64,000 nt of DNA from positions 186,001-250,000 of the forward strand of contig CANLUT010000004.1 in assembly GCA_947494335.1 (NCBI GenBank), read 5' to 3'. The notes beneath the pieces were generated by a model. That model was given only the letters and a program-made list of their open reading frames with translations. It searched no databases and was not told where the DNA came from. This document shows, piece after piece, positions 1 to 64,000 of the stretch. Position 1 is the first letter of the stretch; the number at the start of each line of letters is the position of its first letter. The DNA comes from Oligoflexales bacterium (GTDB lineage Bacteria; Bdellovibrionota_B; Oligoflexia; Oligoflexales; RGVZ01). The position numbers were made by a program, and so were the translations under genes.

Positions 1-837
1 AACGGAGAGGTCAAAAATCGCGTTGATTCCGATAACGCAGCGTTTGCGGAACTGCCAGCATCCGGAAACTCTCCGAGCTATGGACTATTCATGATTTATC
101 CAACCACCCAAGGCTGGTTTACAAGAAATAAGAATAATCTCTGGGAAATTCCATTCGTCATGAATCATGAATTTGGTCATCATGTTTTCAGCCACTATAT
201 TAAAGAATCGGCCGAATCGACGGGTCTGACGATCAAGGCTAGAAATGGTTTGGACTCAATTATGCCAAACCGTGACAATGAGTTGAAACAACGCATGAGC
301 CTGACAACTGATACAGCGCAATTGGCTCTTGACGGCGTGAACGAAGCATTTGCTGATTTATACGCTTACTTTGCGGGTAACAGTGCTCGAGATCAACTTA
401 AGGGGATCGAGTGTCTGGCAATTTCAAGAGATCCTGCCAGTGCTGTCACACGAGCAGGCCAGCAAAAGGGCCTCGATCAAAGTCGTATTGATATCTACGA
501 AGGTCGTCGTTCATCGACGTCGGCAAACAACGACTGCTACGAACCCTCTTATGATGATGAGCATGATATCGCCGTCGCTTTGGGTCAGCCTCTTGCAAGA
601 TTTATTGAAACCATGGCTCCGCAAGCTCAAGGAAAAGATCGCGCTCGCTATCTTCTCGTATGGGCATCGCGCATGCAAACTTTGCTCAATCAGGGACGGT
701 CAAATGTTACTGTTGATACTCTAGTTCGTGAGTTGATACTGGGAGCAAAGAGCTTCGGAAATTCCAGCTTAGCATGTCGCGAGCTAATGCCGCGCATTAG
801 TGGACTTTCAGCCTCAGTTGCTGCTTGTAATCAGTAA
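1..837 (+). CDS. Secreted-type zinc metalloprotease (gluzincin), 5' end missing
   Basis: The frame is open from base 1, so the gene begins before the window; an internal ATG at 91 is not the true start. The visible 278 residues hold the zinc motif HEFGHH (bases 166-183) and, about 55 residues later, NEAFAD (340-357), whose Glu is the usual third zinc ligand of gluzincins of the M4/M36 type. Known family role: extracellular or periplasmic protein hydrolysis with a catalytic Glu in HExxH. The signal sequence and propeptide, if any, lie outside the window. The closest subfamily cannot be fixed from this fragment. It converges with rimO; the 40-base gap has only a tiny 5-bp hairpin. Confidence 0.8.
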   Translation, partial: NGEVKNRVDSDNAAFAELPASGNSPSYGLFMIYPTTQGWFTRNKNNLWEIPFVMNHEFGHHVFSHYIKESAESTGLTIKARNGLDSIMPNRDNELKQRMSLTTDTAQLALDGVNEAFADLYAYFAGNSARDQLKGIECLAISRDPASAVTRAGQQKGLDQSRIDIYEGRRSSTSANNDCYEPSYDDEHDIAVALGQPLARFIETMAPQAQGKDRARYLLVWASRMQTLLNQGRSNVTVDTLVRELILGAKSFGNSSLACRELMPRISGLSASVAACNQ

Positions 838-877
838 AAGTTAAGTTTTAAGCGTCACCAGAAAATCTGGATAGATA

Positions 878-2230
878 TTACTGAACAACATGCCCCACGA
901 GATCGTACTCGTAGGAGTCAGTGATTTCGACCATCTGAATTTGTCCCGCTTTAACTGGACCGTCGTTTAAGTAGACAAGGCCATCAACCTCTGGGGCTTG
1001 AACACTCATCCGCCCCTGCCAAACAAACTCGCTCTCCTCACTCGGCCCTGCAACCAGCACAGGAATTCGTTTTCCGACGAACCGGCGTAGCTTTTCCCTG
1101 GAAATACCTTTTTGGATTTCCATGATCTCAGCCATACGTTCTTGCTTGGTTGATTCGTCAATCTGGTCCGGCATGCGCCCAGCGACCGTTCCCTCTTCCT
1201 GACTGTAAGTGAAACAGCCGAGGTGCTCAAACTTGAGCTCTTTCACCAAGGACTTGAGGTCTTCATACTCTTCTTGTGTTTCTCCAGGAAATCCAACCAT
1301 GACAGATGTTCGAATAGCCACAGTTGGGACCATCGCCCTCAGTTTTTTCACTGTTGCGATAATTTCCTCGCGAGTTACGTCTCGATTCATACGCTTCAAC
1401 AAAGAGTTACTTCCGTGCTGCACTGGAATGTCCAGGTACTTGACGATCTTTTCTTCCTTGGCAAAGAATTCAAGGAATTCATCGCTTATGTTTTCAGGGT
1501 ACACATATAGCAGGCGAATCCAGCGAAGATCTTCGATTTTCACTAACGCGCGCAGTAACTCGAGAAGGTTCGTGTCGCCGGTTTCCCGACCGTAGGCGGC
1601 CAGATCTTGCGCAATCAGATTAATCTCCTGCACGCCAGAGTCAACCAGCTGCATCACTTCCTTGACCACACTATGGACTGGACGACTGCGAAGCTTCCCA
1701 CGAATGGCCGGAATAATGCAAAACGCACAATTGTGCTGACAACCCTCTGCAACTTTGACGTAAGCGCTATGTGCTGCCAGAGTATTCACCCGAGGCATGT
1801 CTTCATTGTAGAGATAGTTTGTTCGCTTTGCATGAATCGCCCCGGTCGTTGACGTTGGGCTATCGATTAATTCGCCAATTCTTGAAAATTCGTCTGTACC
1901 AATGAAGAGATCAACTTCGGGCAAGCCCTTCGCAAGCTGGGTTTTGTAACGCTGGGTCAAGCACCCCGTAACGATCAGCTTCATCGCAGGATTAGTCTTC
2001 TTCAGTTCCGCCATCGAAAGTATGGTATCGATACTTTCTTCCTTCGCGGAGGCAATAAAGCCGCAGGTATTCACAACGACAGCATCGGCACCTTCAGCCT
2101 CCTCAACCGATCTCCAACCATCACGCAACAGCGTACCGACCATGACCTCAGAGTCGACGCGGTTACGCGAACAACCCAACGAAACCAAGTGGACTTTGCG
2201 GCACAGATTGCTGAGATTTTCCCCTGCCAT
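878..2230 (-). CDS. rimO: Ribosomal protein S12 methylthiotransferase RimO
   Basis: Radical-SAM enzyme that adds a methylthio group to the conserved Asp of ribosomal protein S12. The N-terminal UPF0004 domain has its three cluster cysteines at C20, C56 and C90. The radical-SAM motif CxxxCxxC is C164, C168, C171. The last ~70 residues fit a TRAM domain. Its 450 aa is normal for RimO. The paralogue MiaB is less likely because the motif CQHNCAFCIIP with the following AIRGKLRSRP is RimO-like; a phylogeny would settle it. The ATG at 2230 is followed by MAGENLSNL. It stands alone on the minus strand, 89 bases downstream of the aminotransferase gene. Confidence 0.9.
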   Translation of the reverse strand: MAGENLSNLCRKVHLVSLGCSRNRVDSEVMVGTLLRDGWRSVEEAEGADAVVVNTCGFIASAKEESIDTILSMAELKKTNPAMKLIVTGCLTQRYKTQLAKGLPEVDLFIGTDEFSRIGELIDSPTSTTGAIHAKRTNYLYNEDMPRVNTLAAHSAYVKVAEGCQHNCAFCIIPAIRGKLRSRPVHSVVKEVMQLVDSGVQEINLIAQDLAAYGRETGDTNLLELLRALVKIEDLRWIRLLYVYPENISDEFLEFFAKEEKIVKYLDIPVQHGSNSLLKRMNRDVTREEIIATVKKLRAMVPTVAIRTSVMVGFPGETQEEYEDLKSLVKELKFEHLGCFTYSQEEGTVAGRMPDQIDESTKQERMAEIMEIQKGISREKLRRFVGKRIPVLVAGPSEESEFVWQGRMSVQAPEVDGLVYLNDGPVKAGQIQMVEITDSYEYDLVGHVVQ

Positions 2231-2319
2231 GCTATCACCTCGATTAATAGAATCGAAATGCTACCTATCATAGTATTAATTTATTTCAATGATTTTAATA
2301 AACCCTAGGGTTAGATCTT

Positions 2320-3189
2320 TTAATTTAAAGATAACCCACCGGAATTACTAGGGAGGCCTGTTTTAAGCCAGGTACGGTACAGGCGCTCAACATGACCAAA
2401 AACAGCGTTGGTTCGCAAGGTGTGTAGACGATGGGACCCAATTTGTGTCACCGGCACCACGCCCTGAATGCTTGAGGTGGTAAAGGCCTCGTCAAAACGC
2501 GGTATCTCCTCTTCCGATATCACGCGTTCGGTTACCGGTATCTGAGCCTTTTCAAGTAACTCTTTAATCCGTCGCCTGGTGATTCCCTCTAAAATTCCGC
2601 TGGCCGGGGCCGGGGTCGCTATTTCCACTAAGTCCCCAGTTCTGCCAATTAGAAAGATGTTACTCCAGGTCGACTCGGCAAGCTCACCATCGCCGTTAAT
2701 CCACAGCACATCATCGAATCCAGCCCTCTTCGCCCGTTCAACCTGTATGTGCCGCGTTCCTAACAGTCCCGTTTTAATATGAGATCCTTTGGGCCACGAA
2801 GACTCACGTATAGGCTGTAATTTCTGACCTAATTTATTTTTTTGCACGATTAGTTCAGATGATTCAGGGCTAACCATCAAGAGACGTCGTAGAGATTTGT
2901 CATTATCAAGAAATAAAATTAGCCGCAGGCGAGACCATTCATTCGACGAACGATTGACCAAGCTTTTTTCAATGTCAAACCGCAGCACATCAATGCGGAG
3001 ATTGTCATTGAAGCCCATGCGCTCTTGATGACTCATTAAGCGTTCCAAATGACGGTCAAAATCGACGACGTATTGACCAATCGCAAGCATTGTTGTCATT
3101 ACGCGCACTCCGGCAAAGAGGTCGGCACGACCCGCTGCTAATTCACCGTCGAGCATCGTGCATTCGATACCATCCAACCAGATGTGCAT
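2320..3189 (-). CDS. Class IV PLP aminotransferase / aminodeoxychorismate lyase-like
   Basis: Fold-type IV PLP enzyme of 289 aa. The likely Schiff-base lysine is K139 (SHIKTGLLG). The motif GELAESTWSNIFLI and GILEGITRRRIKELL match the phosphate-binding region of the family, which contains branched-chain aminotransferases, D-amino acid aminotransferases and PabC. The sequence does not let me choose; PabC (p-aminobenzoate for folate) and an IlvE-like role are both possible. A GGAG lies 14 bases before the ATG, which is farther than usual. The fliW terminator separates it from the flagellar block, though with only 20 bases between stem-loop and start, its own promoter must lie within or upstream of fliW, or read-through supplies it. 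Confidence 0.75.
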   Translation of the reverse strand: MHIWLDGIECTMLDGELAAGRADLFAGVRVMTTMLAIGQYVVDFDRHLERLMSHQERMGFNDNLRIDVLRFDIEKSLVNRSSNEWSRLRLILFLDNDKSLRRLLMVSPESSELIVQKNKLGQKLQPIRESSWPKGSHIKTGLLGTRHIQVERAKRAGFDDVLWINGDGELAESTWSNIFLIGRTGDLVEIATPAPASGILEGITRRRIKELLEKAQIPVTERVISEEEIPRFDEAFTTSSIQGVVPVTQIGSHRLHTLRTNAVFGHVERLYRTWLKTGLPSNSGGLSLN

Positions 3190-3208
3190 GAGTGACTCTG
3201 AATCTCCT

Positions 3209-3242
3209 GAAAATTAAAGAGGCGGACTACTTCGTCCGCCTC
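3209..3242 (-). terminator. Rho-independent terminator after fliW
   Basis: On the minus strand a 9-bp perfect stem GAGGCGGAC/GTCCGCCTC (3219-3242) with a 6-base loop is followed by TTTAATTTT. It closes the flagellar-csrA-fliW transcript. Confidence 0.8.
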
Positions 3243-3269
3243 TACTTTTAAATATCTAATCCAAGCCTA

Positions 3270-3812
3270 TCAGCTCTTCTTGGAAGATCCGGTCTTTGGA
3301 GCAGCTTCGGCAGACTGATCGCTCTTGGCCTGCTTAACCGCTTCCTGAACGCTTGCCGCCTCATCACTCGCCGTACGCTTACGGACTTCTTCCATGATGT
3401 TGTGACGAGTTGTGAAGGTACTCGTATTCAAAATAACCTGCTTACCACGGCGATTTTTCAAATTGAAAATCAAGGGAGCCTTCAAATTGGCAGTCATATT
3501 TTGCGGGTTACTTGGTACAGTTACGATTACAGAGATAACAAGGTCTTCTTCTGCTTGGACGTCGAGTTCGGCTAATTCTGCATCAGTAACTTCAGCAACA
3601 TACTCTGGATTGAATAGAAGTGGGTCAATCAACACAAACGCGATGGCACCATCTTCGACCGATTGGAACCACTTGAACGGAGAGTCTTTATCATGATCCA
3701 GAAGCACATATTGCTTCAGTTCAGGAAAACCAATAAGGCCTGAAGGGAGATGAATGACGTCGCCTTCTGGAACATCGATTTCGCCGAACCTTGTAGTCTT
3801 TACTTTGATCAA
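3270..3812 (-). CDS. fliW: Flagellar assembly factor FliW (CsrA antagonist)
   Basis: FliW binds CsrA and flagellin in other bacteria: when flagellin is exported, freed FliW sequesters CsrA and relieves repression of flagellin translation. The family core is clear: TTRFGEIDVPEGDVIHLPSG, GFPELKQYVLL and FVLIDPLLFNPEY. I choose the TTG start at 3812 (LIKVKTTRFG) because AAGGAG lies 7 bases before it; the frame can be extended to a TTG at 3833, but that would place the ribosome site inside the gene. This gives 180 aa. The last ~40 residues are Lys/Ala/Ser-rich and probably disordered. It follows csrA by 187 bases, the pairing expected for the FliW-CsrA switch. Confidence 0.9.
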   Translation of the reverse strand: MIKVKTTRFGEIDVPEGDVIHLPSGLIGFPELKQYVLLDHDKDSPFKWFQSVEDGAIAFVLIDPLLFNPEYVAEVTDAELAELDVQAEEDLVISVIVTVPSNPQNMTANLKAPLIFNLKNRRGKQVILNTSTFTTRHNIMEEVRKRTASDEAASVQEAVKQAKSDQSAEAAPKTGSSKKS

Positions 3813-3912
3813 GACACGACTCCTTCTACGCAATGGAAAGCCCGTAAATTGCGGCGCCCTACACGGTAGCGCAGACTAACCCCGTCTAATCGCTACAGTT
3901 TCTAAAACGCTT

Positions 3913-3954
3913 GAATGTCCCTTTAAGCTAATATTTAGTTTAGAACAGACATTC
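3913..3954. repeat. Interrupted inverted repeat between csrA and fliW
   Basis: GAATGTC at 3913-3919 is matched by GACATTC at 3948-3954, with an inner CTAA/TTAG pair around a 3-base loop. It lies in the fliW leader. It could be an RNA hairpin or an operator; nothing else fixes its role. Confidence 0.35.
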
Positions 3955-3998
3955 ACCAGATTGCAAGTATTTTGGGTTGTTACCTGCATAAATTTTTT

Positions 3999-4295
3999 TC
4001 AATCGTTGTCATCCTCAGGTTTTGACGCACGCACTACACGTCTAACTCCTGTAGATCGCTTGTCTTGTGGCTTGGAGAACATTAATCCAGCCTCCTTCAA
4101 GGCCCCTGCGTCAGACACAGCCGCAGCCCTATTCTCCTCAAGGATTCGCTGGTAGACCTCACCCCTGTGAACCATGATATTAGGACTTGCCTTAATCCCA
4201 ATTCTGACCTGCTTGCCTTTGATCTGCATGACGACAACCGTAATGTCATCACCGATCGCTATCTCCTCACGCTCTTTCCTAGTTAAAACTAACAC
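3999..4295 (-). CDS. csrA: Carbon storage regulator CsrA, with C-terminal extension
   Basis: RNA-binding dimer that blocks or changes translation by binding GGA motifs in leader RNAs. MLVLTRKEREEIAIGDDITV and the RNA-contact segment MVHRGEVYQRI, with R44, are intact. The protein is 98 aa while most CsrA are about 60 aa; the extra ~40 residues after the core helix are charged (…KPQDKRSTGVRRVVRASKPEDDND). The start is GTG at 4295, with AAGGAGG 8 bases upstream; the GGA inside this site is itself a potential CsrA target. It is 87 bases downstream of flgL and probably cotranscribed with it. Confidence 0.93.
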   Translation of the reverse strand: MLVLTRKEREEIAIGDDITVVVMQIKGKQVRIGIKASPNIMVHRGEVYQRILEENRAAAVSDAGALKEAGLMFSKPQDKRSTGVRRVVRASKPEDDND

Positions 4296-4352
4296 CCCAA
4301 TACCCTCCTTGGTATCGCCCTCCCTGGCGGGGCACTAAACAAAAAACTACAC

Positions 4353-4373
4353 AGTCAGAAATCCATCCTGACT
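4353..4373 (-). promoter_or_regulatory. Candidate CsrA-binding hairpin in the csrA leader
   Basis: On the minus strand a perfect 6-bp stem AGTCAG/CTGACT encloses the 9-base loop GATGGATTT. A GGA is displayed in the loop and the sequence CAGGATG overlaps the stem-loop edge, which resembles known CsrA sites (GGA in a hairpin loop). It sits between the flgL stop and the csrA start, about 58 bases upstream of the GTG. Autoregulation of csrA is inferred. A weak terminator is the alternative, since TTTTTT follows 6 bases after the stem. Confidence 0.4.
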
Positions 4374-4382
4374 CCCTAACCC

Positions 4383-5282
4383 TTACTGTAGAAAGTTTAA
4401 CAACGAAGGCTGTAGAACTTTATTCGCAGCCACCAAAGTACTTTGTAAAATCGTTTCTGTTTTCTTGAAATCACTCACTGCAGCAAACGCATCAGCGTCC
4501 ATGATGCCACTCAGTCGTCCCTTGACCGCCTCAGTTTCGCGATTGATTCGATTCTGAGTCCCGTTAATGGAGTTCCACATCCCTCCAATGGTCGCCTGAA
4601 AGCTCGTCACTTTATCCAAGTGAAACTCAAGCTCGCTTAGTCCATGCTGAATTGCAAACTTATCATTTGTTACCAAAGCATCATAAACCCTCTGTAGGGA
4701 GTGAATCATGTTCACATGACCTTTCTCCTGCTCCTCAGATGTCGGCGTAAAAAGATCACGAGCGGTTATATTGATTTGAGAAAACTTACCAGGCGCAACC
4801 TCCACGAATATCTTCCCGTCATCACCAACATATTCGCCGTCGCGAGAGATGGGTGGACTCTGATTCCTGTAGCCGCCGAAAACGAATTTTCCGTTGTAGT
4901 TACTATTTGCCAACATCACGATTTCATCGATGATTTCTCGAATTTCCCGCGATGCTGCATCGCGACTCTGCGCATTATTTGTATCATTTGCCATGCCGAT
5001 CGAAAGCTCTTTAGCTCGCATAAGGTTTTCTGTCATGCTGGAAATAGCTTGTTCTGAAGTCTCGAGATATCCCTTGCTCATTTCGATATTTTTAACATGC
5101 TGGTCCTGCGAGCTAATCTGGTCCCTGTATCGAAGCGCACGGGTAAGACCCACAGGATCATCTGAAATATCCCGAATTGCCTTCATGCTCGAGGCGGTAT
5201 CCATGGCTCGCGCATTATTGCCCTTTGCCGTGGCCACTTTTTCATTCACCTGCCTGTAACGCTGATTTTCAGCTACTCTCAT
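4383..5282 (-). CDS. flgL: Flagellar hook-filament junction protein FlgL (HAP3)
   Basis: FlgL caps the FlgK ring and joins hook to filament. The 299-aa protein has the flagellin-like N-terminal helix (MRVAENQRYRQVNEKVATAKGNN, with an ISDDPVGLTRALRYRDQI segment) and a matching C-terminal helix (AVSDFKKTETILQSTLVAANKVLQPSLLNFL). The size fits a FlgL with a modest central domain. The ATG at 5282 follows flgK by 13 bases, so the two are cotranscribed, and csrA follows. Confidence 0.9.
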   Translation of the reverse strand: MRVAENQRYRQVNEKVATAKGNNARAMDTASSMKAIRDISDDPVGLTRALRYRDQISSQDQHVKNIEMSKGYLETSEQAISSMTENLMRAKELSIGMANDTNNAQSRDAASREIREIIDEIVMLANSNYNGKFVFGGYRNQSPPISRDGEYVGDDGKIFVEVAPGKFSQINITARDLFTPTSEEQEKGHVNMIHSLQRVYDALVTNDKFAIQHGLSELEFHLDKVTSFQATIGGMWNSINGTQNRINRETEAVKGRLSGIMDADAFAAVSDFKKTETILQSTLVAANKVLQPSLLNFLQ

Positions 5283-5295
5283 TTAACCGATCCCC

Positions 5296-6723
5296 TTACC
5301 GTTTCAGGCTCAGAACGGTTTCAAGCATCTCGTCCACAGTAGTGATCACTTTAGACGATGCCGTAAAGTTAGACTGCCATTTCATCAGACTTACGGCTTC
5401 CTCGTCGAGTGACACCCCAGAGACCGCTTCGCGCTGGGTCTGCAAGTCATTGACGACGAGATCATTAGCTTCTTTCAAATGGGTCGAGCGATTTATTTCA
5501 ATTCCGAGATTACCTATATAGGTCGAATAAAACTCGATCAAATCAGAATTGCCGCCATCCATCATCTTTTCATGCTTCAATCCGAGCATTTCGTTGATGA
5601 CAATATTGTCACCACCGGCCAGCGGAGTGCCAGCAACAGATATAGCCTCGACAGAGTCTGAGATATCAGCTGAAAGATCCAAGTCGCGAGCTGCATTGGC
5701 GAGACTCTCAACTGGCTTGAAAAAGTTTCTACCAGTTGACTCATCGAAATTCTTGATGCCATAACCCTTTTTGTGAATGTCGTTGACCCTCGACGTAAAC
5801 TTCACAGCCATGTCGTTGTTTCGATCGATAATATCTTTACAAATATTGTCACGAACCTCGACTAAGCCCTTCAAACGGCCCCCGTCCAACATCCGGGTAA
5901 CATTTCTCTTGCTACCACCATCACTGTCGGTAATCAAAATATCCGCAAATCCATCATTTTTATCGTTGGCACTCACTGTGAACTCTGCAACATAGTTGCG
6001 ATCCACAAGAGAGATATCCTGTGGACCACGAATACAAAAGTTACCATATTCATCTTCGTAGTAATTTATCTCAACCTTCTCCGTCAACTCCCTGAGAATC
6101 ATGTCGCGTTGGTCACGCAAGTCATTGGCGAAGGCGCCTGGCGTGACTTCCATTTCCTGAATCTGTTGGTTGAGACTGGCAATATTCTTCAGCCGTCCAT
6201 TAATCTCTGAACACTCCTGAGTAACGATGTCGTTGATATCAAGGCGACGCTGACGAATCTCGGAGTCAACCCTTTTAAAGGAGCCAATTACATTTCTTGC
6301 ACTCTCGCGCACAGCCGTGCGGATTGACATGTCTTCGGGGCTGACACTCAAATCTTGTAAAGAATTGAAGAAATTTGTGATCTCATCCGACACACCAGAG
6401 GCTAATTCGGGACTAAAGATGGACTCTAAAGTTTTCAGAGCTTCAAATCGACCAGTGGCCTCACCACTTAGCTGGTGAGCACGATTCAGTTGTCGTTCAA
6501 CAAACTGATTATGACTTCGGGTAATGTCTTTAACGTAAGCACCGGACCCAAGAACTAGTCCATGAGTGAACAGCGGAGTCCTTGAACGCACATCGACCCG
6601 CTGTCGGCTGTATCCTTCCACGTTTGCATTAGAAATGTTGTGAGAAGCCGTATCAACGCCTTGTCGAGACGCATGAAGCGCATGCTCGCCAATATTTAAG
6701 GTATGGAATAGGCCTGCACCCAT
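5296..6723 (-). CDS. flgK: Flagellar hook-associated protein FlgK (HAP1)
   Basis: FlgK forms the first junction ring at the hook tip. The N-terminus has the rod/hook/HAP signature (LNIGEHALHASRQGVDTASHNISNANVEGYSRQRVDV) and the C-terminus the matching helix (VSLDEEAVSLMKWQSNFTASSKVITTVDEMLETVLSL). At 475 aa it is within the family range. It begins 5 bases after the flgN stop, so translation is probably coupled, in line with FlgN being the FlgK/FlgL export chaperone. Confidence 0.93.
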   Translation of the reverse strand: MGAGLFHTLNIGEHALHASRQGVDTASHNISNANVEGYSRQRVDVRSRTPLFTHGLVLGSGAYVKDITRSHNQFVERQLNRAHQLSGEATGRFEALKTLESIFSPELASGVSDEITNFFNSLQDLSVSPEDMSIRTAVRESARNVIGSFKRVDSEIRQRRLDINDIVTQECSEINGRLKNIASLNQQIQEMEVTPGAFANDLRDQRDMILRELTEKVEINYYEDEYGNFCIRGPQDISLVDRNYVAEFTVSANDKNDGFADILITDSDGGSKRNVTRMLDGGRLKGLVEVRDNICKDIIDRNNDMAVKFTSRVNDIHKKGYGIKNFDESTGRNFFKPVESLANAARDLDLSADISDSVEAISVAGTPLAGGDNIVINEMLGLKHEKMMDGGNSDLIEFYSTYIGNLGIEINRSTHLKEANDLVVNDLQTQREAVSGVSLDEEAVSLMKWQSNFTASSKVITTVDEMLETVLSLKR

Positions 6724-6728
6724 CTAGC

Positions 6729-7334
6729 TTATGCCCTCACGTATATGGTCGATGCGCCGCTTGAAGATTTATTTTGTGTTCCCTGCGCGGAGTATGTGGC
6801 CTGCGCTTGCTCACACAACTCAATCATGACTCTGGTGCTCTCTTGATAGCTTCGGACAACACCACTTAATGCAGAACGATTGAGCTCAATCTTTGGCTTG
6901 ACCTCTGCGGCGACCTTTTTGAAAAGCGCTAACTCTTCTTTAAGTCTCGAGATCTGTAGTGACAAAACGTTCGCTGAAAGGTCTGTCTGCCTCTCGGCAA
7001 TAGTTTTGTGGATACCCTCAAGCATCTGGATCCCGTTGGATAGATCACCAGGATGCATCGCTGACCCCTCACAATCGGCATCACCCCAAATATTGAAAAT
7101 TTGTTGAGCCAACTGCTGAAGTTCGTCAAATGCTGTTGTAATTTCATCCGCGAGTAGGCTTTTTTCTGCAGCCAATTCTTCTAAACGCGCTGAATAAGAG
7201 TGCGAATGAATCATCGCATGCTCTTCCTCAATCAGCTTGGGCATAGCTGCGTAGCATTCCCGCATTTTTACAATGGCAGCAAGATACTTTTGTGTAATTT
7301 CGATGAGATAGTTAAATCTTGAAGAATTCAACAT
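6729..7334 (-). CDS. flgN: FlgN-family export chaperone for FlgK/FlgL
   Basis: A 201-aa, almost entirely helical protein with heptad-like Leu/Glu patterns, in the position between flgM and flgK where FlgN is expected. FlgN binds the C-terminal ends of FlgK and FlgL and delivers them to the flagellar export apparatus. The sequence (YLAAIVKMRECYAAMPKLIEEEHAMI… EEITTAFDELQQLAQ-type helices) has the FlgN layout, but the family is weakly conserved, so the call rests on position as well as on the helix pattern. A 67-base gap separates it from flgM; the ATG is at 7334. Confidence 0.75.
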   Translation of the reverse strand: MLNSSRFNYLIEITQKYLAAIVKMRECYAAMPKLIEEEHAMIHSHSYSARLEELAAEKSLLADEITTAFDELQQLAQQIFNIWGDADCEGSAMHPGDLSNGIQMLEGIHKTIAERQTDLSANVLSLQISRLKEELALFKKVAAEVKPKIELNRSALSGVVRSYQESTRVMIELCEQAQATYSAQGTQNKSSSGASTIYVRA

Positions 7335-7401
7335 CGCGCATCCCTTTCCTCATGTGAGCGGCCATCCGTGGCTGCCCGGATGAAATCCGGCGCGCCGCAA
7401 A

Positions 7402-7779
7402 TCAGTTATCTTTACTCGTAGCCAGGTGTTCCATAAACGCTTCGCGCAGCATTCCATCTGCGATTTTTCCCGAATCAACCTCGTATGTGCCAGCCTGGAT
7501 TTTTGCCTTTATTTCAGCGACACGGTCGTCTCGAACATCAGGAGTGTTTTTTGCTATATCGAAAGCCTTTTTTTGCTCTGATGCACGTGTCTTTGCTTTG
7601 TCACTCAGCTCAACCCCGTAGTTCTTATTAATTGCTGAGGTGTTTGCCGCAGCTTTAGCGATACTATTCGGATTACCGAGTTCAACAGCCGCTGCTGCAG
7701 AACTTGACGATTCGGACTCCTTAGTCTTCAACAGATTGGGATTACCCACCGGCGATGATGATACATTCTTAATTGCCAT
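7402..7779 (-). CDS. flgM: Anti-sigma-28 factor FlgM
   Basis: FlgM holds the flagellar sigma factor FliA (sigma-28) inactive until it is exported through the completed hook. The C-terminal FliA-binding region is clear: DVRDDRVAEIKAKIQAGTYE then VDSGKIADGMLREAFMEHL. The N-terminal ~60 residues are Ser/Ala/Asn-rich and likely disordered, as needed for export. At 125 aa it is slightly longer than the enteric protein (~97 aa). The start ATG at 7779 lies 6 bases after the flgJ stop. Confidence 0.88.
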   Translation of the reverse strand: MAIKNVSSSPVGNPNLLKTKESESSSSAAAAVELGNPNSIAKAAANTSAINKNYGVELSDKAKTRASEQKKAFDIAKNTPDVRDDRVAEIKAKIQAGTYEVDSGKIADGMLREAFMEHLATSKDN

Positions 7780-7785
7780 GATCTG

Positions 7786-8247
7786 TTACCCCCTTATTCT
7801 CGTCGCAGAAGCGACACCTGTACCTATTGTGACCTCTTTTTGCTCAGGCCGCAACGTTGCAGCTCCCGCACGCTCATAGCTATGAACCGCCGCTTTTTTC
7901 AAGGCACTAGGGGAAGACGCTGATTTGACACCCATACTCTGCAAAAGTTGGCGCTCAATCATATCTGCAAGTCCTGAAGCGCTCTGTTGAGACATCTGCT
8001 TTGCGTACTCAGAATCCAGCATCGACGTGTAAATTTCTTCTGCGTTTCCGCCGTCGATAAGCCCCGATTTTTGCACAGAAGATCGCATTGATTTGAACAT
8101 TTGCTCAAGGAAAACGGATTCGAAGTCCTTAGCCAACTGCTTAACTTTTTTAATGTCCCCTTCGCGAGATCCACGTTCAACAAGGCCATCCACTTTGGCA
8201 GCAGATGCCTGATCAATCGAGCTCGTCAAATTGGCTTTGATATCCAT
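7786..8247 (-). CDS. flgJ: Rod-binding protein FlgJ, N-terminal type without muramidase
   Basis: The core AKDFESVFLEQMFKSMRSSV, then GNAEEIYTSMLDSEYAKQMS and GLADMIERQL matches the FlgJ N-terminal rod-binding domain. In enterics a second, C-terminal glucosaminidase domain opens the peptidoglycan; here the protein is only 153 aa and lacks it, as in alphaproteobacteria and several other groups, so a separate lytic enzyme must serve the rod. It lies between flgI and flgM in the flagellar operon. Confidence 0.88.
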   Translation of the reverse strand: MDIKANLTSSIDQASAAKVDGLVERGSREGDIKKVKQLAKDFESVFLEQMFKSMRSSVQKSGLIDGGNAEEIYTSMLDSEYAKQMSQQSASGLADMIERQLLQSMGVKSASSPSALKKAAVHSYERAGAATLRPEQKEVTIGTGVASATRIRG

Positions 8248-8277
8248 TTAGCTCTCCGTTCCTCGAAGCCGCTTGTC

Positions 8278-9315
8278 TTACATAAATCTCAATTCACCTT
8301 GCAAAGCGCCTGCTGATTGGAGCGCTTGCATGACACCAATCAGATCTGTTGGCTTCATGCCCATTGCATTCATACCTTCTATCAACTTAGATACCGTTGA
8401 CCCACCGAGATTCATGACCGCAGCACCTTTTTTCTTACCTGCTCCACCACCACCAACGCTGATACTCAAGTCTCCGTGAGAAATCGTCACAGGAGATATT
8501 ACAACCTCGCCACCCATAACAACCGTCCCTGTGCGCTCGTTGATCAGCACAACAGCTTTCTGATCTACTGAAACCTTCAAAGTTTCGAGCTCAGCAATAA
8601 AGTCGACAGTCCGTCCTTCAAAAATCGAAGGGATTTCCACATCAATTCCGTGCACGTCCTTAGATGTCGCAAAAAAACCCTTAAAATGCCTATTAATAGC
8701 TTCAACCAAACGACGATTGGTCGTGAAATCCGGGCGCTTCAAACTAAGTGTAATGAGACCATCTTTATCGATCACTGGTGAAAATTCTCGCTCCACAACC
8801 ATTCCACCAGGTACATTAGCAACTGTTTGAACCTGAACACCAACACCTGAAGCCTGACTGACCACAACGGGGCCATGAGCCATGCCGTAAACTTGTCCAT
8901 CGTTAGCCTTCAAGGCTGAACTCATCAGAACACCACCAGCAAGACTTTTAGCATCGCCGATGGTAGAAACCCGCACATCAATTTTATCACCATTTCTTGC
9001 GAAAGCCGGAAGCTCCGCTGTGACCATGACTAATGCAGCCATTCCACCTGAAACCTGCTTGTCAGTTATCTTAAGGCCCATTTTCTGCATCATCGCAGCA
9101 GTGGCCTGATTGGTAGAAAGAGATGCGGAAGAATCACCGGTTTTATTGAGACCCACGACCAGACCCACACCCATGACCTGGTTTGAGCGAACACCGCGAA
9201 CATTTACGATTTCCTTGACTCGAACTTCCTGCGCCAAGCCAGACTCCGAAATGACAAAACAGCCAGAGATGGCCGCAATGGTAACTACCAGTGTTTTCAT
9301 ATTATGAAGCCTCAT
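8278..9315 (-). CDS. flgI: Flagellar P-ring protein FlgI
   Basis: FlgI polymerises in the periplasm into the P ring, the bushing around the rod at the peptidoglycan. Family motifs are evident: RVKEIVNVRGVRSNQVMGVG, GLVVGLNKTGDS, and the C-terminal VSKLIEGMNAMGMKPTDLIG followed by VMQALQSAGALQGEL. I prefer the ATG at 9315 (MRLHNMKTLVV) because GGGTGGG precedes it closely; a GTG at 9324 and an ATG at 9300 are alternatives. All give an N-terminal signal peptide ending near ESGLAQ. The length, about 345 aa, is normal. It follows flgH almost without a gap. Confidence 0.93.
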   Translation of the reverse strand: MRLHNMKTLVVTIAAISGCFVISESGLAQEVRVKEIVNVRGVRSNQVMGVGLVVGLNKTGDSSASLSTNQATAAMMQKMGLKITDKQVSGGMAALVMVTAELPAFARNGDKIDVRVSTIGDAKSLAGGVLMSSALKANDGQVYGMAHGPVVVSQASGVGVQVQTVANVPGGMVVEREFSPVIDKDGLITLSLKRPDFTTNRRLVEAINRHFKGFFATSKDVHGIDVEIPSIFEGRTVDFIAELETLKVSVDQKAVVLINERTGTVVMGGEVVISPVTISHGDLSISVGGGGAGKKKGAAVMNLGGSTVSKLIEGMNAMGMKPTDLIGVMQALQSAGALQGELRFM

Positions 9316-9326
9316 ACGTCCCACCC

Positions 9327-10436
9327 TTACTTCTTCGTCTCAGCTTTTTTTGCTTCTGGCTTTTTAGCTTCACTCTTCTGATCTTTAGGCTTTTCTGCAG
9401 ACTTTTTATCTGTTGATTTCTTGTCAGCATCCTTCTTATCATCTTTTGCATCGGAGGACTCTTCAGAGCTTTCGCCGAGCTTCTTTTTGAGCTCTTCATT
9501 TTCAGTAGTCAATTCTGAGACCTTCTGGGACGCCTTCTCTTTCTCGTCCATTAGAGACGCTCTTTCTTTCGAAATTTTATCTCTCTCGGCTATTTGCTGC
9601 TTTAAATCCTTCTCAAATTTATCCCGAGCTGTCTTCAGTTCTTGTCGCTTTTCATCAACGGCCATCGCCTGCTTACTTTTGCTTTCTTCAAATCCGCTCA
9701 GACGCAGAGTGTACTCGTCTTCCCAGTTTGCACTTTTCCTCTCAGCAACTTCCCCGTCAAAACTTTCACGCCAATCCACATCAACCAAATCTTTAGTGGA
9801 AAGCTGATCTTGACGGGACAAGGCTGTCGACGGCAACCTAGACGTCACAACAATCTCTGATGCCTGGCCTTCACGCATGCTACGACGTCGATGCATTACA
9901 AGAACATCCCCGTTTTCAAATTTCTCCATGATTTCCATCTTCATGGACGTCATCAGTGCAGCTTTACCATCCAAAGGTTCAAGATTTGGCAATGACTTGA
10001 GAATATTTTTTGCATCATCGGTGCCGCCTCCACCAGCTTCGGCGACCTTTCCATCTGCAACTGCTGGATCCTCTCCCGCCTCTTTAGACGACGACTTAGT
10101 ATCCACCCGATTGGAAGCCATCTTCACGTCAACGTATGAACCGACCTCAATCGGCCTTTCAAAACCGAGCAAATAAGCCCTTGGGTCATTTAGATCCGTA
10201 AGGGATCCAGTGTCATTCACTGGAGCTTTGCGCCTAATTTTAATTTCCTTTTGGCGGACAAATAGATCTCTCGGCCTTGCATCGTCAATCTTTGGCCCCT
10301 CAGTAGAGGGAACTTTTTGAGTAGCGACAACTGGCATTGGCTCGCGTTTAGAAATATATTTTTCGCCACCAGTAAGACAACCGCTTACCAGAATCGATAG
10401 AGAAAACAGACCTATGGAAAAACGGAATTGAAGCAT
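9327..10436 (-). CDS. flgH: Flagellar L-ring lipoprotein FlgH with long coiled-coil, Lys-rich tail
   Basis: FlgH forms the outer-membrane L ring. The signal peptide ends in a lipobox with C20 (LVSGC). The FlgH core is divergent but visible: GSLTDLNDPRAYLLGFERPIEVGS-like segment (residues ~78-101), then MKMEIMEKFENGDVLVM and VVTSRLPSTALSRQDQLST, matching the family's M…V…NGxLxI and R…DI pattern. Family members are about 220-240 aa; this one is 369 aa. The extra C-terminal ~115 residues form a predicted coiled coil (DEKRQELKTARDKFEKDLKQ… ELTTENEELKKKLG) ending in a Lys/Glu/Ala-repeat tail (KKPEAKKAETKK). The place between flgA and flgI supports the call. Confidence 0.85.
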   Translation of the reverse strand: MLQFRFSIGLFSLSILVSGCLTGGEKYISKREPMPVVATQKVPSTEGPKIDDARPRDLFVRQKEIKIRRKAPVNDTGSLTDLNDPRAYLLGFERPIEVGSYVDVKMASNRVDTKSSSKEAGEDPAVADGKVAEAGGGGTDDAKNILKSLPNLEPLDGKAALMTSMKMEIMEKFENGDVLVMHRRRSMREGQASEIVVTSRLPSTALSRQDQLSTKDLVDVDWRESFDGEVAERKSANWEDEYTLRLSGFEESKSKQAMAVDEKRQELKTARDKFEKDLKQQIAERDKISKERASLMDEKEKASQKVSELTTENEELKKKLGESSEESSDAKDDKKDADKKSTDKKSAEKPKDQKSEAKKPEAKKAETKK

Positions 10437-10443
10437 ACAAACC

Positions 10444-11475
10444 TCAGAATGAAACCGCCTCTACTGTTCGATCGTCAACGACTTTTGCTCGCATACGCAT
10501 CTTGTTTGCCATATTTACCACTTGCACAGTTTCCCCAACCGCACCCTGGTCTATTGTTTTTGCCTTGCCCGCTATCTCCAGATCTCCCTTGCGTACGATC
10601 ATTTTTACAATTTGATTCCTGCCCACAGCCATCGGTGATTCAAGAAATCTTGCAGGCACTGGCTCGCCTTGGGAAATCGAAAGTTTAACTTTCTTGCCAA
10701 TCAGTAAATCGGATGTCTGAATAAAGTCGTTACTACCACGACGCATGGTGATCCAGGACTGGGACACCTGGGATTCCCCAATAATTTGCCCAACAGGGAT
10801 ATGTTTTTTCAGGACAGGCAGATGACGATCAACTGAAAAAGTCACATGAGTTTGAATATTACTTTTGTCGTCAGGATCGGCAGGATTATAAATTGAGATC
10901 GTGAAAGGACGATTTCCAACCAAGTTCTTAGACAGCCAATTCGGATCATCAAAGGCAATTCCTGCCAGGTCAGAGAAATCAAACGCCGTTTGGGTTGGAC
11001 GAACCTTCAAGGAAGGCGACTGAATTCTTTGAATTTGCACCCGAACCTGATCTTTGACTTCACGCATACGTTCATTAATTGCGGACTGAAGTTTAACACG
11101 CACATCATCCGCAGACAGATCAATCGACGAAGCCTCTACTCGGACAGATTCTGCGCCCGTCACCAAAAAATCAGCTTTGGGCCACTCTTTCTGCAAAACA
11201 CCACGAATAACCGCTTGTTGAATAAATTGCGATCGTCCTGGAGCTGGACTCGTAGCCACATCTATTCCTGTGATTTCCCGGCATAAAGTCTTTAAACCTT
11301 CGCAGTTTGCAACATCTGAAAGATATATTCGCGATCCAGAAACTGATGCTGTAGGGTTAATGTCAATTGTCACTGAGGACGACTCCCCCGACGCAAATGA
11401 AAAAGGAGATAGCCATGCAATCAAATCCAGGACTGCGAGGCTGCTAAGTATCATGATGCGCAAGGCCCAATTCAT
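10444..11475 (-). CDS. flgA: Flagellar P-ring assembly chaperone FlgA
   Basis: Periplasmic chaperone for P-ring (FlgI) polymerisation. The C-terminal SAF-like half is clear: LPVLKKHIPVGQIIGESQVS, LLIGKKVKLSISQGEPVPAR and VGRNQIVKMIVRKGDLEIAG, ending in VQVVNMANKMRMRAKVVDD. The N-terminal ~30 residues are a signal peptide (LSSLAVLDLIAWLSPFSFASG). At 343 aa it is longer than the 220-aa enteric form, with extra sequence in the N-terminal half, as in many non-enteric bacteria. It lies directly upstream of flgH. Confidence 0.88.
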   Translation of the reverse strand: MNWALRIMILSSLAVLDLIAWLSPFSFASGESSSVTIDINPTASVSGSRIYLSDVANCEGLKTLCREITGIDVATSPAPGRSQFIQQAVIRGVLQKEWPKADFLVTGAESVRVEASSIDLSADDVRVKLQSAINERMREVKDQVRVQIQRIQSPSLKVRPTQTAFDFSDLAGIAFDDPNWLSKNLVGNRPFTISIYNPADPDDKSNIQTHVTFSVDRHLPVLKKHIPVGQIIGESQVSQSWITMRRGSNDFIQTSDLLIGKKVKLSISQGEPVPARFLESPMAVGRNQIVKMIVRKGDLEIAGKAKTIDQGAVGETVQVVNMANKMRMRAKVVDDRTVEAVSF

Positions 11476-11503
11476 GGCGATCTTAACCCCTTAAAGGTAC
11501 TAA

Positions 11504-12283
11504 TTAGCGAATTTGGTTGGTCGCCTGTAGCATTTGGTCACCTGTCGTAATGACCTTAGAGTTAATCTCATAGGCTCTCTGACCAGTGATCATGTTGACC
11601 ATCTCTTCCACGATATTTACGTTTGAAGCCTCGAGTTGATTCTGCGCAATACGCCCAACGCCGTTTTGGTTTGCTGGGCCTACAATTGGCTCACCGCTAG
11701 CACGGGTTGTTCCGAACAGATTTCGGCCAAGTGACGCGAGACCGGCTGGATTGATGAAAGATGCAAGCTGCACCTGTCCTATTTCTTGTGACTCGCCATT
11801 AACTTTGACGGTCACTACACCATCGATACCGACATGAAAATCGGTTGCTCCCTGAGGGATAACCACCTCAGGAACAAGTGGAAAACCGTCGGCCGTGACC
11901 AATCGGCCTGAATTGTCCTTATCAAAATGACCATCACGGGTATAAGCAATCGTTCCGTCGTCTTTTTGGATTCTAAAGAATCCGTCGCCTTCAATAGCTA
12001 AGTCCAGATTTCGCTCAGTTACGATGGCACTTCCCTCTGTAAAGAGCTTGTCAACACTACTGAGCTTTGCACCGGCACCAATTTGAATACCGCTTGGGAC
12101 AACGGTACCTGTCGTTGCACTTTGTCCTGGGGCTCGTAGCGTTTGATAAAGCAGATCGTGAAAGTTAGCCTTTGATCGCTTGAATGCTGTCGTATTCACG
12201 TTCGCCAAGTTGTTGGCAATGGTATCAATATTGGCTTGTTGTGCTTCCATCCCCGTCGCAGCTGTCATCAATGAACGCATCAT
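11504..12283 (-). CDS. flgG: Flagellar distal rod protein FlgG
   Basis: FlgG builds the distal rod. The N-terminal rod signature (MRSLMTAATGMEAQQANIDT, then IANNLANVNTTAFKRSKANF), the GDGFFRIQKDDGTIAYTRDGHF segment and the C-terminal LEASNVNIVEEMVNMITGQR with YEINSKVITTGDQMLQ are typical. The 259-aa length is the family norm. It starts at the ATG at 12283, 26 bases after the flgF stop, and precedes flgA. Confidence 0.96.
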   Translation of the reverse strand: MMRSLMTAATGMEAQQANIDTIANNLANVNTTAFKRSKANFHDLLYQTLRAPGQSATTGTVVPSGIQIGAGAKLSSVDKLFTEGSAIVTERNLDLAIEGDGFFRIQKDDGTIAYTRDGHFDKDNSGRLVTADGFPLVPEVVIPQGATDFHVGIDGVVTVKVNGESQEIGQVQLASFINPAGLASLGRNLFGTTRASGEPIVGPANQNGVGRIAQNQLEASNVNIVEEMVNMITGQRAYEINSKVITTGDQMLQATNQIR

Positions 12284-12309
12284 GATTGAAACCCCCTGTT
12301 ATTTACGAG

Positions 12310-13098
12310 TTAGGCGCGAACGACGCCAAGCTGGTTGTTGCTGATATCCATAATCTTGTCATAGTTGGTAATTGCTTTTTGGTAAGCTTCGTATGAACGA
12401 TGTGCAATGATCATTGATGTAAGGTTTTTCATTGCATTGACATTCGAACCCTCGAGCGAACCTTGTGCGATATTGGCATCCCTGTTGATCGCACGACCAG
12501 AGTCCGGACCGCCGTAAAACCAAAGATTCATGCCAGAACGTTCTAGTTGTTCGGCATCCTCAAATTTATAGACAGGAATACGATCAATGAGCTGGCTATT
12601 CTGGTAAACCTCTCCAAGACGATTTACCTCGAATTGGCCTGCCTTTACTGAGATGACGCCCTTCTCGCCTAGAACCGGATGACCAGCAGGCGTCATCAAC
12701 ACACCATCTGGACTAATCGATAGTTGACCGCTACGGGTGTAACGAAGGCCATCTTGGGTATTGACAGCAAACATGCCTTCACCCTCGATCATAAGGTCGG
12801 TTGGGTTGCCGGTTTGAATTGCTGGACCTTGCGCTTCATCGCGTTCAATACCAGCCACACCAACATAGGCAATATCATTGCCATGAAGTGGGGAAACTTT
12901 ATCTAAATCTACTTTGTAGTTAGCAGGAGGAAGTGGTGACTTATAGTTTTTTTCAGGCTCAGGATTCAAAAGCTTGAAGGTAATTGTGTCACCCTTGTAG
13001 CCAACGGTATTTGTATTGGCGAGGTTATTGGCGATAATTTCCAAAGCTTTTTCCTGTGCCAGAGCACCGGACATTGGTGAATAAATCGCTTTCAACAT
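12310..13098 (-). CDS. flgF: Flagellar proximal rod/FlgF-like protein
   Basis: First gene of the flagellar operon. The start is the ATG at 13098 (MLKAIYSPMSGALAQEKALE), preceded by AGGAGA at 7 bases; a frame extension to 13143 runs into the sigma-54 promoter and cannot be translated from that RNA. The rod signature EIIANNLANTNTVGYKGDTI, the GEGMFAVNTQDGLRYTRSGQ strand and the C-terminal LEGSNVNAMKNLTSMIIAHR with YEAYQKAITNYDKIMD identify it. Length 262 aa. FlgF and FlgG are close paralogues; order and the slightly divergent N-terminus favour FlgF here. Confidence 0.9.
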   Translation of the reverse strand: MLKAIYSPMSGALAQEKALEIIANNLANTNTVGYKGDTITFKLLNPEPEKNYKSPLPPANYKVDLDKVSPLHGNDIAYVGVAGIERDEAQGPAIQTGNPTDLMIEGEGMFAVNTQDGLRYTRSGQLSISPDGVLMTPAGHPVLGEKGVISVKAGQFEVNRLGEVYQNSQLIDRIPVYKFEDAEQLERSGMNLWFYGGPDSGRAINRDANIAQGSLEGSNVNAMKNLTSMIIAHRSYEAYQKAITNYDKIMDISNNQLGVVRA

Positions 13099-13142
13099 GA
13101 CGCAGTCTCCTGACGTAAAATATTTGACGCCAGAATTTTTCA

Positions 13143-13158
13143 TGCATCATTCATGCCA
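13143..13158 (-). promoter_or_regulatory. Sigma-54 (RpoN) promoter of the flg operon
   Basis: On the minus strand TGGCATGAATGATGCA matches the sigma-54 consensus TGGCACG-N4-TTGCW at all invariant bases: GG and GC are separated by exactly 10 bases. Transcription would start near 13131, leaving a leader of roughly 33 bases with the flgF ribosome site. It implies an RpoN activator (FlrC/FlgR-like) acting on this operon. Confidence 0.7.
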
Positions 13159-13331
13159 AACGATTGGCCAAGAATAGGCCCATTAAAGAGCGCGCAGCGA
13201 AATCTATGAATAGCAAAAAGATAAATCTAGAAAATTTCAATTTTCCAAAATGAGCAAATGTCAAAAGACGGGTGAATTATTCAGGTAGAAATTGCCTGGC
13301 GTCAGAATTTGATCGCCAAAAACTCAACACA

Positions 13332-13862
13332 TCACTTGTAAACATAAACCGTTTTTATGTCGACGACCGTTCCGGTGACTTTCACGTGAAATAGTCGAGT
13401 ACCCGGGAGCTTTTCTTTTTCGGTCTTATTGCCCTCGCAGAAAGAATTTCCAACCGGCGAGGAGCAGTCCAGACATTGATCCAGCGAATAACCTGGTAGA
13501 TCCCTAGACATGATTTTCTTGTAATCTTCAGTATCTCGCGCATCCATCATGCTTGTAATTGTTGAGTCAGTGCAAGAAACCTCTGCCAATTTATAGCTAG
13601 TACAGGCGCCAGTGACACTACTCGAGCGATCAAAAAACTTACCTTGATCCAGGCATTTTTTAACCGCAGCTTTCAGGTCATCATCACCAATACTGGCACC
13701 ACCGTAGTTGACAGCAATGGCGGCAGCTTTAGCTTTTGGAGTTGCCGATTTATCTGTGGTAGAGGTGACGCCAGACTTAAGACCAGCTGGCTCCTCAGGA
13801 GCAGCACATGATGCTACAAGAGCAAAAGTTATGATGAATTTTAAATGCACAGTTTTTTTCAT
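13332..13862 (-). CDS. Hypothetical lipoprotein between flgF and flagellin
   Basis: A 176-aa protein with a lipoprotein signal peptide (LVASC, C19). The mature part has an Ala/Lys/Thr-rich linker, then about 110 residues with eight cysteines (CLDQGKFF, ACTSYKLAEVSCTDS, LDQCLDCSSPVGNSFCEG), enough for several disulfides in the periplasm or at the surface. I do not recognise the family. It lies between the flg operon and the flagellin gene, and a possible sigma-28 promoter precedes it, so it may be flagellar or co-regulated with motility. Confidence 0.7.
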   Translation of the reverse strand: MKKTVHLKFIITFALVASCAAPEEPAGLKSGVTSTTDKSATPKAKAAAIAVNYGGASIGDDDLKAAVKKCLDQGKFFDRSSSVTGACTSYKLAEVSCTDSTITSMMDARDTEDYKKIMSRDLPGYSLDQCLDCSSPVGNSFCEGNKTEKEKLPGTRLFHVKVTGTVVDIKTVYVYK

Positions 13863-13881
13863 GGTGGCCCTCTAAGAAAGG

Positions 13882-13909
13882 CCATCGGCCGTCAACTACG
13901 AAGACTTTA
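13882..13909 (-). promoter_or_regulatory. Possible sigma-28 (FliA) promoter
   Basis: On the minus strand TAAA (13906-13909) is followed, 16 bases later, by GCCGATGG (13882-13889); the FliA consensus is TAAA-N15-GCCGATAA. The spacer is one base too long and the last two bases differ. A TATAAT-like AT-rich stretch upstream is an alternative sigma-70 element. Confidence 0.35.
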
Positions 13910-14011
13910 ACTAACACTTATAAGCATATTATATGTTAATATTATTAGATCCTTACATCGCTCGATGGGTGCTCAATTAAAGCGAAAGATTCGACACCGT
14001 ATCTTCTTTTA

Positions 14012-14044
14012 CAAAAAAAGCTCCGGAACGAGGTCCGGAGCTTT
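14012..14044 (-). terminator. Rho-independent terminator of the flagellin gene
   Basis: Minus strand: 9-bp stem AGCTCCGGA/TCCGGAGCT (14019-14042) followed by seven T (14013-14019). A strong terminator directly after the flagellin stop, as expected for an abundant monocistronic mRNA. Confidence 0.9.
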
Positions 14045-14069
14045 GCATAGAATTCAAAACCTAAAACTA

Positions 14070-14993
14070 TTACTGGAGCAGCTTCAATGCAATCTGTGGC
14101 AACTGATTCGCCTGTGTGAGAACAGACGCGCCAGCCTGCTGAAGAATACTTTGCTGCGTGAACTCTGCCGACTCAGCCGCAAAGTCTGCATCTTTGATTC
14201 GACTGCGAGCAGCTGACAAGCTCTCAATTTGGATGGCAAGGTTACGGTCCGTTGACTCTAATCGGTTCTGAAATGCACCCAGCGTCCCGCGGTACGATGC
14301 AATCGATTCCATCGCCTTATTGATTTGCATAATCGCACTTTGCGCCGATTGCTTGTTGTCAATGCGCGTACCATCGGAATTAGAGCTATTACCAAGACCG
14401 AGTGAGCCTTCACCGTCAGTTAGGGCGTTAAACTTATCCATATTGACACGAATAATGTTTGTGGGGTTAGCGGCCTCAAGGCTGTCTGAAATTCCGTAAT
14501 AATCCTTACCAACCTGAATTTCCAGCGGAGACCAGTTGTGGTCACGACGCAGATCCTCAGAAAGTTCAGAGGTCCCGGTCAACAGCCGCGTTCCATTGAA
14601 TTCTGTTGAAATTGCGATACGGTCAACTTCATCTTTGAGAGCCATAAACTCTTCATTAAGGTAGCGGCGCTCACGGGATCCTAAGGTATCAGACGCCGAC
14701 TGAACTGAAAGCTCACGAAGCCTGATCATGATGTTGTTGATCTCGTCGAGACCGCCTTCAGCTGTCTGAACCAATGATACCGCATCATTTGCATTTCGGC
14801 GGGCTTGGCCAAGGGATCTGACATCGGCTTTCAGAACTTCCGCGATGGCAAAACCAGCAGCATCATCTGCGCCATGGTTGATCCGGTATCCGGATGCCAA
14901 TTTTTCAGTCTGTTTTGCAGCAGCTTTTCCAGCAAGTCCCATGTGACGCTGAGCCGTAAGGGATTGGACGTTCGTACGAATTCTTAAACCCAT
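14070..14993 (-). CDS. fliC: Flagellin
   Basis: Filament subunit of 307 aa. The N-terminal D0/D1 helices (LRIRTNVQSLTAQRHMGLAG, EKLASGYRINHGADDAAGFA, NDAVSLVQTAEGGLDEINNI) and C-terminal helices (ALGAFQNRLEST-like segment, ADFAAESAEFTQQSILQQAG, SVLTQANQLPQIALKLLQ) are complete. The central part is short, so the variable D2/D3 domains are small or missing. The ATG at 14993 has an AGGTGA site 4-5 bases upstream. It has its own terminator. No convincing sigma-28 or sigma-54 box was found in the 77-base upstream gap. The gene sits near csrA/fliW, whose products control flagellin translation in other bacteria. Confidence 0.96.
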   Translation of the reverse strand: MGLRIRTNVQSLTAQRHMGLAGKAAAKQTEKLASGYRINHGADDAAGFAIAEVLKADVRSLGQARRNANDAVSLVQTAEGGLDEINNIMIRLRELSVQSASDTLGSRERRYLNEEFMALKDEVDRIAISTEFNGTRLLTGTSELSEDLRRDHNWSPLEIQVGKDYYGISDSLEAANPTNIIRVNMDKFNALTDGEGSLGLGNSSNSDGTRIDNKQSAQSAIMQINKAMESIASYRGTLGAFQNRLESTDRNLAIQIESLSAARSRIKDADFAAESAEFTQQSILQQAGASVLTQANQLPQIALKLLQ

Positions 14994-15070
14994 GTCTCAC
15001 CTCATTTAGCGCTGTTTGCTTGCGAACACTAGGACAGACCCATCTTCCACAAGCGATTTACACACCAGAG

Positions 15071-15709
15071 CTATTTCTTGACCTTATATGTTAAGAATAC
15101 AAGATCTCCCTTCAATACGGAAGAGACAGCCCTGAGATGGGAGGGTTTGGTCAAGCCCAAATCTACAAAACGAGGTGAATTGATACCTGCAATAATTAAG
15201 GGACAAAGAGTTATTTTTGCGTAATCAACAAGGTCATTTTGATAGAACATTTTGTTGATTGATCCACCGCCAAAAAGCAGGACTCGCGAAAGTCCCTCGG
15301 CGTCTAAGCGCTTCATAAACTCCGGTAAACTTTTTTCATCGAATATCCAATTTTCCACACCCATGGCGGTACAGAGCGACTCCTGGACTGGAAAAGGAGA
15401 CACAACAATCCTTCTGACGTTTTTCTGTCTCCAGAATCCAAGGTGCTCATCGAGTCCGCGGGTTGTAAATACAATCCATGCGGGGTTGATACCACGATCA
15501 TTGGTGACAGCCCATGTGGAGCCACTGGCGCGCAATGAGTTGGCGCCCGTGATAACAGCATCCGCTTGCTCCAGTTGCTCCCGAACAAATTCTCGATCAT
15601 CCATATTCGTAAAATCATAAGCACGCCGCTCGCTATCACTTTCGAGGGCGTGCTTTCCAATCATTCCATCAAGGCTGATCGCCATGACGTTTGTGATTGT
15701 AACATTCAT
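15071..15709 (-). CDS. RibD C-terminal-domain/DHFR-like NAD(P)H reductase
   Basis: A 212-aa, single-domain protein with the dihydrofolate-reductase-like fold of the RibD C-terminal family: MAISLDGMIG at the N-terminus, ADAVITGANSLRASGSTWA, and GLSRVLLFGGGSINKMFYQ (nucleotide-binding glycine run), ending in strands SSVLKGDLVFLTYKV. Stand-alone members reduce pteridine- or pyrimidine-like substrates or are uncharacterised. The window also has a full two-domain ribD at 56.8-58 kb, so this protein need not be the riboflavin enzyme. It starts 9 bases after the carD stop and is probably cotranscribed with carD. Confidence 0.75.
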   Translation of the reverse strand: MNVTITNVMAISLDGMIGKHALESDSERRAYDFTNMDDREFVREQLEQADAVITGANSLRASGSTWAVTNDRGINPAWIVFTTRGLDEHLGFWRQKNVRRIVVSPFPVQESLCTAMGVENWIFDEKSLPEFMKRLDAEGLSRVLLFGGGSINKMFYQNDLVDYAKITLCPLIIAGINSPRFVDLGLTKPSHLRAVSSVLKGDLVFLTYKVKK

Positions 15710-15718
15710 TCAGGTTCC

Positions 15719-16204
15719 TTAATTAGGAAGAAGCAACTTGTTCACTTCGTCGGCAACTTCGCCTTCGTTGCGGGCCTCAGCAGCGCTGATTTCAGACACC
15801 ACCATTCCCAGGGCTTTTTCCAACATATTCTTCTCACCGAAGGATAGCGGCTTATCTTGCTTTAGAGAAGAGAGATCGCGCAACACTTCCGCCACGTCAC
15901 TAATAGAACCAGTACGAAGCTTGTCGTTGAACTCTCGAAATCGCCGATTCCATGCTCGTTGGGATACGCGCCTTGGCGTTCTTAAGATTGAGTAAACTGT
16001 TCGCAATGCACCTTCATCGGAAAGGTTTCTCAGACCGATGCGGCTGGTTGCGTTGGTCGGGACCATCAAACGCGCCCCCGAAGAAATAATTTGAACGACG
16101 TAAAAGTCCATCTTTGTTCCAGCTACTTCCTTGGACTCAATTCCGGAGATCACTCCAACGCCGTGGGCAGGGTATACCGCCTTATCGCCAATATTGAATG
16201 TCAT
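15719..16204 (-). CDS. CarD/CdnL-family RNA polymerase-binding regulator
   Basis: The N-terminal RNAP-interacting Tudor-like domain is clear (MTFNIGDKAVYPAHGVGVIS, then VPTNATSRIGLRNLSDEGAL), followed by the helical DNA-binding domain with RRVSQRAWNRRFREFNDKLR and a conserved tryptophan. CarD proteins stabilise the open promoter complex, especially at rRNA and other growth promoters. The start is the ATG at 16204 with GGAGG 8 bases upstream; a TTG at 16219 lies inside that site. At 161 aa it has the family size and is diverged from the Myxococcus developmental CarD fusion. Confidence 0.9.
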   Translation of the reverse strand: MTFNIGDKAVYPAHGVGVISGIESKEVAGTKMDFYVVQIISSGARLMVPTNATSRIGLRNLSDEGALRTVYSILRTPRRVSQRAWNRRFREFNDKLRTGSISDVAEVLRDLSSLKQDKPLSFGEKNMLEKALGMVVSEISAAEARNEGEVADEVNKLLLPN

Positions 16205-16529
16205 CTGACTTACCTCCAAATCGTAAGCAGGTCTTATATCGGGTAAATGCGCCTGACCGGCTGACGCCTATTAAATAGTCACTTCCGATCAAAAAGTCAA
16301 TCTATTTTAAAGGTTTTAATAAAATTACCCATAGAATTGTCAATTGGTTGAATTCAAAGGGGTTTCACAGGGGTCGAATTCAGCGATTTCAGTAGAGATT
16401 TCGCTTGCGTAGATCAATAAGCTCCAGTAAACACCTTATCCTTGGCCTATTTGCGGGCCCTGGACCGGTCTGCGGAGTTGGTGGATTGATCCGGTCAAAT
16501 TGCTCAACTCGATTTTAATGGAGTTAACC
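16205..16529. promoter_or_regulatory. Divergent carD/rpsO intergenic region with rpsO leader hairpin
   Basis: This 325-base gap must hold the promoters of carD (minus) and rpsO (plus). I see no unmistakable -35/-10 pair. In front of rpsO, GACCGG (16463-16468) pairs with CCGGTC (16491-16496), a 6-bp stem over 22 bases. In other bacteria S15 represses its own translation through a structured leader; a similar role here is inference. Confidence 0.3.
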
Positions 16530-16799
16530 ATGGCACTGACAACAGAACAAAAGAAAGACATTCTCAAGAAGCACGCAACAGGATCAGCTGATACAGGCTC
16601 TCCTCAGGTTCAAGTCGCTCTTCTTACAACGCGTATCAACCAGTTAGGGGACCACTTTCAAAAGCACGTGAAAGATCACCACAGCCGCCGCGGCCTTCTT
16701 AAGCTCGTAGGCCAACGTCGCCGCCTGCTCAACTATCTTGAGCGCAAGGATGCCGTCGCTTACAAGAAGCTCATTACTGAGCTGAACATCCGTAAGTGA
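16530..16799 (+). CDS. rpsO: Ribosomal protein S15
   Basis: Primary 16S rRNA-binding protein of the small-subunit platform. MALTTEQKKDILKKHATGSA, DTGSPQVQVALLTTRINQL and HHSRRGLLKLVGQRRRLLNY are diagnostic. The start is the ATG at 16530 (89 aa, the normal length) with GGAG 6 bases upstream; an ATG-like frame extension to 16500 lacks a site. The order rpsO-pnp is widespread in bacteria. Confidence 0.98.
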   Translation: MALTTEQKKDILKKHATGSADTGSPQVQVALLTTRINQLGDHFQKHVKDHHSRRGLLKLVGQRRRLLNYLERKDAVAYKKLITELNIRK

Positions 16800-16840
16800 T
16801 AGGACACATTGTTTAGATTTTTTAGCCCAAAAGTTCAGAG

Positions 16841-16879
16841 AGCGGAGGCGAATTTAAATTGCGCCTCCGCTTTTATTTT
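16841..16879 (+). terminator. Terminator or processing hairpin between rpsO and pnp
   Basis: A perfect 10-bp stem AGCGGAGGCG/CGCCTCCGCT (16841-16871) over an 11-base loop is followed by TTTTATTTT. It can end rpsO transcripts. In enterics a hairpin at the same place is cut by RNase III to control pnp; that parallel is inference. Confidence 0.75.
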
Positions 16880-16940
16880 GGGACAACTGTAAGAACGAAG
16901 AATTACGAAAGAAAAGAGTGAAAGAAAGGATCCCATCGTT

Positions 16941-19034
16941 ATGGCAATTACCCCATTAACCCGTGAAATCACAGTTGCTGGCAAAACCATCAAATTCGAG
17001 TTCAACAAATACGCAAAACAAGCGAACTCTGTCATGGTCAGCTGTGGTGACACACAAGTTCTTGTCTGCGTTGTTGCAGCTGAAGACCCCAAACCAGACC
17101 AAGACTTCTTCCCGCTAACGGTTGACTATTTTGAGCGGATGTATGCAGCTGGTCGCGTTCCAGGCGGATTTTTCAAACGCGAAACTAAGCCTAGTGAACA
17201 TGAAGTTTTGACCTCACGCGTGATTGACCGCCCGCTGCGCCCCCTGTTCCCAGAGCACTTCATGACTGAAGTCCAAGTTACTTGTACAACTGTTTCCTAT
17301 GACCCTGAGCACCATCCTGCGCCATTGGCCGTGATGGGTGCCAGCGCTGCCCTCATGATCTCTGATATCCCATTCGATGGACCAGTAGCTGCGCTGCGGG
17401 TTGGCATGAAAGATGGCCAGTATATCATCGATCCAAAAGAAGGATCTGGTAGCGACCTCGATCTTAATATCGCTGCAAAACCAGGAGCGGTTCTGATGGT
17501 GGAAGCAGGAGCAAACTTCCTCTCGGAAGAGCAAATGCTCGACGCTATCACCCACGCTCACAAACTGATGGAACCAGTATTCCAGATGCAGCTTGCCATC
17601 CAAAAAGAGATCGGCAAACCAAAGCGTCCAGTCAATCCTCCAGCTTGGGATGCTGACTTGGTTAAGAAAGTGACCGATATGGCCACTCCGCTTGTTGATA
17701 AAGCATTCACAATTGCGAGCAAAGTTGATCGCAAAAATGCGCTGTCAACCCTGACCAAAGACATCCTGACTGCCGTCAATCCAGATGCTAACTCCAGTAC
17801 CACGAAAATCGTCAAAAAAATCCTTGAAGAAGTACAATTCAAGAGCATGCGTAACCTGATTCTCAATACCCACAAGCGCATCGACGGCCGCGGTTTAACC
17901 GATATCCGTCCGATTAGCTGTGAAACTGGAGTTCTCAAGCGCCCTCACGGATCTGCACTGTTCACCCGCGGCGAAACCCAGTCACTTGCCACGGTCACAC
18001 TAGGAGCAGCCGATGACGAGCAGCGCCTTGATAACCTCGTGACGCCAAACGCTGTGAAGTCCTTCATGCTTCACTACAACTTCCCTGGATACTCTGTTGG
18101 GGAACCAAAGCCAAATCGCGCTCCTGGCCGCCGAGAAGTTGGTCACGGTGCATTGGCTGAACGCGCTCTATCGCAAGTTATTCCTGATAAGAGTAAGTTT
18201 GGTTACACGATCAGACTTGTATCCGAAATTTTGGAATCAAATGGATCTTCGTCCATGGCCTCCGTTTGTGCCGGGACGATGGCTCTGCTGAAGGCTGGCG
18301 TTCCGATTCAGGAGTCCGTGGCAGGTATTGCTATGGGCTTGATTAAGGAAGGCGATAAATTCGCGATCCTCTCTGACATCCTTGGTGACGAAGATCATTT
18401 GGGTGATATGGACTTCAAAGTTTGCGGTGGCCAAAATGGAATTACGGCACTGCAGATGGATATCAAAATTGGCGGTCTGACTCGTGACATCTTAAGCCAA
18501 GCTTTGACACAAGCTCAGGCAGGTCGCCGTCACATTCTTGGTAAGATGACCTCAGCAATTTCGACGCCGTCTGAAATCAGCGAATACGCTCCTCGCATTT
18601 TCCAACTCAAGATTAAGCCTGATCGCGTTCGCGACCTGATCGGACCAGGTGGTAAGAACATCAAGAAAATCGTCGCTGACACCGGCGTAAAAATTGATGT
18701 CACTGACGACGGTATGGTCAACATCGTAGCGATGGATGTCACCAGTGCTGAGGCTGCAAAAAAGATGATTCGCTCGGTCACCAGTGATCCTGAAATTGGC
18801 GCCATTTATCTTGGTGTAGTAAAGAAGATCATGGACTTCGGAGCATTCGTTGAAATCAAGCCAGGCACTGAAGGGCTTTGCCATATTTCTCAGCTCGACA
18901 ATGCGCGCGTTGAGCGCACAGAAGACGTCTGCAAAGAGGGTGATGAGATGCTCGTAAAAGTTCTTGAGATTGACCGTCAAGGCAAGATCAAGCTTTCTCG
19001 CAAGGAAGCACTTGGCAAAAAACCTACAGCGTAA
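16941..19034 (+). CDS. pnp: Polyribonucleotide nucleotidyltransferase (PNPase)
   Basis: Phosphorolytic 3'-5' exoribonuclease, trimeric, part of the RNA degradosome. Two RNase PH domains are separated by an all-alpha linker (residues ~1-220 and ~310-540; GRREVGHGALAERAL and FGYTIRLVSEILESNGSSSM mark the active second domain). A KH domain (IKPDRVRDLIGPGGKNIKKI) and an S1 domain (GAIYLGVVKKIMDFGAFVEI) follow. Length 697 aa is normal. Lies after rpsO, with dut 11 bases downstream. Confidence 0.98.
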   Translation: MAITPLTREITVAGKTIKFEFNKYAKQANSVMVSCGDTQVLVCVVAAEDPKPDQDFFPLTVDYFERMYAAGRVPGGFFKRETKPSEHEVLTSRVIDRPLRPLFPEHFMTEVQVTCTTVSYDPEHHPAPLAVMGASAALMISDIPFDGPVAALRVGMKDGQYIIDPKEGSGSDLDLNIAAKPGAVLMVEAGANFLSEEQMLDAITHAHKLMEPVFQMQLAIQKEIGKPKRPVNPPAWDADLVKKVTDMATPLVDKAFTIASKVDRKNALSTLTKDILTAVNPDANSSTTKIVKKILEEVQFKSMRNLILNTHKRIDGRGLTDIRPISCETGVLKRPHGSALFTRGETQSLATVTLGAADDEQRLDNLVTPNAVKSFMLHYNFPGYSVGEPKPNRAPGRREVGHGALAERALSQVIPDKSKFGYTIRLVSEILESNGSSSMASVCAGTMALLKAGVPIQESVAGIAMGLIKEGDKFAILSDILGDEDHLGDMDFKVCGGQNGITALQMDIKIGGLTRDILSQALTQAQAGRRHILGKMTSAISTPSEISEYAPRIFQLKIKPDRVRDLIGPGGKNIKKIVADTGVKIDVTDDGMVNIVAMDVTSAEAAKKMIRSVTSDPEIGAIYLGVVKKIMDFGAFVEIKPGTEGLCHISQLDNARVERTEDVCKEGDEMLVKVLEIDRQGKIKLSRKEALGKKPTA

Positions 19035-19045
19035 TTGAGAGACTG

Positions 19046-19477
19046 ATGATTACTTTAAAAAGTAAATCACCAGAACTGATGCCGTCCTATGCTACTGCCG
19101 CTTCTGCGGCAGCGGATCTTAGGGCGGCATCTGAGCTTGTGATACCTGCCGGTCAACGGGGCAAAGTTCCAACAGGCGTTTGGATTGACAAAGTCGATTG
19201 GGACGCCGTTCCTGTGGGGATGATCCCTGAACTTCAGGTGCGCGCGCGATCAGGACTCGCATTCAAGCAGGGCATCATGCTCACTAATGGTGTTGGTACT
19301 GTCGATGCTGATTACCCAGATGAAATTTGCGTACTTCTCTTCAACTCAAGCAGTGAACCTTTTGTCATTCAAAAGGGTGACCGTGTTGCGCAAATCACTT
19401 TAAATTTGGTGCAACGAATCCCTGGCCTTGACGCAGGCGGCAAGCGCAGCGGCGGATTTGGCTCTACCGGCGTTTAG
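19046..19477 (+). CDS. dut: Deoxyuridine 5'-triphosphate nucleotidohydrolase
   Basis: Trimeric dUTPase: hydrolyses dUTP to dUMP and PPi, keeping uracil out of DNA and supplying dTMP synthesis. The five motifs are present, among them AASAAADLRAA, RARSGLAFKQGIMLTNGVGT with VDADYPDEI, GDRVAQI and the C-terminal lid KRSGGFGSTG. The 143-aa length is normal. It follows pnp by 11 bases and is likely cotranscribed. Confidence 0.96.
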   Translation: MITLKSKSPELMPSYATAASAAADLRAASELVIPAGQRGKVPTGVWIDKVDWDAVPVGMIPELQVRARSGLAFKQGIMLTNGVGTVDADYPDEICVLLFNSSSEPFVIQKGDRVAQITLNLVQRIPGLDAGGKRSGGFGSTGV

Positions 19478-19490
19478 AGAAATAAGAAAA

Positions 19491-19551
19491 GGGGCCACAC
19501 GACCAAACCCAAACTAGTTTTTGAACAATTTGGGTTTGGTCGTGTGTCCCC
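19491..19551 (-). terminator. Long palindrome between convergent dut and BLUF genes
   Basis: Arms 19491-19513 and 19529-19551 pair over 22 of 23 positions around a 15-base loop. On the minus strand the stem is followed by CCTTTTCTTATTT, so it can terminate the folE-BLUF transcript; the plus-strand side lacks a good T run. The right arm plus four bases (19530-19555) occurs again exactly at 20807-20832, so this is also a dispersed repeat, REP-like in appearance. Confidence 0.7.
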
Positions 19552-19559
19552 AAATTTAC

Positions 19560-19985
19560 TTAAACTTTCGCCACGATGGCTGCGGTTGCCATAAGCTCTT
19601 CAAGAAGCGCCATGGACACTTTTCCACCGAGTGTAAATGGATCAAGCACCGGTCGTTCCGAGTACTTAAGCAAAATCGAGGGATTCACCTTCCCTAAATT
19701 AACCTGTCCCATGGTCCAGTTTGAAAAACGGCGCTCCGTGATGTCTTCAAAAAGTAAGATCTCCACGTTGGAGTGTCTGGAGTCAACAGCGATTCGGTTA
19801 TAGAGCTTGGATACCTCTCGACGGTTGCCTTCAAGGACCTGCATAAAGATATTTCCGCTGTAACAGAGAATGCCAGTTACACCAGCAGGGGGATTATGGG
19901 TTCGCGACTGGGAGATTATGGAGTCGAGCACCGTGTTGTCGATTTCTTTTGGCGTACGGCTAGCGTAGAGCAGGCGAACAAGCAT
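19560..19985 (-). CDS. BLUF-domain blue-light photoreceptor
   Basis: A 141-aa single-domain FAD-binding blue-light sensor. The key BLUF residues are all present: Y7 (LLYAS), N31, Q49 (FMQVLEG), the YNRIAVDSRH segment, and W90/M92 (FSNWTMG). Light causes Tyr-Gln hydrogen-bond rearrangement around FAD and output by protein-protein contact, since no effector domain is fused. The ~45 residues after the core may form the helical cap seen in short BLUF proteins such as PixD. It starts 12 bases after the folE stop, with AAGGAG 8 bases before the ATG, so it is in an operon with GTP cyclohydrolase I. Confidence 0.92.
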   Translation of the reverse strand: MLVRLLYASRTPKEIDNTVLDSIISQSRTHNPPAGVTGILCYSGNIFMQVLEGNRREVSKLYNRIAVDSRHSNVEILLFEDITERRFSNWTMGQVNLGKVNPSILLKYSERPVLDPFTLGGKVSMALLEELMATAAIVAKV

Positions 19986-19997
19986 GGTTTCGACTCC

Positions 19998-20708
19998 TTA
20001 TGAGTGTTTTTTCGGGAAAAGGGACAAGAACTCGAGACGAAGAGCGCTGTTTTTAAGGAATGATCCACGCATGACTGAGTTTGTCATCTTTGAATCCATA
20101 TCCTTGACACCTCGCCAATGCATACAGAAGTGATCGGCTTCCATAACGACGGCTAAGCCATCAGGACGCATCTTATCCATCAGAAGATCCGCCAATTGAG
20201 TAATGGCCTCTTCTTGAATCTGGGGCCGACTCATGACCCAATCCGTCAGGCGCGCATACTTGGATAATCCAATCAAATTGGAGTGCTCGTTAGGCATAAC
20301 ACCTATCCAAACTTTGCCCATGATTGGGCAAAAATGGTGTGAGCAAGCACTTCTAACGGTCATTGGCCCAACCAGGATCAGCTCGTTAAGATGCGAAACA
20401 TTAGGGAACTCTGTCACCGCAGGAGCGGCATGATAACGACCGCGAAAGACCTCATGTAAGTACATCTTGGCCACACGGCGGGCTGTGTCTTGAGTGTTGT
20501 GGTCGTTTTCTGTGTCGATGACAAGGCTATCCAAAAGCGCTTTCATCTTATCAGCAATTTCGTCTCGTAATTGATCTAGTTCACCCGGCTCAATAAAGGC
20601 CGAGATGTTGTCGTTAGCATTAAATCTTTTCCGGTTCGCTTCAAGTCGCGCACGGATCTTTTGGGAGACAGATGGATCGTCAGGATTACTTGAGGATTTA
20701 TTTGCCAT
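19998..20708 (-). CDS. folE: GTP cyclohydrolase I (FolE)
   Basis: Converts GTP to 7,8-dihydroneopterin triphosphate, first step of folate (and tetrahydropterin, queuosine) synthesis. The zinc ligands are C122 and H125 (SACSHHFCP) and C195 (HFCMHWRGV), as in the E. coli enzyme. The QEEAITQLADLL helix and the RGSFLKNSALRLEFL C-terminus fit the family. The 236 aa include an N-terminal extension of about 25 residues. It is followed closely by the BLUF gene. Confidence 0.96.
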   Translation of the reverse strand: MANKSSSNPDDPSVSQKIRARLEANRKRFNANDNISAFIEPGELDQLRDEIADKMKALLDSLVIDTENDHNTQDTARRVAKMYLHEVFRGRYHAAPAVTEFPNVSHLNELILVGPMTVRSACSHHFCPIMGKVWIGVMPNEHSNLIGLSKYARLTDWVMSRPQIQEEAITQLADLLMDKMRPDGLAVVMEADHFCMHWRGVKDMDSKMTNSVMRGSFLKNSALRLEFLSLFPKKHS

Positions 20709-20806
20709 AAACTAGTCTTCCGTACTTATTCAAAACGTTAGATCGAGCCTCATCGAAGGGTCGACTCCTTAGTCTACCCAATTAAATTGTATTAATCATA
20801 CAGCAA

Positions 20807-20832
20807 TTGGGTTTGGTCGTGTGTCCCCAAAT
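20807..20832. repeat. Second copy of a 26-bp repeat
   Basis: These 26 bases are identical to 19530-19555, the right arm of the palindrome after dut. With a one-base gap the match extends a few bases more to the left. The matching left arm is not here; instead a short ACCCAATT/AATTGGGT pair (20776-20783 and 20805-20812) flanks it. The two copies bracket the folE-BLUF operon. Confidence 0.75.
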
Positions 20833-20864
20833 AAAAAAAGCACCCGTCACCGGGTGCTTTTCTT
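20833..20864 (-). terminator. Terminator of the rpsR-rpmB-small basic protein operon
   Basis: Minus strand: an 8-bp stem AGCACCCG/CGGGTGCT with a 3-4-base loop followed by TTTTTTT. The opposite strand also has TTTTCTTTT, so the element may work both ways. Confidence 0.85.
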
Positions 20865-20890
20865 TTGTTTTAGAATCGGAAGTCGAAAGA

Positions 20891-21067
20891 TTACTCTTTC
20901 GTTGTCTTCTTCTTCGTAACGGTTGAACCAGCTGGCTTTGGAGCTGCCTTAGGAGCAGCGACCTTTTTGCCTCCGCCTGCGATTTTTGCCGCTAGACGAG
21001 CTTTAGCTTTACGCCATGCTTTGCGCTGACGAACTTTTGGTGTTCTACGACTATCACCACGACCCAT
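20891..21067 (-). CDS. Small basic protein, possible bTHX-like ribosomal protein
   Basis: A 58-aa open frame starting MGRGDSRRTPKVRQRKAWRK and ending in an Ala/Pro/Lys/Thr-rich tail (KPAGSTVTKKKTTKE). The ATG at 21067 has AGGAGG 8 bases upstream, and a strong terminator follows the stop, so I regard it as a real gene. The opening MGRGD and the run of Arg/Lys recall the small-subunit peptide bTHX (typically MGKGD…), but the remainder does not match that family closely. It lies 18 bases downstream of rpmB in a ribosomal protein operon, which supports a ribosome-associated, RNA-binding role. Confidence 0.75.
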   Translation of the reverse strand: MGRGDSRRTPKVRQRKAWRKAKARLAAKIAGGGKKVAAPKAAPKPAGSTVTKKKTTKE

Positions 21068-21085
21068 TGTAAATTCCTCCTTGAA

Positions 21086-21316
21086 TTAGCCTAGTTTTAC
21101 ACCTTCACGGCGGCAGTATGCATCGAGACCGAGTTTATCGATCGTACGGATTGCAGACGCGCTCACCTTGAGGGAAACAAACTTCTTCAATTCGTCAGAC
21201 CAAAAACGCTTGGTCTGAAGGTTTGGAAGAAAGCGGTGGTTAGTCTTGATGTTTGAGTGGGACACACGGTGTCCAACCAAAACGCCTTTGCCGGTAATAT
21301 CACAACGCTTAGCCAT
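21086..21316 (-). CDS. rpmB: Ribosomal protein L28
   Basis: Large-subunit protein of 76 aa. MAKRCDITGKGVLVGHRVSH and SNIKTNHRFLPNLQTKRFW are diagnostic; the C-terminus KVSASAIRTIDKLGLDAYCR is typical. The zinc-binding cysteine pattern of C+ L28 paralogues is absent. It starts 3 bases after the rpsR stop. Confidence 0.97.
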   Translation of the reverse strand: MAKRCDITGKGVLVGHRVSHSNIKTNHRFLPNLQTKRFWSDELKKFVSLKVSASAIRTIDKLGLDAYCRREGVKLG

Positions 21317-21319
21317 TGG

Positions 21320-21721
21320 TTATTCCTCCTCGCTCGCGCCCTTGCTCTCAGCACGGGCTTCACTGCGCTCAGAAGGGCGACCTTCGCCACCGCGGTCAAA
21401 ACGACCACGACCACCGAAGTCACGGCCAGCCAACATGACAGTTGCAGCAGCCATTTCACCAGTGAATCCTTTTTCATGCGGGTGAGATACGGAGTAATGA
21501 AGCAGACCAAGGAAGCGAGCTTGCTTTACAGCAAGAGCAATTTGACGCTGCTGCTTGGCAGTGGCACCAGAAATACGGCGAGGGATAATTTTGCCGCGTT
21601 CGGTGACAAAGCGTTTAAGAACATCAGGATACTTGTAATCGATGACCAGGTTGGGGTCGAGCGTGCGCTTTTTGCGAGAAGCAAAGCGGCGCTTGCGTCG
21701 TGGACGTTCCACGTTTTCCAT
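21320..21721 (-). CDS. rpsR: Ribosomal protein S18 with Gly/Arg-rich tail
   Basis: Small-subunit protein that pairs with S6. The core ([51 protein letters not shown]) is intact. The family is about 75-90 aa; this one is 133 aa, the surplus being a C-terminal stretch rich in Gly, Arg, Glu and Ser ([20 protein letters not shown]…) that looks disordered. First gene of rpsR-rpmB-small basic protein. Confidence 0.95.
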
Positions 21722-21985
21722 TGGCTACCTCCGGAAAAAAACCTTTGTTAATGTCGGATCTCCACCACGGAGACCGAAAATTGAACGGGGACATTACCCC
21801 AGACAAAGCCTCTTTGTAAAGCCATAAAACCCTTGAAAATACGGATTTTACGGGTCATTCTCAGTGAATGAAAATCATGGGCTAAGTCGAATCTCTGCGC
21901 TTTGGGTTCCGCGGTCAGAAAGAACCTAGACTCAGCGGTAAGCAACCAAGACTTACCAAGATAAAATCATTAATTACGGGGTGTT

Positions 21986-24307
21986 ATGACGGTTGAGCTT
22001 CAAATTGCAGTTGCAACCCCACTCCACCAGACCTTCACGTACTCCCACGTGGAAGCTCTGGCCGCCGGAGTCAGGGTGCTTGTGCCCTTTGGAAGTCAGC
22101 CTAAAACCCTTGGGGTCGTCATGCCAAAGGCTGCCGACGCTCCCGCCGCACCCAAGACCGATGCTAAGGGTAAGCCTTTCAGGATCAAACCAATTAACGC
22201 AGTTCTCGACAAAGATCCCGTCTACTCGCCTAACCTCATGCAGCTCGGCCAGTGGATGGCAAACTACTACATGCACCCGATCGGGGAAGTGCTTAGAACC
22301 ATGCTGCCAGCAAGCAGCAAAAAATCGACTAAGGTCACCTATGAACTGACACTTGCAGGTGCTGCGGTTTCAGATGACGTGACGCTTCAGCCACTTAAAT
22401 TTTTCTCAAGAAAAAAAACCATCACCGAGCCAACGCTAAAGAAAAAATGTAAAGACCAAGGACTTTCTCCATCTCAAACTGAGGACCTGATCAAGGATTG
22501 GCTTCGCAAAGGGTGGATCGATGTGGCCCGCGAGAAAAAGATCAACACTAGACAAACGTCATCCGTAGTAATCAGTGACAAATCTCCAGACCAGTCATCT
22601 GAAAGTTTATTTAAACAACTCAACACACACCAAGAGACGGCTGTCTCAGCAATCATCGAGAATGGACTGAGCGCCAGTGATCCAAAATCACGTAAACCGT
22701 TTTTACTCTTTGGGGTGACCGGCTCAGGCAAGACGGAAGTCTTTTTAAACGTGATTCGTGCAGCGATTGCGCAGGCTAAAACCGCAGGCGAGAAAGCACA
22801 GACACTCGTCCTTGTGCCCGAAATATCGTTGACGCCGCAAATGACTCGCATCTTTGAAGAGCGATTTCCAGGGCGCGTTGCCGTCGTGCATTCCGCGATG
22901 GATGACGACGAAAGGTGGCAAGAGTTAGACCGTGTCCGTCGAGGTGAGGCCTCCGTCTTAATCGGCCCAAGGTCTGCTGTATTTGGCCCCTTTGCCAATC
23001 TGAAGCTAATTATTGTGGATGAAGAGCACGACGGTAGCTACAAACAAGGAAGTGGACTTTTATATAATGCTCGCGATGTCGCCATCGTGCGCGCAGGCCT
23101 TGAAGGTGCCACAGTCGTGCTCGGCTCCGCGACACCCAGCATGGAAAGTTGGCATAACGCCGAGACCGGAAAATACCACCTGCTCTCGATGCCTGAGCGA
23201 GCTTCTACCAAACCTCTACCAGAGGTTGAAACCATTCCAAGTAAGCCACCATTTAAAGCTGTCTCCCTGGTGCGTGGTGATGTGATCGACGAAAAAGACT
23301 CACCGTTTTCCGAACAGGTGATCGCAGCACTCAAAGACAATCTCGCTAAAGGCCAGCAAAGTATTGTTCTCGTCAATCGACGCGGCTACGCGTACTACCT
23401 ACTGAATGTCGAGGATCGCAAGGCCGCAGGCTGCCCCCATTGCAGTATCAGTCTCAGCGTGCATGGCCGGCGCAAAACGCTGCGCTGTCATTACTGTGAC
23501 TACACCACGACGATCCAAAATATCATCGACGAAAACCCAACCAAAACATGGGCCGTGGTTGGCTATGGCAGCCAAAAAGCAGAAGATCATTTGAAGGCTG
23601 CGATCCCACAAGCACGCATCGCCCGTGTTGATTCAGATACGGTTCAAAATCCCCATGTGCTACCAGAGATCTTGGGAAAATTTCGTCAAGGAGAGTTGGA
23701 TATACTGGTTGGAACGCAGATTCTGGCAAAAGGTCACGATTTTCCAAACGTCACACTCATCGCGATTTTAGAGGTCGATCAGCTACTGGGCTTACCGGAC
23801 TTCAGAGGCGGAGAGCGCACCTTTCAGTTACTTGTGCAAGCTGCAGGAAGATCCGGCCGTGGAAGTCTTGCCGGAAAAGTCATGGTCCAAAGTCTTCGCG
23901 CAAGCCACCCAGTGGTGCAAAAAGCACTGCAGCAAGACTTTCCCATGTTTGCCAAAGATGAATTGGCGTTTAGAAAGGCCATGGGCTATCCGCCCTTTGG
24001 ACGGATGGTCTTATTTGAATTTAATGGCACTGACGCCAGGAAACTTGACCATTGGTGCGCAGAGCTTGAGGGCGCCCTGGCAGACCTTCTGGACCGGCAG
24101 CCGGAGCTGGCTCGCTCAGTAAAAGTTTTAGGTCCTGCGCCAGCACCTATTGAAGTCATTCGTGGGCGCGTGCGAAGGAGCATCATTATTTTATCGTCAT
24201 CTCTGCGTGATGCACGCGCCTTGGCGGGACAACTAGCTCAACTTGCGGCGAAGCCTCCCGGTGACATCCGTGTAAAGATTGACGTGGACCCCCAAGCGAC
24301 ACTCTAA
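21986..24307 (+). CDS. priA: Primosomal replication helicase PriA
   Basis: Restarts stalled replication forks by unwinding the lagging arm and loading the primosome. The 773-aa protein has the N-terminal 3'-DNA-binding domain, Walker A (GVTGSGKTEVF, near residue 245), Walker B VDEEHDGSYKQ, and the helicase C-terminal motifs GTQILAKGHDFPNVTLI and QAAGRSGRG. Of the eight zinc cysteines found in most PriA, only the inner set is present: C483, C486, C501 and C504. The outer pairs are replaced (LLNVEDRKA before, IDENPTKT after). The gene stands alone after a 264-base gap. Confidence 0.95.
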   Translation: MTVELQIAVATPLHQTFTYSHVEALAAGVRVLVPFGSQPKTLGVVMPKAADAPAAPKTDAKGKPFRIKPINAVLDKDPVYSPNLMQLGQWMANYYMHPIGEVLRTMLPASSKKSTKVTYELTLAGAAVSDDVTLQPLKFFSRKKTITEPTLKKKCKDQGLSPSQTEDLIKDWLRKGWIDVAREKKINTRQTSSVVISDKSPDQSSESLFKQLNTHQETAVSAIIENGLSASDPKSRKPFLLFGVTGSGKTEVFLNVIRAAIAQAKTAGEKAQTLVLVPEISLTPQMTRIFEERFPGRVAVVHSAMDDDERWQELDRVRRGEASVLIGPRSAVFGPFANLKLIIVDEEHDGSYKQGSGLLYNARDVAIVRAGLEGATVVLGSATPSMESWHNAETGKYHLLSMPERASTKPLPEVETIPSKPPFKAVSLVRGDVIDEKDSPFSEQVIAALKDNLAKGQQSIVLVNRRGYAYYLLNVEDRKAAGCPHCSISLSVHGRRKTLRCHYCDYTTTIQNIIDENPTKTWAVVGYGSQKAEDHLKAAIPQARIARVDSDTVQNPHVLPEILGKFRQGELDILVGTQILAKGHDFPNVTLIAILEVDQLLGLPDFRGGERTFQLLVQAAGRSGRGSLAGKVMVQSLRASHPVVQKALQQDFPMFAKDELAFRKAMGYPPFGRMVLFEFNGTDARKLDHWCAELEGALADLLDRQPELARSVKVLGPAPAPIEVIRGRVRRSIIILSSSLRDARALAGQLAQLAAKPPGDIRVKIDVDPQATL

Positions 24308-24394
24308 ATTTGGTGACGACCCAATCCAAATTACGTAAAATTTACAAGCCACGATCATCAAAGTTTTATTATTAGCGCCACTGGGGGCAGGTTC

Positions 24395-25972
24395 ATGATT
24401 CATTCATTTCAGACATCACCTGCCTGGCGACTTTTTATGGTCACCATCCTTGGCTTTGCCAGCGGTCTCCCACTTGCGCTTTCCGGTGCCGCCCTTCAAA
24501 CGTGGCTTACGATCGATAACGTAAAAATTGAGACGATCGGTTTTTTCAGCCTTGTTGGTTTGCCTTATACGTTTAAATTTTTGTGGGCACCCCTTATGGA
24601 TCGTTTCGAACCTCCATTTTTGGGTCGTCGACGCGGTTGGCTAGTCATTATTCAACTTGCACTGGCAGCTAGTCTTGCACTGATTTCGAACTTTAAACCC
24701 ATTGATCAGACCGAGGCTGTCGCATTAGTGGCTCTTTTGATTGCCTTTCTCTCAGCCTCTCAGGACGTTGTGATCGATGCTTATCGTACTGATGTATTGC
24801 TGACAACGGAGCGAGGCATAGGCTCATCACTCAGTGTGTTTGGTTACCGCATGGCAATGATTTTATCGGGAGGAATCGCACTCGTATGGGCGGATACAGT
24901 GTCAGGTAATGGTTGGAGTTGGCCACAGATATACATGATCATGGCGACCATCATGGCAACGCTTGCTGTGGTGACTGCACTGTTTTTACCAAGCGTTCCA
25001 AAGAGCAACGTGGCCCCGACGAGTAATGCCAGAAATGATGTCCAGGGGTTTTTTGCACTTCTGTCAGCCGTCGTCGTTGGTTACTTATTTACAGTGAAGA
25101 TAGTCACACCACTGTGTGATGCTCTTTTACAATCGCTCTATTCTGTGACTCCAGAAAATCCAGCTCCCACGGATCTCAAAAAATGGATTGATCTCATATC
25201 ACTCTTGATTGGGCTCGGATTTACGATTCCATTAGCATGGTGGACATCACGGAAAGCCAAGTTTGAAACACTCAACACATCGTTAGCTAATTACTTCACC
25301 ATGAAAGGCGCGGCCAGTATTCTCGCGCTTATAATTTTATACAAGCTTGGTGATGCATTTGCAGGTGCACTGACCACTCCGTTTTTGATCAAAGGAGTCG
25401 GCTTTGCTCAGGCAGAGATAGGTGTCGTTAATAAGGTCATTGGCATTTGGCTGACAATTCTCGGTGCAATATTGGGCGGAATACTGATGGTCAGATTGGG
25501 ATTATTCCGATCCTTACTATTGTTTGGATTTCTACAAATGCTATCAAATCTTGGATTTTTAATGGTTGCCAACCTGGGAAAAGATGCCTGGGGATCATTG
25601 GCATTACCGCCTTTTGATTTATGGATCGTATCACTTAAAGAAGCCACAAATGTCGATTTACTTCTGGTGACTGCCATTGGTTTCGAAAATATTACGGGTG
25701 GAATGGGCACGGCGGCATTCGTAGCTCTGCTTATGGCCCTATGTAATCAGAAATTTACGGCAACACAGTATGCTTTGCTCTCAGCGTTTTCTGCAGTTGG
25801 ACGTGTTTGGGTCGGCCCCATGGCCGGCGTACTAGCCACAACTGTTGGTTGGCCTACGTTTTTTATCTTTTCGACCATCGCAGCCCTGCCTGGTTTGGCG
25901 ATGTTAGTGAAGCTTCGCAGCATCATAAATCTTCTCGATGCACCTAAGGGTCCGATAACTGCGGACGATTGA
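24395..25972 (+). CDS. AmpG-like MFS permease (muropeptide transporter family)
   Basis: Inner-membrane major facilitator protein of 525 aa with about 12-14 hydrophobic segments. The N-terminus (TILGFASGLPLALSGAALQT, GLPYTFKFLWAPLMDRF) and SASQDVVIDAYRTDVL are typical of AmpG, which imports anhydro-muropeptides for cell-wall recycling. A longer loop at residues ~205-240 and 265-300 makes it larger than E. coli AmpG (491 aa). The substrate is inferred from family only. It follows priA by 87 bases; no ampD or nagZ gene is adjacent. Confidence 0.8.
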   Translation: MIHSFQTSPAWRLFMVTILGFASGLPLALSGAALQTWLTIDNVKIETIGFFSLVGLPYTFKFLWAPLMDRFEPPFLGRRRGWLVIIQLALAASLALISNFKPIDQTEAVALVALLIAFLSASQDVVIDAYRTDVLLTTERGIGSSLSVFGYRMAMILSGGIALVWADTVSGNGWSWPQIYMIMATIMATLAVVTALFLPSVPKSNVAPTSNARNDVQGFFALLSAVVVGYLFTVKIVTPLCDALLQSLYSVTPENPAPTDLKKWIDLISLLIGLGFTIPLAWWTSRKAKFETLNTSLANYFTMKGAASILALIILYKLGDAFAGALTTPFLIKGVGFAQAEIGVVNKVIGIWLTILGAILGGILMVRLGLFRSLLLFGFLQMLSNLGFLMVANLGKDAWGSLALPPFDLWIVSLKEATNVDLLLVTAIGFENITGGMGTAAFVALLMALCNQKFTATQYALLSAFSAVGRVWVGPMAGVLATTVGWPTFFIFSTIAALPGLAMLVKLRSIINLLDAPKGPITADD

Positions 25973-26084
25973 GTATAATTTTGTAATTTTGAAACTCTAG
26001 TGTTGATCGGGTTAAGTCTGTTTTGAGAGTGAGCGGAGCGCATGATAAACTAGAGGCACTTTATCCATCAAAGGAGCCCTTATC

Positions 26085-27059
26085 ATGCGATTTAATTCTG
26101 TCTATTCATACACCGCTGCCGCTGCAATCTTGGCCGTTGGCCTTGCATGCGGAAAAAAAGACGAAAAGTCCAGTCCATTTAATGTACCAGCTGTAAAGCC
26201 ACCGGTTGAAAATCAATCACCAGCCGGCTTTAAGTCTGCATCCCTTTCATTAACTGCAGACAGCAATCTCGCTGAGATCAAAAGTCGTTTCTACGGCGAC
26301 GGTCCTACAGATTTCCTCGAGCGCCTTAGCAAAGTGGACACTCGTATCGCTGAATTCGAGAGCCGAGCCAGTAGCTCCGACTCTGGCAAATGCGTCTCCG
26401 AAGAACCAAAACTTTGGGATTTAAAAGACATACCTGGTGTCGGCGCATTCCCTATGTACTTCTCCTGCTTTGATAGTCCTTCACAAACTCAAGGTACGAG
26501 TCTGTCGATTTATTTCGGCAAAAAAGACGGCTATTGGTACCTAGCTGAACTCTCTAAAAACGAGTCAGGCAATGAACCGCCAACCATCGGCGTCCTCGCG
26601 AAAGTTAACGAGGCTGGCACGGAAGCAACTGTTGTTCAAGTCAGCGTCGAAACAAACTTCACCACAAGCGTCTTCCACGTCTATGCCAACGAGACCACAA
26701 AAGTCTTTGAAATGGCCAACGCTTCAAATCGCACAAGCAGTAACGGTAGCGGAAACGGCGCAAACTATACAGGCGTTGGATGCGGCGTACGTATTAAGGC
26801 GAACAGCGACTTTATTTACGGCAAGGGACGCTTCTCGTCTGACAACTGTAGCACTCAAGCTGTCGAGATTTGCGGAAAAGTTGCGGATCTCACGAGCGCT
26901 AATGCGAGTGACTGCTCCGGAGCTAGCCTAAATACATTCTCCACGGCGATGGATCTGACTGCTTCTGGCCTGGGAACGGTCAGTGCATCTGGCTCGGGTT
27001 ACACGAAAGTGAAAGCCGTCATCGATGGAACAGGATTACCAACAGTTTCAAAGTTCTAA
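26085..27059 (+). CDS. Hypothetical lipoprotein
   Basis: 324 aa with a signal peptide ending at C22 (VGLACGKK), so a lipoprotein. The body is Ser/Thr/Asn-rich and has paired cysteines (GKCVSEEP, FSCFDSP, GCGVRIKAN, DNCSTQAVEICGK, DCSGASL) that probably form disulfides. I do not recognise the family. AAGGAG stands 10 bases before the ATG, and a strong terminator follows, so it is a single-gene unit. Confidence 0.7.
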   Translation: MRFNSVYSYTAAAAILAVGLACGKKDEKSSPFNVPAVKPPVENQSPAGFKSASLSLTADSNLAEIKSRFYGDGPTDFLERLSKVDTRIAEFESRASSSDSGKCVSEEPKLWDLKDIPGVGAFPMYFSCFDSPSQTQGTSLSIYFGKKDGYWYLAELSKNESGNEPPTIGVLAKVNEAGTEATVVQVSVETNFTTSVFHVYANETTKVFEMANASNRTSSNGSGNGANYTGVGCGVRIKANSDFIYGKGRFSSDNCSTQAVEICGKVADLTSANASDCSGASLNTFSTAMDLTASGLGTVSASGSGYTKVKAVIDGTGLPTVSKF

Positions 27060-27081
27060 GATCAATAATAGGTGGACAAAC

Positions 27082-27118
27082 AAAGACCCCCGCTCAGATT
27101 GCGGGGGTCTTTTTTTTT
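27082..27118 (+). terminator. Rho-independent terminator
   Basis: A 12-bp stem AAAGACCCCCGC/GCGGGGGTCTTT with a 7-base loop, followed by a run of T to 27118. Ends the lipoprotein gene at 27059. Confidence 0.95.
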
Positions 27119-27207
27119 GAAAGCATACCGTATGACTTAGGACGTGAAATCGGAAAACCAATGTGGTAGGACCTTCCCTTCGAGCCTTAATGGAAAGGAA
27201 CATCACC

Positions 27208-27489
27208 ATGCACAAGCTTTTTAGTTTTTGTTTCGGATTTGGACTACTGGGAGCCATCGCTAGCACCTGGGTTGCTCCGCGCGTGATCTCCATTCTATTC
27301 ACTCCGCCCGTTAGTTTTGGCACAAATTGTGAACCTGCGGCAGCTTGGGCAACCGATAAACTTATATCATCCCAAATCGCAGGTGCCGTCGTTGGCATGG
27401 TCTTAGCTCTTGCCTGGCTTGCAGTTCGCAAAGTCAAAAGCCCCGCCAAGAAAGACGCGCCCTCGACTGCGGCAAAACCAGTTGTTTGA
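27208..27489 (+). CDS. Small two-helix membrane protein
   Basis: 93 aa from the ATG at 27208, which has AAAGGAA 7 bases upstream; an in-frame ATG at 27163 lacks a site. Two hydrophobic helices (LFSFCFGFGLLGAIAST and IAGAVVGMVLALAWLAV) flank a loop with one cysteine, and the C-terminus is Lys/Ala/Pro-rich. No family is recognised; it may be a small inner-membrane protein with its tail in the cytoplasm. Confidence 0.55.
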   Translation: MHKLFSFCFGFGLLGAIASTWVAPRVISILFTPPVSFGTNCEPAAAWATDKLISSQIAGAVVGMVLALAWLAVRKVKSPAKKDAPSTAAKPVV

Positions 27490-27645
27490 GATACTTACCT
27501 AACCGGGAACCCTTGGCACTCAAGACTTTCTGCACAAGTTGTGGGCACGCCTTGCGATGAGTGCCGAACATTGTCCAATGATGGCCGTAAATCCTTGACC
27601 GATCTGCTGATTATCAGCTATCACTGTCGGCTCAATCACACATCT

Positions 27646-27735
27646 GGAGAGGTGGCCGAGTGGTTGAAGGCGCACGCTTGGAAAGCGTGTTTAGGTTAAT
27701 CCCTAACGAGGGTTCGAATCCCTCTCTCTCCGCCA
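27646..27735 (+). tRNA. tRNA-Ser (anticodon GGA)
   Basis: A full class II tRNA of 90 bases including encoded CCA (27733-27735). The 7-bp acceptor stem begins GGAGAGG; the anticodon stem CACGC/GCGTG (27673-27677, 27685-27689) encloses loop TTGGAAA with GGA at 27680-27682. The long variable arm and GGTTCGAATCC T arm are typical of tRNA-Ser. It reads UCC and UCU. No other tRNA is nearby. Confidence 0.97.
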
Positions 27736-28055
27736 CTTTTCATCAGTTGATTTATCGATCAGAGAAGAAGCCAAAATTTCTCGAATTTTGCATTTTTATT
27801 CAAGTTTTTAACGATTATGCCGACCTTATTTCGAACAGGGTGGCATCATACAAGTCTATGTAAAAAATCTTAAATACCTCGTTCCGGTTTTAATAGTGGT
27901 GTCGTGTAAACCAAATGCCGGGTTAGTTCGATACGCAAAGCTAATACATCGATCTGCGCCACTTTCTGCGGTCAATAGTTGTCAGCTTTAATACACTTCA
28001 CAGGATTGATGTGCTGATGAATTAGGACGCATAAACAAGTTAAGGATACGCACAA
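27736..28055. other. Intergenic stretch without recognised gene
   Basis: 320 bases between tRNA-Ser and the barrel protein. I see no convincing gene, attachment-site duplicate of the tRNA end, or strong hairpin. It presumably carries the promoter of the gene at 28056. Confidence 0.5.
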
Positions 28056-28754
28056 TTGAGGCTGAAAATTGTACCTAAAAGAATATTGCTATTAGCGGTA
28101 CCGCTTTCACTAATATTTACAGAACCAGCACTTTGTAGAAATGGCGGTGAAAATCGCCGTAAGAAACCGACCTCAAACAAAGCCTCCCAACCAAAGATCC
28201 AGAGAAAAACAGATAAAGTCAGTAACTCCGGACGCCTTCATCTATCCGGTCAAGTAGGAATGGCATCCTATACATTTACGGAGTCAGAGCGCGGCCCGTA
28301 TAAAGGATTCGAATTTGGTGGCGGTGCATTTTATCGAATTCCAACTGGATCGCTACTGATCGATTTAGGTGGAAGTCTTCATTATACAACGATCTCCAAC
28401 AGCGAACAGTCACAGGTCGATGTTTCTCATATGACAATTAGACCTACCGTTAACTTGATGTTCTCGGCAACGCCCCAGTGGACTGTAGGCGGTTTTTTCG
28501 GAACCGACCTATTGTTACTTTCTGGCAAATATAGTTCAACTAACGAGGATGGCGAGGCTTCGTCTTTAGATATAAAATCCATGTCGCATACAATTTTCGG
28601 AGCTCGGGGCCTTTACGAACTCTCTGATGGCTTATCCCTCGGTGCTCAATTTGGCATGGGCAATGGTAGTATTAGTATTTCAATCATGGACTATTCTTTT
28701 AGCGCCCCTTTTAAATCCCAAGAGATTTCGTTTGTCATCAGCAAGTCAATTTGA
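28056..28754 (+). CDS. Hypothetical outer-membrane beta-barrel-like protein
   Basis: 232 aa starting at TTG 28056, with AAGGA 9 bases upstream. A signal peptide (RILLLAVPLSLIFTEPALC) is followed by a basic linker (GGENRRKKPTSNKAS) and then alternating strands rich in Gly, Ser and aromatics (HLSGQVGMASYTFTE, GFEFGGGAFYRIPTG, WTVGGFFGTDLLLLSG, FGARGLYELSDGLSLG), the pattern of an 8-10 strand barrel. The last residue is not Phe. No specific family recognised. Confidence 0.55.
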   Translation: MRLKIVPKRILLLAVPLSLIFTEPALCRNGGENRRKKPTSNKASQPKIQRKTDKVSNSGRLHLSGQVGMASYTFTESERGPYKGFEFGGGAFYRIPTGSLLIDLGGSLHYTTISNSEQSQVDVSHMTIRPTVNLMFSATPQWTVGGFFGTDLLLLSGKYSSTNEDGEASSLDIKSMSHTIFGARGLYELSDGLSLGAQFGMGNGSISISIMDYSFSAPFKSQEISFVISKSI

Positions 28755-28920
28755 CCCAAAAGGCCTGGTCGACGTTTTGACACATGTCCGCGGGACCAAC
28801 ACCCACGAGACACCCCCGAATCTAAATTAATCCAATAGTTTCATGCGTTTAAATAGCCGCCATGCATGGCGTTTTTCTTGCATCAATTGGCTCATCACAA
28901 TGTCCTGGAGCCTGCCCCCC

Positions 28921-30138
28921 ATGCCGATGGTTGCGACCTTTGCGAGAGTCTTATGCGCCCTGATCTGCGCACTCTCCATCGTCGCGTGTGGCTCGGGCAA
29001 CATCGAACCCAAAAGCCACTTACGCAGTGATTCCCTCAATGGCGCCATCGCACTTTCAGATGAAAGTCCGGCGTCTACCGTGTATGTGCGCGTGAACTCT
29101 AACGTTCAAAATCTTGGTATTTGCTTACTCGAGTCCGCTGATTGCATAAAAACTACAACAAAGCTTTTACCAATGACCAATGTCAAAGGTCCCTTTTGGC
29201 GCTCGCAGTCACCCGTCATCATTCGTACAAACATGACCATCAGCGTGGTGGAAGAACTCGCCTCTGAGCGTAAAATCTTGCTCAGCGGAAAGATCAGTCG
29301 CAAAGAAAACTCAAGCAACACACAAGATATTGCCCCAACAGGAGACATCACTCTTCCACGGCTTGTCAGCAATGCAGCCGTAACCTACGACTTTGCTGGT
29401 ACACTGTCTCGTGACAGCAGCCAAGGAGCCGTCGTTCGGATGATTTTAAATGAGGGTAAGTTCGCAAATTCCATCAAAGTTAAGGTCAAAGGCACGGTCG
29501 TCAACCTCCGTAACTCTGCTGTAAAGATTCCTCTTGAACGAGAGGTCGAGGTTGCTGACAAAGGCGTTGTCGATTTCACCCTGAAAGGCCTAGACCCGGA
29601 TACCGTTTACCGCATCGATAACGTCACCCTTGAGGACGCCACTCAAGGCATGCCGATCAAAATCAAAGATTCCTACTTCGTCTCAACAACCGCAGACTCA
29701 AAAATTTCTAAATCTCGACGTCGCCTCGTGCTGCGTGCGCTAAAAGAAGCCTACGAATGGGATCATGGAATGTATGACGCAAATTTAGGATATGCCGCAT
29801 ACGGCGGATGGTGTGACCGGTTTTATACCTGGGCTGCCGGACTAGAATTCAAGATCAAAAATCAGTACTCAGCTCAAAGCTTTTTTAAGCAGTATAATTC
29901 TCTAGGTGATGCAAACCGAATCCCAGAACTTGGCGTCTCCGAAAATCTCGCTGGAGATTTCATCCGCTATGAGGGCACAAGTCAAGGCACTCACACATTC
30001 ATGGTTGTTGCTTATGACGTGGCGACCAAACAACTATGGGCTGTAGAGGGCAACTACAACAACCGCGTCATGCGTAATCAGCGCAAAATCTATTCTCCCT
30101 GGATGCATGGACATCTAGTCGAAGATCAGACGCGATAA
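28921..30138 (+). CDS. Lipoprotein with C-terminal CHAP/papain-like domain
   Basis: 406 aa from the ATG at 28921, preceded by GGAG at 10 bases. The lipobox SIVAC anchors it. About 250 residues of beta-rich sequence follow, and then a domain with GGWCDRFYTWAAG (C298), GTHTFMVVAYD (H358) and WAVEGNYNNRV, the C…H…E/N order of CHAP/NlpC-like cysteine hydrolases. Such domains cut peptidoglycan peptides or related amides. The assignment is from motif order only. The neighbouring gene encodes a COQ7-like protein on the other strand. Confidence 0.6.
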   Translation: MPMVATFARVLCALICALSIVACGSGNIEPKSHLRSDSLNGAIALSDESPASTVYVRVNSNVQNLGICLLESADCIKTTTKLLPMTNVKGPFWRSQSPVIIRTNMTISVVEELASERKILLSGKISRKENSSNTQDIAPTGDITLPRLVSNAAVTYDFAGTLSRDSSQGAVVRMILNEGKFANSIKVKVKGTVVNLRNSAVKIPLEREVEVADKGVVDFTLKGLDPDTVYRIDNVTLEDATQGMPIKIKDSYFVSTTADSKISKSRRRLVLRALKEAYEWDHGMYDANLGYAAYGGWCDRFYTWAAGLEFKIKNQYSAQSFFKQYNSLGDANRIPELGVSENLAGDFIRYEGTSQGTHTFMVVAYDVATKQLWAVEGNYNNRVMRNQRKIYSPWMHGHLVEDQTR

Positions 30139-30155
30139 ACGACTCATTTGCTTCT

Positions 30156-30572
30156 CTATTTGATGGCTAAAAGATCCTCAAAACGGCGTGCATGCTCAAC
30201 TTCTTGCGCTGCCGCGTGAGATAATGATTTACGAAGAGGCTCAGGTGCATCGGGACCGATATTAGCTACGGTTACTTCATATGTTTTAGCGGCCTCACGC
30301 TCTGCCCAAACATGAATTCGGTAACAAAGCCGTCTCGGCAATAATGACAAGCCACTTCCAAAAACCCAGCCAAAGAAAAAATTAAATGGTGTCATGACGT
30401 AAATGATCCAACGGGAGTCCATGTAGGCGTCCATTGAACGCTGATGAGCTTGCTCCTCTGCCAGTACCGCCCTAAATACATCACCACTTGCACCTGAACG
30501 CCAAAACACCTCGGCTTGATAAATAGCAATTGCCTGCTGCTCTGCAGAATATGCGTTGAGTAATTTCAGCAT
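30156..30572 (-). CDS. COQ7-like ferritin-fold diiron protein
   Basis: 138 aa from the ATG at 30572 (MLKLLNAYSAEQQAIAIYQA), with AGGGGG at 6 bases. All six diiron ligands of the demethoxyubiquinone hydroxylase family can be placed: E11, E40 and H43 (EEQAH), E91 or E93, E124 and H127 (EVEH). In ubiquinone synthesis COQ7 adds the last ring hydroxyl. The central hydrophobic stretch (IIYVMTPFNFFFGWVFGSGL) fits membrane contact. It is shorter than typical COQ7 (~170-200 aa) and no other ubi gene is adjacent, so a different oxygenase role is possible. Confidence 0.7.
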   Translation of the reverse strand: MLKLLNAYSAEQQAIAIYQAEVFWRSGASGDVFRAVLAEEQAHQRSMDAYMDSRWIIYVMTPFNFFFGWVFGSGLSLLPRRLCYRIHVWAEREAAKTYEVTVANIGPDAPEPLRKSLSHAAAQEVEHARRFEDLLAIK

Positions 30573-30657
30573 AAAAAGCCCCCTATTTAGTGACCGTAGC
30601 ATAGCATTTGAACGCGGACCACCACGTTAGATTTAAATTGGGGCCATTGCTGTAAAT

Positions 30658-31968
30658 ATGTTAGATTGCCAAGGTATGAATTCGGCAATCAAAAGACTAT
30701 TTTTTGTGATGACTGTTCTATCAGTCATGTTGAGTTTGGCGTTTGCGCAAACCGCTCGTTACCCTCAACCACCAGTGCCCAGAGACATGTCAAAAGTTGA
30801 GGTGTACCTGGGAACCAGAGATATCGGTCATCCCATTTACTCTAAATATGGGCACACCATTGTGCGAGTCCTCGACACGGATACAGGCACAGATATTGGC
30901 TACAATTGGGGGACGTTCGACTTTGATGCACCTGGCTTTGTACCAAACTTTCTACGTGGCATCCTGATTTATTACATGAGTTTTGGACCTTGGAATGACG
31001 AGGTCGAAATATCTCACATGGAGCGGCAAACCACGTGGATGGAGCGGGTCAATCTGACAGACACACAAAAAAAGAGACTCATTGATCGCATCATCTGGCA
31101 GGCTCGCCCTGAAAACGTAAATTACCCATACCTTTTCTTTTACGATAATTGCTCAACCCGCGTTAGAGACCTGTTTGATTTGGCGGTCGGTGGACAAATC
31201 AAAACCCGCGCAGATTCCCGGATGTCAGGAAAAACCTACCGCGACCGCGTCATGGAGCATAACGAGTCCGCACCGTTTTTTGCCATGGGTCAAGACGTGA
31301 TCTTAAATAGTGAGCCAGATAAGAAAATGACTGAATGGGATGATATGTTTGTCCCGGGGAAACTTCGAGACTACCTGTTAACGATGCCAGCGTTTGACGA
31401 TCAAGGCCTAGAGATCCCGGGACAAACATTTCTCTCTGAAACTAAAACTTTAGCCAAATATCCGCGTCCAGAGGCGAGCCTCATCAATGGCTACATGATG
31501 ATCTGGATTTATAGCGGACTACCAGCACTCCTCGGTCTACTTCTCCTAAAGACAACACGACGTCACACGCAGGCTGCGCGACTCGTTGGATTAGCCAATA
31601 TCACTCTCGGTGGGCTCTGGGGATTTATTGGCATCTTTTTGGCAGCGTCATGGACCTTCGGCAGTCACACAGTGTTACCGCACAACGCTAATCTGTGGAT
31701 GATTTGGCCCGTTGATGCCCTTTACATGATCGTGGGCTTTATTATGGTCTTGAAAGGTGATTGGATCGCAGCGGAAAGCCGTCTCGGAATGGTACTGGAA
31801 GTCCTGACTAAAGCCCACCTGATTGGTATCATCATTTTATGTGGACTAACATGGACAGGGTTTCTTGAGCAAAATACGACAAGAGTCGTTGGTTGGTTTG
31901 CCCCACTGACAGCTCTTGTTTGGAGTTCTTCCAGTTTTAAGAAATTTTTTCTTCCGACTAAGTCATAG
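30658..31968 (+). CDS. DUF4105 (Lnb-like) membrane protein
   Basis: 436 aa: an N-terminal signal/anchor, a ~250-residue periplasmic domain and about five C-terminal membrane helices. The DUF4105 signatures are GHPIYSKYGHTIVRV (H66) and YLFFYDNCSTRVRDLFD (C165). In Bacteroidetes a DUF4105 protein, Lnb, transfers an acyl chain onto lipoprotein N-termini, with a Cys/His active site; that link is family knowledge and the activity here is inferred. The start is uncertain (ATG 30658 or 30676, neither with a good ribosome site). The SDR gene follows within 3 bases. Confidence 0.75.
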   Translation: MLDCQGMNSAIKRLFFVMTVLSVMLSLAFAQTARYPQPPVPRDMSKVEVYLGTRDIGHPIYSKYGHTIVRVLDTDTGTDIGYNWGTFDFDAPGFVPNFLRGILIYYMSFGPWNDEVEISHMERQTTWMERVNLTDTQKKRLIDRIIWQARPENVNYPYLFFYDNCSTRVRDLFDLAVGGQIKTRADSRMSGKTYRDRVMEHNESAPFFAMGQDVILNSEPDKKMTEWDDMFVPGKLRDYLLTMPAFDDQGLEIPGQTFLSETKTLAKYPRPEASLINGYMMIWIYSGLPALLGLLLLKTTRRHTQAARLVGLANITLGGLWGFIGIFLAASWTFGSHTVLPHNANLWMIWPVDALYMIVGFIMVLKGDWIAAESRLGMVLEVLTKAHLIGIIILCGLTWTGFLEQNTTRVVGWFAPLTALVWSSSSFKKFFLPTKS

Positions 31969-31970
31969 AG

Positions 31971-32729
31971 GTGTTTGTGAGCCGGGACGTATCATTTAAT
32001 TTCAAGGATAAAGGCGTGGTCGTCACCGGTGCAGCCCAAGGTATTGGCTGGCAGATTGCCCGAGATTTTCTAGCGGCTGGCGCTCGCGTAGCCCTCTGGG
32101 ATAAGTCTGAAGAAGGTCTAAGGCAAGCGATGTCTGAGCTAAAAGATCTTTCCAAGAGCGCGCAAAGTTTCATTGTCGACATCACTGATCGCGAAAGCTG
32201 TGCTAAGGCCGCAGCCGCACTCACCTTTCCTGTGCACGTTTTGATAAACAACGCAGGCATCACACGTGACAAGACCTTTGCAAAAATGGAAGCGTCAGAC
32301 TACGAAGCAGTTCTTGACACCAATCTCTTAGGCGCATTTCACGTTACAAAATCCCTAATGCCCTATTTCGTAACTGACACTGCCGGTAAGCGTATTATCA
32401 ATATCTCTAGCGTTGTTGGTCGCTACGGCAATTTCGGACAAACTAACTATGCAGCTGCCAAGGCGGGGATCATTGGTTTTACGCAGTCATTGGCCAAAGA
32501 GTGGGGACGCAAAGGGTTCACCGCAAACGCCGTGGCACCGGGCTATATTCAAACGTCCATGGTGGAGCAAATTCCAGCTGAAATTCGTGAAAAAATGGCT
32601 CATGCCACTCCCTTAGGTCGACTGGGAGCAACTACCGATATCGCTAATATGTGCCTCTATTTGGCAAGTGACGCCGCAAGCTATATCAACGGCGCTGTGC
32701 TTGCTGTTGATGGTGGATTAGTCATCTAA
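31971..32729 (+). CDS. FabG-like short-chain dehydrogenase/reductase
   Basis: 252-aa Rossmann enzyme: nucleotide motif TGAAQGIG, NNAG (LINNAGITRD), catalytic Ser in INISSVVGRYG and YxxxK as YAAAK, and a PG-motif (VAPGYIQTSM). The sequence is very close to 3-oxoacyl-ACP reductase FabG, which reduces beta-ketoacyl-ACP with NADPH, but family members also serve polyketide and PHB pathways. The start is GTG at 31971 or 31977, just after the DUF4105 stop, so they are coupled. No other fab gene is adjacent. Confidence 0.85.
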   Translation: MFVSRDVSFNFKDKGVVVTGAAQGIGWQIARDFLAAGARVALWDKSEEGLRQAMSELKDLSKSAQSFIVDITDRESCAKAAAALTFPVHVLINNAGITRDKTFAKMEASDYEAVLDTNLLGAFHVTKSLMPYFVTDTAGKRIINISSVVGRYGNFGQTNYAAAKAGIIGFTQSLAKEWGRKGFTANAVAPGYIQTSMVEQIPAEIREKMAHATPLGRLGATTDIANMCLYLASDAASYINGAVLAVDGGLVI

Positions 32730-32933
32730 AAATTCATTTTTGTAACCTCTCAAACCACATGAACCACATAGACTTAAGGGTGGGGATTGCTGTGAGTCTC
32801 GGGCATCGCAAATACCGCCCTGTCGGCAAAATTATATCAATAATTACCGATCTTTAAATTCGGTTGGCAATTCTTCCTTTAGCACCCCTCCTTAATGACC
32901 GAACATCTTTTAAGATGGAAGGAGAGGGCTGTG

Positions 32934-34364
32934 ATGTTTCTTCGCCGCTTTAGCTCAAATGACTTTTCGATGCTCAGCGCCATTTTGATGATGGCGGCGC
33001 TGCACGCATGTGACATCACTAGCCAAATCAGTGCGCAACGAACTTCCGGTATCAAAATCACTCCCCCAGTTATTTCTAGCGCTCAACCTTCAAGCCCCAA
33101 AGCTGGCGATACGGTCACACTCACCGGGGAAAAATTCCCAACCAGCGTAAAAGACTTGATAGCTCGCGTCGTTTTAAAAGATAGCGGATCAAAAGACTCG
33201 ACTCTTACAGTGATCGATTCTAATACCGCCAAATTCACGGTTCCAAAGGAAATCACGGGTCCCATTAGCACGATCCTCATGATGAGTGGCGAAAAGACTC
33301 TCGCGAGTTTTGACGTGAAGGCAGAGACGATAGACAGCACCGTTTCTCCACTTAGCAATCTGAACGGCAACGTCAATGCATTTACTATTGACAGCTCTGG
33401 CAACCTCTATGCAGGAGGAGCTTTTTCAACCGCTGGTGGAGTTGCGGTCAATAATGTAGCCAAGTGGAACGGCACCTCTTGGAGTCCTCTGGGAACTGGA
33501 ATGGACGACGAAGTGCTGGCTCTTGCTATTGATAGCTCTGGAAATCTTTACGCCGGAGGTTTCTTCGGGACAGCCGGTGGAGTACCAGTCAATGGTGTTG
33601 CCAAATGGAATGGTTCATCATGGAGTGCGCTTGGTACTGGGATGTGGAGGGATCACGGAACGACCCCCATAGTCTATGCACTGGCATTGGATAGTTCAGG
33701 CGATCTCTATGCTGGTGGGGCATTCCACAAAGCTGGGGGAGTCGACGCCAACTACATTGCCAAGTGGAACCGTACTTCTTGGAGCGCGATGGCAAATGGG
33801 CTTGGTGGCGAAGTATTTTCCCTAGCCTTTGATAAAGAAGGAAACCTCTATGCTGGAGGCAGTTTTGGCTGTGTCGAAAGCGACTGCACTGGTAGTGGTA
33901 ATGTTGCCAAGTGGAATGGGTCTACATGGAGTGATACTGGAGAAGGGTTGAACTTTTTCCCTAGTGCCTTAGTCGTGGACAGCTTAGGCAACCTTTATGC
34001 GGGTGGAGTATTCACGATGGCCGGGGAAGTGACGGCCAACTATATTGCCAAATGGAACGGATCGTCGTGGAGTTCTCTTGGAACTGGCATGAACGGCTGG
34101 GTCATGGCCCTAGCCGCTGACAGTTCTGGAAACATATACGCTGGTGGGGGGTTTGGAACCGCCGGGGGAGGTCCTGCCAACTACATCGCCAAGTGGAATG
34201 GCTCTTCGTGGAGTGCTCTTGGCTCTGGTGTGAACAATCATGTTAAAGCCCTTGCCATTGATGCCTCTGGAAACCTATACGTTGGAGGGAGCTTCCAGAC
34301 TGCTGGAGACCTCGTTCGCCCATTTATTGCAAAATGGATGACGGCATTATCAAGTTGGTTATAA
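32934..34364 (+). CDS. Lipoprotein with IPT/TIG domain and seven-repeat beta-propeller
   Basis: 476 aa from the ATG at 32934, with GGAGAGG 6 bases upstream. Lipobox LHAC. Residues ~35-120 resemble an IPT/TIG immunoglobulin-like domain (PPVISSAQPSSPKAGDTVTL, FTVPKEITGPISTILM). The rest is seven repeats of about 46-55 residues built on ALAIDSSGNLYAGGxFxTAGG…VAKWNGSSWSxLGTGM, which should form a seven-bladed propeller. Likely a surface protein that binds a ligand or partner; no catalytic residues seen. Its 3' end overlaps the protease gene on the other strand by 6 bases. Confidence 0.7.
   Translation: MFLRRFSSNDFSMLSAILMMAALHACDITSQISAQRTSGIKITPPVISSAQPSSPKAGDTVTLTGEKFPTSVKDLIARVVLKDSGSKDSTLTVIDSNTAKFTVPKEITGPISTILMMSGEKTLASFDVKAETIDSTVSPLSNLNGNVNAFTIDSSGNLYAGGAFSTAGGVAVNNVAKWNGTSWSPLGTGMDDEVLALAIDSSGNLYAGGFFGTAGGVPVNGVAKWNGSSWSALGTGMWRDHGTTPIVYALALDSSGDLYAGGAFHKAGGVDANYIAKWNRTSWSAMANGLGGEVFSLAFDKEGNLYAGGSFGCVESDCTGSGNVAKWNGSTWSDTGEGLNFFPSALVVDSLGNLYAGGVFTMAGEVTANYIAKWNGSSWSSLGTGMNGWVMALAADSSGNIYAGGGFGTAGGGPANYIAKWNGSSWSALGSGVNNHVKALAIDASGNLYVGGSFQTAGDLVRPFIAKWMTALSSWL
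33375..34340 (+). repeat. Tandem ~140-bp coding repeats
   Basis: Seven imperfect units encode the propeller blades; each contains a variant of TCTGGAAACCTCTATGCTGG and AAGTGGAACGG. High nucleotide identity between units suggests recent duplication or gene conversion. Confidence 0.8.
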
Positions 34365-35282
34365 AAAAAAGTCTGGAGGAATATCCCAATTTTCCTGACG
34401 CAGATCTTTGATGAATTCTTGGTGAAATAGTGCTCGTGGATTGACATACACTGAGTCGTCAAATCGTCCGCGATCTTCTTCGTTTTCCTCATCTCGCAGC
34501 TGATTCCAATACGCACCACCGTAAAGAATCCCAGTAATTTGATTCCCGGTGAAAAGCGGCCCGCCAGAATCCCCAGGGACTGTGCCTGAGTTCACTGGAT
34601 GTTGCGGGTCAGTATTCAAGACGCGGTCAAGTGTGACCACATAAAGGGAAAAATACGCTGGCCTCACGGGGTGCCCTAGTGGATCAATGCTTCCTTCCCT
34701 TAGTAAAGAGACGAGCTTGTTAGCTCCATACTGCCGGCCCGAATCTTGGCTCCCTCTCTTCATACCGTAACCTACGAGCTGGACATCGCTACCCGGGACA
34801 GGGTCACGACTCATAAATGAATAAAAGGTAGCAAAGCTAGGTGTCTGGAACCTGATAAAGGCCAAATCATAAGACTGCCGCCAACTATGACCAGAAACAA
34901 ACTGGCTCAATGGGTGGGCAACAGCCTCTCCCACCAAAAATGCGCCGTCAGCATCACGCACCGGTTTCAAATTAAAGTCGAGTAAGTAGTAAATAAAGGC
35001 ACGATCAGATCGTTTCAAACAATGTGCAGCTGTCACCAAAACCGTCGGAGAAATCGCTGTTGCTGTGCAGGATGGTCTGACTTTTCCAAGAGCCAGTTGA
35101 TCAGCAGGAGGATCAACTACAAGGCCGTAAACACCGGGGAAAACCTTGCCATCTATGTCCAAATATCCGGATTCGAGGTAAAGTTCACTAGGCACCGGAT
35201 GCCCACGTCCGCATCCAACAAGCGATGAGCAAGATAGCCACACGACTAAATTTAAATAATAAGTTTTTCGCCCCATAGACAT
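34359..35282 (-). CDS. Trypsin-like serine protease, lipoprotein
   Basis: About 307 aa. The signal peptide ends in LVGC, a lipobox. S1 family triad: His in TAAHC, Asp in DLAFIRF, Ser in GDSGGPLF. The Asp-to-Ser spacing and an insert around residue 200 (GMKRGSQDSGRQYGANKLVS) are ordinary. I prefer the ATG at 35282; ATG 35276 is also possible. Likely anchored at the outer membrane, cutting extracellular or periplasmic proteins. It lies 54 bases downstream of the choice-of-anchor-like gene. Confidence 0.88.
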   Translation of the reverse strand: MSMGRKTYYLNLVVWLSCSSLVGCGRGHPVPSELYLESGYLDIDGKVFPGVYGLVVDPPADQLALGKVRPSCTATAISPTVLVTAAHCLKRSDRAFIYYLLDFNLKPVRDADGAFLVGEAVAHPLSQFVSGHSWRQSYDLAFIRFQTPSFATFYSFMSRDPVPGSDVQLVGYGMKRGSQDSGRQYGANKLVSLLREGSIDPLGHPVRPAYFSLYVVTLDRVLNTDPQHPVNSGTVPGDSGGPLFTGNQITGILYGGAYWNQLRDEENEEDRGRFDDSVYVNPRALFHQEFIKDLRQENWDIPPDFFL

Positions 35283-35336
35283 TGTCCAGGCAAACCGCCG
35301 AGTCATCCCCGTGATCGCGAGTTCGTCATTTAAAAA

Positions 35337-36086
35337 TTATTTTTGAAACTGATCGCTAGCAAACATACAGCCCGTGTACATCACAGGCTTTGAGATCATC
35401 ATGGCCCTGACATTGGCACCGTAAAGACTTCCCTCGTGCTTGGCATCTAAATGAATCTGCGCATTAGGGGCAATCACAGTTCCAGCAAAGCGGTCTCCAC
35501 GTACCGTAAATGATATGGCGTCTGGAAGTACAAAAAGAGTTTTTGCAGGATTAAATGGGGACTCCAGCTTTGCTGCCGTCAAAGCTGGCGTTTGGCCCTT
35601 GATAATAATAATCGCTGACGCCTCAGGAGGAACATCGACTTTCAGAGACGTGACTTTAAGTAGTTTGGCGCCGTCCACTGAAAATACGTTCAGAGTCTTA
35701 TCCAAGCCTTCAAAGACAGCCGCTTGCGAAGACGGCATGCGTGGCTCTGCCGCTTGCACCTTAGTCGAGAGCAGGGCGATGTCAGACATTGCCGTTGCCA
35801 CAGATTCAACTGACTCTTTTGGCTCATACGCATGGTAGAGCCCCAGGGATCCAGTGGCTTCCTTTTCCTTCATCAGTGGGTGAATGACGCCAGGTATTAC
35901 ATGGGCCTGGTTATAAATGACACCTCTGGTGCCGAATAATCCACCCGTGCCCAATGTCTTAATCAGACCTCGGGAATCACACCCTGAAATCTCGGCTTTG
36001 GTAAAACTATGACTTCGAACCGAAGTCGTACGGCAGGAGACGATCGTTAACATCATCACAGCCAAAAGTATTGTTACATGTTTCAT
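35337..36086 (-). CDS. Lipoprotein with choice-of-anchor-A-like domain
   Basis: 249 aa with lipobox IVSC (C18). The C-terminal part (ASAIIIIKGQTPALTAAKLE…, LFVLPDAISFTVRGDRFAGT, VIAPNAQIHLDAKHEGSLYG) matches the choice-of-anchor A fold, in which a beta-solenoid-like domain carries the GTxxAPxA and G.L.G motifs. Members are usually surface proteins. Its start is 21 bases after the M48 stop, in a run of minus-strand envelope genes. Confidence 0.65.
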   Translation of the reverse strand: MKHVTILLAVMMLTIVSCRTTSVRSHSFTKAEISGCDSRGLIKTLGTGGLFGTRGVIYNQAHVIPGVIHPLMKEKEATGSLGLYHAYEPKESVESVATAMSDIALLSTKVQAAEPRMPSSQAAVFEGLDKTLNVFSVDGAKLLKVTSLKVDVPPEASAIIIIKGQTPALTAAKLESPFNPAKTLFVLPDAISFTVRGDRFAGTVIAPNAQIHLDAKHEGSLYGANVRAMMISKPVMYTGCMFASDQFQK

Positions 36087-36107
36087 AGCGTCTCCTCGGG
36101 TATCAAA

Positions 36108-36914
36108 TTACTTGGGCAAGGGGCGATCCGTCTGCTTTTCACTACCGTCGTAAAGGGGCTTAACTTGATCTTGCATTGCAGCCAGCGCACGACTGCGGTT
36201 CGACGGATCAGGGTGTGTCGACATAAACTCAGGGGGCGACATCCCAGAAGCTCCCATGCGCTTCCACAACTCTGGTGCTGCTGAGGGATCGTATCCAGCT
36301 GAAGCCGCATATTTAAGTCCAACAGAATCCGCTTCCGTTTCATGACCTCTGCCGTATGGCAAAATCACACCAAAGTTAGCTCCCACTGCCAACGCCGCCA
36401 TCCAAAGATCCCGGTTTTTACTGTCTTTCAGGGAAATATCAGCAGCCGTGGCAAGACCAGCAATCGCCAATTGTTGACTCATACGCTCTGCGCCATGACG
36501 CATGGTCGCATGAGCCACTTCATGACCCATCACGACAGCAAGAGCAGCTTCCGTCTGAGCCACGGGCATAATACCGGTATAGACAGCTATTTTTCCACCA
36601 GGCAGACAGAAGGCATTCACTGTTTTTGGATCATCAATGACAGCAAACTCCCATTTGAAATCTGCTTTACTGGCGGCAGCAATACGGAGACCAATGCGCT
36701 CAACCACTTCATGTTTCGGTGATGATTTTGAAAGAAGCTTTCCCTCTTTTTGCGCCTTCGTCAGCACTTCTTTGTATGCATCGTCACCGAGATTATTCAT
36801 CTGACCATCGCCAATCATGTTAAATGACTTACGACCCTCACTATTCGTGACGCAAGATTCTGCAGCCGAAACCACACACGCAAGAACGATTATGGAGATA
36901 AATGATCTAAGCAT
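36108..36914 (-). CDS. M48-family metalloprotease, exported
   Basis: 268 aa with an N-terminal signal sequence; a cysteine at residue 21 (or 13) may be lipidated. The zinc motif is HEVAH (GHEVAHATMRHG) with the third ligand in ETEADSVGL. The domain resembles LoiP/BepA-type proteases, which cut misassembled outer-membrane proteins. The HPDPSNRSRALAAM end is typical. It starts 3 bases after the stop of the upstream membrane protein. Confidence 0.9.
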   Translation of the reverse strand: MLRSFISIIVLACVVSAAESCVTNSEGRKSFNMIGDGQMNNLGDDAYKEVLTKAQKEGKLLSKSSPKHEVVERIGLRIAAASKADFKWEFAVIDDPKTVNAFCLPGGKIAVYTGIMPVAQTEAALAVVMGHEVAHATMRHGAERMSQQLAIAGLATAADISLKDSKNRDLWMAALAVGANFGVILPYGRGHETEADSVGLKYAASAGYDPSAAPELWKRMGASGMSPPEFMSTHPDPSNRSRALAAMQDQVKPLYDGSEKQTDRPLPK

Positions 36915-36917
36915 GAC

Positions 36918-37298
36918 TCACCCACCAAATGTCCAATGATGAAGACCCAAAAAGGAAGCTGTAATCACCAACAAAAGAATTAACCACCACCATGTGGCAG
37001 CCCTCGTTGGTGCGCGATTAACTGGTGCCATCATCAGCCCCAGTGCGAGCCAAATCCCAAACTTCGCTGACACCCACAAAGGCCAATCACCGCCCGTGAT
37101 TCCAAGTCGCGCCAACATCCCAAAACCACCAACCAGCGAAAATAACATACCCACACCATGGGCTATGCTAAGGCGTCTTTTCGAAAAAGTCGGGTGATCG
37201 ACTCCCGTGGCTGCGCGGAATATCAGAGATCCAAAGGCAAACAGTATTAAAAAGACACCGATCAAGTGGAGCCACTTGTAGGTCACTAAATCAATCAT
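36918..37298 (-). CDS. Four-helix membrane protein (SirB2/CopD-like)
   Basis: 126 aa with four membrane spans. Histidines lie inside spans 1, 2 and 4 (YKWLHLIGVFLIL, SIAHGVGMLFSLV, LGLHHWTFGG), as in SirB2- and CopD-like proteins; heme or metal binding is possible but not shown. The start is ATG 37298 (or TTG 37301), with GAGG upstream. It is 25 bases downstream of sucA and 3 bases upstream of the M48 gene, so it bridges the TCA operon and the envelope genes. Confidence 0.55.
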   Translation of the reverse strand: MIDLVTYKWLHLIGVFLILFAFGSLIFRAATGVDHPTFSKRRLSIAHGVGMLFSLVGGFGMLARLGITGGDWPLWVSAKFGIWLALGLMMAPVNRAPTRAATWWWLILLLVITASFLGLHHWTFGG

Positions 37299-37323
37299 CA
37301 ACCGTCACCCTCATCGACTTTGA

Positions 37324-40122
37324 TTAGCGTTTGGCGTTGCTTTTGGCAGAGCTGACACTCGTGACGCTGGGATTAACCGCTTCATTAATAATACGCGCCT
37401 GTTCAGCGGTGTGCGCCTTGGTGACACCTTCGGCAGTTGTGCCTGAGTCGCGTCGTCCCACATACTTCAGTCTTATGGTCTCTGGTAAAAGCTCTTCGAG
37501 ACGCGGACGGATAAAGGTCCAAGCACCCATGTTCTGAGGCTCTTCCTGGGCCCAGATCGCATCCTTGGCGCCCTTATAGCGAGCGATGACATCAGCTACC
37601 TTCTTTGCTGGGAAAGGATAAAGCTGTTCAATACGCACCAACGCCACCTCGCCTTCTGGCCCAGTGGATGTTGCTTCTTGCATCTCGTAGAAAATCTTTC
37701 CTGTGCAGAAGACAATGCGCTTAACGGCCTTCGGATCTTTGATCCGCTCATCATCTAACACTTCTTCAAACTGACCCTTCTCAAAGTCTGCTACAGGGCT
37801 TACGACCTTCGCGTGACGCAGTAGTGACTTTGGTGACATGATCACCAAAGGCTTTCTGAAGTCACGACAGACTTGGCGGCGCAAAATATGGAAGTACTGC
37901 GCTGCAGTCGTCGGAATAGCCACTTGAATGTTAGCATTACCGCACAGCTGCAGGAAACGCTCCGGGCGACCAGAAGAATGTTCTGGACCCATCCCTTCGT
38001 AACCATGAGGAAGAAGAAGTACAAGCCCAGAGGTTTGTCCCCACTTTGCTTCACTGGCCACAAGGAACTGATCTATGACGATCTGAGCGCCGTTAACGAA
38101 GTCACCAAACTGACCTTCCCAAAGTACCAAGGCATTGTGATCAGCCACCGTGTACCCGAACTCAAATCCCATGACTCCGAGTTCTGACAGGGGACTATTG
38201 AGAATTTCAACAGGGGCCTGCTCAGACGTGATTTGATTCAAACTGTAGTGAGGCTTGCCCGTCTCGTAATCGCGAAGCACCGCTTGCCGGCTTGAGAACG
38301 TTCCGCGCTGACAGTCTTGTCCTGATAGGCGAACGTGGTGACCTTCTTTAGCAAGAGTTCCAAACGCTAAGAGCTCAGCCATCGGCCAGTCGACACCAGA
38401 ACCATCCTTATCAGCCATCTTACCGCGTTGTTCAAGTAGCTTGACCAACTTCGGGTGCACTGTAAAGCCACTTGGAACCGCGACCATGTTCTTGGCAACT
38501 TCAGAAAGAGTCTTTGCCGGTACTGCGGTTTTAACGGGCTTTTCCATGGCAGCTTCATCGCCATGGTTTGGATGAAATACGTCTTCGAAGTCTTTGGGAT
38601 ACTTATCTTTAAATTTGTCGTTTTTGGTGTCTCCTGATTTTAGGAGATCAAACGCTTCCTGAAGCTTGGCTCGGAAGTCAGCCTGACGTCTTTTCAAATC
38701 ATCAGCCGTAATGACGCCTTCTGCTATCAGACGCTCACCATACTGCGCAAGCACCGTCGGATGCTTAGCAATTATTTTATACATCGATGGCTGGGTGAAG
38801 CTTGGCTCGTCGGTCTCGTTGTGACCATGGCGGCGATACCCGACAAGATCGATGACAAAGTCTTTTTGATACTTTTGACGATACTCGGCTGCAATCTGTG
38901 CCGACCATACCACTGCTTCCGGATCATCCGCATTCACATGCAGCACTGGAGCTTTCAGAATTTTTGCAATTCCTGATGAGTACTCACATGAACGGCTATC
39001 ACTAGGATCTGTCGTAAAGCCCACCTGGTTATTGATGATCACGTGGATCGTTCCGCCGGTTGTATAGCCTTGAAGCTCGGCCAGGTTGAGAGTCTCAGCC
39101 ACAAGTCCCTGCCCCATAAACGCCGCGTCACCGTGAATAAGGAGCGGCAAGACTTTTTTGCGGTCCTTATCACCGATCAGGCGCTGACGAGCACGGGAAA
39201 ACCCTTCGACTACGGGGTTAACAATTTCAAGGTGACTCGGATTTGGGGACAGATACAGTCGAACTTTCTTACCGGCAAAGCTACGTTCTCCCGCAAACCC
39301 CAAGTGATACTTTACGTCACCGTCAATCTGGAATGGATTAAACTCGCTGCCTTCAAATTTCTTCAGCATCGCCTCATAGGTTTTACCGATGAAGTTACAA
39401 AGCGTTCCGAGACGCCCCCTGTGAGCCATACCCATGATCACTTCTTCAACACCATTGGTGGCACCAATCGTAGTCATGGTCTCCAAAAGCGGCATGAAGC
39501 TTTCTGCACCTTCGAGCGAAAACCTCTTTTGACCGAGAAAACGCGCTTGCAGAAACGCCTCAAATCCCTCGGCTTTTACGAGCGAGTCAAGTATGGCGAG
39601 CTTTTGTTCTTTGGAGATCTTTGGCTTATTGCGGCAAGACTCCATTTTCACCTGGATCCACTTTACGAAATCAATGTCATCGCTGTCACGAAACTCTGCG
39701 CCAATTTTTCCGCAGTAGGTTTCCTGCATGAGCTGGTTGATCTCATCAAATGTCATCGGAGTTTCCGTCGGTAGATTTGCCGCAACAAATTTACGCGAAC
39801 GGTTGACGTCTTTTAGGCCGTGGTTTTCCGGCTGCATATCAGCTCTTAATGCAGGCTTTGGAATCAGCGGATTTAGATGGGCACTACGGTGGCCTAGCAC
39901 TCGGTAGGCATTGATATAGGCCTCCACTTTGGCAGCTTCCTGATCACCAGCTCCAGAGGCGGCCGCCTCCCCTGCCCCATGGGTGACAGCAAATTCATAA
40001 CCTTCGAAAAACTTACGCCAGCTTTCCTCAACGGAGTTGGGGTCTTTACGATATTTATCGTAAAGCTCTTCCATGTATCCAGCGTTTGTCGCAGTCGCGT
40101 AGGTAAATTTGTTTCCACTCAT
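37324..40122 (-). CDS. sucA: 2-oxoglutarate dehydrogenase E1
   Basis: Thiamine-diphosphate E1 that decarboxylates 2-oxoglutarate and passes the succinyl group to lipoyl-E2. The 932-aa protein has the E1o N-terminal segment, AHRGRLGTLCNF, the TPP motif around LIHGDAAFMGQGLVAE, VVWSAQIAAEYRQ, and the transketolase C-terminal half (LLPHGYEGMGPEHSSGRPER). It is not the fused E1-E2 (Kgd) form. It is the last of sucB-lpdA-sucA. Confidence 0.96.
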   Translation of the reverse strand: MSGNKFTYATATNAGYMEELYDKYRKDPNSVEESWRKFFEGYEFAVTHGAGEAAASGAGDQEAAKVEAYINAYRVLGHRSAHLNPLIPKPALRADMQPENHGLKDVNRSRKFVAANLPTETPMTFDEINQLMQETYCGKIGAEFRDSDDIDFVKWIQVKMESCRNKPKISKEQKLAILDSLVKAEGFEAFLQARFLGQKRFSLEGAESFMPLLETMTTIGATNGVEEVIMGMAHRGRLGTLCNFIGKTYEAMLKKFEGSEFNPFQIDGDVKYHLGFAGERSFAGKKVRLYLSPNPSHLEIVNPVVEGFSRARQRLIGDKDRKKVLPLLIHGDAAFMGQGLVAETLNLAELQGYTTGGTIHVIINNQVGFTTDPSDSRSCEYSSGIAKILKAPVLHVNADDPEAVVWSAQIAAEYRQKYQKDFVIDLVGYRRHGHNETDEPSFTQPSMYKIIAKHPTVLAQYGERLIAEGVITADDLKRRQADFRAKLQEAFDLLKSGDTKNDKFKDKYPKDFEDVFHPNHGDEAAMEKPVKTAVPAKTLSEVAKNMVAVPSGFTVHPKLVKLLEQRGKMADKDGSGVDWPMAELLAFGTLAKEGHHVRLSGQDCQRGTFSSRQAVLRDYETGKPHYSLNQITSEQAPVEILNSPLSELGVMGFEFGYTVADHNALVLWEGQFGDFVNGAQIVIDQFLVASEAKWGQTSGLVLLLPHGYEGMGPEHSSGRPERFLQLCGNANIQVAIPTTAAQYFHILRRQVCRDFRKPLVIMSPKSLLRHAKVVSPVADFEKGQFEEVLDDERIKDPKAVKRIVFCTGKIFYEMQEATSTGPEGEVALVRIEQLYPFPAKKVADVIARYKGAKDAIWAQEEPQNMGAWTFIRPRLEELLPETIRLKYVGRRDSGTTAEGVTKAHTAEQARIINEAVNPSVTSVSSAKSNAKR

Positions 40123-40136
40123 GGATCGCGTGTCCT

Positions 40137-41537
40137 TTAAAAGTTCAATGAACGTTTATCAACGGCCAATGCAGCTTCTTTCATAACTTCAGCCAATGTC
40201 GGGTGCGCGTGACTTGAACGACCGATATCTTCTGCACTCGCTGAAAACTCAACACCAATCACCAGTTCAGCGATCAGTTCAGAGGCGTTTGGCCCGATGA
40301 TATGAGCGCCGATGATGCGATCGGTTTTCGCATCTGCAATAATTTTTACAAATCCATCCGTCTCGCCGAATGCACGCGCACGACCATTGGCCATGAAGGG
40401 AACCTTACCGGTTTTGTAGTTAAGGCCTTTGGCCTTCGCCTCTTCCTCATTCATGCCAACAGAGGCCACCTCTGGCCACGTATAAACCACGTTCGGGATT
40501 GCCTCGTAATTTACATGCCCAGGCTTACCGGCAATAATCTCGGCGACAGCCACACCCTCTTCGTCGGCTTTGTGCGCAAGCATCGGACCATCAATCACAT
40601 CGCCAACAGCAAATATGTTGGCCACAGCTGTTTGATAGTGATGATTGACGTCAAGCTTGCCATCTTTCCTTGGCGCCAGTCCAACAGCCTCAAGGCCGAG
40701 GCCATCTGTGTAGGCTCTGCGCCCTACAGCTACGAGTACCTTGTCACAATCAATGGTGACTGGTTTACCATCACGCTCGGCGGTGACTTTGACTTTCTTC
40801 CCTGATTTTTCTGCTTTAGTCAGCTTGGTAGAAAGCATGAACTCCATGCCCTGCTTTTCAAGGATCTTTTTCATCTCAGCTGAGACGGCTGCATCCATCG
40901 GTGGTAGCACACGGTCCAAAGCCTCAATGACTGTGACTTTTGAGCCTAGGCGGAGCCACACACTTCCCATCTCCAAACCAATGACACCGGCGCCGATAAC
41001 AACTAAATGCTCTGGCACCTTTTCAAAACATAACGCCTCCGTCGAGCTCACGATGTCTTTACCATCAAACGGCGCGATGGCCTTCAACTCGATCGGCGTT
41101 GATCCAGTGCTAATAACAAAAGATTTCGCTGTATGTTCTTCGACGCTGCCATCCATCGTTGCGACTTTGATGGTGTTTGCGTTTACAAATGTGCCCTTAC
41201 CTTTGATGTAAGTGACTTTATTTTTCTTAAAGAGGCCTTCAATGCCTTTGGTCAGACTGCTGACAATGCCGTCTTTACGCTTCATCATCTGCGCGACATC
41301 AAACTCTACTTTTTGATATTTGATGCCATGCTCTGCCGACTTGTGCTGAGCGTGGTGAAAAAACTCACTGCTTTGCAAAAGCGCCTTCGAAGGAATACAG
41401 CCTACGTTTAAACAGGTACCGCCCAGGGAACCTCTAAACTCGACGCAGGCAACGTTAAGCCCAAGCTGCCCTGCTCGAATCGCTCCCGTGTATCCAGCAG
41501 GACCACCACCAACAAATATCACGTCATACGCAGCCAT
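40137..41537 (-). CDS. lpdA: Dihydrolipoyl dehydrogenase (E3)
   Basis: FAD enzyme that re-oxidises dihydrolipoamide and makes NADH. The FAD motif GGGPAGYTGAIRAGQLG, redox disulfide GGTCLNVGCIPSKALL, NAD motif GAGVIGLEMGSVWLRLG and catalytic His-Glu AHPTLAEV are complete. Length 466 aa is normal. Placed between sucB (3 bases upstream) and sucA (14 bases downstream), so it is dedicated to this complex. Confidence 0.97.
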   Translation of the reverse strand: MAAYDVIFVGGGPAGYTGAIRAGQLGLNVACVEFRGSLGGTCLNVGCIPSKALLQSSEFFHHAQHKSAEHGIKYQKVEFDVAQMMKRKDGIVSSLTKGIEGLFKKNKVTYIKGKGTFVNANTIKVATMDGSVEEHTAKSFVISTGSTPIELKAIAPFDGKDIVSSTEALCFEKVPEHLVVIGAGVIGLEMGSVWLRLGSKVTVIEALDRVLPPMDAAVSAEMKKILEKQGMEFMLSTKLTKAEKSGKKVKVTAERDGKPVTIDCDKVLVAVGRRAYTDGLGLEAVGLAPRKDGKLDVNHHYQTAVANIFAVGDVIDGPMLAHKADEEGVAVAEIIAGKPGHVNYEAIPNVVYTWPEVASVGMNEEEAKAKGLNYKTGKVPFMANGRARAFGETDGFVKIIADAKTDRIIGAHIIGPNASELIAELVIGVEFSASAEDIGRSSHAHPTLAEVMKEAALAVDKRSLNF

Positions 41538-41540
41538 CGA

Positions 41541-42794
41541 TCAAACCCCCACAAGCAGTCTGGTTGGATCTTCTACGAGCTCTTTAATCTTGACGAGAAA
41601 GCTCACCGATTCTTTACCGTCGATGATGCGGTGATCATAAGACAAGGCCACATACATCATGGGGCGAATGACAATCTCACCGTTTACGACAACGGGGCGC
41701 TCCTGAATTTTGTGCATACCGAGAATCGCACTTTGCGGTGGATTTAAAATTGGCGTCGACATCAGAGACCCAAATACGCCGCCGTTAGACACGGTAAATG
41801 TTCCGCCTGTCATCTCATCTACAGAAAGTTTGCCATCACGAGCACGTTTACCGTAGTCACCCACAGCCATTTCAAGCTCAGCCATCGACAGATGATCGGC
41901 GTCTTTAATCACAGGAACCACAAGTCCGCGATTGGACGATACGGCTACACCGATATCGTAGAAGTCATGGTACACAATATCGTTACCATCGATCCAACCA
42001 TTGACGGCAGGGTAGGTTTTCAACGCTTCGACTGCTGCTTTGATGAAGAAACTCATAAAGCCCAGGCCTACACCGTATTTTTCCTTGAATTTGTCTTTGT
42101 AGTCGTTACGAATCTTCATGACGTTACTCATGTCGATCTCGTTGAAGGTTGTAAGGATCGCAGCTGTTTCCTGCGCATGAACTAAACGTTCTGCAATGCG
42201 GCGGCGTAGCAAGGACATTTGCTCGCGACGCTCTGTACGAACACCCGCGGGCACACTGGCTCGCATCATCGCAGGAGCAGGGGAGGGAGCTGTAGCAGGA
42301 GCTCCACCTTCCATGTGTGCAATCACGTCGCCCTTGGTGATACGACCGTCTTTCCCCGTACCGTGAACTGACCCTGGGCTGATTCCATGTTCTTCGGTCA
42401 TGCGACGAACAGCAGGGCTGAGCGGCATTGAACTTGCTTGCGTTACAGGAGGAGGTGCCGGCGGGGCAGCAGTGACGGTTGGAGGAGCAGGAGGTGTTAT
42501 GGGCACAGCAGATGGCGCAGGAGCCGCTGCAGGTTTAGCACCACCAGCCGGTGCTGTTGCTGACGTATCGATACGCGCCATCACTTCACCGATGGCAACC
42601 GTCTCACCTTGTTTTTTGATGATCTCGATGGCGCCACTGGACTCGGCGACAACCTCAACCGTTGCTTTATCTGTCTCAAGTTCGACAAGAACATCATCAC
42701 GATTGACAAAGTCTCCAGACTTGAAGCGCCACTTGTGAATGACACCTTCTTGAACGGATTCGCCAACATTTGGCATCTTTACATCAACAGCCAT
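41541..42794 (-). CDS. sucB: Dihydrolipoyl succinyltransferase (E2)
   Basis: E2 core of the 2-oxoglutarate dehydrogenase complex. One lipoyl domain (lysine in [15 protein letters not shown]), an Ala/Pro linker, a peripheral-subunit binding domain ([20 protein letters not shown]) and the catalytic domain with [13 protein letters not shown]. The ATG at 42794 ([13 protein letters not shown]) gives 417 aa; the longer frame to 42827 is unlikely because MAVDVKMP is the classic N-terminus. First gene of the operon. Confidence 0.95.
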
Positions 42795-43021
42795 CGTATC
42801 AATTACCTCACGCGAGACTTTGAACATTACAGAAGAGAGCTCAGTATTTTCGACCGGCGAACCATAATCCCCTAATTACGTTAGGGATTCAACTGACAGT
42901 TCGCCTCCAAAGCTCTATTTCTACAGAATCTTGTCGATTCCACCAACCCATCGGTAGGTAAATGAATTAGTTGATCTGATTACTTTTTGATCAGGCGGTA
43001 GGCGGCTGTTGAAAAGACAAT

Positions 43022-43054
43022 AAAAAAGGCCGATTCCGTCCATGGAATCGGCCT
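43022..43054 (-). terminator. Rho-independent terminator
   Basis: Minus strand: 11-bp stem AGGCCGATTCC/GGAATCGGCCT with a 6-base loop, followed by TTTTTT. It follows the protease gene at 43088-43963 and precedes the sucB promoter region. Confidence 0.92.
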
Positions 43055-43087
43055 GTTCCTGTTAAAGCACCGCGACGCGCGCGAGGC

Positions 43088-43963
43088 TTAAAGGGTAGGG
43101 ATGTGACGGGCAAATGAGTTGACGCGAGTGACATCTTCACCGCGGCAGCCAGTCTCTGTGCAGCGATTGGAGATGGTGCAACTTCCACGATATGTGAAGT
43201 CTGTTTCACCGCGAACTAAAATTCCTTCGACCTCGCCCGTGGTGGTATTGAATACAGCTGATCCACTATTTCCACCGTAGGTATCAAGATTGGCAACGAA
43301 GTAAGGTTTCGCCGCATCATTGGTGCGAACTTTGGCCTTTGACGTGATCTTGGTCGGCAGTCCAGATGGATGACCAATCACGGTTACACCATCCCCAACC
43401 TTCAGAGCGCGTGATCGGTTGAGCTTCAATGGCTCGCGATCAGTGACAGCACGATCTAATTTGATGACCGCATAGTCATTACCTTGTCCACCCTCGAGTG
43501 TTTGGGAGACAATCGACTTACAGCTGTAAACATCTGCTGCATCAACAGTTGTAAGATCTTTGCCCTGCTGATCATAGCCAAAATCAAAAACAAAATTTAC
43601 ACCAGCACACATTTCAGCGTCACGAATACAGTGGCCAGCCGTGACTAAGAGATCTTCGCCAACGAGAAAGCCAGAACAAAAGCCAGGTGTCGGTTGTTCA
43701 AAGAATGGCTCATCGTCGCAAAGATTCATTGCTTCGCCAAACGTCTCTGTCGGCAATTTGAATCGTGAGCCCTCAGGAGTCAAATCGCTCTTTTTGACCA
43801 AGATTGAAGTCGAACGCGCAAGGGTAACCATTTTAGGATCGTTATCACTGTCAAATAGATCACGACGATCGTCTTCGCCGTAAATAACGCGCGCCTCGGC
43901 CATCAACTGACCGGACTGCGCAAACAACAGTGCCACAAGTCCCAATCCTAGGAATTTTGCCAT
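43088..43963 (-). CDS. Secreted V8/trypsin-like serine protease
   Basis: About 291 aa from the ATG at 43963, with GGGAGGG just upstream. A signal peptide (KFLGLGLVALLFAQSGQLMA) precedes the S1 domain: His in TAGHC, Asp in NDYAVIKLD, Ser in YGGNSGSAVF. The PGFCSGFLVG and GHPSGLPTKITSKA strands are typical of V8/glutamyl-endopeptidase-like proteases. Several cysteines near the C-terminus (GSCTISNRCTETGCRG) suggest disulfides. Likely extracellular or periplasmic; it has its own terminator. Confidence 0.87.
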   Translation of the reverse strand: MAKFLGLGLVALLFAQSGQLMAEARVIYGEDDRRDLFDSDNDPKMVTLARSTSILVKKSDLTPEGSRFKLPTETFGEAMNLCDDEPFFEQPTPGFCSGFLVGEDLLVTAGHCIRDAEMCAGVNFVFDFGYDQQGKDLTTVDAADVYSCKSIVSQTLEGGQGNDYAVIKLDRAVTDREPLKLNRSRALKVGDGVTVIGHPSGLPTKITSKAKVRTNDAAKPYFVANLDTYGGNSGSAVFNTTTGEVEGILVRGETDFTYRGSCTISNRCTETGCRGEDVTRVNSFARHIPTL

Positions 43964-44097
43964 GTGCCCTCCCTGAGCTCCCTCGACCAAAAAAATCTGT
44001 GCTAAACTGGTTAGTTAAAGAAACCCTAGCAGCATATTGGCCAACTGGTCAAATTAATTTTTTTGCGGGGAAAACTTCCATAAAGGGTCCGCGTCTT

Positions 44098-44982
44098 ATG
44101 ATCACGAACAGCAAGGCATTCAGGCAATTTACGGCAACTAGCATATTTTATGCTGTCATTTTGACGGCATGTGCAACCACGCAAAATTTTGACGACGATT
44201 CATCGACTAAAATAGATCCCTCGGATGCCAAGAATTTTAAATTAAAAGTTTCAGCTTCAAAGTCCAACTCAGGAACAGCGGATTATAAATTCCAAGGTGC
44301 AAACTTCAAAGCACATTGGATCTCATGCACAGGCAAAGACAAAGATCCTTATGCTGCAGTCTTGGGAATATCTGATCAAAGTGATGCGGCCAAATTTTGT
44401 AATGATTGGTCAGCACAGGCTCTCCTACAAAGCGGCTTTAACGTCATTACGGTGCTCCGATCTGGTAAAGGCCAGTCGACGGGAAGTGATGACTTTGGCG
44501 GTCCGCAGTCAGTCACAGCAGCTGTTGCTGGCATGCAGGCAGGAATCGGTAAAGGCAGTCTCGTTGGACTTTGGGCTTACGACCACGGCACCATCACAGC
44601 CTCCTTTACGGCAAAGACCCTTTCAGGACTAAAGTGGTTGATGGTTGGCAACGGCTTTTATGATCTTGAGGTGGTGGAACGCACCACGAAGAATGAAAGT
44701 GTCAGCAAGACCATTGCAGCTCTAAAAGCTAAGGACGGCGAGGCCGCTCTTGAGCATAGATCCATCGCTTGGGACACCTCAAAACTACCAGATCGTATCG
44801 CGATTTATCACGCGCGCAATGATGATGTTGCAGTGAAGGCACAAGCAGACGCGTTCAATGATCAACTACGTACGATTCAAGCCAAAGTGACATTTGAGGA
44901 TATCGAGGGCGCTAGTCACGACCTACCTTGGCAAGCTCATTTTCAGATTGCCATGAAGATTCTGAAGGGATTACCGAAGTAA
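44098..44982 (+). CDS. Lipoprotein alpha/beta-hydrolase-like, Asp at nucleophile elbow
   Basis: 294 aa from ATG 44098; lipobox LTAC. The layout is that of alpha/beta hydrolases: LLQSGFNVITVLRSGKGQST, then an elbow WAYDHGT where D162 takes the nucleophile place, an acid candidate D242/D243 (HARNDDVAV) and H274 (GASHDLPW). Asp as nucleophile is known in haloalkane dehalogenases and epoxide hydrolases, whereas esterases use Ser. The identification is by motif spacing only. Divergent from the upstream protease gene; convergent with the next gene with no gap. Confidence 0.6.
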   Translation: MITNSKAFRQFTATSIFYAVILTACATTQNFDDDSSTKIDPSDAKNFKLKVSASKSNSGTADYKFQGANFKAHWISCTGKDKDPYAAVLGISDQSDAAKFCNDWSAQALLQSGFNVITVLRSGKGQSTGSDDFGGPQSVTAAVAGMQAGIGKGSLVGLWAYDHGTITASFTAKTLSGLKWLMVGNGFYDLEVVERTTKNESVSKTIAALKAKDGEAALEHRSIAWDTSKLPDRIAIYHARNDDVAVKAQADAFNDQLRTIQAKVTFEDIEGASHDLPWQAHFQIAMKILKGLPK

Positions 44983-45330
44983 CTACTGCGCCGGGAAGGG
45001 GCTTTCATAAAATACATAGGTGGCAAAGTCTCCGACCTCGAAATAGACCTTCTTTTCGTTCTCATCGACGATAAAGTTTTGATTTAAATCCATCACACCG
45101 TAACCATAACGATAGGCGCGAGACTCTTTTGCTCCACTGCCCGTGGACATGGCTGTCGAAAGTTTATCTACCTGGACCCATCGATACATGATCTTCCCAT
45201 CACTAATGACATCCACAACCCCATTGGTGCCTGTCCAGTTTTGAATCGAGCGCGAAATTTTATTTTGTGTTTCCTGAGTACATGACCAGAAAATTACTAC
45301 ACTGACGAGCAGCATCAAAAAAATTCGCAT
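44983..45330 (-). CDS. Hypothetical small lipoprotein
   Basis: 115 aa with lipobox FWSC (C17). The rest is short beta-like segments (KIMYRWVQVDKLSTAMSTGS, KKVYFEVGDFATYVFYES) of unknown family. It is convergent with the alpha/beta-hydrolase gene at its 3' end and shares strand with the Nudix gene 20 bases upstream, so these two are likely one transcript. Confidence 0.6.
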   Translation of the reverse strand: MRIFLMLLVSVVIFWSCTQETQNKISRSIQNWTGTNGVVDVISDGKIMYRWVQVDKLSTAMSTGSGAKESRAYRYGYGVMDLNQNFIVDENEKKVYFEVGDFATYVFYESPFPAQ

Positions 45331-45350
45331 GTTTTTCTCTCCCGAGACAT

Positions 45351-45920
45351 TTAAACACTCAAACGAAGATCGGCTTTTGCTAAAATCTCAGCCGACAACC
45401 CCCAAACTGACATTGTGCCGCAATTGTACAAAAAACTGCGACGCCAACAACCAAACAAATTGAACTCGAACTTCTGACGATTCTCACTGATAAGGAGTCG
45501 AATGGGCACCATGTAAACATCAGCGACCTCGGAGGGACTCAATTGGAGGTCGTCTCTCGATGCCTCGGTAGTCGCGATGATCGGGTAAACGAGAGATCCA
45601 TCCAGGGCTGGAAGAGGATCCGTCGCGCCAAGCACTTTGACGAGTTCAGGTTTGAGTCCAATTTCTTCTGCAGCCTCGCGTAAAGCCGTATCTCGTGGAT
45701 TCTTGTCTCCTGCTTCCATGCGACCACCGGGAAATCCAACTTGACCGCGATGGGATCCCAGGCGCGTGCTTCGCCTTATAAATAGGACAGTTGGATCAGG
45801 GGAGTCTGATTCAAAAATCAGCACAGCGACCGCACTTGGCTTGCGCGGAACAGAATAATGAACCGGATCCCATGAGGCGAGATCCGGTTTCAAGTGTTCA
45901 GTCTTTAAGATGCTAGACAT
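45351..45920 (-). CDS. Nudix hydrolase, CoA-pyrophosphatase type
   Basis: 189 aa with the full Nudix box GGRMEAGDKNPRDTALREAA-EEIGL and the preceding UPF0035 motif VLFIRRSTRLGSHRGQVGFPG that marks CoA/acyl-CoA diphosphatases (NudL/YeaB). Such enzymes split CoA to phosphopantetheine and 3',5'-ADP. The C-terminal Cys-Trp-rich end is unremarkable. It starts 30 bases after the bactofilin stop. Confidence 0.87.
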   Translation of the reverse strand: MSSILKTEHLKPDLASWDPVHYSVPRKPSAVAVLIFESDSPDPTVLFIRRSTRLGSHRGQVGFPGGRMEAGDKNPRDTALREAAEEIGLKPELVKVLGATDPLPALDGSLVYPIIATTEASRDDLQLSPSEVADVYMVPIRLLISENRQKFEFNLFGCWRRSFLYNCGTMSVWGLSAEILAKADLRLSV

Positions 45921-45950
45921 AGATCAAAAAAGTTCTGCCCAAGAGGAGGA

Positions 45951-46475
45951 TTAGGCTAAAGAAATATCAGGTACTCGCGCAGCAACTAGCGGTGAACGAT
46001 CGTTGTCGGAGTCAACTTTCGGCGAGTCAAACTTGCGACCTTTTACGTCTTTGTGATCTTTCCCATCACGTTTGCCATGCTCAGCACCTGCAACGGCACG
46101 CTTCATGGTTGTACGACCGTTATAGATCGCACCTTCATGCACCAGAAGATTTGGCGTCACGATGTCAGCCTGAACGTCAGCTGTCGCGCACATTTCTATT
46201 TTGCGCTGAACCGTCAAGTTTCCTTCCATGCGACCGTGAACAACGATTTCCTCAGCTTTGACGGCAGCATTTATGACGGCATCTTCCTCGACAATCAGAA
46301 GTCCCTCTGCAATGACTTCACCTTCGATGGTTCCACCGATGCGAGTAGCCCCCTTGCAGTAGAGCTTGCCAGCGAAGTGGCAACCCGACGTTAGAATGGT
46401 CACGCCGCCATCTTTATTGGAAGTCGCACTGGAACGCTTTGGTGCTGGACCGTTATTTTTATCATTTCCAAACAT
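45951..46475 (-). CDS. Bactofilin-family polymer-forming cytoskeletal protein
   Basis: 174 aa. The core (residues ~24-125) is the bactofilin beta-helix: VTILTSGCHFAGKLYCKGAT, RIGGTIEGEVIAEGLLIVEE, VHGRMEGNLTVQRKIEM, DIVTPNLLVHEGAIYNGRT. Bactofilins form non-polar filaments under the inner membrane and organise cell-wall or appendage sites. The charged, disordered C-terminal ~45 residues (KRDGKDHKDVKGRKFDSPK) vary in the family. The start is the ATG at 46475. Confidence 0.9.
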   Translation of the reverse strand: MFGNDKNNGPAPKRSSATSNKDGGVTILTSGCHFAGKLYCKGATRIGGTIEGEVIAEGLLIVEEDAVINAAVKAEEIVVHGRMEGNLTVQRKIEMCATADVQADIVTPNLLVHEGAIYNGRTTMKRAVAGAEHGKRDGKDHKDVKGRKFDSPKVDSDNDRSPLVAARVPDISLA

Positions 46476-46535
46476 GTCGCTCTCCTAGTCTGGCATGCTA
46501 TGATCGAATGAATCACCCAATCCTGCGGATTCGTT

Positions 46536-47285
46536 ATGTTTACACGTAGTGTCTCAAAAACATCCTCTCAAAGTATACCATCATTTGGAGGGGTTTCCTT
46601 AACAGGTGCCGGATGGATGCTTAGGCACAAGGATTCCTGGGATGACAAACATCACGTTTTTTTTGAACATTCTGTTGGTTTTTATCAAAACACCACATCT
46701 GCAGCGATGCCATCGCAAAATCCAAAGTCTCGCGCCTCTCAAAGCATTGAAAGCACGGATCTATGGGTTCTAGAGACTGCCGACGGAACCCCCATTGGCC
46801 GCTGTCAGATAAGAGCTACATACGGTGACTTTAATCATGCTCTCCTGCATGTAGAGCTAAAGAATTCAATCGTCGACATCGACATCTGCGCGCCACTTGC
46901 AGATCTCATTACAAGTCAATTTCTTGGTCAGACACTAGACACCCTCAAAATCTTCCCTCTAGGTCCGGATGCAGAGGCGTGCTTAACTAAAATTTCACCG
47001 GTAACGCCACAAAAAATTTTGAGCTTTGATACAGACTGGCTGCCAAACGCTTTGTTGCCCCTGATGTTTCAATTTGATCTCGAGCAATGGATGACATCCA
47101 CATGGGGACAGTCGTCCGCAGAAAAATTGAACTGGCTTAAACGTCGCGTCGATCGCGCCAAGTCGGTCAGCAGTAAAAGTAAAGCTGAACCAAAGCGCCC
47201 CTGGCTCCTATCGCTCCTATCGATGGGTCGTGGACGGCGAGCGCCAATGGTCCATCCACTTCAAAAACTACGTGCTCGGCGTTGA
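46536..47285 (+). CDS. Protein of unknown function
   Basis: 249 aa, not recognised. The first ~70 residues are Ser/Gln-rich and polar, a central part (STDLWVLETADGTPIGRCQI, HVELKNSIVDIDICAPLADL) is mixed alpha/beta, and the C-terminal ~50 residues are strongly basic (NWLKRRVDRAKSVSSKSKAE, GRGRRAPMVHPLQKLRARR), suitable for nucleic acid or membrane contact. No signal peptide. It is divergent from bactofilin with only 60 bases between, and ends in a bidirectional terminator. Confidence 0.55.
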   Translation: MFTRSVSKTSSQSIPSFGGVSLTGAGWMLRHKDSWDDKHHVFFEHSVGFYQNTTSAAMPSQNPKSRASQSIESTDLWVLETADGTPIGRCQIRATYGDFNHALLHVELKNSIVDIDICAPLADLITSQFLGQTLDTLKIFPLGPDAEACLTKISPVTPQKILSFDTDWLPNALLPLMFQFDLEQWMTSTWGQSSAEKLNWLKRRVDRAKSVSSKSKAEPKRPWLLSLLSMGRGRRAPMVHPLQKLRARR

Positions 47286-47297
47286 ATGCCGAAAAAC

Positions 47298-47335
47298 AAA
47301 AAAACCAAGCTCGGGTGTGCCTGGTTTTTTGTTTT
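47298..47335. terminator. Bidirectional terminator
   Basis: AAAAAACCA (47299-47307) pairs with TGGTTTTTT (47322-47330), with A-tract and T-tract built into the arms, so the hairpin can stop transcripts from either side. It lies between convergent genes (46536 gene and rpsI). Confidence 0.75.
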
Positions 47336-47352
47336 GTACTTGAAGTAACCGA

Positions 47353-47751
47353 TTAACGCTTCGAGAACTGGAAGCGACGGCGAGCAGATGCAAGACCGTA
47401 CTTCTTACGCTCTTTCTTACGAGCATCGCGAGTGATAAGGCCAGCAGCCTTCAAAGTCTTGCGACTTTCTGGGTTCATCGTTGAGAGAGCGCGGCTTAGC
47501 GCATGGCGGATCGCGCCAGCTTGGCCAGTAAGACCACCGCCAATAACGTTGATCGTGATGTCGTATGCGTCAACAACACCAGCGAGCTCAAGAGCTTGCT
47601 TAACGATCATGCGCGATGTTGGACGAAGAAAGTAGTCATCCATTGTGCGCTTGTTGATAACGATGTTGCCTTTACCTTGCTTCATCCATACGCGAGCAAT
47701 CGCTGTCTTGCGCTTACCAACTGCGTGAATTGCTTTTGACTTAGTTGCCAT
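47353..47751 (-). CDS. rpsI: Ribosomal protein S9
   Basis: Small-subunit protein whose basic tail reaches the P site. AVGKRKTAIARVWMKQGKG, NVIGGGLTGQAGAIRHALSR and the terminal KKYGLASARRRFQFSKR are diagnostic; 132 aa. It starts 14 bases after the rplM stop, the universal rplM-rpsI pair. Confidence 0.98.
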   Translation of the reverse strand: MATKSKAIHAVGKRKTAIARVWMKQGKGNIVINKRTMDDYFLRPTSRMIVKQALELAGVVDAYDITINVIGGGLTGQAGAIRHALSRALSTMNPESRKTLKAAGLITRDARKKERKKYGLASARRRFQFSKR

Positions 47752-47765
47752 GAATCAGATTCTCC

Positions 47766-48197
47766 TTAGCGAGTCGGCATTGCGACAGGATTTTGAGCTT
47801 TGTGAGGATGCTCAGCACCAGCGTATACATGAAGGTTGCTGCAGATCTTACGACCAAGCTTAGACTTAGGAAGCATGCCTTTGATCGCTGTCTCAAGAAC
47901 GCGCTCTGGCTTGGTTGCCAAAAGGTCACGAGCTGCAATCGCTTTGATGCCGCCGATGTATCCGGTGTGGTGGAAGTAGAATTTGTCAGTCGTCTTTACA
48001 CCGCTCATTTTAACTTTGCCGGCATTAACAACGACAACGTAGTCGCCACCGTCAATATGAGGAGCAAAGTCAGCTTTGTGCTTTCCGCGAAGAACGCGTG
48101 CAACCTCAGTCGCTAGACGTCCGAGAGTCTTGCCGGACGCATCAACGATGGTCCACTGCTTTTTCACATCAGCAGGTTTTACACTTACAGTTTTCAT
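47766..48197 (-). CDS. rplM: Ribosomal protein L13
   Basis: Early-assembly large-subunit protein. The start is the ATG at 48197 (MKTVSVKPADVKKQWTIVDA, 143 aa); an in-frame ATG further up would add 41 residues with no family match. LGRLATEVARVLRGKHKADF and GDYVVVVNAGKVKMSGVK are typical. First gene of rplM-rpsI. Confidence 0.97.
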   Translation of the reverse strand: MKTVSVKPADVKKQWTIVDASGKTLGRLATEVARVLRGKHKADFAPHIDGGDYVVVVNAGKVKMSGVKTTDKFYFHHTGYIGGIKAIAARDLLATKPERVLETAIKGMLPKSKLGRKICSNLHVYAGAEHPHKAQNPVAMPTR

Positions 48198-48370
48198 AAA
48201 TATCCGTAACTCCAGATACCACTTCGGCGCTTGAATTATTGGACTTTTTGACAACCGGTCAAACGCAGAAGCCGGGTGCTGGTCCATAGAGAGGGGGCAA
48301 TATATATAAGTGACCCCCACTGGTCAACAAGGAACCTTTGATAAACGCGGGTTTGGCGAAAAAACTCCGA

Positions 48371-49765
48371 CTAGAACGCGATCGATCCTGGAGCCCGCGG
48401 GCAGGGGATCACATCACGGATGTTACCCATCCCCGATAAGTACTGAACAATACGCTCAAAACCAAGCCCAAAGCCGGCGTGAGGGACCGACCCGAAGCGT
48501 CGCAGATCAAGGAACCACTGGAGTTCATCAACAGGAAGCTTCATCTCCCTGATCCTGGTCTCAAGCAAATCAAGGCGCTCTTCGCGCTGGCTACCGCCGA
48601 TGATCTCCCCAATGCGAGGGGCTAGCACGTCCATGGCGGCCACGGTCTTGCCATCGTCATTTTGCCGCATGTAGAACGCCTTAATATCCTTTGGATAATC
48701 TGTGACGATGCAGGGACCTTTAAAGACATGATCTGTCAAATAACGCTCGTGTTCAGACTGAAGATCTATCCCCCATTTCACAGGAAACTCAAACTTTACC
48801 GACGCCTTTTCAAGCTCTTTGACCGCATCTGTATAAGTTATTGCTGAAAATTTGGACTCACTCAGCTTGGCGATGTCATCGGGGGTCAAGCCCTTGTACA
48901 TCTCGCTTAAGAAGGCAAGTTCCTCTGGACACTTTTTCACAGCCCATCCACAGAGAAAGCGCACAAAATCTTCTGCGAGTTTCATGTCGTCTTCAAGGTC
49001 TGCAAATGCCAATTCAGGTTCAATCATCCAGAATTCTGACAGGTGCCGGGTGGTGTTGGAGTTCTCCGCGCGAAACGTCGGACCAAAAGTATAGATATCA
49101 CCAAGCGAGAGAGCCAAAAATTCACCTTCAAGCTGACCACTTACGGTGAGATGTGCATGCTTACCAAAAAAATCTTTGGACCAGTCGATAGCTCCCTTGT
49201 CGGTTTTGGGGACTTTATTGAGATCAAGGGTGGTCACGGTGAAAATCTCACCGGCACCTTCGCAGTCATTGCCGGTGATGATGGGCGTATGGGCCCACAT
49301 AAATCCACGGGATTGAAAAAACTCGTGGACGCCGTATGCCAACGCATTTCTTAAACGCCAAACCGCACCAAAGGTATTTGTGCGCCCACGAAGATGACCG
49401 ATCTCGCGCAAAAACTCGAGTGTGTGACCTTTTTTCTGAAGCGGGTACGTCTCGGGATCTGCCTCGCCATATAGCTCAAGTTTCTTTGCATGGACTTCCC
49501 AGGATTGACCTTTGCCTTGGCTTTTCTTCAGTTCGCCATCAATGCGCACTGACGCTCCCGTCTGACAACGCCCAAGAAGATCAAATCCCGGGATACCCTG
49601 ATCAACAATACATTGCAGCGTTGCCTGACAAGACCCGTCATTTAACACCAGAAATGCGAAAGCTTTTGATTCGCGACGAGAGCGCACCCAGCCGCAAATG
49701 GTAACCTGCTGACCTTCCGTTCCAGTCTGCAAAATATCTTTAATACGATGACGACGAATACTCAT
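48371..49765 (-). CDS. asnS: Asparaginyl-tRNA synthetase
   Basis: Class II synthetase charging tRNA-Asn. N-terminal OB-fold (VTICGWVRSRRESKAFAFLV), catalytic domain motif 2 TFRAENSNTTRHLSEFWMIE and motif 3 GFGLGFERIVQYLSG with the asparaginyl-type ending RDVIPCPRAPGSIAF. 464 aa is normal. The ATG overlaps the stop of the upstream glycosyltransferase gene by 4 bases (ATGA), so it is translationally coupled. Confidence 0.96.
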   Translation of the reverse strand: MSIRRHRIKDILQTGTEGQQVTICGWVRSRRESKAFAFLVLNDGSCQATLQCIVDQGIPGFDLLGRCQTGASVRIDGELKKSQGKGQSWEVHAKKLELYGEADPETYPLQKKGHTLEFLREIGHLRGRTNTFGAVWRLRNALAYGVHEFFQSRGFMWAHTPIITGNDCEGAGEIFTVTTLDLNKVPKTDKGAIDWSKDFFGKHAHLTVSGQLEGEFLALSLGDIYTFGPTFRAENSNTTRHLSEFWMIEPELAFADLEDDMKLAEDFVRFLCGWAVKKCPEELAFLSEMYKGLTPDDIAKLSESKFSAITYTDAVKELEKASVKFEFPVKWGIDLQSEHERYLTDHVFKGPCIVTDYPKDIKAFYMRQNDDGKTVAAMDVLAPRIGEIIGGSQREERLDLLETRIREMKLPVDELQWFLDLRRFGSVPHAGFGLGFERIVQYLSGMGNIRDVIPCPRAPGSIAF

Positions 49766-51018
49766 GGTTGTGGCTCCTTGACGGTCAAAAGACCGCGAAT
49801 CCTGTTTTCATCTAAAACAGCGTTTTTTAGGGTCTCAATCTGGCGCAGCTTGCTCCAGATGGTTCTTGGAATAAACGATTGCACGGTCAATGGCTGCGAG
49901 TCCGTGCGCTTATGAACCTCATGATAAACTGACAACACACCGCGGGCGACCCGGTACCAGTTAAACCGCTTTACACGGTCAGCACCTGCACGCACTAGTG
50001 AGGCTCGCAACTTAGAATCCGTCAGAACTCTATGGAGTGCCAAAGCTAGCTGATCACGGTCCAAAGGATTAATGAGGATCGCGGCCTGACCTACCACCTC
50101 TGGAATGCTACTTGTGCAACTTGTTACGACCGGCGCTCCTGAGGCCATGGCTTCAAGAGGCGGCAGACCAAAACCTTCGTAAAGACTTGGATAAGCCACA
50201 AGCCTGGCGTGGCGGTAATACTCACTTAACTCGGCGTCAGTGACAAAGCCTTTGAAGATAACGTCATCCCTGAATTCACGAGCTTTCAGCTGTACTGAAG
50301 CAAACAAAGGGCTTTCGCCACCAATCAAAACAAGTTTAGTTTTAATTGATGGATAGTCGTGACGAAGTTTTTCGTACGCCTCGATCAGTACTTTAATGTT
50401 TTTACGAGGTTCAAGTGAGCCCACATACAAAATGTAATCGCCGCCATAATCAATGGGATTTGACTGATCCGTCGAGGGTGGCAAGGAAAACGTGTCGTCA
50501 ACGGCCCAGTATACCAAACTGACTTTTTCTGCCGGCAAACCAAAATACTGGAGGAGGTCGTTTTTAGAGTTGTTGCTGTTGGTAATGACTTTAGTGGCCC
50601 GCTGGGCAAGTTGCGGGATAATCAAGTTATAAACCGTACGAAACGCAAAACTATACCACTGGGGATTTACAACAAAGCACAAGTCATGAATGTGAATAAT
50701 CGATTTGCCCGAGTAAAATAGCGGTGCCACGTTAGCAGGAGAATGTAGCACATCGATTTTATATTTTTTGGCCAAACGCGGCAGGCGCACCTGCTCCCAG
50801 ATGTGATTTCTAAAACTTTCCATCGGCCGCAAATTATCGCCGACCACAGTGACATTGGGATAGTTCCACTCAGGAGCACCAATTTGCTCTTTACCGGTAA
50901 AAATCACGTACTCGTTTTCGCGATCAATCTCGATCAGAGTCTTTACCAGGTTGTAAGCGGCACGCTGCACACCGGTTCTTTTCGCCACGAGAAAGCGTCC
51001 ATTAATCCCGACTCTCAT
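49762..51018 (-). CDS. GT4-family glycosyltransferase
   Basis: 418 aa, GT-B fold. MRVGINGRFLVAKRTGVQRA (N-terminal acceptor domain), IHIHDLCFVV, and the donor domain with YVGSLEPRKNIKVLIEAYEK, SLYEGFGLPPLEAMASGAPV and the conserved ExxxxG/E pair. GT4 enzymes add sugars from nucleotide donors with retention, here probably to a cell-surface or capsular glycan. The C-terminal ~50 residues are extra. Overlaps the next glycosyltransferase upstream and asnS downstream by 4 bases each. Confidence 0.92.
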   Translation of the reverse strand: MRVGINGRFLVAKRTGVQRAAYNLVKTLIEIDRENEYVIFTGKEQIGAPEWNYPNVTVVGDNLRPMESFRNHIWEQVRLPRLAKKYKIDVLHSPANVAPLFYSGKSIIHIHDLCFVVNPQWYSFAFRTVYNLIIPQLAQRATKVITNSNNSKNDLLQYFGLPAEKVSLVYWAVDDTFSLPPSTDQSNPIDYGGDYILYVGSLEPRKNIKVLIEAYEKLRHDYPSIKTKLVLIGGESPLFASVQLKAREFRDDVIFKGFVTDAELSEYYRHARLVAYPSLYEGFGLPPLEAMASGAPVVTSCTSSIPEVVGQAAILINPLDRDQLALALHRVLTDSKLRASLVRAGADRVKRFNWYRVARGVLSVYHEVHKRTDSQPLTVQSFIPRTIWSKLRQIETLKNAVLDENRIRGLLTVKEPQP

Positions 51019-52163
51019 GACGAAACGCCTCCCGTGGCACTAAAGGTGCTGGCTACGGGGCGAGGCCCTGTTCCAAGGCAGCTTCGATACAACGTCAATG
51101 TTTGGTCAGTCATGGCATCCCATGAGAATTTTTTTCGATGCTCGGCGATCCCTTGGCGGGAACGCTCTACTAGTTTTACATCATTCACACCGCGTTCTAG
51201 AGCACGTGCAATATCCATATAGTCGTAAGGATCAGCAAAAATTGCGTAATCTCCCACCACCTCTGGCAAAGATGACGAGCGTGCAACCACAACCGGTGCA
51301 CCACAGCTCAGAGCTTCAAGTGGCGGCAAACCAAAACCCTCGTAAGTAGACGGATAGACGAATAGCTTAGTCATCGAGTAGACGGCAGGAAGATGCTCTT
51401 CTGCAATAAACTTCGAGAAGTAAATAAGATGTTTCTTATTAAATGATTCTGCCAAGCGCAGGAGCGCAACATCGATCGGGGTTGCTAACACCAACGGGAT
51501 CTCAAGGTTTGACTGACAGTATGCGCGGACCAGCTGCTGGACGTTTTTATGGGGCTTATTGTTGGATACGCACAAAATGAACTCGTCGGGAAGCTCATAG
51601 ATCTCGCGCACGTATGACAAGACCTCAGGATCTGCAACGGGCTGATAAAGATCACTCACTCCGTTATAGGTGACAAAAATCTTTTCTGGATCCAAAGATA
51701 GCGTGCGAACAATTTCTTGTTTGGAGAACTGGCTGACCGTCAAAATATAGGTCGAGCGGGCAATACAGCTTTTTACAAAGACTCGGTAGTAGACCTGGTG
51801 AAACGGCGTATAAAAGTGAGGTAACACCAAGTGGTTAAGATCGTGAATGGTCATGATCATTTTGCACGGAGAGAGCAGGGGAGCTACGAAGGACGGAGCG
51901 TGAAATAAATCGATCTTGTGTTCCCGTAGACGTCTTGGGATTTCAATCTGCTCTCGGAAACTAATCCAGCCCGCATCCACATCAACAAAATGGATGAACT
52001 CTGGCCAGGATAAAGACTTTAACGGGCTGTCGCGGTTCACAAGTACGTAAAAATCAAAATGCTTTTCACGCGACGCCACGCCACGAATCAATTCGTAAAC
52101 GTATCGTGCAATGCCGTGCATGCTGCCCGGCTTGATCATTCTGGCATCAATCGCAACCCGCAT
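51015..52163 (-). CDS. GT4-family glycosyltransferase
   Basis: 382 aa, similar to its downstream neighbour (about the same architecture, AIDARMIKPGSMHGIARYVY, ILTVSQFSKQEIVRTLSLDP, YPSTYEGFGLPPLEALSCGA). It is the first gene of the glycosyltransferase-glycosyltransferase-asnS unit; its stop overlaps the next start (ATGA). The sugar and acceptor are unknown. The two enzymes probably act in sequence on one surface glycan. Confidence 0.92.
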   Translation of the reverse strand: MRVAIDARMIKPGSMHGIARYVYELIRGVASREKHFDFYVLVNRDSPLKSLSWPEFIHFVDVDAGWISFREQIEIPRRLREHKIDLFHAPSFVAPLLSPCKMIMTIHDLNHLVLPHFYTPFHQVYYRVFVKSCIARSTYILTVSQFSKQEIVRTLSLDPEKIFVTYNGVSDLYQPVADPEVLSYVREIYELPDEFILCVSNNKPHKNVQQLVRAYCQSNLEIPLVLATPIDVALLRLAESFNKKHLIYFSKFIAEEHLPAVYSMTKLFVYPSTYEGFGLPPLEALSCGAPVVVARSSSLPEVVGDYAIFADPYDYMDIARALERGVNDVKLVERSRQGIAEHRKKFSWDAMTDQTLTLYRSCLGTGPRPVASTFSATGGVSS

Positions 52164-52325
52164 ATCCCGTGGATCCCATTCAAAAAATGGCCCCCATTCT
52201 CTATCTGTAGCCTTGCCATGTCTACTTTATAAGAAAATGCGGCACAATCCACTGAAATAAATAATATTTTTATAAGTTAGGACGAAAGAAGGGGGGCTCA
52301 AAAGCCCAAAATCTAATGTCAACGA

Positions 52326-52817
52326 TTACCTTTGGCAACTGAACGTAGGATTCAATGCTACAGGCTTTCCTGAAAACAACTCGTCTGCCGACATACCGGT
52401 ACCATCCATTATCATCTGACACAAAGGATCACCCGAACCACACATGCCCACAACCCAGGTGTCCTGAGTGACACCGGCACACAGAGTTTTTCCGTCTGCA
52501 ATCCCCGTCACAGCATGATAGGATTTACCACCAAGCCCAACTGGCTTTAGTTGGGGCGCCATGTACCACTTACCTTCTAGAGACGCCTGAGTCACTCCTA
52601 AATCGGACCAAGACTGCGTGTAAGCATTGTTCTCCGCGTGAAATGAGGATTGAAGCGTATTTACTTTGCGTAGTATGTTGACGGCCTCAACCCGCCGAGA
52701 CTTCGCTACAAAAATCTCCATTTTAGGCGCAGCAACGGAGTACAAAATTCCGATAATACCCACTACGAGCATCAGCTCGATAAGGCTAAACCCCGATTGC
52801 CTGTTTACCGGTACGAT
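52326..52817 (-). CDS. Type IV pilin-like protein, apparent ATC start
   Basis: 163 aa. The pilin signature is unmistakable: a prepilin leader ending in Gly, then FSLIELMLVVGIIGILYSVA with E5. But the first in-frame ATG (52772) lies inside this helix, and no ATG, GTG or TTG occurs upstream before a stop. An AGGAG site (52825-52829) leads at 7 bases to ATC (52817), which would give the leader IVPVNRQSG. So either ATC is the start, or ATG was lost by mutation or error. The C-terminal part has cysteine pairs (CGSGDPLCQMIMDGTG, PTFSCQR), as in many type IVa or pseudopilins. Confidence 0.75.
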   Translation of the reverse strand: MVPVNRQSGFSLIELMLVVGIIGILYSVAAPKMEIFVAKSRRVEAVNILRKVNTLQSSFHAENNAYTQSWSDLGVTQASLEGKWYMAPQLKPVGLGGKSYHAVTGIADGKTLCAGVTQDTWVVGMCGSGDPLCQMIMDGTGMSADELFSGKPVALNPTFSCQR

Positions 52818-52870
52818 ATAAAATCTCCTGGAGCCACAGTTTAACGCTCCAAAGTTTTATGATCTTAAAA

Positions 52871-53593
52871 TTAGAAAACTAGACCGAAATCAACAGTAAT
52901 ATCGGGCTGCGTCATCATACGATGCTTCATGCTGCGACGCTCAACAGGATTTAGGTCGGAATATTGAAGTTTAAGTTTCTCCTGATCAGCCTCTGATACG
53001 TCAACGTCAGTCACCTGAGAATTCATGTGACGAATACCGACATGGGCGCCAAAAGCCAATGGCCAATCACTGCCAACATAACGATAACCGAGTCGAATAT
53101 GCCCCGTTGCGCCTTTGCCTTCCACTTTGTGGTGAAGATATCCCTTCTCGTCAACAAATGCTAAACGAAATGACTCTTTGTCTGTCACTTGCTTTTTCCA
53201 ATCAGCTTGCCAGCGTCGATAGCCAGCGCCAAGTGACCAGAAGAAACCTGCCATGTTGGCTTCATCACTATAGCGGCTCATAAGAATCGATGCCTGCATA
53301 CCATTGATTTGCAGGGAGTTGCCCGTCAGAAGTATTTCTTCGTCAGAAAGCTCTTCCACTGCAGAGATAACTCCGGCTTCCAGTGCAAGACCAACACTTC
53401 GGTCGGCGTTATACTCTGCATGAATACGGAGCTGTGGCCGCTCTGCGATCAAAGGCAAACTAAAGAGCCAATCGCGGCCGCCTTTTGAGGAGCTCGGTGA
53501 AGGAATTTTTTTCGCGGCGGCTCCCATGGCCGTCTGCGACGCCAGACCAAGCCCCATCCCTATTAATGTGATGGCAATTTTGCATACTTTCAT
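52871..53593 (-). CDS. Hypothetical outer-membrane beta-barrel-like protein
   Basis: 240 aa. A signal peptide (LIGMGLGLASQTAMG) precedes alternating strands (RLAFVDEKGYLHHKVEGK, GHIRLGYRYVGSDWPLAFGA, DITVDFGLVF) and a C-terminal Phe, the mark of outer-membrane barrels. A polar, charged loop (VTDVDVSEADQEKLKLQYSD) lies near the end. No specific family recognised. Directly upstream of the pilin on the same strand (53 bases). Confidence 0.6.
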   Translation of the reverse strand: MKVCKIAITLIGMGLGLASQTAMGAAAKKIPSPSSSKGGRDWLFSLPLIAERPQLRIHAEYNADRSVGLALEAGVISAVEELSDEEILLTGNSLQINGMQASILMSRYSDEANMAGFFWSLGAGYRRWQADWKKQVTDKESFRLAFVDEKGYLHHKVEGKGATGHIRLGYRYVGSDWPLAFGAHVGIRHMNSQVTDVDVSEADQEKLKLQYSDLNPVERRSMKHRMMTQPDITVDFGLVF

Positions 53594-53770
53594 GGCGATA
53601 ATCCTTTCAATAAAAAAGTCCGATCAACAAGATGGGGCCTAAAAAATGACGGCAATCCACTCCATTCCATTGTATACTGACGGGACCCCAGTTTGCCGAT
53701 AGTCAAATTATTCCCGAGCAAGTAGCAATACTGGGCAAAGTTTTCCCACTGGTGATGCAAAGGCAAGGTC

Positions 53771-54571
53771 ATGCTAGTCATAGCCCATCGCGGCAATAAC
53801 AAAGAGACTTTTGAGAATAGTTTTGATGCATACGAGAAGAGCGTGGCCTGCGGCGCTCACCGTATCGAGCTGGATGTAGTTCTTAGTCGAGACGGCCACG
53901 CCGTCATTAATCACGACGACCATCTCATGCACACCACTGGAAAGGATATTTATTGCTCAAAGACTGATCGCGCCGACATTGAATTGATAAACCTTCGCAA
54001 TGGTCAGAAGATTCCGTTCCTTGAGCAGGTCGTAGAGCGACTGCTGCCGCGTATTGAACTTAACATTGAAATTAAAGGTAATAATCCTGATGCCGCAAAG
54101 GTCGTACGCAACATCGTTGGACAGCATCCTTTGCGGGACAAAATTATCGTCTCCTGCTTCTCTCCAGAGCCACTCCTTTACATGCGAGACTATTGTCCCG
54201 ACATTAAGCGCGCTTGTCTAACCGGAGATGACACAGTTCCGTGGCCATACTTTTCTCACATGGCTGTGCTGAATTTTATGCAAATGACTGACTCCAGCAT
54301 TGTTCACCCGAGAATGGAACTCATGTCTGAACCATTTATGGAGCAGTGCACGCACCGCGGTTGGCAGGTTTTCACCTGGGCGTCAATGATTGGCGAGGAC
54401 ACTGCTAGAGAAGCCTCCTGGACACTACTAAAAGCCCTGGGTGTTCATGGTCACTGCACCAATTACCCAAGGGAGCTCGGTAAGTGGCTAAAGCAGGAAG
54501 AGCAGATTCACCAACGTCTAGAGCATCTATTACAGATAGGCAGTACGACCGGAGATAGCCATGCATATTGA
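53771..54571 (+). CDS. Glycerophosphodiester phosphodiesterase
   Basis: 266-aa TIM-barrel GDPD: IAHRGNN with ENSFDAYEKSV, ELDVVLSRDGHAVINHDD (the E/D/H metal and catalytic residues) and LNIEIKGNN. It splits deacylated phospholipids into glycerol-3-phosphate and alcohol. No signal peptide is seen, so it is cytoplasmic. The 3' end overlaps the following lipase gene by 11 bases. Confidence 0.9.
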   Translation: MLVIAHRGNNKETFENSFDAYEKSVACGAHRIELDVVLSRDGHAVINHDDHLMHTTGKDIYCSKTDRADIELINLRNGQKIPFLEQVVERLLPRIELNIEIKGNNPDAAKVVRNIVGQHPLRDKIIVSCFSPEPLLYMRDYCPDIKRACLTGDDTVPWPYFSHMAVLNFMQMTDSSIVHPRMELMSEPFMEQCTHRGWQVFTWASMIGEDTAREASWTLLKALGVHGHCTNYPRELGKWLKQEEQIHQRLEHLLQIGSTTGDSHAY

Positions 54572-55442
54572 AACCATCCGGGACAAGTCAAACACGCTTG
54601 ATTTGCGCTTTGCACGCGACAAAAATTCTGATCGCGCATCCAGATATCTCGTCATGGTAAACGGACGCTCTGAATGGCTCGAAAAATATAAAGCCCTACC
54701 AACTGATTTGCGCGTCGGCCATGACACTGGATTTATCTCCTACGATCACCGGGGTCAAGGAGCCTCAGGTGGTGCACGCGCTTGGATCGATCATTACGAC
54801 ACCTATGCCTCGGACATGGCAATCGTGATCAACAAAGCAACTGAGGGTAAACCCTTCAATCTTGTGTGTCACAGTATGGGGGCACTGGTTGGCCTAGTCG
54901 CAACAATGCGAGGAATGATCAAGCCACGCTGTATTGTATTATCATCCCCATTGATGGGACTACCTAACTTCCCATTTCCGGCACCGATCTCGTATCGTAT
55001 TTCAAAGTTTTTGACTCACTGCTCCATGGGCTTTATTAACAGCGGGGGCGGAAGATACTGGAAAGACGATTTTGAATCTAACCTTCTAACGCGATCCGTT
55101 GACCGCTATAACATGATTCAAAATTCTCCTTATCCGATCCCAAGTCCGACCTTTGAGTGGGTAAAAGCCAGTTTTGAAGCAACCCAATTTATTGTTCGCC
55201 CTGAGAACATTCAAAGTCTCAACATCCCAATCCTGGTGCTTTGCGGAACAGAAGAGCATGTGGTTGATGCGTCTGCAATTCAGCACTGGGTTGCTACCGC
55301 ATCCCAGCATTCAAAGAGCATCGTCGAATTCCACTGGATTCATGACGGCTTGCATGAACTGTTAAATGAGCGCAAAGCCATTTACGATCAGGTCATAAAT
55401 TTGATTCGCGCATGGTTTGACAAGCAGGGATTTCCCGTCTGA
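54561..55442 (+). CDS. Lysophospholipase/monoacylglycerol lipase-like alpha/beta hydrolase
   Basis: 293 aa. SYDHRGQGASGGARAW, nucleophile elbow CHSMGALVG (S105; the first position is Cys instead of Gly), and a C-terminal His in WIHDGLHELLNE resemble PldB and monoglyceride lipases. The ATG at 54561 has GGAG 6 bases upstream and lies inside the GDPD gene. Together the pair would release fatty acid from lysophospholipids and then cleave the glycerophosphodiester. Confidence 0.85.
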   Translation: MHIETIRDKSNTLDLRFARDKNSDRASRYLVMVNGRSEWLEKYKALPTDLRVGHDTGFISYDHRGQGASGGARAWIDHYDTYASDMAIVINKATEGKPFNLVCHSMGALVGLVATMRGMIKPRCIVLSSPLMGLPNFPFPAPISYRISKFLTHCSMGFINSGGGRYWKDDFESNLLTRSVDRYNMIQNSPYPIPSPTFEWVKASFEATQFIVRPENIQSLNIPILVLCGTEEHVVDASAIQHWVATASQHSKSIVEFHWIHDGLHELLNERKAIYDQVINLIRAWFDKQGFPV

Positions 55443-55452
55443 CAAAATCGGA

Positions 55453-56343
55453 CTAAGCCTCGTCCCACTCAATGGTCACATCAAAATGACCATGATGACT
55501 GAGTACGTGCCGTAAATCTGATTTAATCCTCTCTCGAGAGGCGGAGTCCCCAGAAACGTCCAAAGTAGCATGAATAGAAGCCACATGGTGAGCCCCATCC
55601 AAGGACCAGATACGCAGCGTGTTAAGCCGCTTAATACCGATAACCTTAGACAGTTCGTCTTTTAAAGCTTCAAGTTTAATGTTGGGCGCAGCTTGAAGAA
55701 ATAACTGAGAACTCGCCCAAAAGTTTCTACTAGCACCCGTAATTACAATTCCTGCGATTACAAGACTCAGCACTGGATCAATCCAAGGAGCGTGCACAAA
55801 TCGCATTATTAGACTACCGATCAGCACAGCAATCCAGCCCAGTAGATCTTCGATCATATGCCATGTCAATGCTCTCTCGTTTTGAGTATGGCCATGACCC
55901 ATCTTCCAGGCAGCCACGCCATTAACCACAACTCCTAACACGGCCAAAACAAGCATTCCGTTTAGCTCAGGCGTCACCGGGTTCAAAAGTCGCTCAATCG
56001 ACGTGCCGCAGATATAAATCGAACCACCCAGCAGAACAAGACTCGTTGCCAAAGACGACAATAGAGAAAGTCTTTTATAGCCGAACGTAAAACGTCCTTT
56101 AGCCTGGGCTGACGACCACACCTGAAGGCCGAGGGCAGCCGCCAAAAGCAGCGAATCTCCAAAGTCATGAATCGCATCCGCCTGGATCGCTACACTTTGC
56201 GTCCAAATACCCCCAACCAATTCGATGACAGCGAATGCAAAATTAAGAGCAAAAGCAATCCCAATACGCCGACTCGAGTCGTGCGTATGACTGGAGTGAT
56301 GGTGACCGTGCATGTGTGAGTGCGAGTGATCGTGACTATGCAT
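55453..56343 (-). CDS. CDF-family divalent cation efflux transporter
   Basis: 296 aa with a His-rich N-terminus (MHSHDHSHSHMHGHHHSSHTH) and six membrane helices. The metal sites are ADAIHDFGDS in helix 2 (H..D) and WHMIEDLLG in helix 5 (H..D), the zinc-type pattern. The C-terminal cytosolic domain (INTLRIWSLDGAHHVASIHA) is present. Last gene of the TonB receptor-ribD-deaminase-CDF unit; its start overlaps the deaminase gene by 8 bases. Confidence 0.93.
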   Translation of the reverse strand: MHSHDHSHSHMHGHHHSSHTHDSSRRIGIAFALNFAFAVIELVGGIWTQSVAIQADAIHDFGDSLLLAAALGLQVWSSAQAKGRFTFGYKRLSLLSSLATSLVLLGGSIYICGTSIERLLNPVTPELNGMLVLAVLGVVVNGVAAWKMGHGHTQNERALTWHMIEDLLGWIAVLIGSLIMRFVHAPWIDPVLSLVIAGIVITGASRNFWASSQLFLQAAPNIKLEALKDELSKVIGIKRLNTLRIWSLDGAHHVASIHATLDVSGDSASRERIKSDLRHVLSHHGHFDVTIEWDEA

Positions 56344-56791
56344 CAGTTTTTAATGACATCCCGGACTGGTGGACCGACAAAGTTAATTGGCTTACGGTTA
56401 TTCCCACTTGTGCAAATAAATCGACTGAGTCGCGCTTACGGTAGTCCTGAGCGTAAACGACTCGGCGAACGTTTCCTAAATTGATAAGACGCTTGGCGCA
56501 CATGGCGCACGGGAGGTGCGTCACAAACACGACCTTTTCAGTGCTTCTGGGACTGTCACAGTTGATAACCGCATTTTCCTCGCTGTGTAGGCATCCGCAG
56601 TTACCTACCTCATCCCTATCACAGCCGTTGTGGAGCCCACTTGCATTGCCGTTATAGCCGACAGCCAACACCTTTCTAAAATCTGTACTTGTGATAACTG
56701 TTCCGACTTTCAATCTTTTACAAGTTGAACGTTCGGCAAGCGTGATCGCCAAGCGCATGTAAATCTCTTCAAATGATGGACGATCTGACAC
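56336..56791 (-). CDS. Deoxycytidylate deaminase-like zinc enzyme
   Basis: 151 aa. HSEENAV and PCAMCAKRLI carry the zinc ligands His and two Cys with catalytic Glu, and FEEIYMRLAITLAERSTCKR with VGYNGNASG match dCMP/CMP deaminases (ComEB type), which make dUMP for thymidylate. The start is GTG at 56791, with GAGG upstream. It overlaps the CDF gene by 8 bases. Role in dTTP supply would complement dut at 19 kb. Confidence 0.85.
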   Translation of the reverse strand: MSDRPSFEEIYMRLAITLAERSTCKRLKVGTVITSTDFRKVLAVGYNGNASGLHNGCDRDEVGNCGCLHSEENAVINCDSPRSTEKVVFVTHLPCAMCAKRLINLGNVRRVVYAQDYRKRDSVDLFAQVGITVSQLTLSVHQSGMSLKTDA

Positions 56792-56794
56792 AGG

Positions 56795-58012
56795 TCACCT
56801 CGAGGAAAGACTCATCTCAACTAAGCGATCGGGCCCGAGAACAATACCAAAACCTGATGAACATCTGGACTTTAAAGGCTCAGGAATCGCCCAGGTAACT
56901 CCGCTTTTTATACCTTCATTACCTATAAACCAATGAATAACATCGACGGCCGAAGAGGACAATGCAGATTGATAGGTACCAGCACCACCCTCAATTAAAA
57001 GGCTTCTCAGACCCATAGTCCACAAATGCTTTTTTATAGCTTCAAAATCAAAGTGACGATTTTTATCTACTGGTAGCGTCAAATTATATAGCCCGCTCTC
57101 CCACTGGAACAACGTCTCCGTCAACCCAGAACTAACAATCATCGTCTTGGATGGCTCGGTTGTAAGAAGTTTGTAGGGAGTCTGTTCCAGGTTAATTTTG
57201 TTTTGTGCATCCAGAACGATACGCAGAGGTGTTCGACCAGTTATGTTAGGATGTCTGACATTCAATGTCGGATTATCAAGACGAAGCGTCTCACCACCAA
57301 TTAAAATAGCGTCATACTCTAGGCGAAGAAAGTGTCCAAATTGTCGGGCGCGTTCTCCTGTGATCCACAGGCGGCTCGTCCGATCACCTGCCACAACTCC
57401 ATCAGGAGTACTTGCCACTTTCAAGGCGGTAAATACGCGCTGGTGTCTTTGGTTATAGAGAAAAACACGCGCAAGCCACTCACAGCGAGATGTCCAACGG
57501 TGATCAAGTTCGACAGTTTTGCCTGCATCTTGCAAAATTTTATGCCCGGCACCATCCACCAGTGGATTCGGATCACGAACTGCATACACGATTCGCCTAA
57601 ATCCCAAGCCAGCCAACATGCTGGCACAAGCTGGCGTACGACCTACGTGCGCACAAGGCTCTAACGTTACAAAAATTGTCGCGCCGTCCAAAGTCGCACG
57701 ATCAATCGCTGCCTGAGTGGCATTAACCTCTGCATGCGGACCACCAAGCTGCAGATGCGCCCCGGAGGATAGAAAACGCCCCCGCTCATCGACAATCACC
57801 GCACCCACCAAAGGGTTTGGAGACACTCGACCAACGCCCTGCAAAGCCTTGGCTGCAGCTAAAAACATTGCTGCATCATCACTTAATGATGTTCCCGGCT
57901 TAGGTTCACCCAAAGATGTACAAAGATCATCCCGCGCTGACGAGTCCCAAAGATCAAACCAGTAAGAACCGGTTTTTGACCAATCTGGACTGACAACAGG
58001 AGAGGAAGTCAT
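56795..58012 (-). CDS. ribD: Bifunctional riboflavin biosynthesis deaminase/reductase RibD
   Basis: Two domains. The N-terminal deaminase has HAEVNATQAAI and LEPCAHVGRTPACA; the C-terminal reductase has AGDRTSRLWITGERARQFG and SLLIEGGAGTYQSALSSSA. The enzyme deaminates and then reduces the pyrimidine intermediate of riboflavin synthesis. About 45 N-terminal residues precede the deaminase core. The ATG at 58012 has GGAG 7 bases upstream and overlaps the TonB receptor stop by one base (TGATG). The rest of the rib genes are not here. Confidence 0.93.
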   Translation of the reverse strand: MTSSPVVSPDWSKTGSYWFDLWDSSARDDLCTSLGEPKPGTSLSDDAAMFLAAAKALQGVGRVSPNPLVGAVIVDERGRFLSSGAHLQLGGPHAEVNATQAAIDRATLDGATIFVTLEPCAHVGRTPACASMLAGLGFRRIVYAVRDPNPLVDGAGHKILQDAGKTVELDHRWTSRCEWLARVFLYNQRHQRVFTALKVASTPDGVVAGDRTSRLWITGERARQFGHFLRLEYDAILIGGETLRLDNPTLNVRHPNITGRTPLRIVLDAQNKINLEQTPYKLLTTEPSKTMIVSSGLTETLFQWESGLYNLTLPVDKNRHFDFEAIKKHLWTMGLRSLLIEGGAGTYQSALSSSAVDVIHWFIGNEGIKSGVTWAIPEPLKSRCSSGFGIVLGPDRLVEMSLSSR

Positions 58013-60309
58013 CAAAATTCTCCGCGAAGCTCCAAGTAAGGAATCGGGGGAATACCTTTAAAATACTCTTCTTTGGTGAAGTCGTAGTTGTTGCGTACGC
58101 CATACGCCTGGCGCTTAAACCAAAAATACTCAAGACCCCAACGAATTGTAGATTTCCAGGTATCAAATAATATGTCATGCCCACTATATACAGACACCTC
58201 GTTGTAGTCAGGAAGTCTTGCTGCATTCACTTGATTTGTTGATCTAGGCTGATATTTATCGAGATTCGAATTATAAACCGCTTCGCCAAGCTTACTGGTG
58301 TAAGTATTACCCGTGTGATAACCGAGTCGCCCACCAACATCCCATCCAGCTGATACACGGTAACTTCCTGCGAGGTTTACGACATGGGTCTGATCGTTTT
58401 CGCCTAAATACCAATCGGACTGATCATTGAGGCGCTCGCGGGTCCTGGACCAAGTATAAGCAAACCAACCAAACCAACGCTCAGTAAGGGCGCGACGCAC
58501 AAATGTTTCAAATCCATAACTTTCGAGACGACCATCGTTGTTATAGTTTTTCACAGGATCGTTACGAATAACTTTACGCACGTCTTTCAAAAATATCTGA
58601 ATGTCTGAATCCCAGCGCTCGTTCCAGGTTGTTTCGAGCCCTAATATGTAATGGTAGGCTCGAGGAAATTCCAATGTTGGGTTGCCAATGGTTTTTGAAG
58701 GCTCAGCATTTTGGGGATTTTGCGAGTACTGCCCAATTGCGCCTTTTATGGTATGCCCGCCTCCTACGCTCTGACGATACTGCAGCCGTGGATCTGCAGA
58801 GGACTTCTTAGTAGAGCTTAAATAGAAAGCTCGTAAACCAGGAGTAACAACACCTCCATTACCAAGCTTGAAATCACGGGCGACCCACCCAGAAATGTTA
58901 CTTTGAGCCCCCTTCTCTTCACCCGCAACCTTAGGCGCCTCCTCTGGATCATAGAACGGATCATCTGGATCGAACCTTGGTAAGTAGAACGTCACATTGA
59001 ATGGGATGTATTCTGCATCGACACCCGCATAAAGACGCTCTTCGGCACTGACTTTCTGACTGAATTCAATCGGCAGCCTGAAATAATGTGCACGCACCCT
59101 AAATTTCAGATCATTGATGTCAAATTTGTTATCTGTGTAAACAAGTTGGGGCGTCGTTGTCATTGACCAACCGTCACTAAGCTTTTTCATACGCTCAACA
59201 GCTATTGCCCCGAAGTAGGTGCTTACGGAAAAATTGGCTGTCCCGTTTTCATCGGCGCTAAAGTCATTTGGCGCTACAGCCCTAAGACCATCAGCTGATG
59301 CAAGTAAACTTAGCTTATAATGTCCGTCATCGACTTTCTTAGTGTAGATACCTTGATAGTCCCGAAAAAATGGGATTACGGTTACGCCAGAGTCCTTAGG
59401 TAAGACCTTCGGCAAGATTTGATCCAGATAACTTCTGCGAGTTCCCACAAGTAGACCAGATGTTTCGCTCAGCGGGCGTTCGTGGTAGATGCCGCTATAC
59501 AAAGGAAGATTCAATGTGAATCTAGTCACAGGTTTTTCGGGAATATCAACTTTTGATCGCAGGACAACTACACCACCTGTAGCATCACCGTACTCTGGAC
59601 CAAAACCACCAGCGCTAAACTCAACATCTTCAATAATGGATGCTGGCAGAACGGAAATGCCACCGATAGCGTGGTAAATGAAGGGAACTTTAATGTCATC
59701 CAGGTAGTAGGAACTATCTGATGATTTACTTCCCCGAATTGTGACATCCGGACGTCCCGGTCGGGTTGTAACTCCCGGCATCAACTTAGTGACCTGTCCC
59801 GGATCTCCTCCAGGAGCAACACGCGCTGCCTCAATGGAAGAAATAACTTTCTTACTGATTGAAGGTCTACGTTTACCACGGACGATTACCTCGTCATCAG
59901 ATCCAAGCGCCGGGTAAAGATAAATCTCAAGCTCTGCAAGATCCTTGATTTCATCCCATGGAAGAGTTGACGTCAAAAACCCAGTTTTCACAAATGTTAC
60001 TTCAGACGGCTGAGCAGGCAATTCGATAGTGGCCAAACCTTCAGGATCAGTGAAGGCTTTTGTAGCTCCCAGTCGAATTTCAACTTTTCGCAGCACACCA
60101 CCAGTACCCTTCTGTAGGACTTTGACTTTTAGGCTCCGTGGTGCTTGGGGCAGGGGCGCAACATCGGGCTGCTTTGGCTGTTCAGCCGGCGTCAGCGCAG
60201 GACTCAGATCTTTGGTCGCTGAAGGATCGGTTGCAGGCTGAGCCCTCGATGGAGTTGCAGCTAAAGATGATACGACAAGTGAGCAAGTCAAGAAAAAGCG
60301 CATGGTCAT
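58012..60309 (-). CDS. TonB-dependent outer-membrane receptor
   Basis: About 765 aa from ATG 60309. After a signal peptide (LVVSSLAATPSRAQ) comes an Ala/Pro linker and a carboxypeptidase-regulatory-like domain (VRKVEIRLGATKAFTDPEG-type strand), then the plug (ISSIEAARVAPGGDPGQVTK, GRPDVTIRGSKSSDSSYYLD) and a barrel with many aromatic strands, ending in LELRGEF with terminal Phe. No classic TonB box was certain (DDEVIVRGKRRP is the candidate). The substrate is unknown; ribD coupling might suggest a flavin, or a metal because of the CDF gene. Confidence 0.88.
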   Translation of the reverse strand: MTMRFFLTCSLVVSSLAATPSRAQPATDPSATKDLSPALTPAEQPKQPDVAPLPQAPRSLKVKVLQKGTGGVLRKVEIRLGATKAFTDPEGLATIELPAQPSEVTFVKTGFLTSTLPWDEIKDLAELEIYLYPALGSDDEVIVRGKRRPSISKKVISSIEAARVAPGGDPGQVTKLMPGVTTRPGRPDVTIRGSKSSDSSYYLDDIKVPFIYHAIGGISVLPASIIEDVEFSAGGFGPEYGDATGGVVVLRSKVDIPEKPVTRFTLNLPLYSGIYHERPLSETSGLLVGTRRSYLDQILPKVLPKDSGVTVIPFFRDYQGIYTKKVDDGHYKLSLLASADGLRAVAPNDFSADENGTANFSVSTYFGAIAVERMKKLSDGWSMTTTPQLVYTDNKFDINDLKFRVRAHYFRLPIEFSQKVSAEERLYAGVDAEYIPFNVTFYLPRFDPDDPFYDPEEAPKVAGEEKGAQSNISGWVARDFKLGNGGVVTPGLRAFYLSSTKKSSADPRLQYRQSVGGGHTIKGAIGQYSQNPQNAEPSKTIGNPTLEFPRAYHYILGLETTWNERWDSDIQIFLKDVRKVIRNDPVKNYNNDGRLESYGFETFVRRALTERWFGWFAYTWSRTRERLNDQSDWYLGENDQTHVVNLAGSYRVSAGWDVGGRLGYHTGNTYTSKLGEAVYNSNLDKYQPRSTNQVNAARLPDYNEVSVYSGHDILFDTWKSTIRWGLEYFWFKRQAYGVRNNYDFTKEEYFKGIPPIPYLELRGEF

Positions 60310-60407
60310 CCATTTCCATCTAAGAGGAGTCCGACATTTTGATGTCAAAATTGTACTCGCGGCGCGCCAACAAATCGATCCCTAAAAAGGGGGGAGGCGC
60401 TTTGCCC

Positions 60408-61763
60408 TTAACGGGTCTTCATGACCTGCAAAATATTCTGGACAAGCCCCGCACGCGGAAGCCCTTTGGACTCTTCTCCAGTAGCCATGGTCTTTAGGTT
60501 GTAAGTAGCGCTTTGAACTTCTGAAGTTCCCAATGTGATGACAAGCGGACACCCCAAACGGTCAGCGTGCTTGAATTGATTGCCAACCTTGCCTGTAGTT
60601 AATCCGATATCACAGGCGACATTTGCATCTCGGAGCTCGCCAGCCATCATCAGTGCCGCGTTCAGTGCATCATCCGTTGCAACCGCGATAAACACCATAT
60701 TGGTTTTCTTTGAAGCGACCTTGCCCAGCTCTTCCATGCCGGCAAGTAAGCGATCCAAACCGATGGACCCTCCCACTCCTGGCAGCGATCTATTCGTGAA
60801 TCGCTCCGCCAGATTATTGTAGCGGCCACCGCTGCTGATACTTCCAAATCCTGGAAGGCTATCCAAAGTTGTCTCAAAAACGACGCCTGTGTAGTAGCCA
60901 AGACCCCGCGCAATGGATAGGTCAAGGCGAACATCTCCACCTTTTGTAGAGCCACTAACTTCACTCATCGCAGAAAGAATCGCCTCCATTCGCTGCAATT
61001 CCATCAGCCCTCTCTCATGTCCCGCTAAATAATCGCGGATTTTCCCTCGGTCCGTGCCCCCAGAGCTATCGCGCGACTGCAAACAAGCTAATAAATCTTT
61101 TGCAGAAGTAACCGAAGCCGCAGGAATTTTTCCCAATAGATCACTGACACTGTCGGCACCAATTTTATCTAGTTTATCCAGCGCAATTAGTGCATCAGTT
61201 TCACCTTGCGCGTCAATTCCTGGAAACGCTTTACCTAGCATCGCAGAGAGAAGCACGCGATTACCAAGACGCATGGTAAAACCACCAAGATCAAAGCCAG
61301 ATAAAATTTTGTAAAAGCAAGCTAGGATCTCGATATCAGCATTAACGCTGTCCACACCGATAATATCCAAGTCACACTGACAGAATTCGCGGTAGCGCCC
61401 CTTCTGCGTATTCTCTCCGCGCCAAACATCACCGATTTGGAGGCGTTTAAACGGGAACACGAGCTCTCCTTGGTGCTCCGCGACGAATCGAGCAAAAGGC
61501 ACGGTCAAATCAAAGCGCATAGCTACCTTGCGCTCACCGTGATCTTCAAAGCGGTAGACTTGCTTATCTGTTTCATCACTTCCTTGACCGAGAAGTGTCT
61601 CTGCATACTCGAGAACTGGAGTTCCGATCTCCCGGAAACCAGCGAGCTTCGCATGACGGCGAATATCAGACTGCAGGCGTGACCGCAGCTCCATCAGGTC
61701 AGGCATAAAATCCCGAAAACCCTTTAGGCGCCTTGGTTCAATCTTTTTTGTGGTGGAGTTCAT
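60408..61763 (-). CDS. hisS: Histidyl-tRNA synthetase
   Basis: Class II synthetase. RRLKGFRDFMPDLMELRSRL, motif 2 (QIGDVWRGENTQKGRYREFC), the histidine-specific motifs GLGYYTGVVFETTL and the C-terminal anticodon domain are present. 451 aa is normal. The gene is alone on the minus strand between the TonB receptor and the divergent EMO-like gene. Confidence 0.97.
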   Translation of the reverse strand: MNSTTKKIEPRRLKGFRDFMPDLMELRSRLQSDIRRHAKLAGFREIGTPVLEYAETLLGQGSDETDKQVYRFEDHGERKVAMRFDLTVPFARFVAEHQGELVFPFKRLQIGDVWRGENTQKGRYREFCQCDLDIIGVDSVNADIEILACFYKILSGFDLGGFTMRLGNRVLLSAMLGKAFPGIDAQGETDALIALDKLDKIGADSVSDLLGKIPAASVTSAKDLLACLQSRDSSGGTDRGKIRDYLAGHERGLMELQRMEAILSAMSEVSGSTKGGDVRLDLSIARGLGYYTGVVFETTLDSLPGFGSISSGGRYNNLAERFTNRSLPGVGGSIGLDRLLAGMEELGKVASKKTNMVFIAVATDDALNAALMMAGELRDANVACDIGLTTGKVGNQFKHADRLGCPLVITLGTSEVQSATYNLKTMATGEESKGLPRAGLVQNILQVMKTR

Positions 61764-61973
61764 TTATTGGCCCCCGGGCTTGCATGTCGACATCCATCGA
61801 ACTGGACGCGCCAACCCGACTCAAATAAGTCATTAATATGGCCTTCATGGCAAAATTTGGCAAGTGACCATCAATTGAGCAACCCATTTTGATCTCCGTA
61901 GATTTCCCCGCTGTAATCGACTAAAATTATTTGCACATTTACTGGTCTCAAGACGTCTCATGGAGGCATGCTG

Positions 61974-63998
61974 ATGGGTATCTTTAACGTCGTATTTGCG
62001 TTGGTGAGTGCTGGAGTCTTTGGTTACTTCGGTTACAACTTAAGCCGCACATGGGCCAAGGTCCAACTAGGAAAAGGTGCTGACGACGTCAGAACAGATA
62101 ATTTAGCCGAACGCGTGAAAGAAACGGTTCTCTTTGGCTTCCTTCAGCAAAAGATGTTCAAGGACCTTTCTGCTGGCATCATGCATGCGCTCATCTTCTG
62201 GGGATTTGTCACGGTAACCATCGGCACTGGTGAGACCATCTTGTCAGGAATCATTCCTGGTTTTTCCTACAAGTGGATTCTAGGTGACGGACCTCTATTT
62301 AACGTTTACCTGTTGTCGCAAGACTCCGGTAATACCGCCGTTGCTCTAGCGATTTCGTATGCCATCTTGCGACGTATGTTTTTCCCACCCAAGCGATTTG
62401 AGGGACTGGCAAAGTCCAGCCGGGTCGATGCTTACATTGTGCTAAGCTTTATTTTGGCACTTGTCGTAACCACCATGCTTTACATGGGCGCAAAAGCGGG
62501 ACTCTCAGATGAGCAAGCCATTTCCAGTTCTTTTGTCCCCCTCTCATGGTCTTTGGCAAGTTCTGTCGCATCTATTTTTGGCGTTGCATCATCGGAGGGG
62601 TACGCCGGTTTTTACAAGTCTTGGTGGTTTGTGCACTGCCTGGTTCTGTTTAGTTTCACCACGTTCCTTCCTTTCTCAAAACACCAGCACCTCATCTGGG
62701 TGTGGCCAAATATTTTCTTTAGAAGCCACAAAGGCCGCGGACGTCTGCGCCCCATGGAATTCAAGGATGACGCCGAAACTTTCGGCGCAGGAAAAATGGA
62801 GGACTTCTCCTGGAAGCAACTACTTGACGGCATGACCTGCGTTGAGTGTGGTCGCTGCACCGAACAATGTCCCGCCAACTACACAGGAAAGCCACTTGAC
62901 CCAAGAAAGATCATCCACCACCTGAAAGAGACTTTGCAGGATAGCGTTGCCAATCCAGATCCCAGCAAACGCAAACCACTCATTGGCGATGACTCAGCCC
63001 CTGGTATCGTGCACCGAGATGAACTCTGGAGCTGCACCACGTGTGGAGCTTGTATGGAAGCCTGCCCACTTTACATCGAACACATACCAGCTATCGTCGA
63101 TATGAGACGCTACATGACGCTGACTGAAGGAAACTTCCCTGCGGAACTTGGCAACACCTTCAAAAATCTTGAGAATAACTTTTCGCCTTGGGCCATGCCC
63201 CATAGCGATCGCGCTAAATGGGCTGACGGACTCGGCGTTACAACCATGGCGCAGAAAAGTGATGTTGACTACCTCTTCTGGGTCGGTTGCGCTGGTAGTT
63301 ACGATGATCGTTATAAAAAGGTCAGCAAATCAATCGCCAAGATCATGCAATCAGCCAACATCAGCTTCTCGATTCTCGGGACAGAAGAGAAGTGCAACGG
63401 TGATACAGCTCGCCGCTTAGGTAACGAATATCTAGCGAACATGGCGATTCAAGAAAATGTTGAAACCTTGAAAAAGTACAACGTAAAAAAGGTCGTCACA
63501 GGCTGCCCACATTGCTTTAACACCATCAAAAACGAGTACCCGGACTTTGGCTTTAACGCTGAGGTGATTCATCACAGCCAGCTGATCACAGACTTGGTTA
63601 ACGATGGAAAAATTAAAGCGTCAAGCGTTCCTCATGAAGCTAAATCTGTGACCTATCACGACAGCTGCTACCTCGGACGTCACAACGAAGTGTATGAGGA
63701 ACCGCGTAACGCCATAGCGAGCGTGACAAACGCACCGGTCGTTGAGATGGAGCGCAACAAAGAAAAGGGCTTTTGCTGTGGAGCCGGCGGAGGTCGGATG
63801 TGGCTTGAAGAGCACATTGGAAAGCGCGTCAACGTTGAACGCGCTCAAGAGGCAATTAAAACAGGCGCCAGCACTGTCGCTACAGCATGTCCTTTCTGTA
63901 TGACCATGATGACAGACGGCATCAAAGGCGAAGGCAAAGGCGAACAAGTCGTCGTAAAAGATATTGCAGAAATTGTGGCTGAACGCTTACCCACATAA
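61974..63998 (+). CDS. EMO-like membrane (Fe-S)/cytochrome b oxidoreductase
   Basis: 674 aa from the ATG at 61974, with GGAGG 7 bases upstream. A NarI-like N-terminal part of several membrane helices, rich in His and Arg ([20 protein letters not shown]), precedes two 4Fe-4S motifs ([13 protein letters not shown] and [13 protein letters not shown]) and two CCG domains ([34 protein letters not shown]). This is the layout of EtfAB:menaquinone oxidoreductase (EMO) and HdrD-like proteins that carry electrons from acyl-CoA dehydrogenases to quinone. The TAA at 63996-63998 ends the window. Confidence 0.85.
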
Positions 63999-64000
63999 TC

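Follow-up and report, generated by a model that had tools for sequence, protein, structure and literature searches.

This locus raises the question of how, and whether, a type IV pilin gene is translated when no ordinary start codon precedes its cleavage site. The gene lies in the window, the whole 64,000-nt stretch of DNA that was analysed. An earlier note had described a prepilin signature in a minus-strand ORF for which ATC was the only plausible start codon. A base-by-base check and a Pfam N_methyl match confirmed the signature. The following elements were located in the sequence:

52326-52856, minus strand: prepilin-encoding open frame, 176 codons from opening to stop.
52326..52817, minus strand: prepilin CDS counted from ATC, 163 codons plus stop (sequence, Pfam, AlphaFold).
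52815..52817, minus strand: ATC codon at the start-codon position, 7 nt 3' of AGGAG.
52825..52829, minus strand: Shine-Dalgarno (SD)-like AGGAG.
52791..52817, minus strand: leader codons up to the cleavage Gly, (M/I)VPVNRQSG, 9 residues.
52770..52772, minus strand: first in-frame ATG, within the mature helix (FSLIEL/MLVVG).

The pilin frame opened at 52856 after a stop and ended at 52326. From 52856, the codons were AAC TTT GGA GCG TTA AAC TGT GGC TCC AGG AGA, followed by TTT TAT ATC GTA CCG GTA AAC AGG CAA TCG GGG and then TTT; GGG encoded the cleavage Gly and the TTT after it the mature Phe. None of the 21 codons 5' of the cleavage Gly, back to the preceding stop, was an in-frame ATG, GTG or TTG, and from the stop of the upstream gene to the cleavage Gly there was no ATG in any frame. 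A search for another upstream start giving an in-frame leader found none, and this candidate was ruled out. As the earlier note had held, the nearest in-frame ATG (52772) was too late for processing; it lay inside the mature helix, and a product begun there would be without the cleavage site. Its placing of AGGAG at 52825-52829, leading at 7 bases to ATC at 52817, matched as well. At 9 residues, the leader fell inside the span of lengths found in the survey, and the 163 codons were open, with no frameshift or internal stop. A frameshift fusion with the upstream gene was rejected for lack of overlap, as the pilin frame does not open until 52856, after the upstream gene has ended at 52871.

The window's pilin matched Pfam N_methyl with 28.0 bits (cutoff 21.2). 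A class III signal was present, with G/FSLIELMLVVGIIGIL, Gly-1, a hydrophobic residue at +1, Glu+5 and a hydrophobic helix. When the pilin was aligned with 29 homologs taken from other genomes, the G, F, L, E, L, M and P were invariant. The AlphaFold model, run with this 29-homolog alignment, consisted of a helix (12-63) and strands (89-125) with a mean pLDDT of 68.8; confidence was high at residues 11-30 (pLDDT 94-95) and low towards the C-terminus. The best PDB fold matches were the type IV pilins 1ay2 (E 0.004) and 6xxd (E 0.04), both of modest significance. The pilin aligned full-length to pilins and carried none of the disabling lesions beyond the start that would mark a pseudogene.

With the type IVa prepilins (PilA-like, Pfam N_methyl PF07963), the window's pilin shared the GFSLIELM cleavage/methylation motif with Glu at +5, a long helix at the N-terminus with a beta sheet after it, and cysteines near the C-terminus. 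It differed from them in that it had no canonical start and that its best relative, at 41% identity, was the second pilin of its own genome. This second PilA-like pilin, at C1:826484, had AAGGAGGG and then ATG. The same genome had one Peptidase_A24 match (the prepilin peptidase), six T2SSE-family ATPase matches over the cutoff and ten N_methyl matches. The codon score of the pilin was among the three lowest of the 63 window ORFs, as would fit a gene that is foreign or under loose constraint. By its motif, predicted fold and intact frame, the ORF is a genuine accessory prepilin gene, full-length and type IVa-like.

Pilin content varied strongly across the genus. One same-genus genome (G004:C388:67-1134; L006, L197) had tandem pilin genes, each sharing approximately 40% identity with the second, PilA-like pilin at C1:826484 in the window's genome.

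The missing start was compared with 239 distinct prepilin-like ORFs in the loci gathered for comparison, in which a start was sought within 30 codons. A canonical start was found in 235, and one of the others was cut by a contig end. The three ORFs without a canonical start were the window's pilin, L109 and L202. Both L109 and L202 had an out-of-frame ATG close upstream, a pattern that would be expected from a small indel; near its leader, the window's pilin alone among the cases surveyed lacked an ATG in all three frames, and it is therefore unusual. An AUC start common to the lineage was rejected by this survey (235/239 canonical, hence no lineage habit) and by the other prepilins of the same genome.

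In the prepilin of L109 (approximately 260-300; Candidatus Schekmanbacteria), the sole nearby ATG was out of frame, and a run of eight A between this ATG and the cleavage site may reflect phase variation or a homopolymer error. In L202 (approximately 375-420; G009, same family), the nearest ATG of the prepilin did not share the frame of the cleavage site.

Among 322 in-frame near-cognate codons of prepilin leaders, 5 (1.6%) had AGGAG 5-9 nt upstream. The SD-ATC pairing is unlikely to be accidental, with a chance of roughly 1-3%. Since such pairs are rare, the true start most likely lies at ATC.

The earlier note had offered three options for this ATC: a rare AUC initiator, a freshly broken gene, or a base error. 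A real prepilin with ATC as its only plausible start was upheld. The probabilities given here to four explanations are our judgement of how rare each event is, not computed likelihoods.

If the base were wrong, through a sequencing or consensus error, or came from a minority strain in the population assembly, the organism itself would have an ordinary start. One single-base event would be enough, and the gene, leader and SD were otherwise textbook. Against such an error, long unbroken ORFs filled the window densely, nothing pointed to an error-rich assembly, and the assembly consisted of 8 contigs (97% complete). These properties argue against frequent errors and leave room for a single one. 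Good assemblies seldom contain isolated substitution errors, and this explanation was considered unlikely.

The tRNA loci were analysed with ARAGORN. A single tRNA had initiator features (C1 mismatch and GGG/CCC anticodon stem), and its anticodon was CAU; the Ile-GAT tRNA resembled an ordinary elongator. A dedicated AUC-reading initiator tRNA (GAU anticodon) was not found among these loci. A cognate GAU initiator would be helpful, not defining, as known AUU and AUC starts use the CAU initiator.

Initiation by third-base mispairing is disfavoured by IF3 (PMC10158994, PMC5472188). The E. coli infC gene starts with ATT and that of Streptomyces with ATC; the sigR start is GTC and is repressed by IF3 (PMC5472188). 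In E. coli O104:H4, a spontaneous rpoS ATG>ATA change made RpoS up to 5-fold lower and did not abolish it; the ATA start was cited at up to 1% efficiency (PMC12864459). Because the rpoS change caused a drop of only up to 5-fold, such start codons are leaky and not dead.

Like infC (AUU in E. coli, ATC in Streptomyces) and Streptomyces sigR (GTC), the window's pilin had a near-cognate codon at the right SD distance; however, the infC and sigR starts are experimentally shown and conserved, while that of the pilin is known from the sequence of one genome. The E. coli O104:H4 rpoS variant and the pilin shared AUH at the start of an otherwise intact gene. For rpoS, both the original ATG and the fall in protein level are documented, whereas the pilin is known from sequence.

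The infC of the genus appeared to start with a conserved TTG, which in the window's genome lay 7 nt after AGGAG. With its SD-led conserved start apparently TTG, infC was rejected as a local AUU/AUC precedent. In the infC loci of the genus and family (L173-L179), TTG was conserved in 7/7 with an AGGAG-like sequence upstream in most, and ATC or ATT three codons past the TTG was also conserved in 7/7.

These results bear on the explanation that AUC is a natural, selected start, whose weak initiation, possibly together with a hairpin, would keep the pilin low or conditional. Perfect SD spacing, an intact gene and the known non-canonical starts (infC AUU/ATC, and sigR GTC under IF3; PMC5472188) are in its favour. 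However, such a start was absent from every other surveyed prepilin, a matching initiator tRNA was not found, and infC of the genus apparently uses TTG. This explanation was considered possible, if doubtful. Two further features overlapped the start region:

52815..52864, minus strand: 18-bp imperfect hairpin, 3' arm with AGGAG and ATC (RNA fold).
52805..52837, minus strand: out-of-frame GTG mini-ORF MAPGDFISYR, ten codons, GGAG 9 nt upstream.

The fold of 52812-52868 had an energy of -15.2 kcal/mol, compared with -8.1 ± 2.5 for shuffles (z -2.80, 0/200); this z is optimistic, since the stretch was picked after the fold was seen. For a longer 97-nt stretch, the fold was not significant (z -0.88). 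In the RNA model, the hairpin over the SD and ATC could repress translation, and its enclosure of SD and AUC (z -2.8) would suit a natural AUC start. Against this, the stem may just as well terminate transcription of the upstream barrel gene, because three relatives carried a terminator-like hairpin directly after the stop of that gene and because an A-tract and a T-tract flanked the window's stem. That the SD and start of an AUC-initiated pilin are locked in the hairpin and switched on translationally, whether by structure melting, translation of the GTG mini-ORF or relaxed IF3 control, was considered improbable as a whole.

The GTG of the mini-ORF (52837-52835) was the only other start-like codon with an SD-like sequence between the upstream stop and the Gly. 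The mini-ORF overlapped the ATC, and its TAA (52807-52805) was inside the pilin leader, shortly after that codon. This GTG was rejected as the pilin start: its frame stops at 52805, so a frameshift would be needed. The layout of the mini-ORF could permit reinitiation.

The surroundings of the pilin were compared with those in relatives. The neighbouring features were:

52871..53593, minus strand: outer-membrane-like beta-barrel protein, upstream conserved neighbour (weak Autotransporter match only).
51015..52163, minus strand: family 4 glycosyltransferase, downstream conserved neighbour (family search).
52294..52307, minus strand: terminator-like stem after the pilin stop.

The distance from the barrel gene's stop to the ATC was 53 nt. 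The flanking genes were syntenic in relatives, and the variable slot between the barrel gene and glycosyltransferase pair corresponded to 52163-52871 in the window and to L166-L172. In G002, the closest relative at the locus (neighbours 78% and 87% identical), the gap was approximately 197 bases and held a terminator-like hairpin only. In G003, G004 and G005, the slot held a lipoprotein gene in the opposite orientation, recognised as von Willebrand-like by eye from its sequence; in G006-G008, of the sister genus, the gap had no gene. Protein searches revealed no ortholog of the pilin in 58 genomes of the class and no close ortholog in the genome_contigs or viral_contigs scans, so a natural AUC start has no orthologs in the class to show its conservation. 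As the pilin is present here and the gap is empty or differently filled in relatives, the pilin is, from this comparison, the occupant of a variable slot and found in the window's genome only.

The DNA 3' of the pilin was clearly homologous to that of G002. The 5' flank showed no significant similarity to relatives, with 62.6% of shuffles equalling it against G002. An insertion junction sought by alignment to the intergenic DNA of the relative was rejected on this account, since without significant similarity on the 5' side it cannot be placed.

The slot also bears on the explanation that the pilin ORF lost its 5' end on arriving beside the barrel gene, so that with the genes so arranged no start ever existed at 52817. 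The hairpin would then be the terminator of the barrel gene, with its 3' arm providing AGGAG by chance. In agreement, the window's hairpin, with its A-tract and T-tract, occupied the same place as the terminator-like hairpins straight after the barrel stop of three relatives, and the DNA 3' of the pilin was homologous to G002, which has no pilin. However, the junction was not placeable, the 5' flank being without significant similarity to relatives; moreover, the leader was ordinary in length and composition, and AGGAG at such a spacing would arise by chance in approximately 1-3%. An arrival in truncated form, together with the chance AGGAG, was considered quite unlikely.

The explanation that we favour, while holding it to be somewhat short of an even chance, is a recent weakening, by substitution, of the start of a dispensable accessory pilin, which would leave the gene leaky or nearly silent. 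The intact body with a pilin fold and the ideal spacing of the SD to the ATC agree with it. An attenuated, dispensable pilin is suggested because the gene is unique to the genome and lies in a variable slot, a second pilin has an ATG, the only initiator found has a CAU anticodon, and a hairpin is predicted over the start. As there is no second lesion in the 163 codons, any loss must be recent.

Against a weakened start, no relative had a canonical start at the position of 52817, and the ordinary ancestral start is assumed. Furthermore, the SD and spacer were perfectly kept, as for a used start, and natural AUC starts occur elsewhere (Streptomyces infC, PMC5472188).

If the start was weakened, the sequence of events may have been as follows. 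A prepilin gene would have been acquired, or retained, only in the window's genome, in the variable slot. A substitution would then have weakened its ordinary start to ATC, in a gene that the cell can presumably do without. The 30S subunits would be recruited by AGGAG, and the third base of AUC would be mispaired with the ordinary CAU initiator tRNA, which IF3 disfavours, giving low product. Any prepilin made would have a normal 9-residue leader, which the single prepilin peptidase found could remove. The pilin is probably produced at a low level, if at all.

Genes with non-canonical starts are overlooked or shortened by gene finders; the window's pilin would be called from the ATG within its mature helix and would lose its cleavage site. 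If AUC is unused, the gene would be an ordinary case of accessory pilin silencing or of base error. If AUC is truly used, a surface-structure gene would join the very short list of bacterial non-canonical starts.
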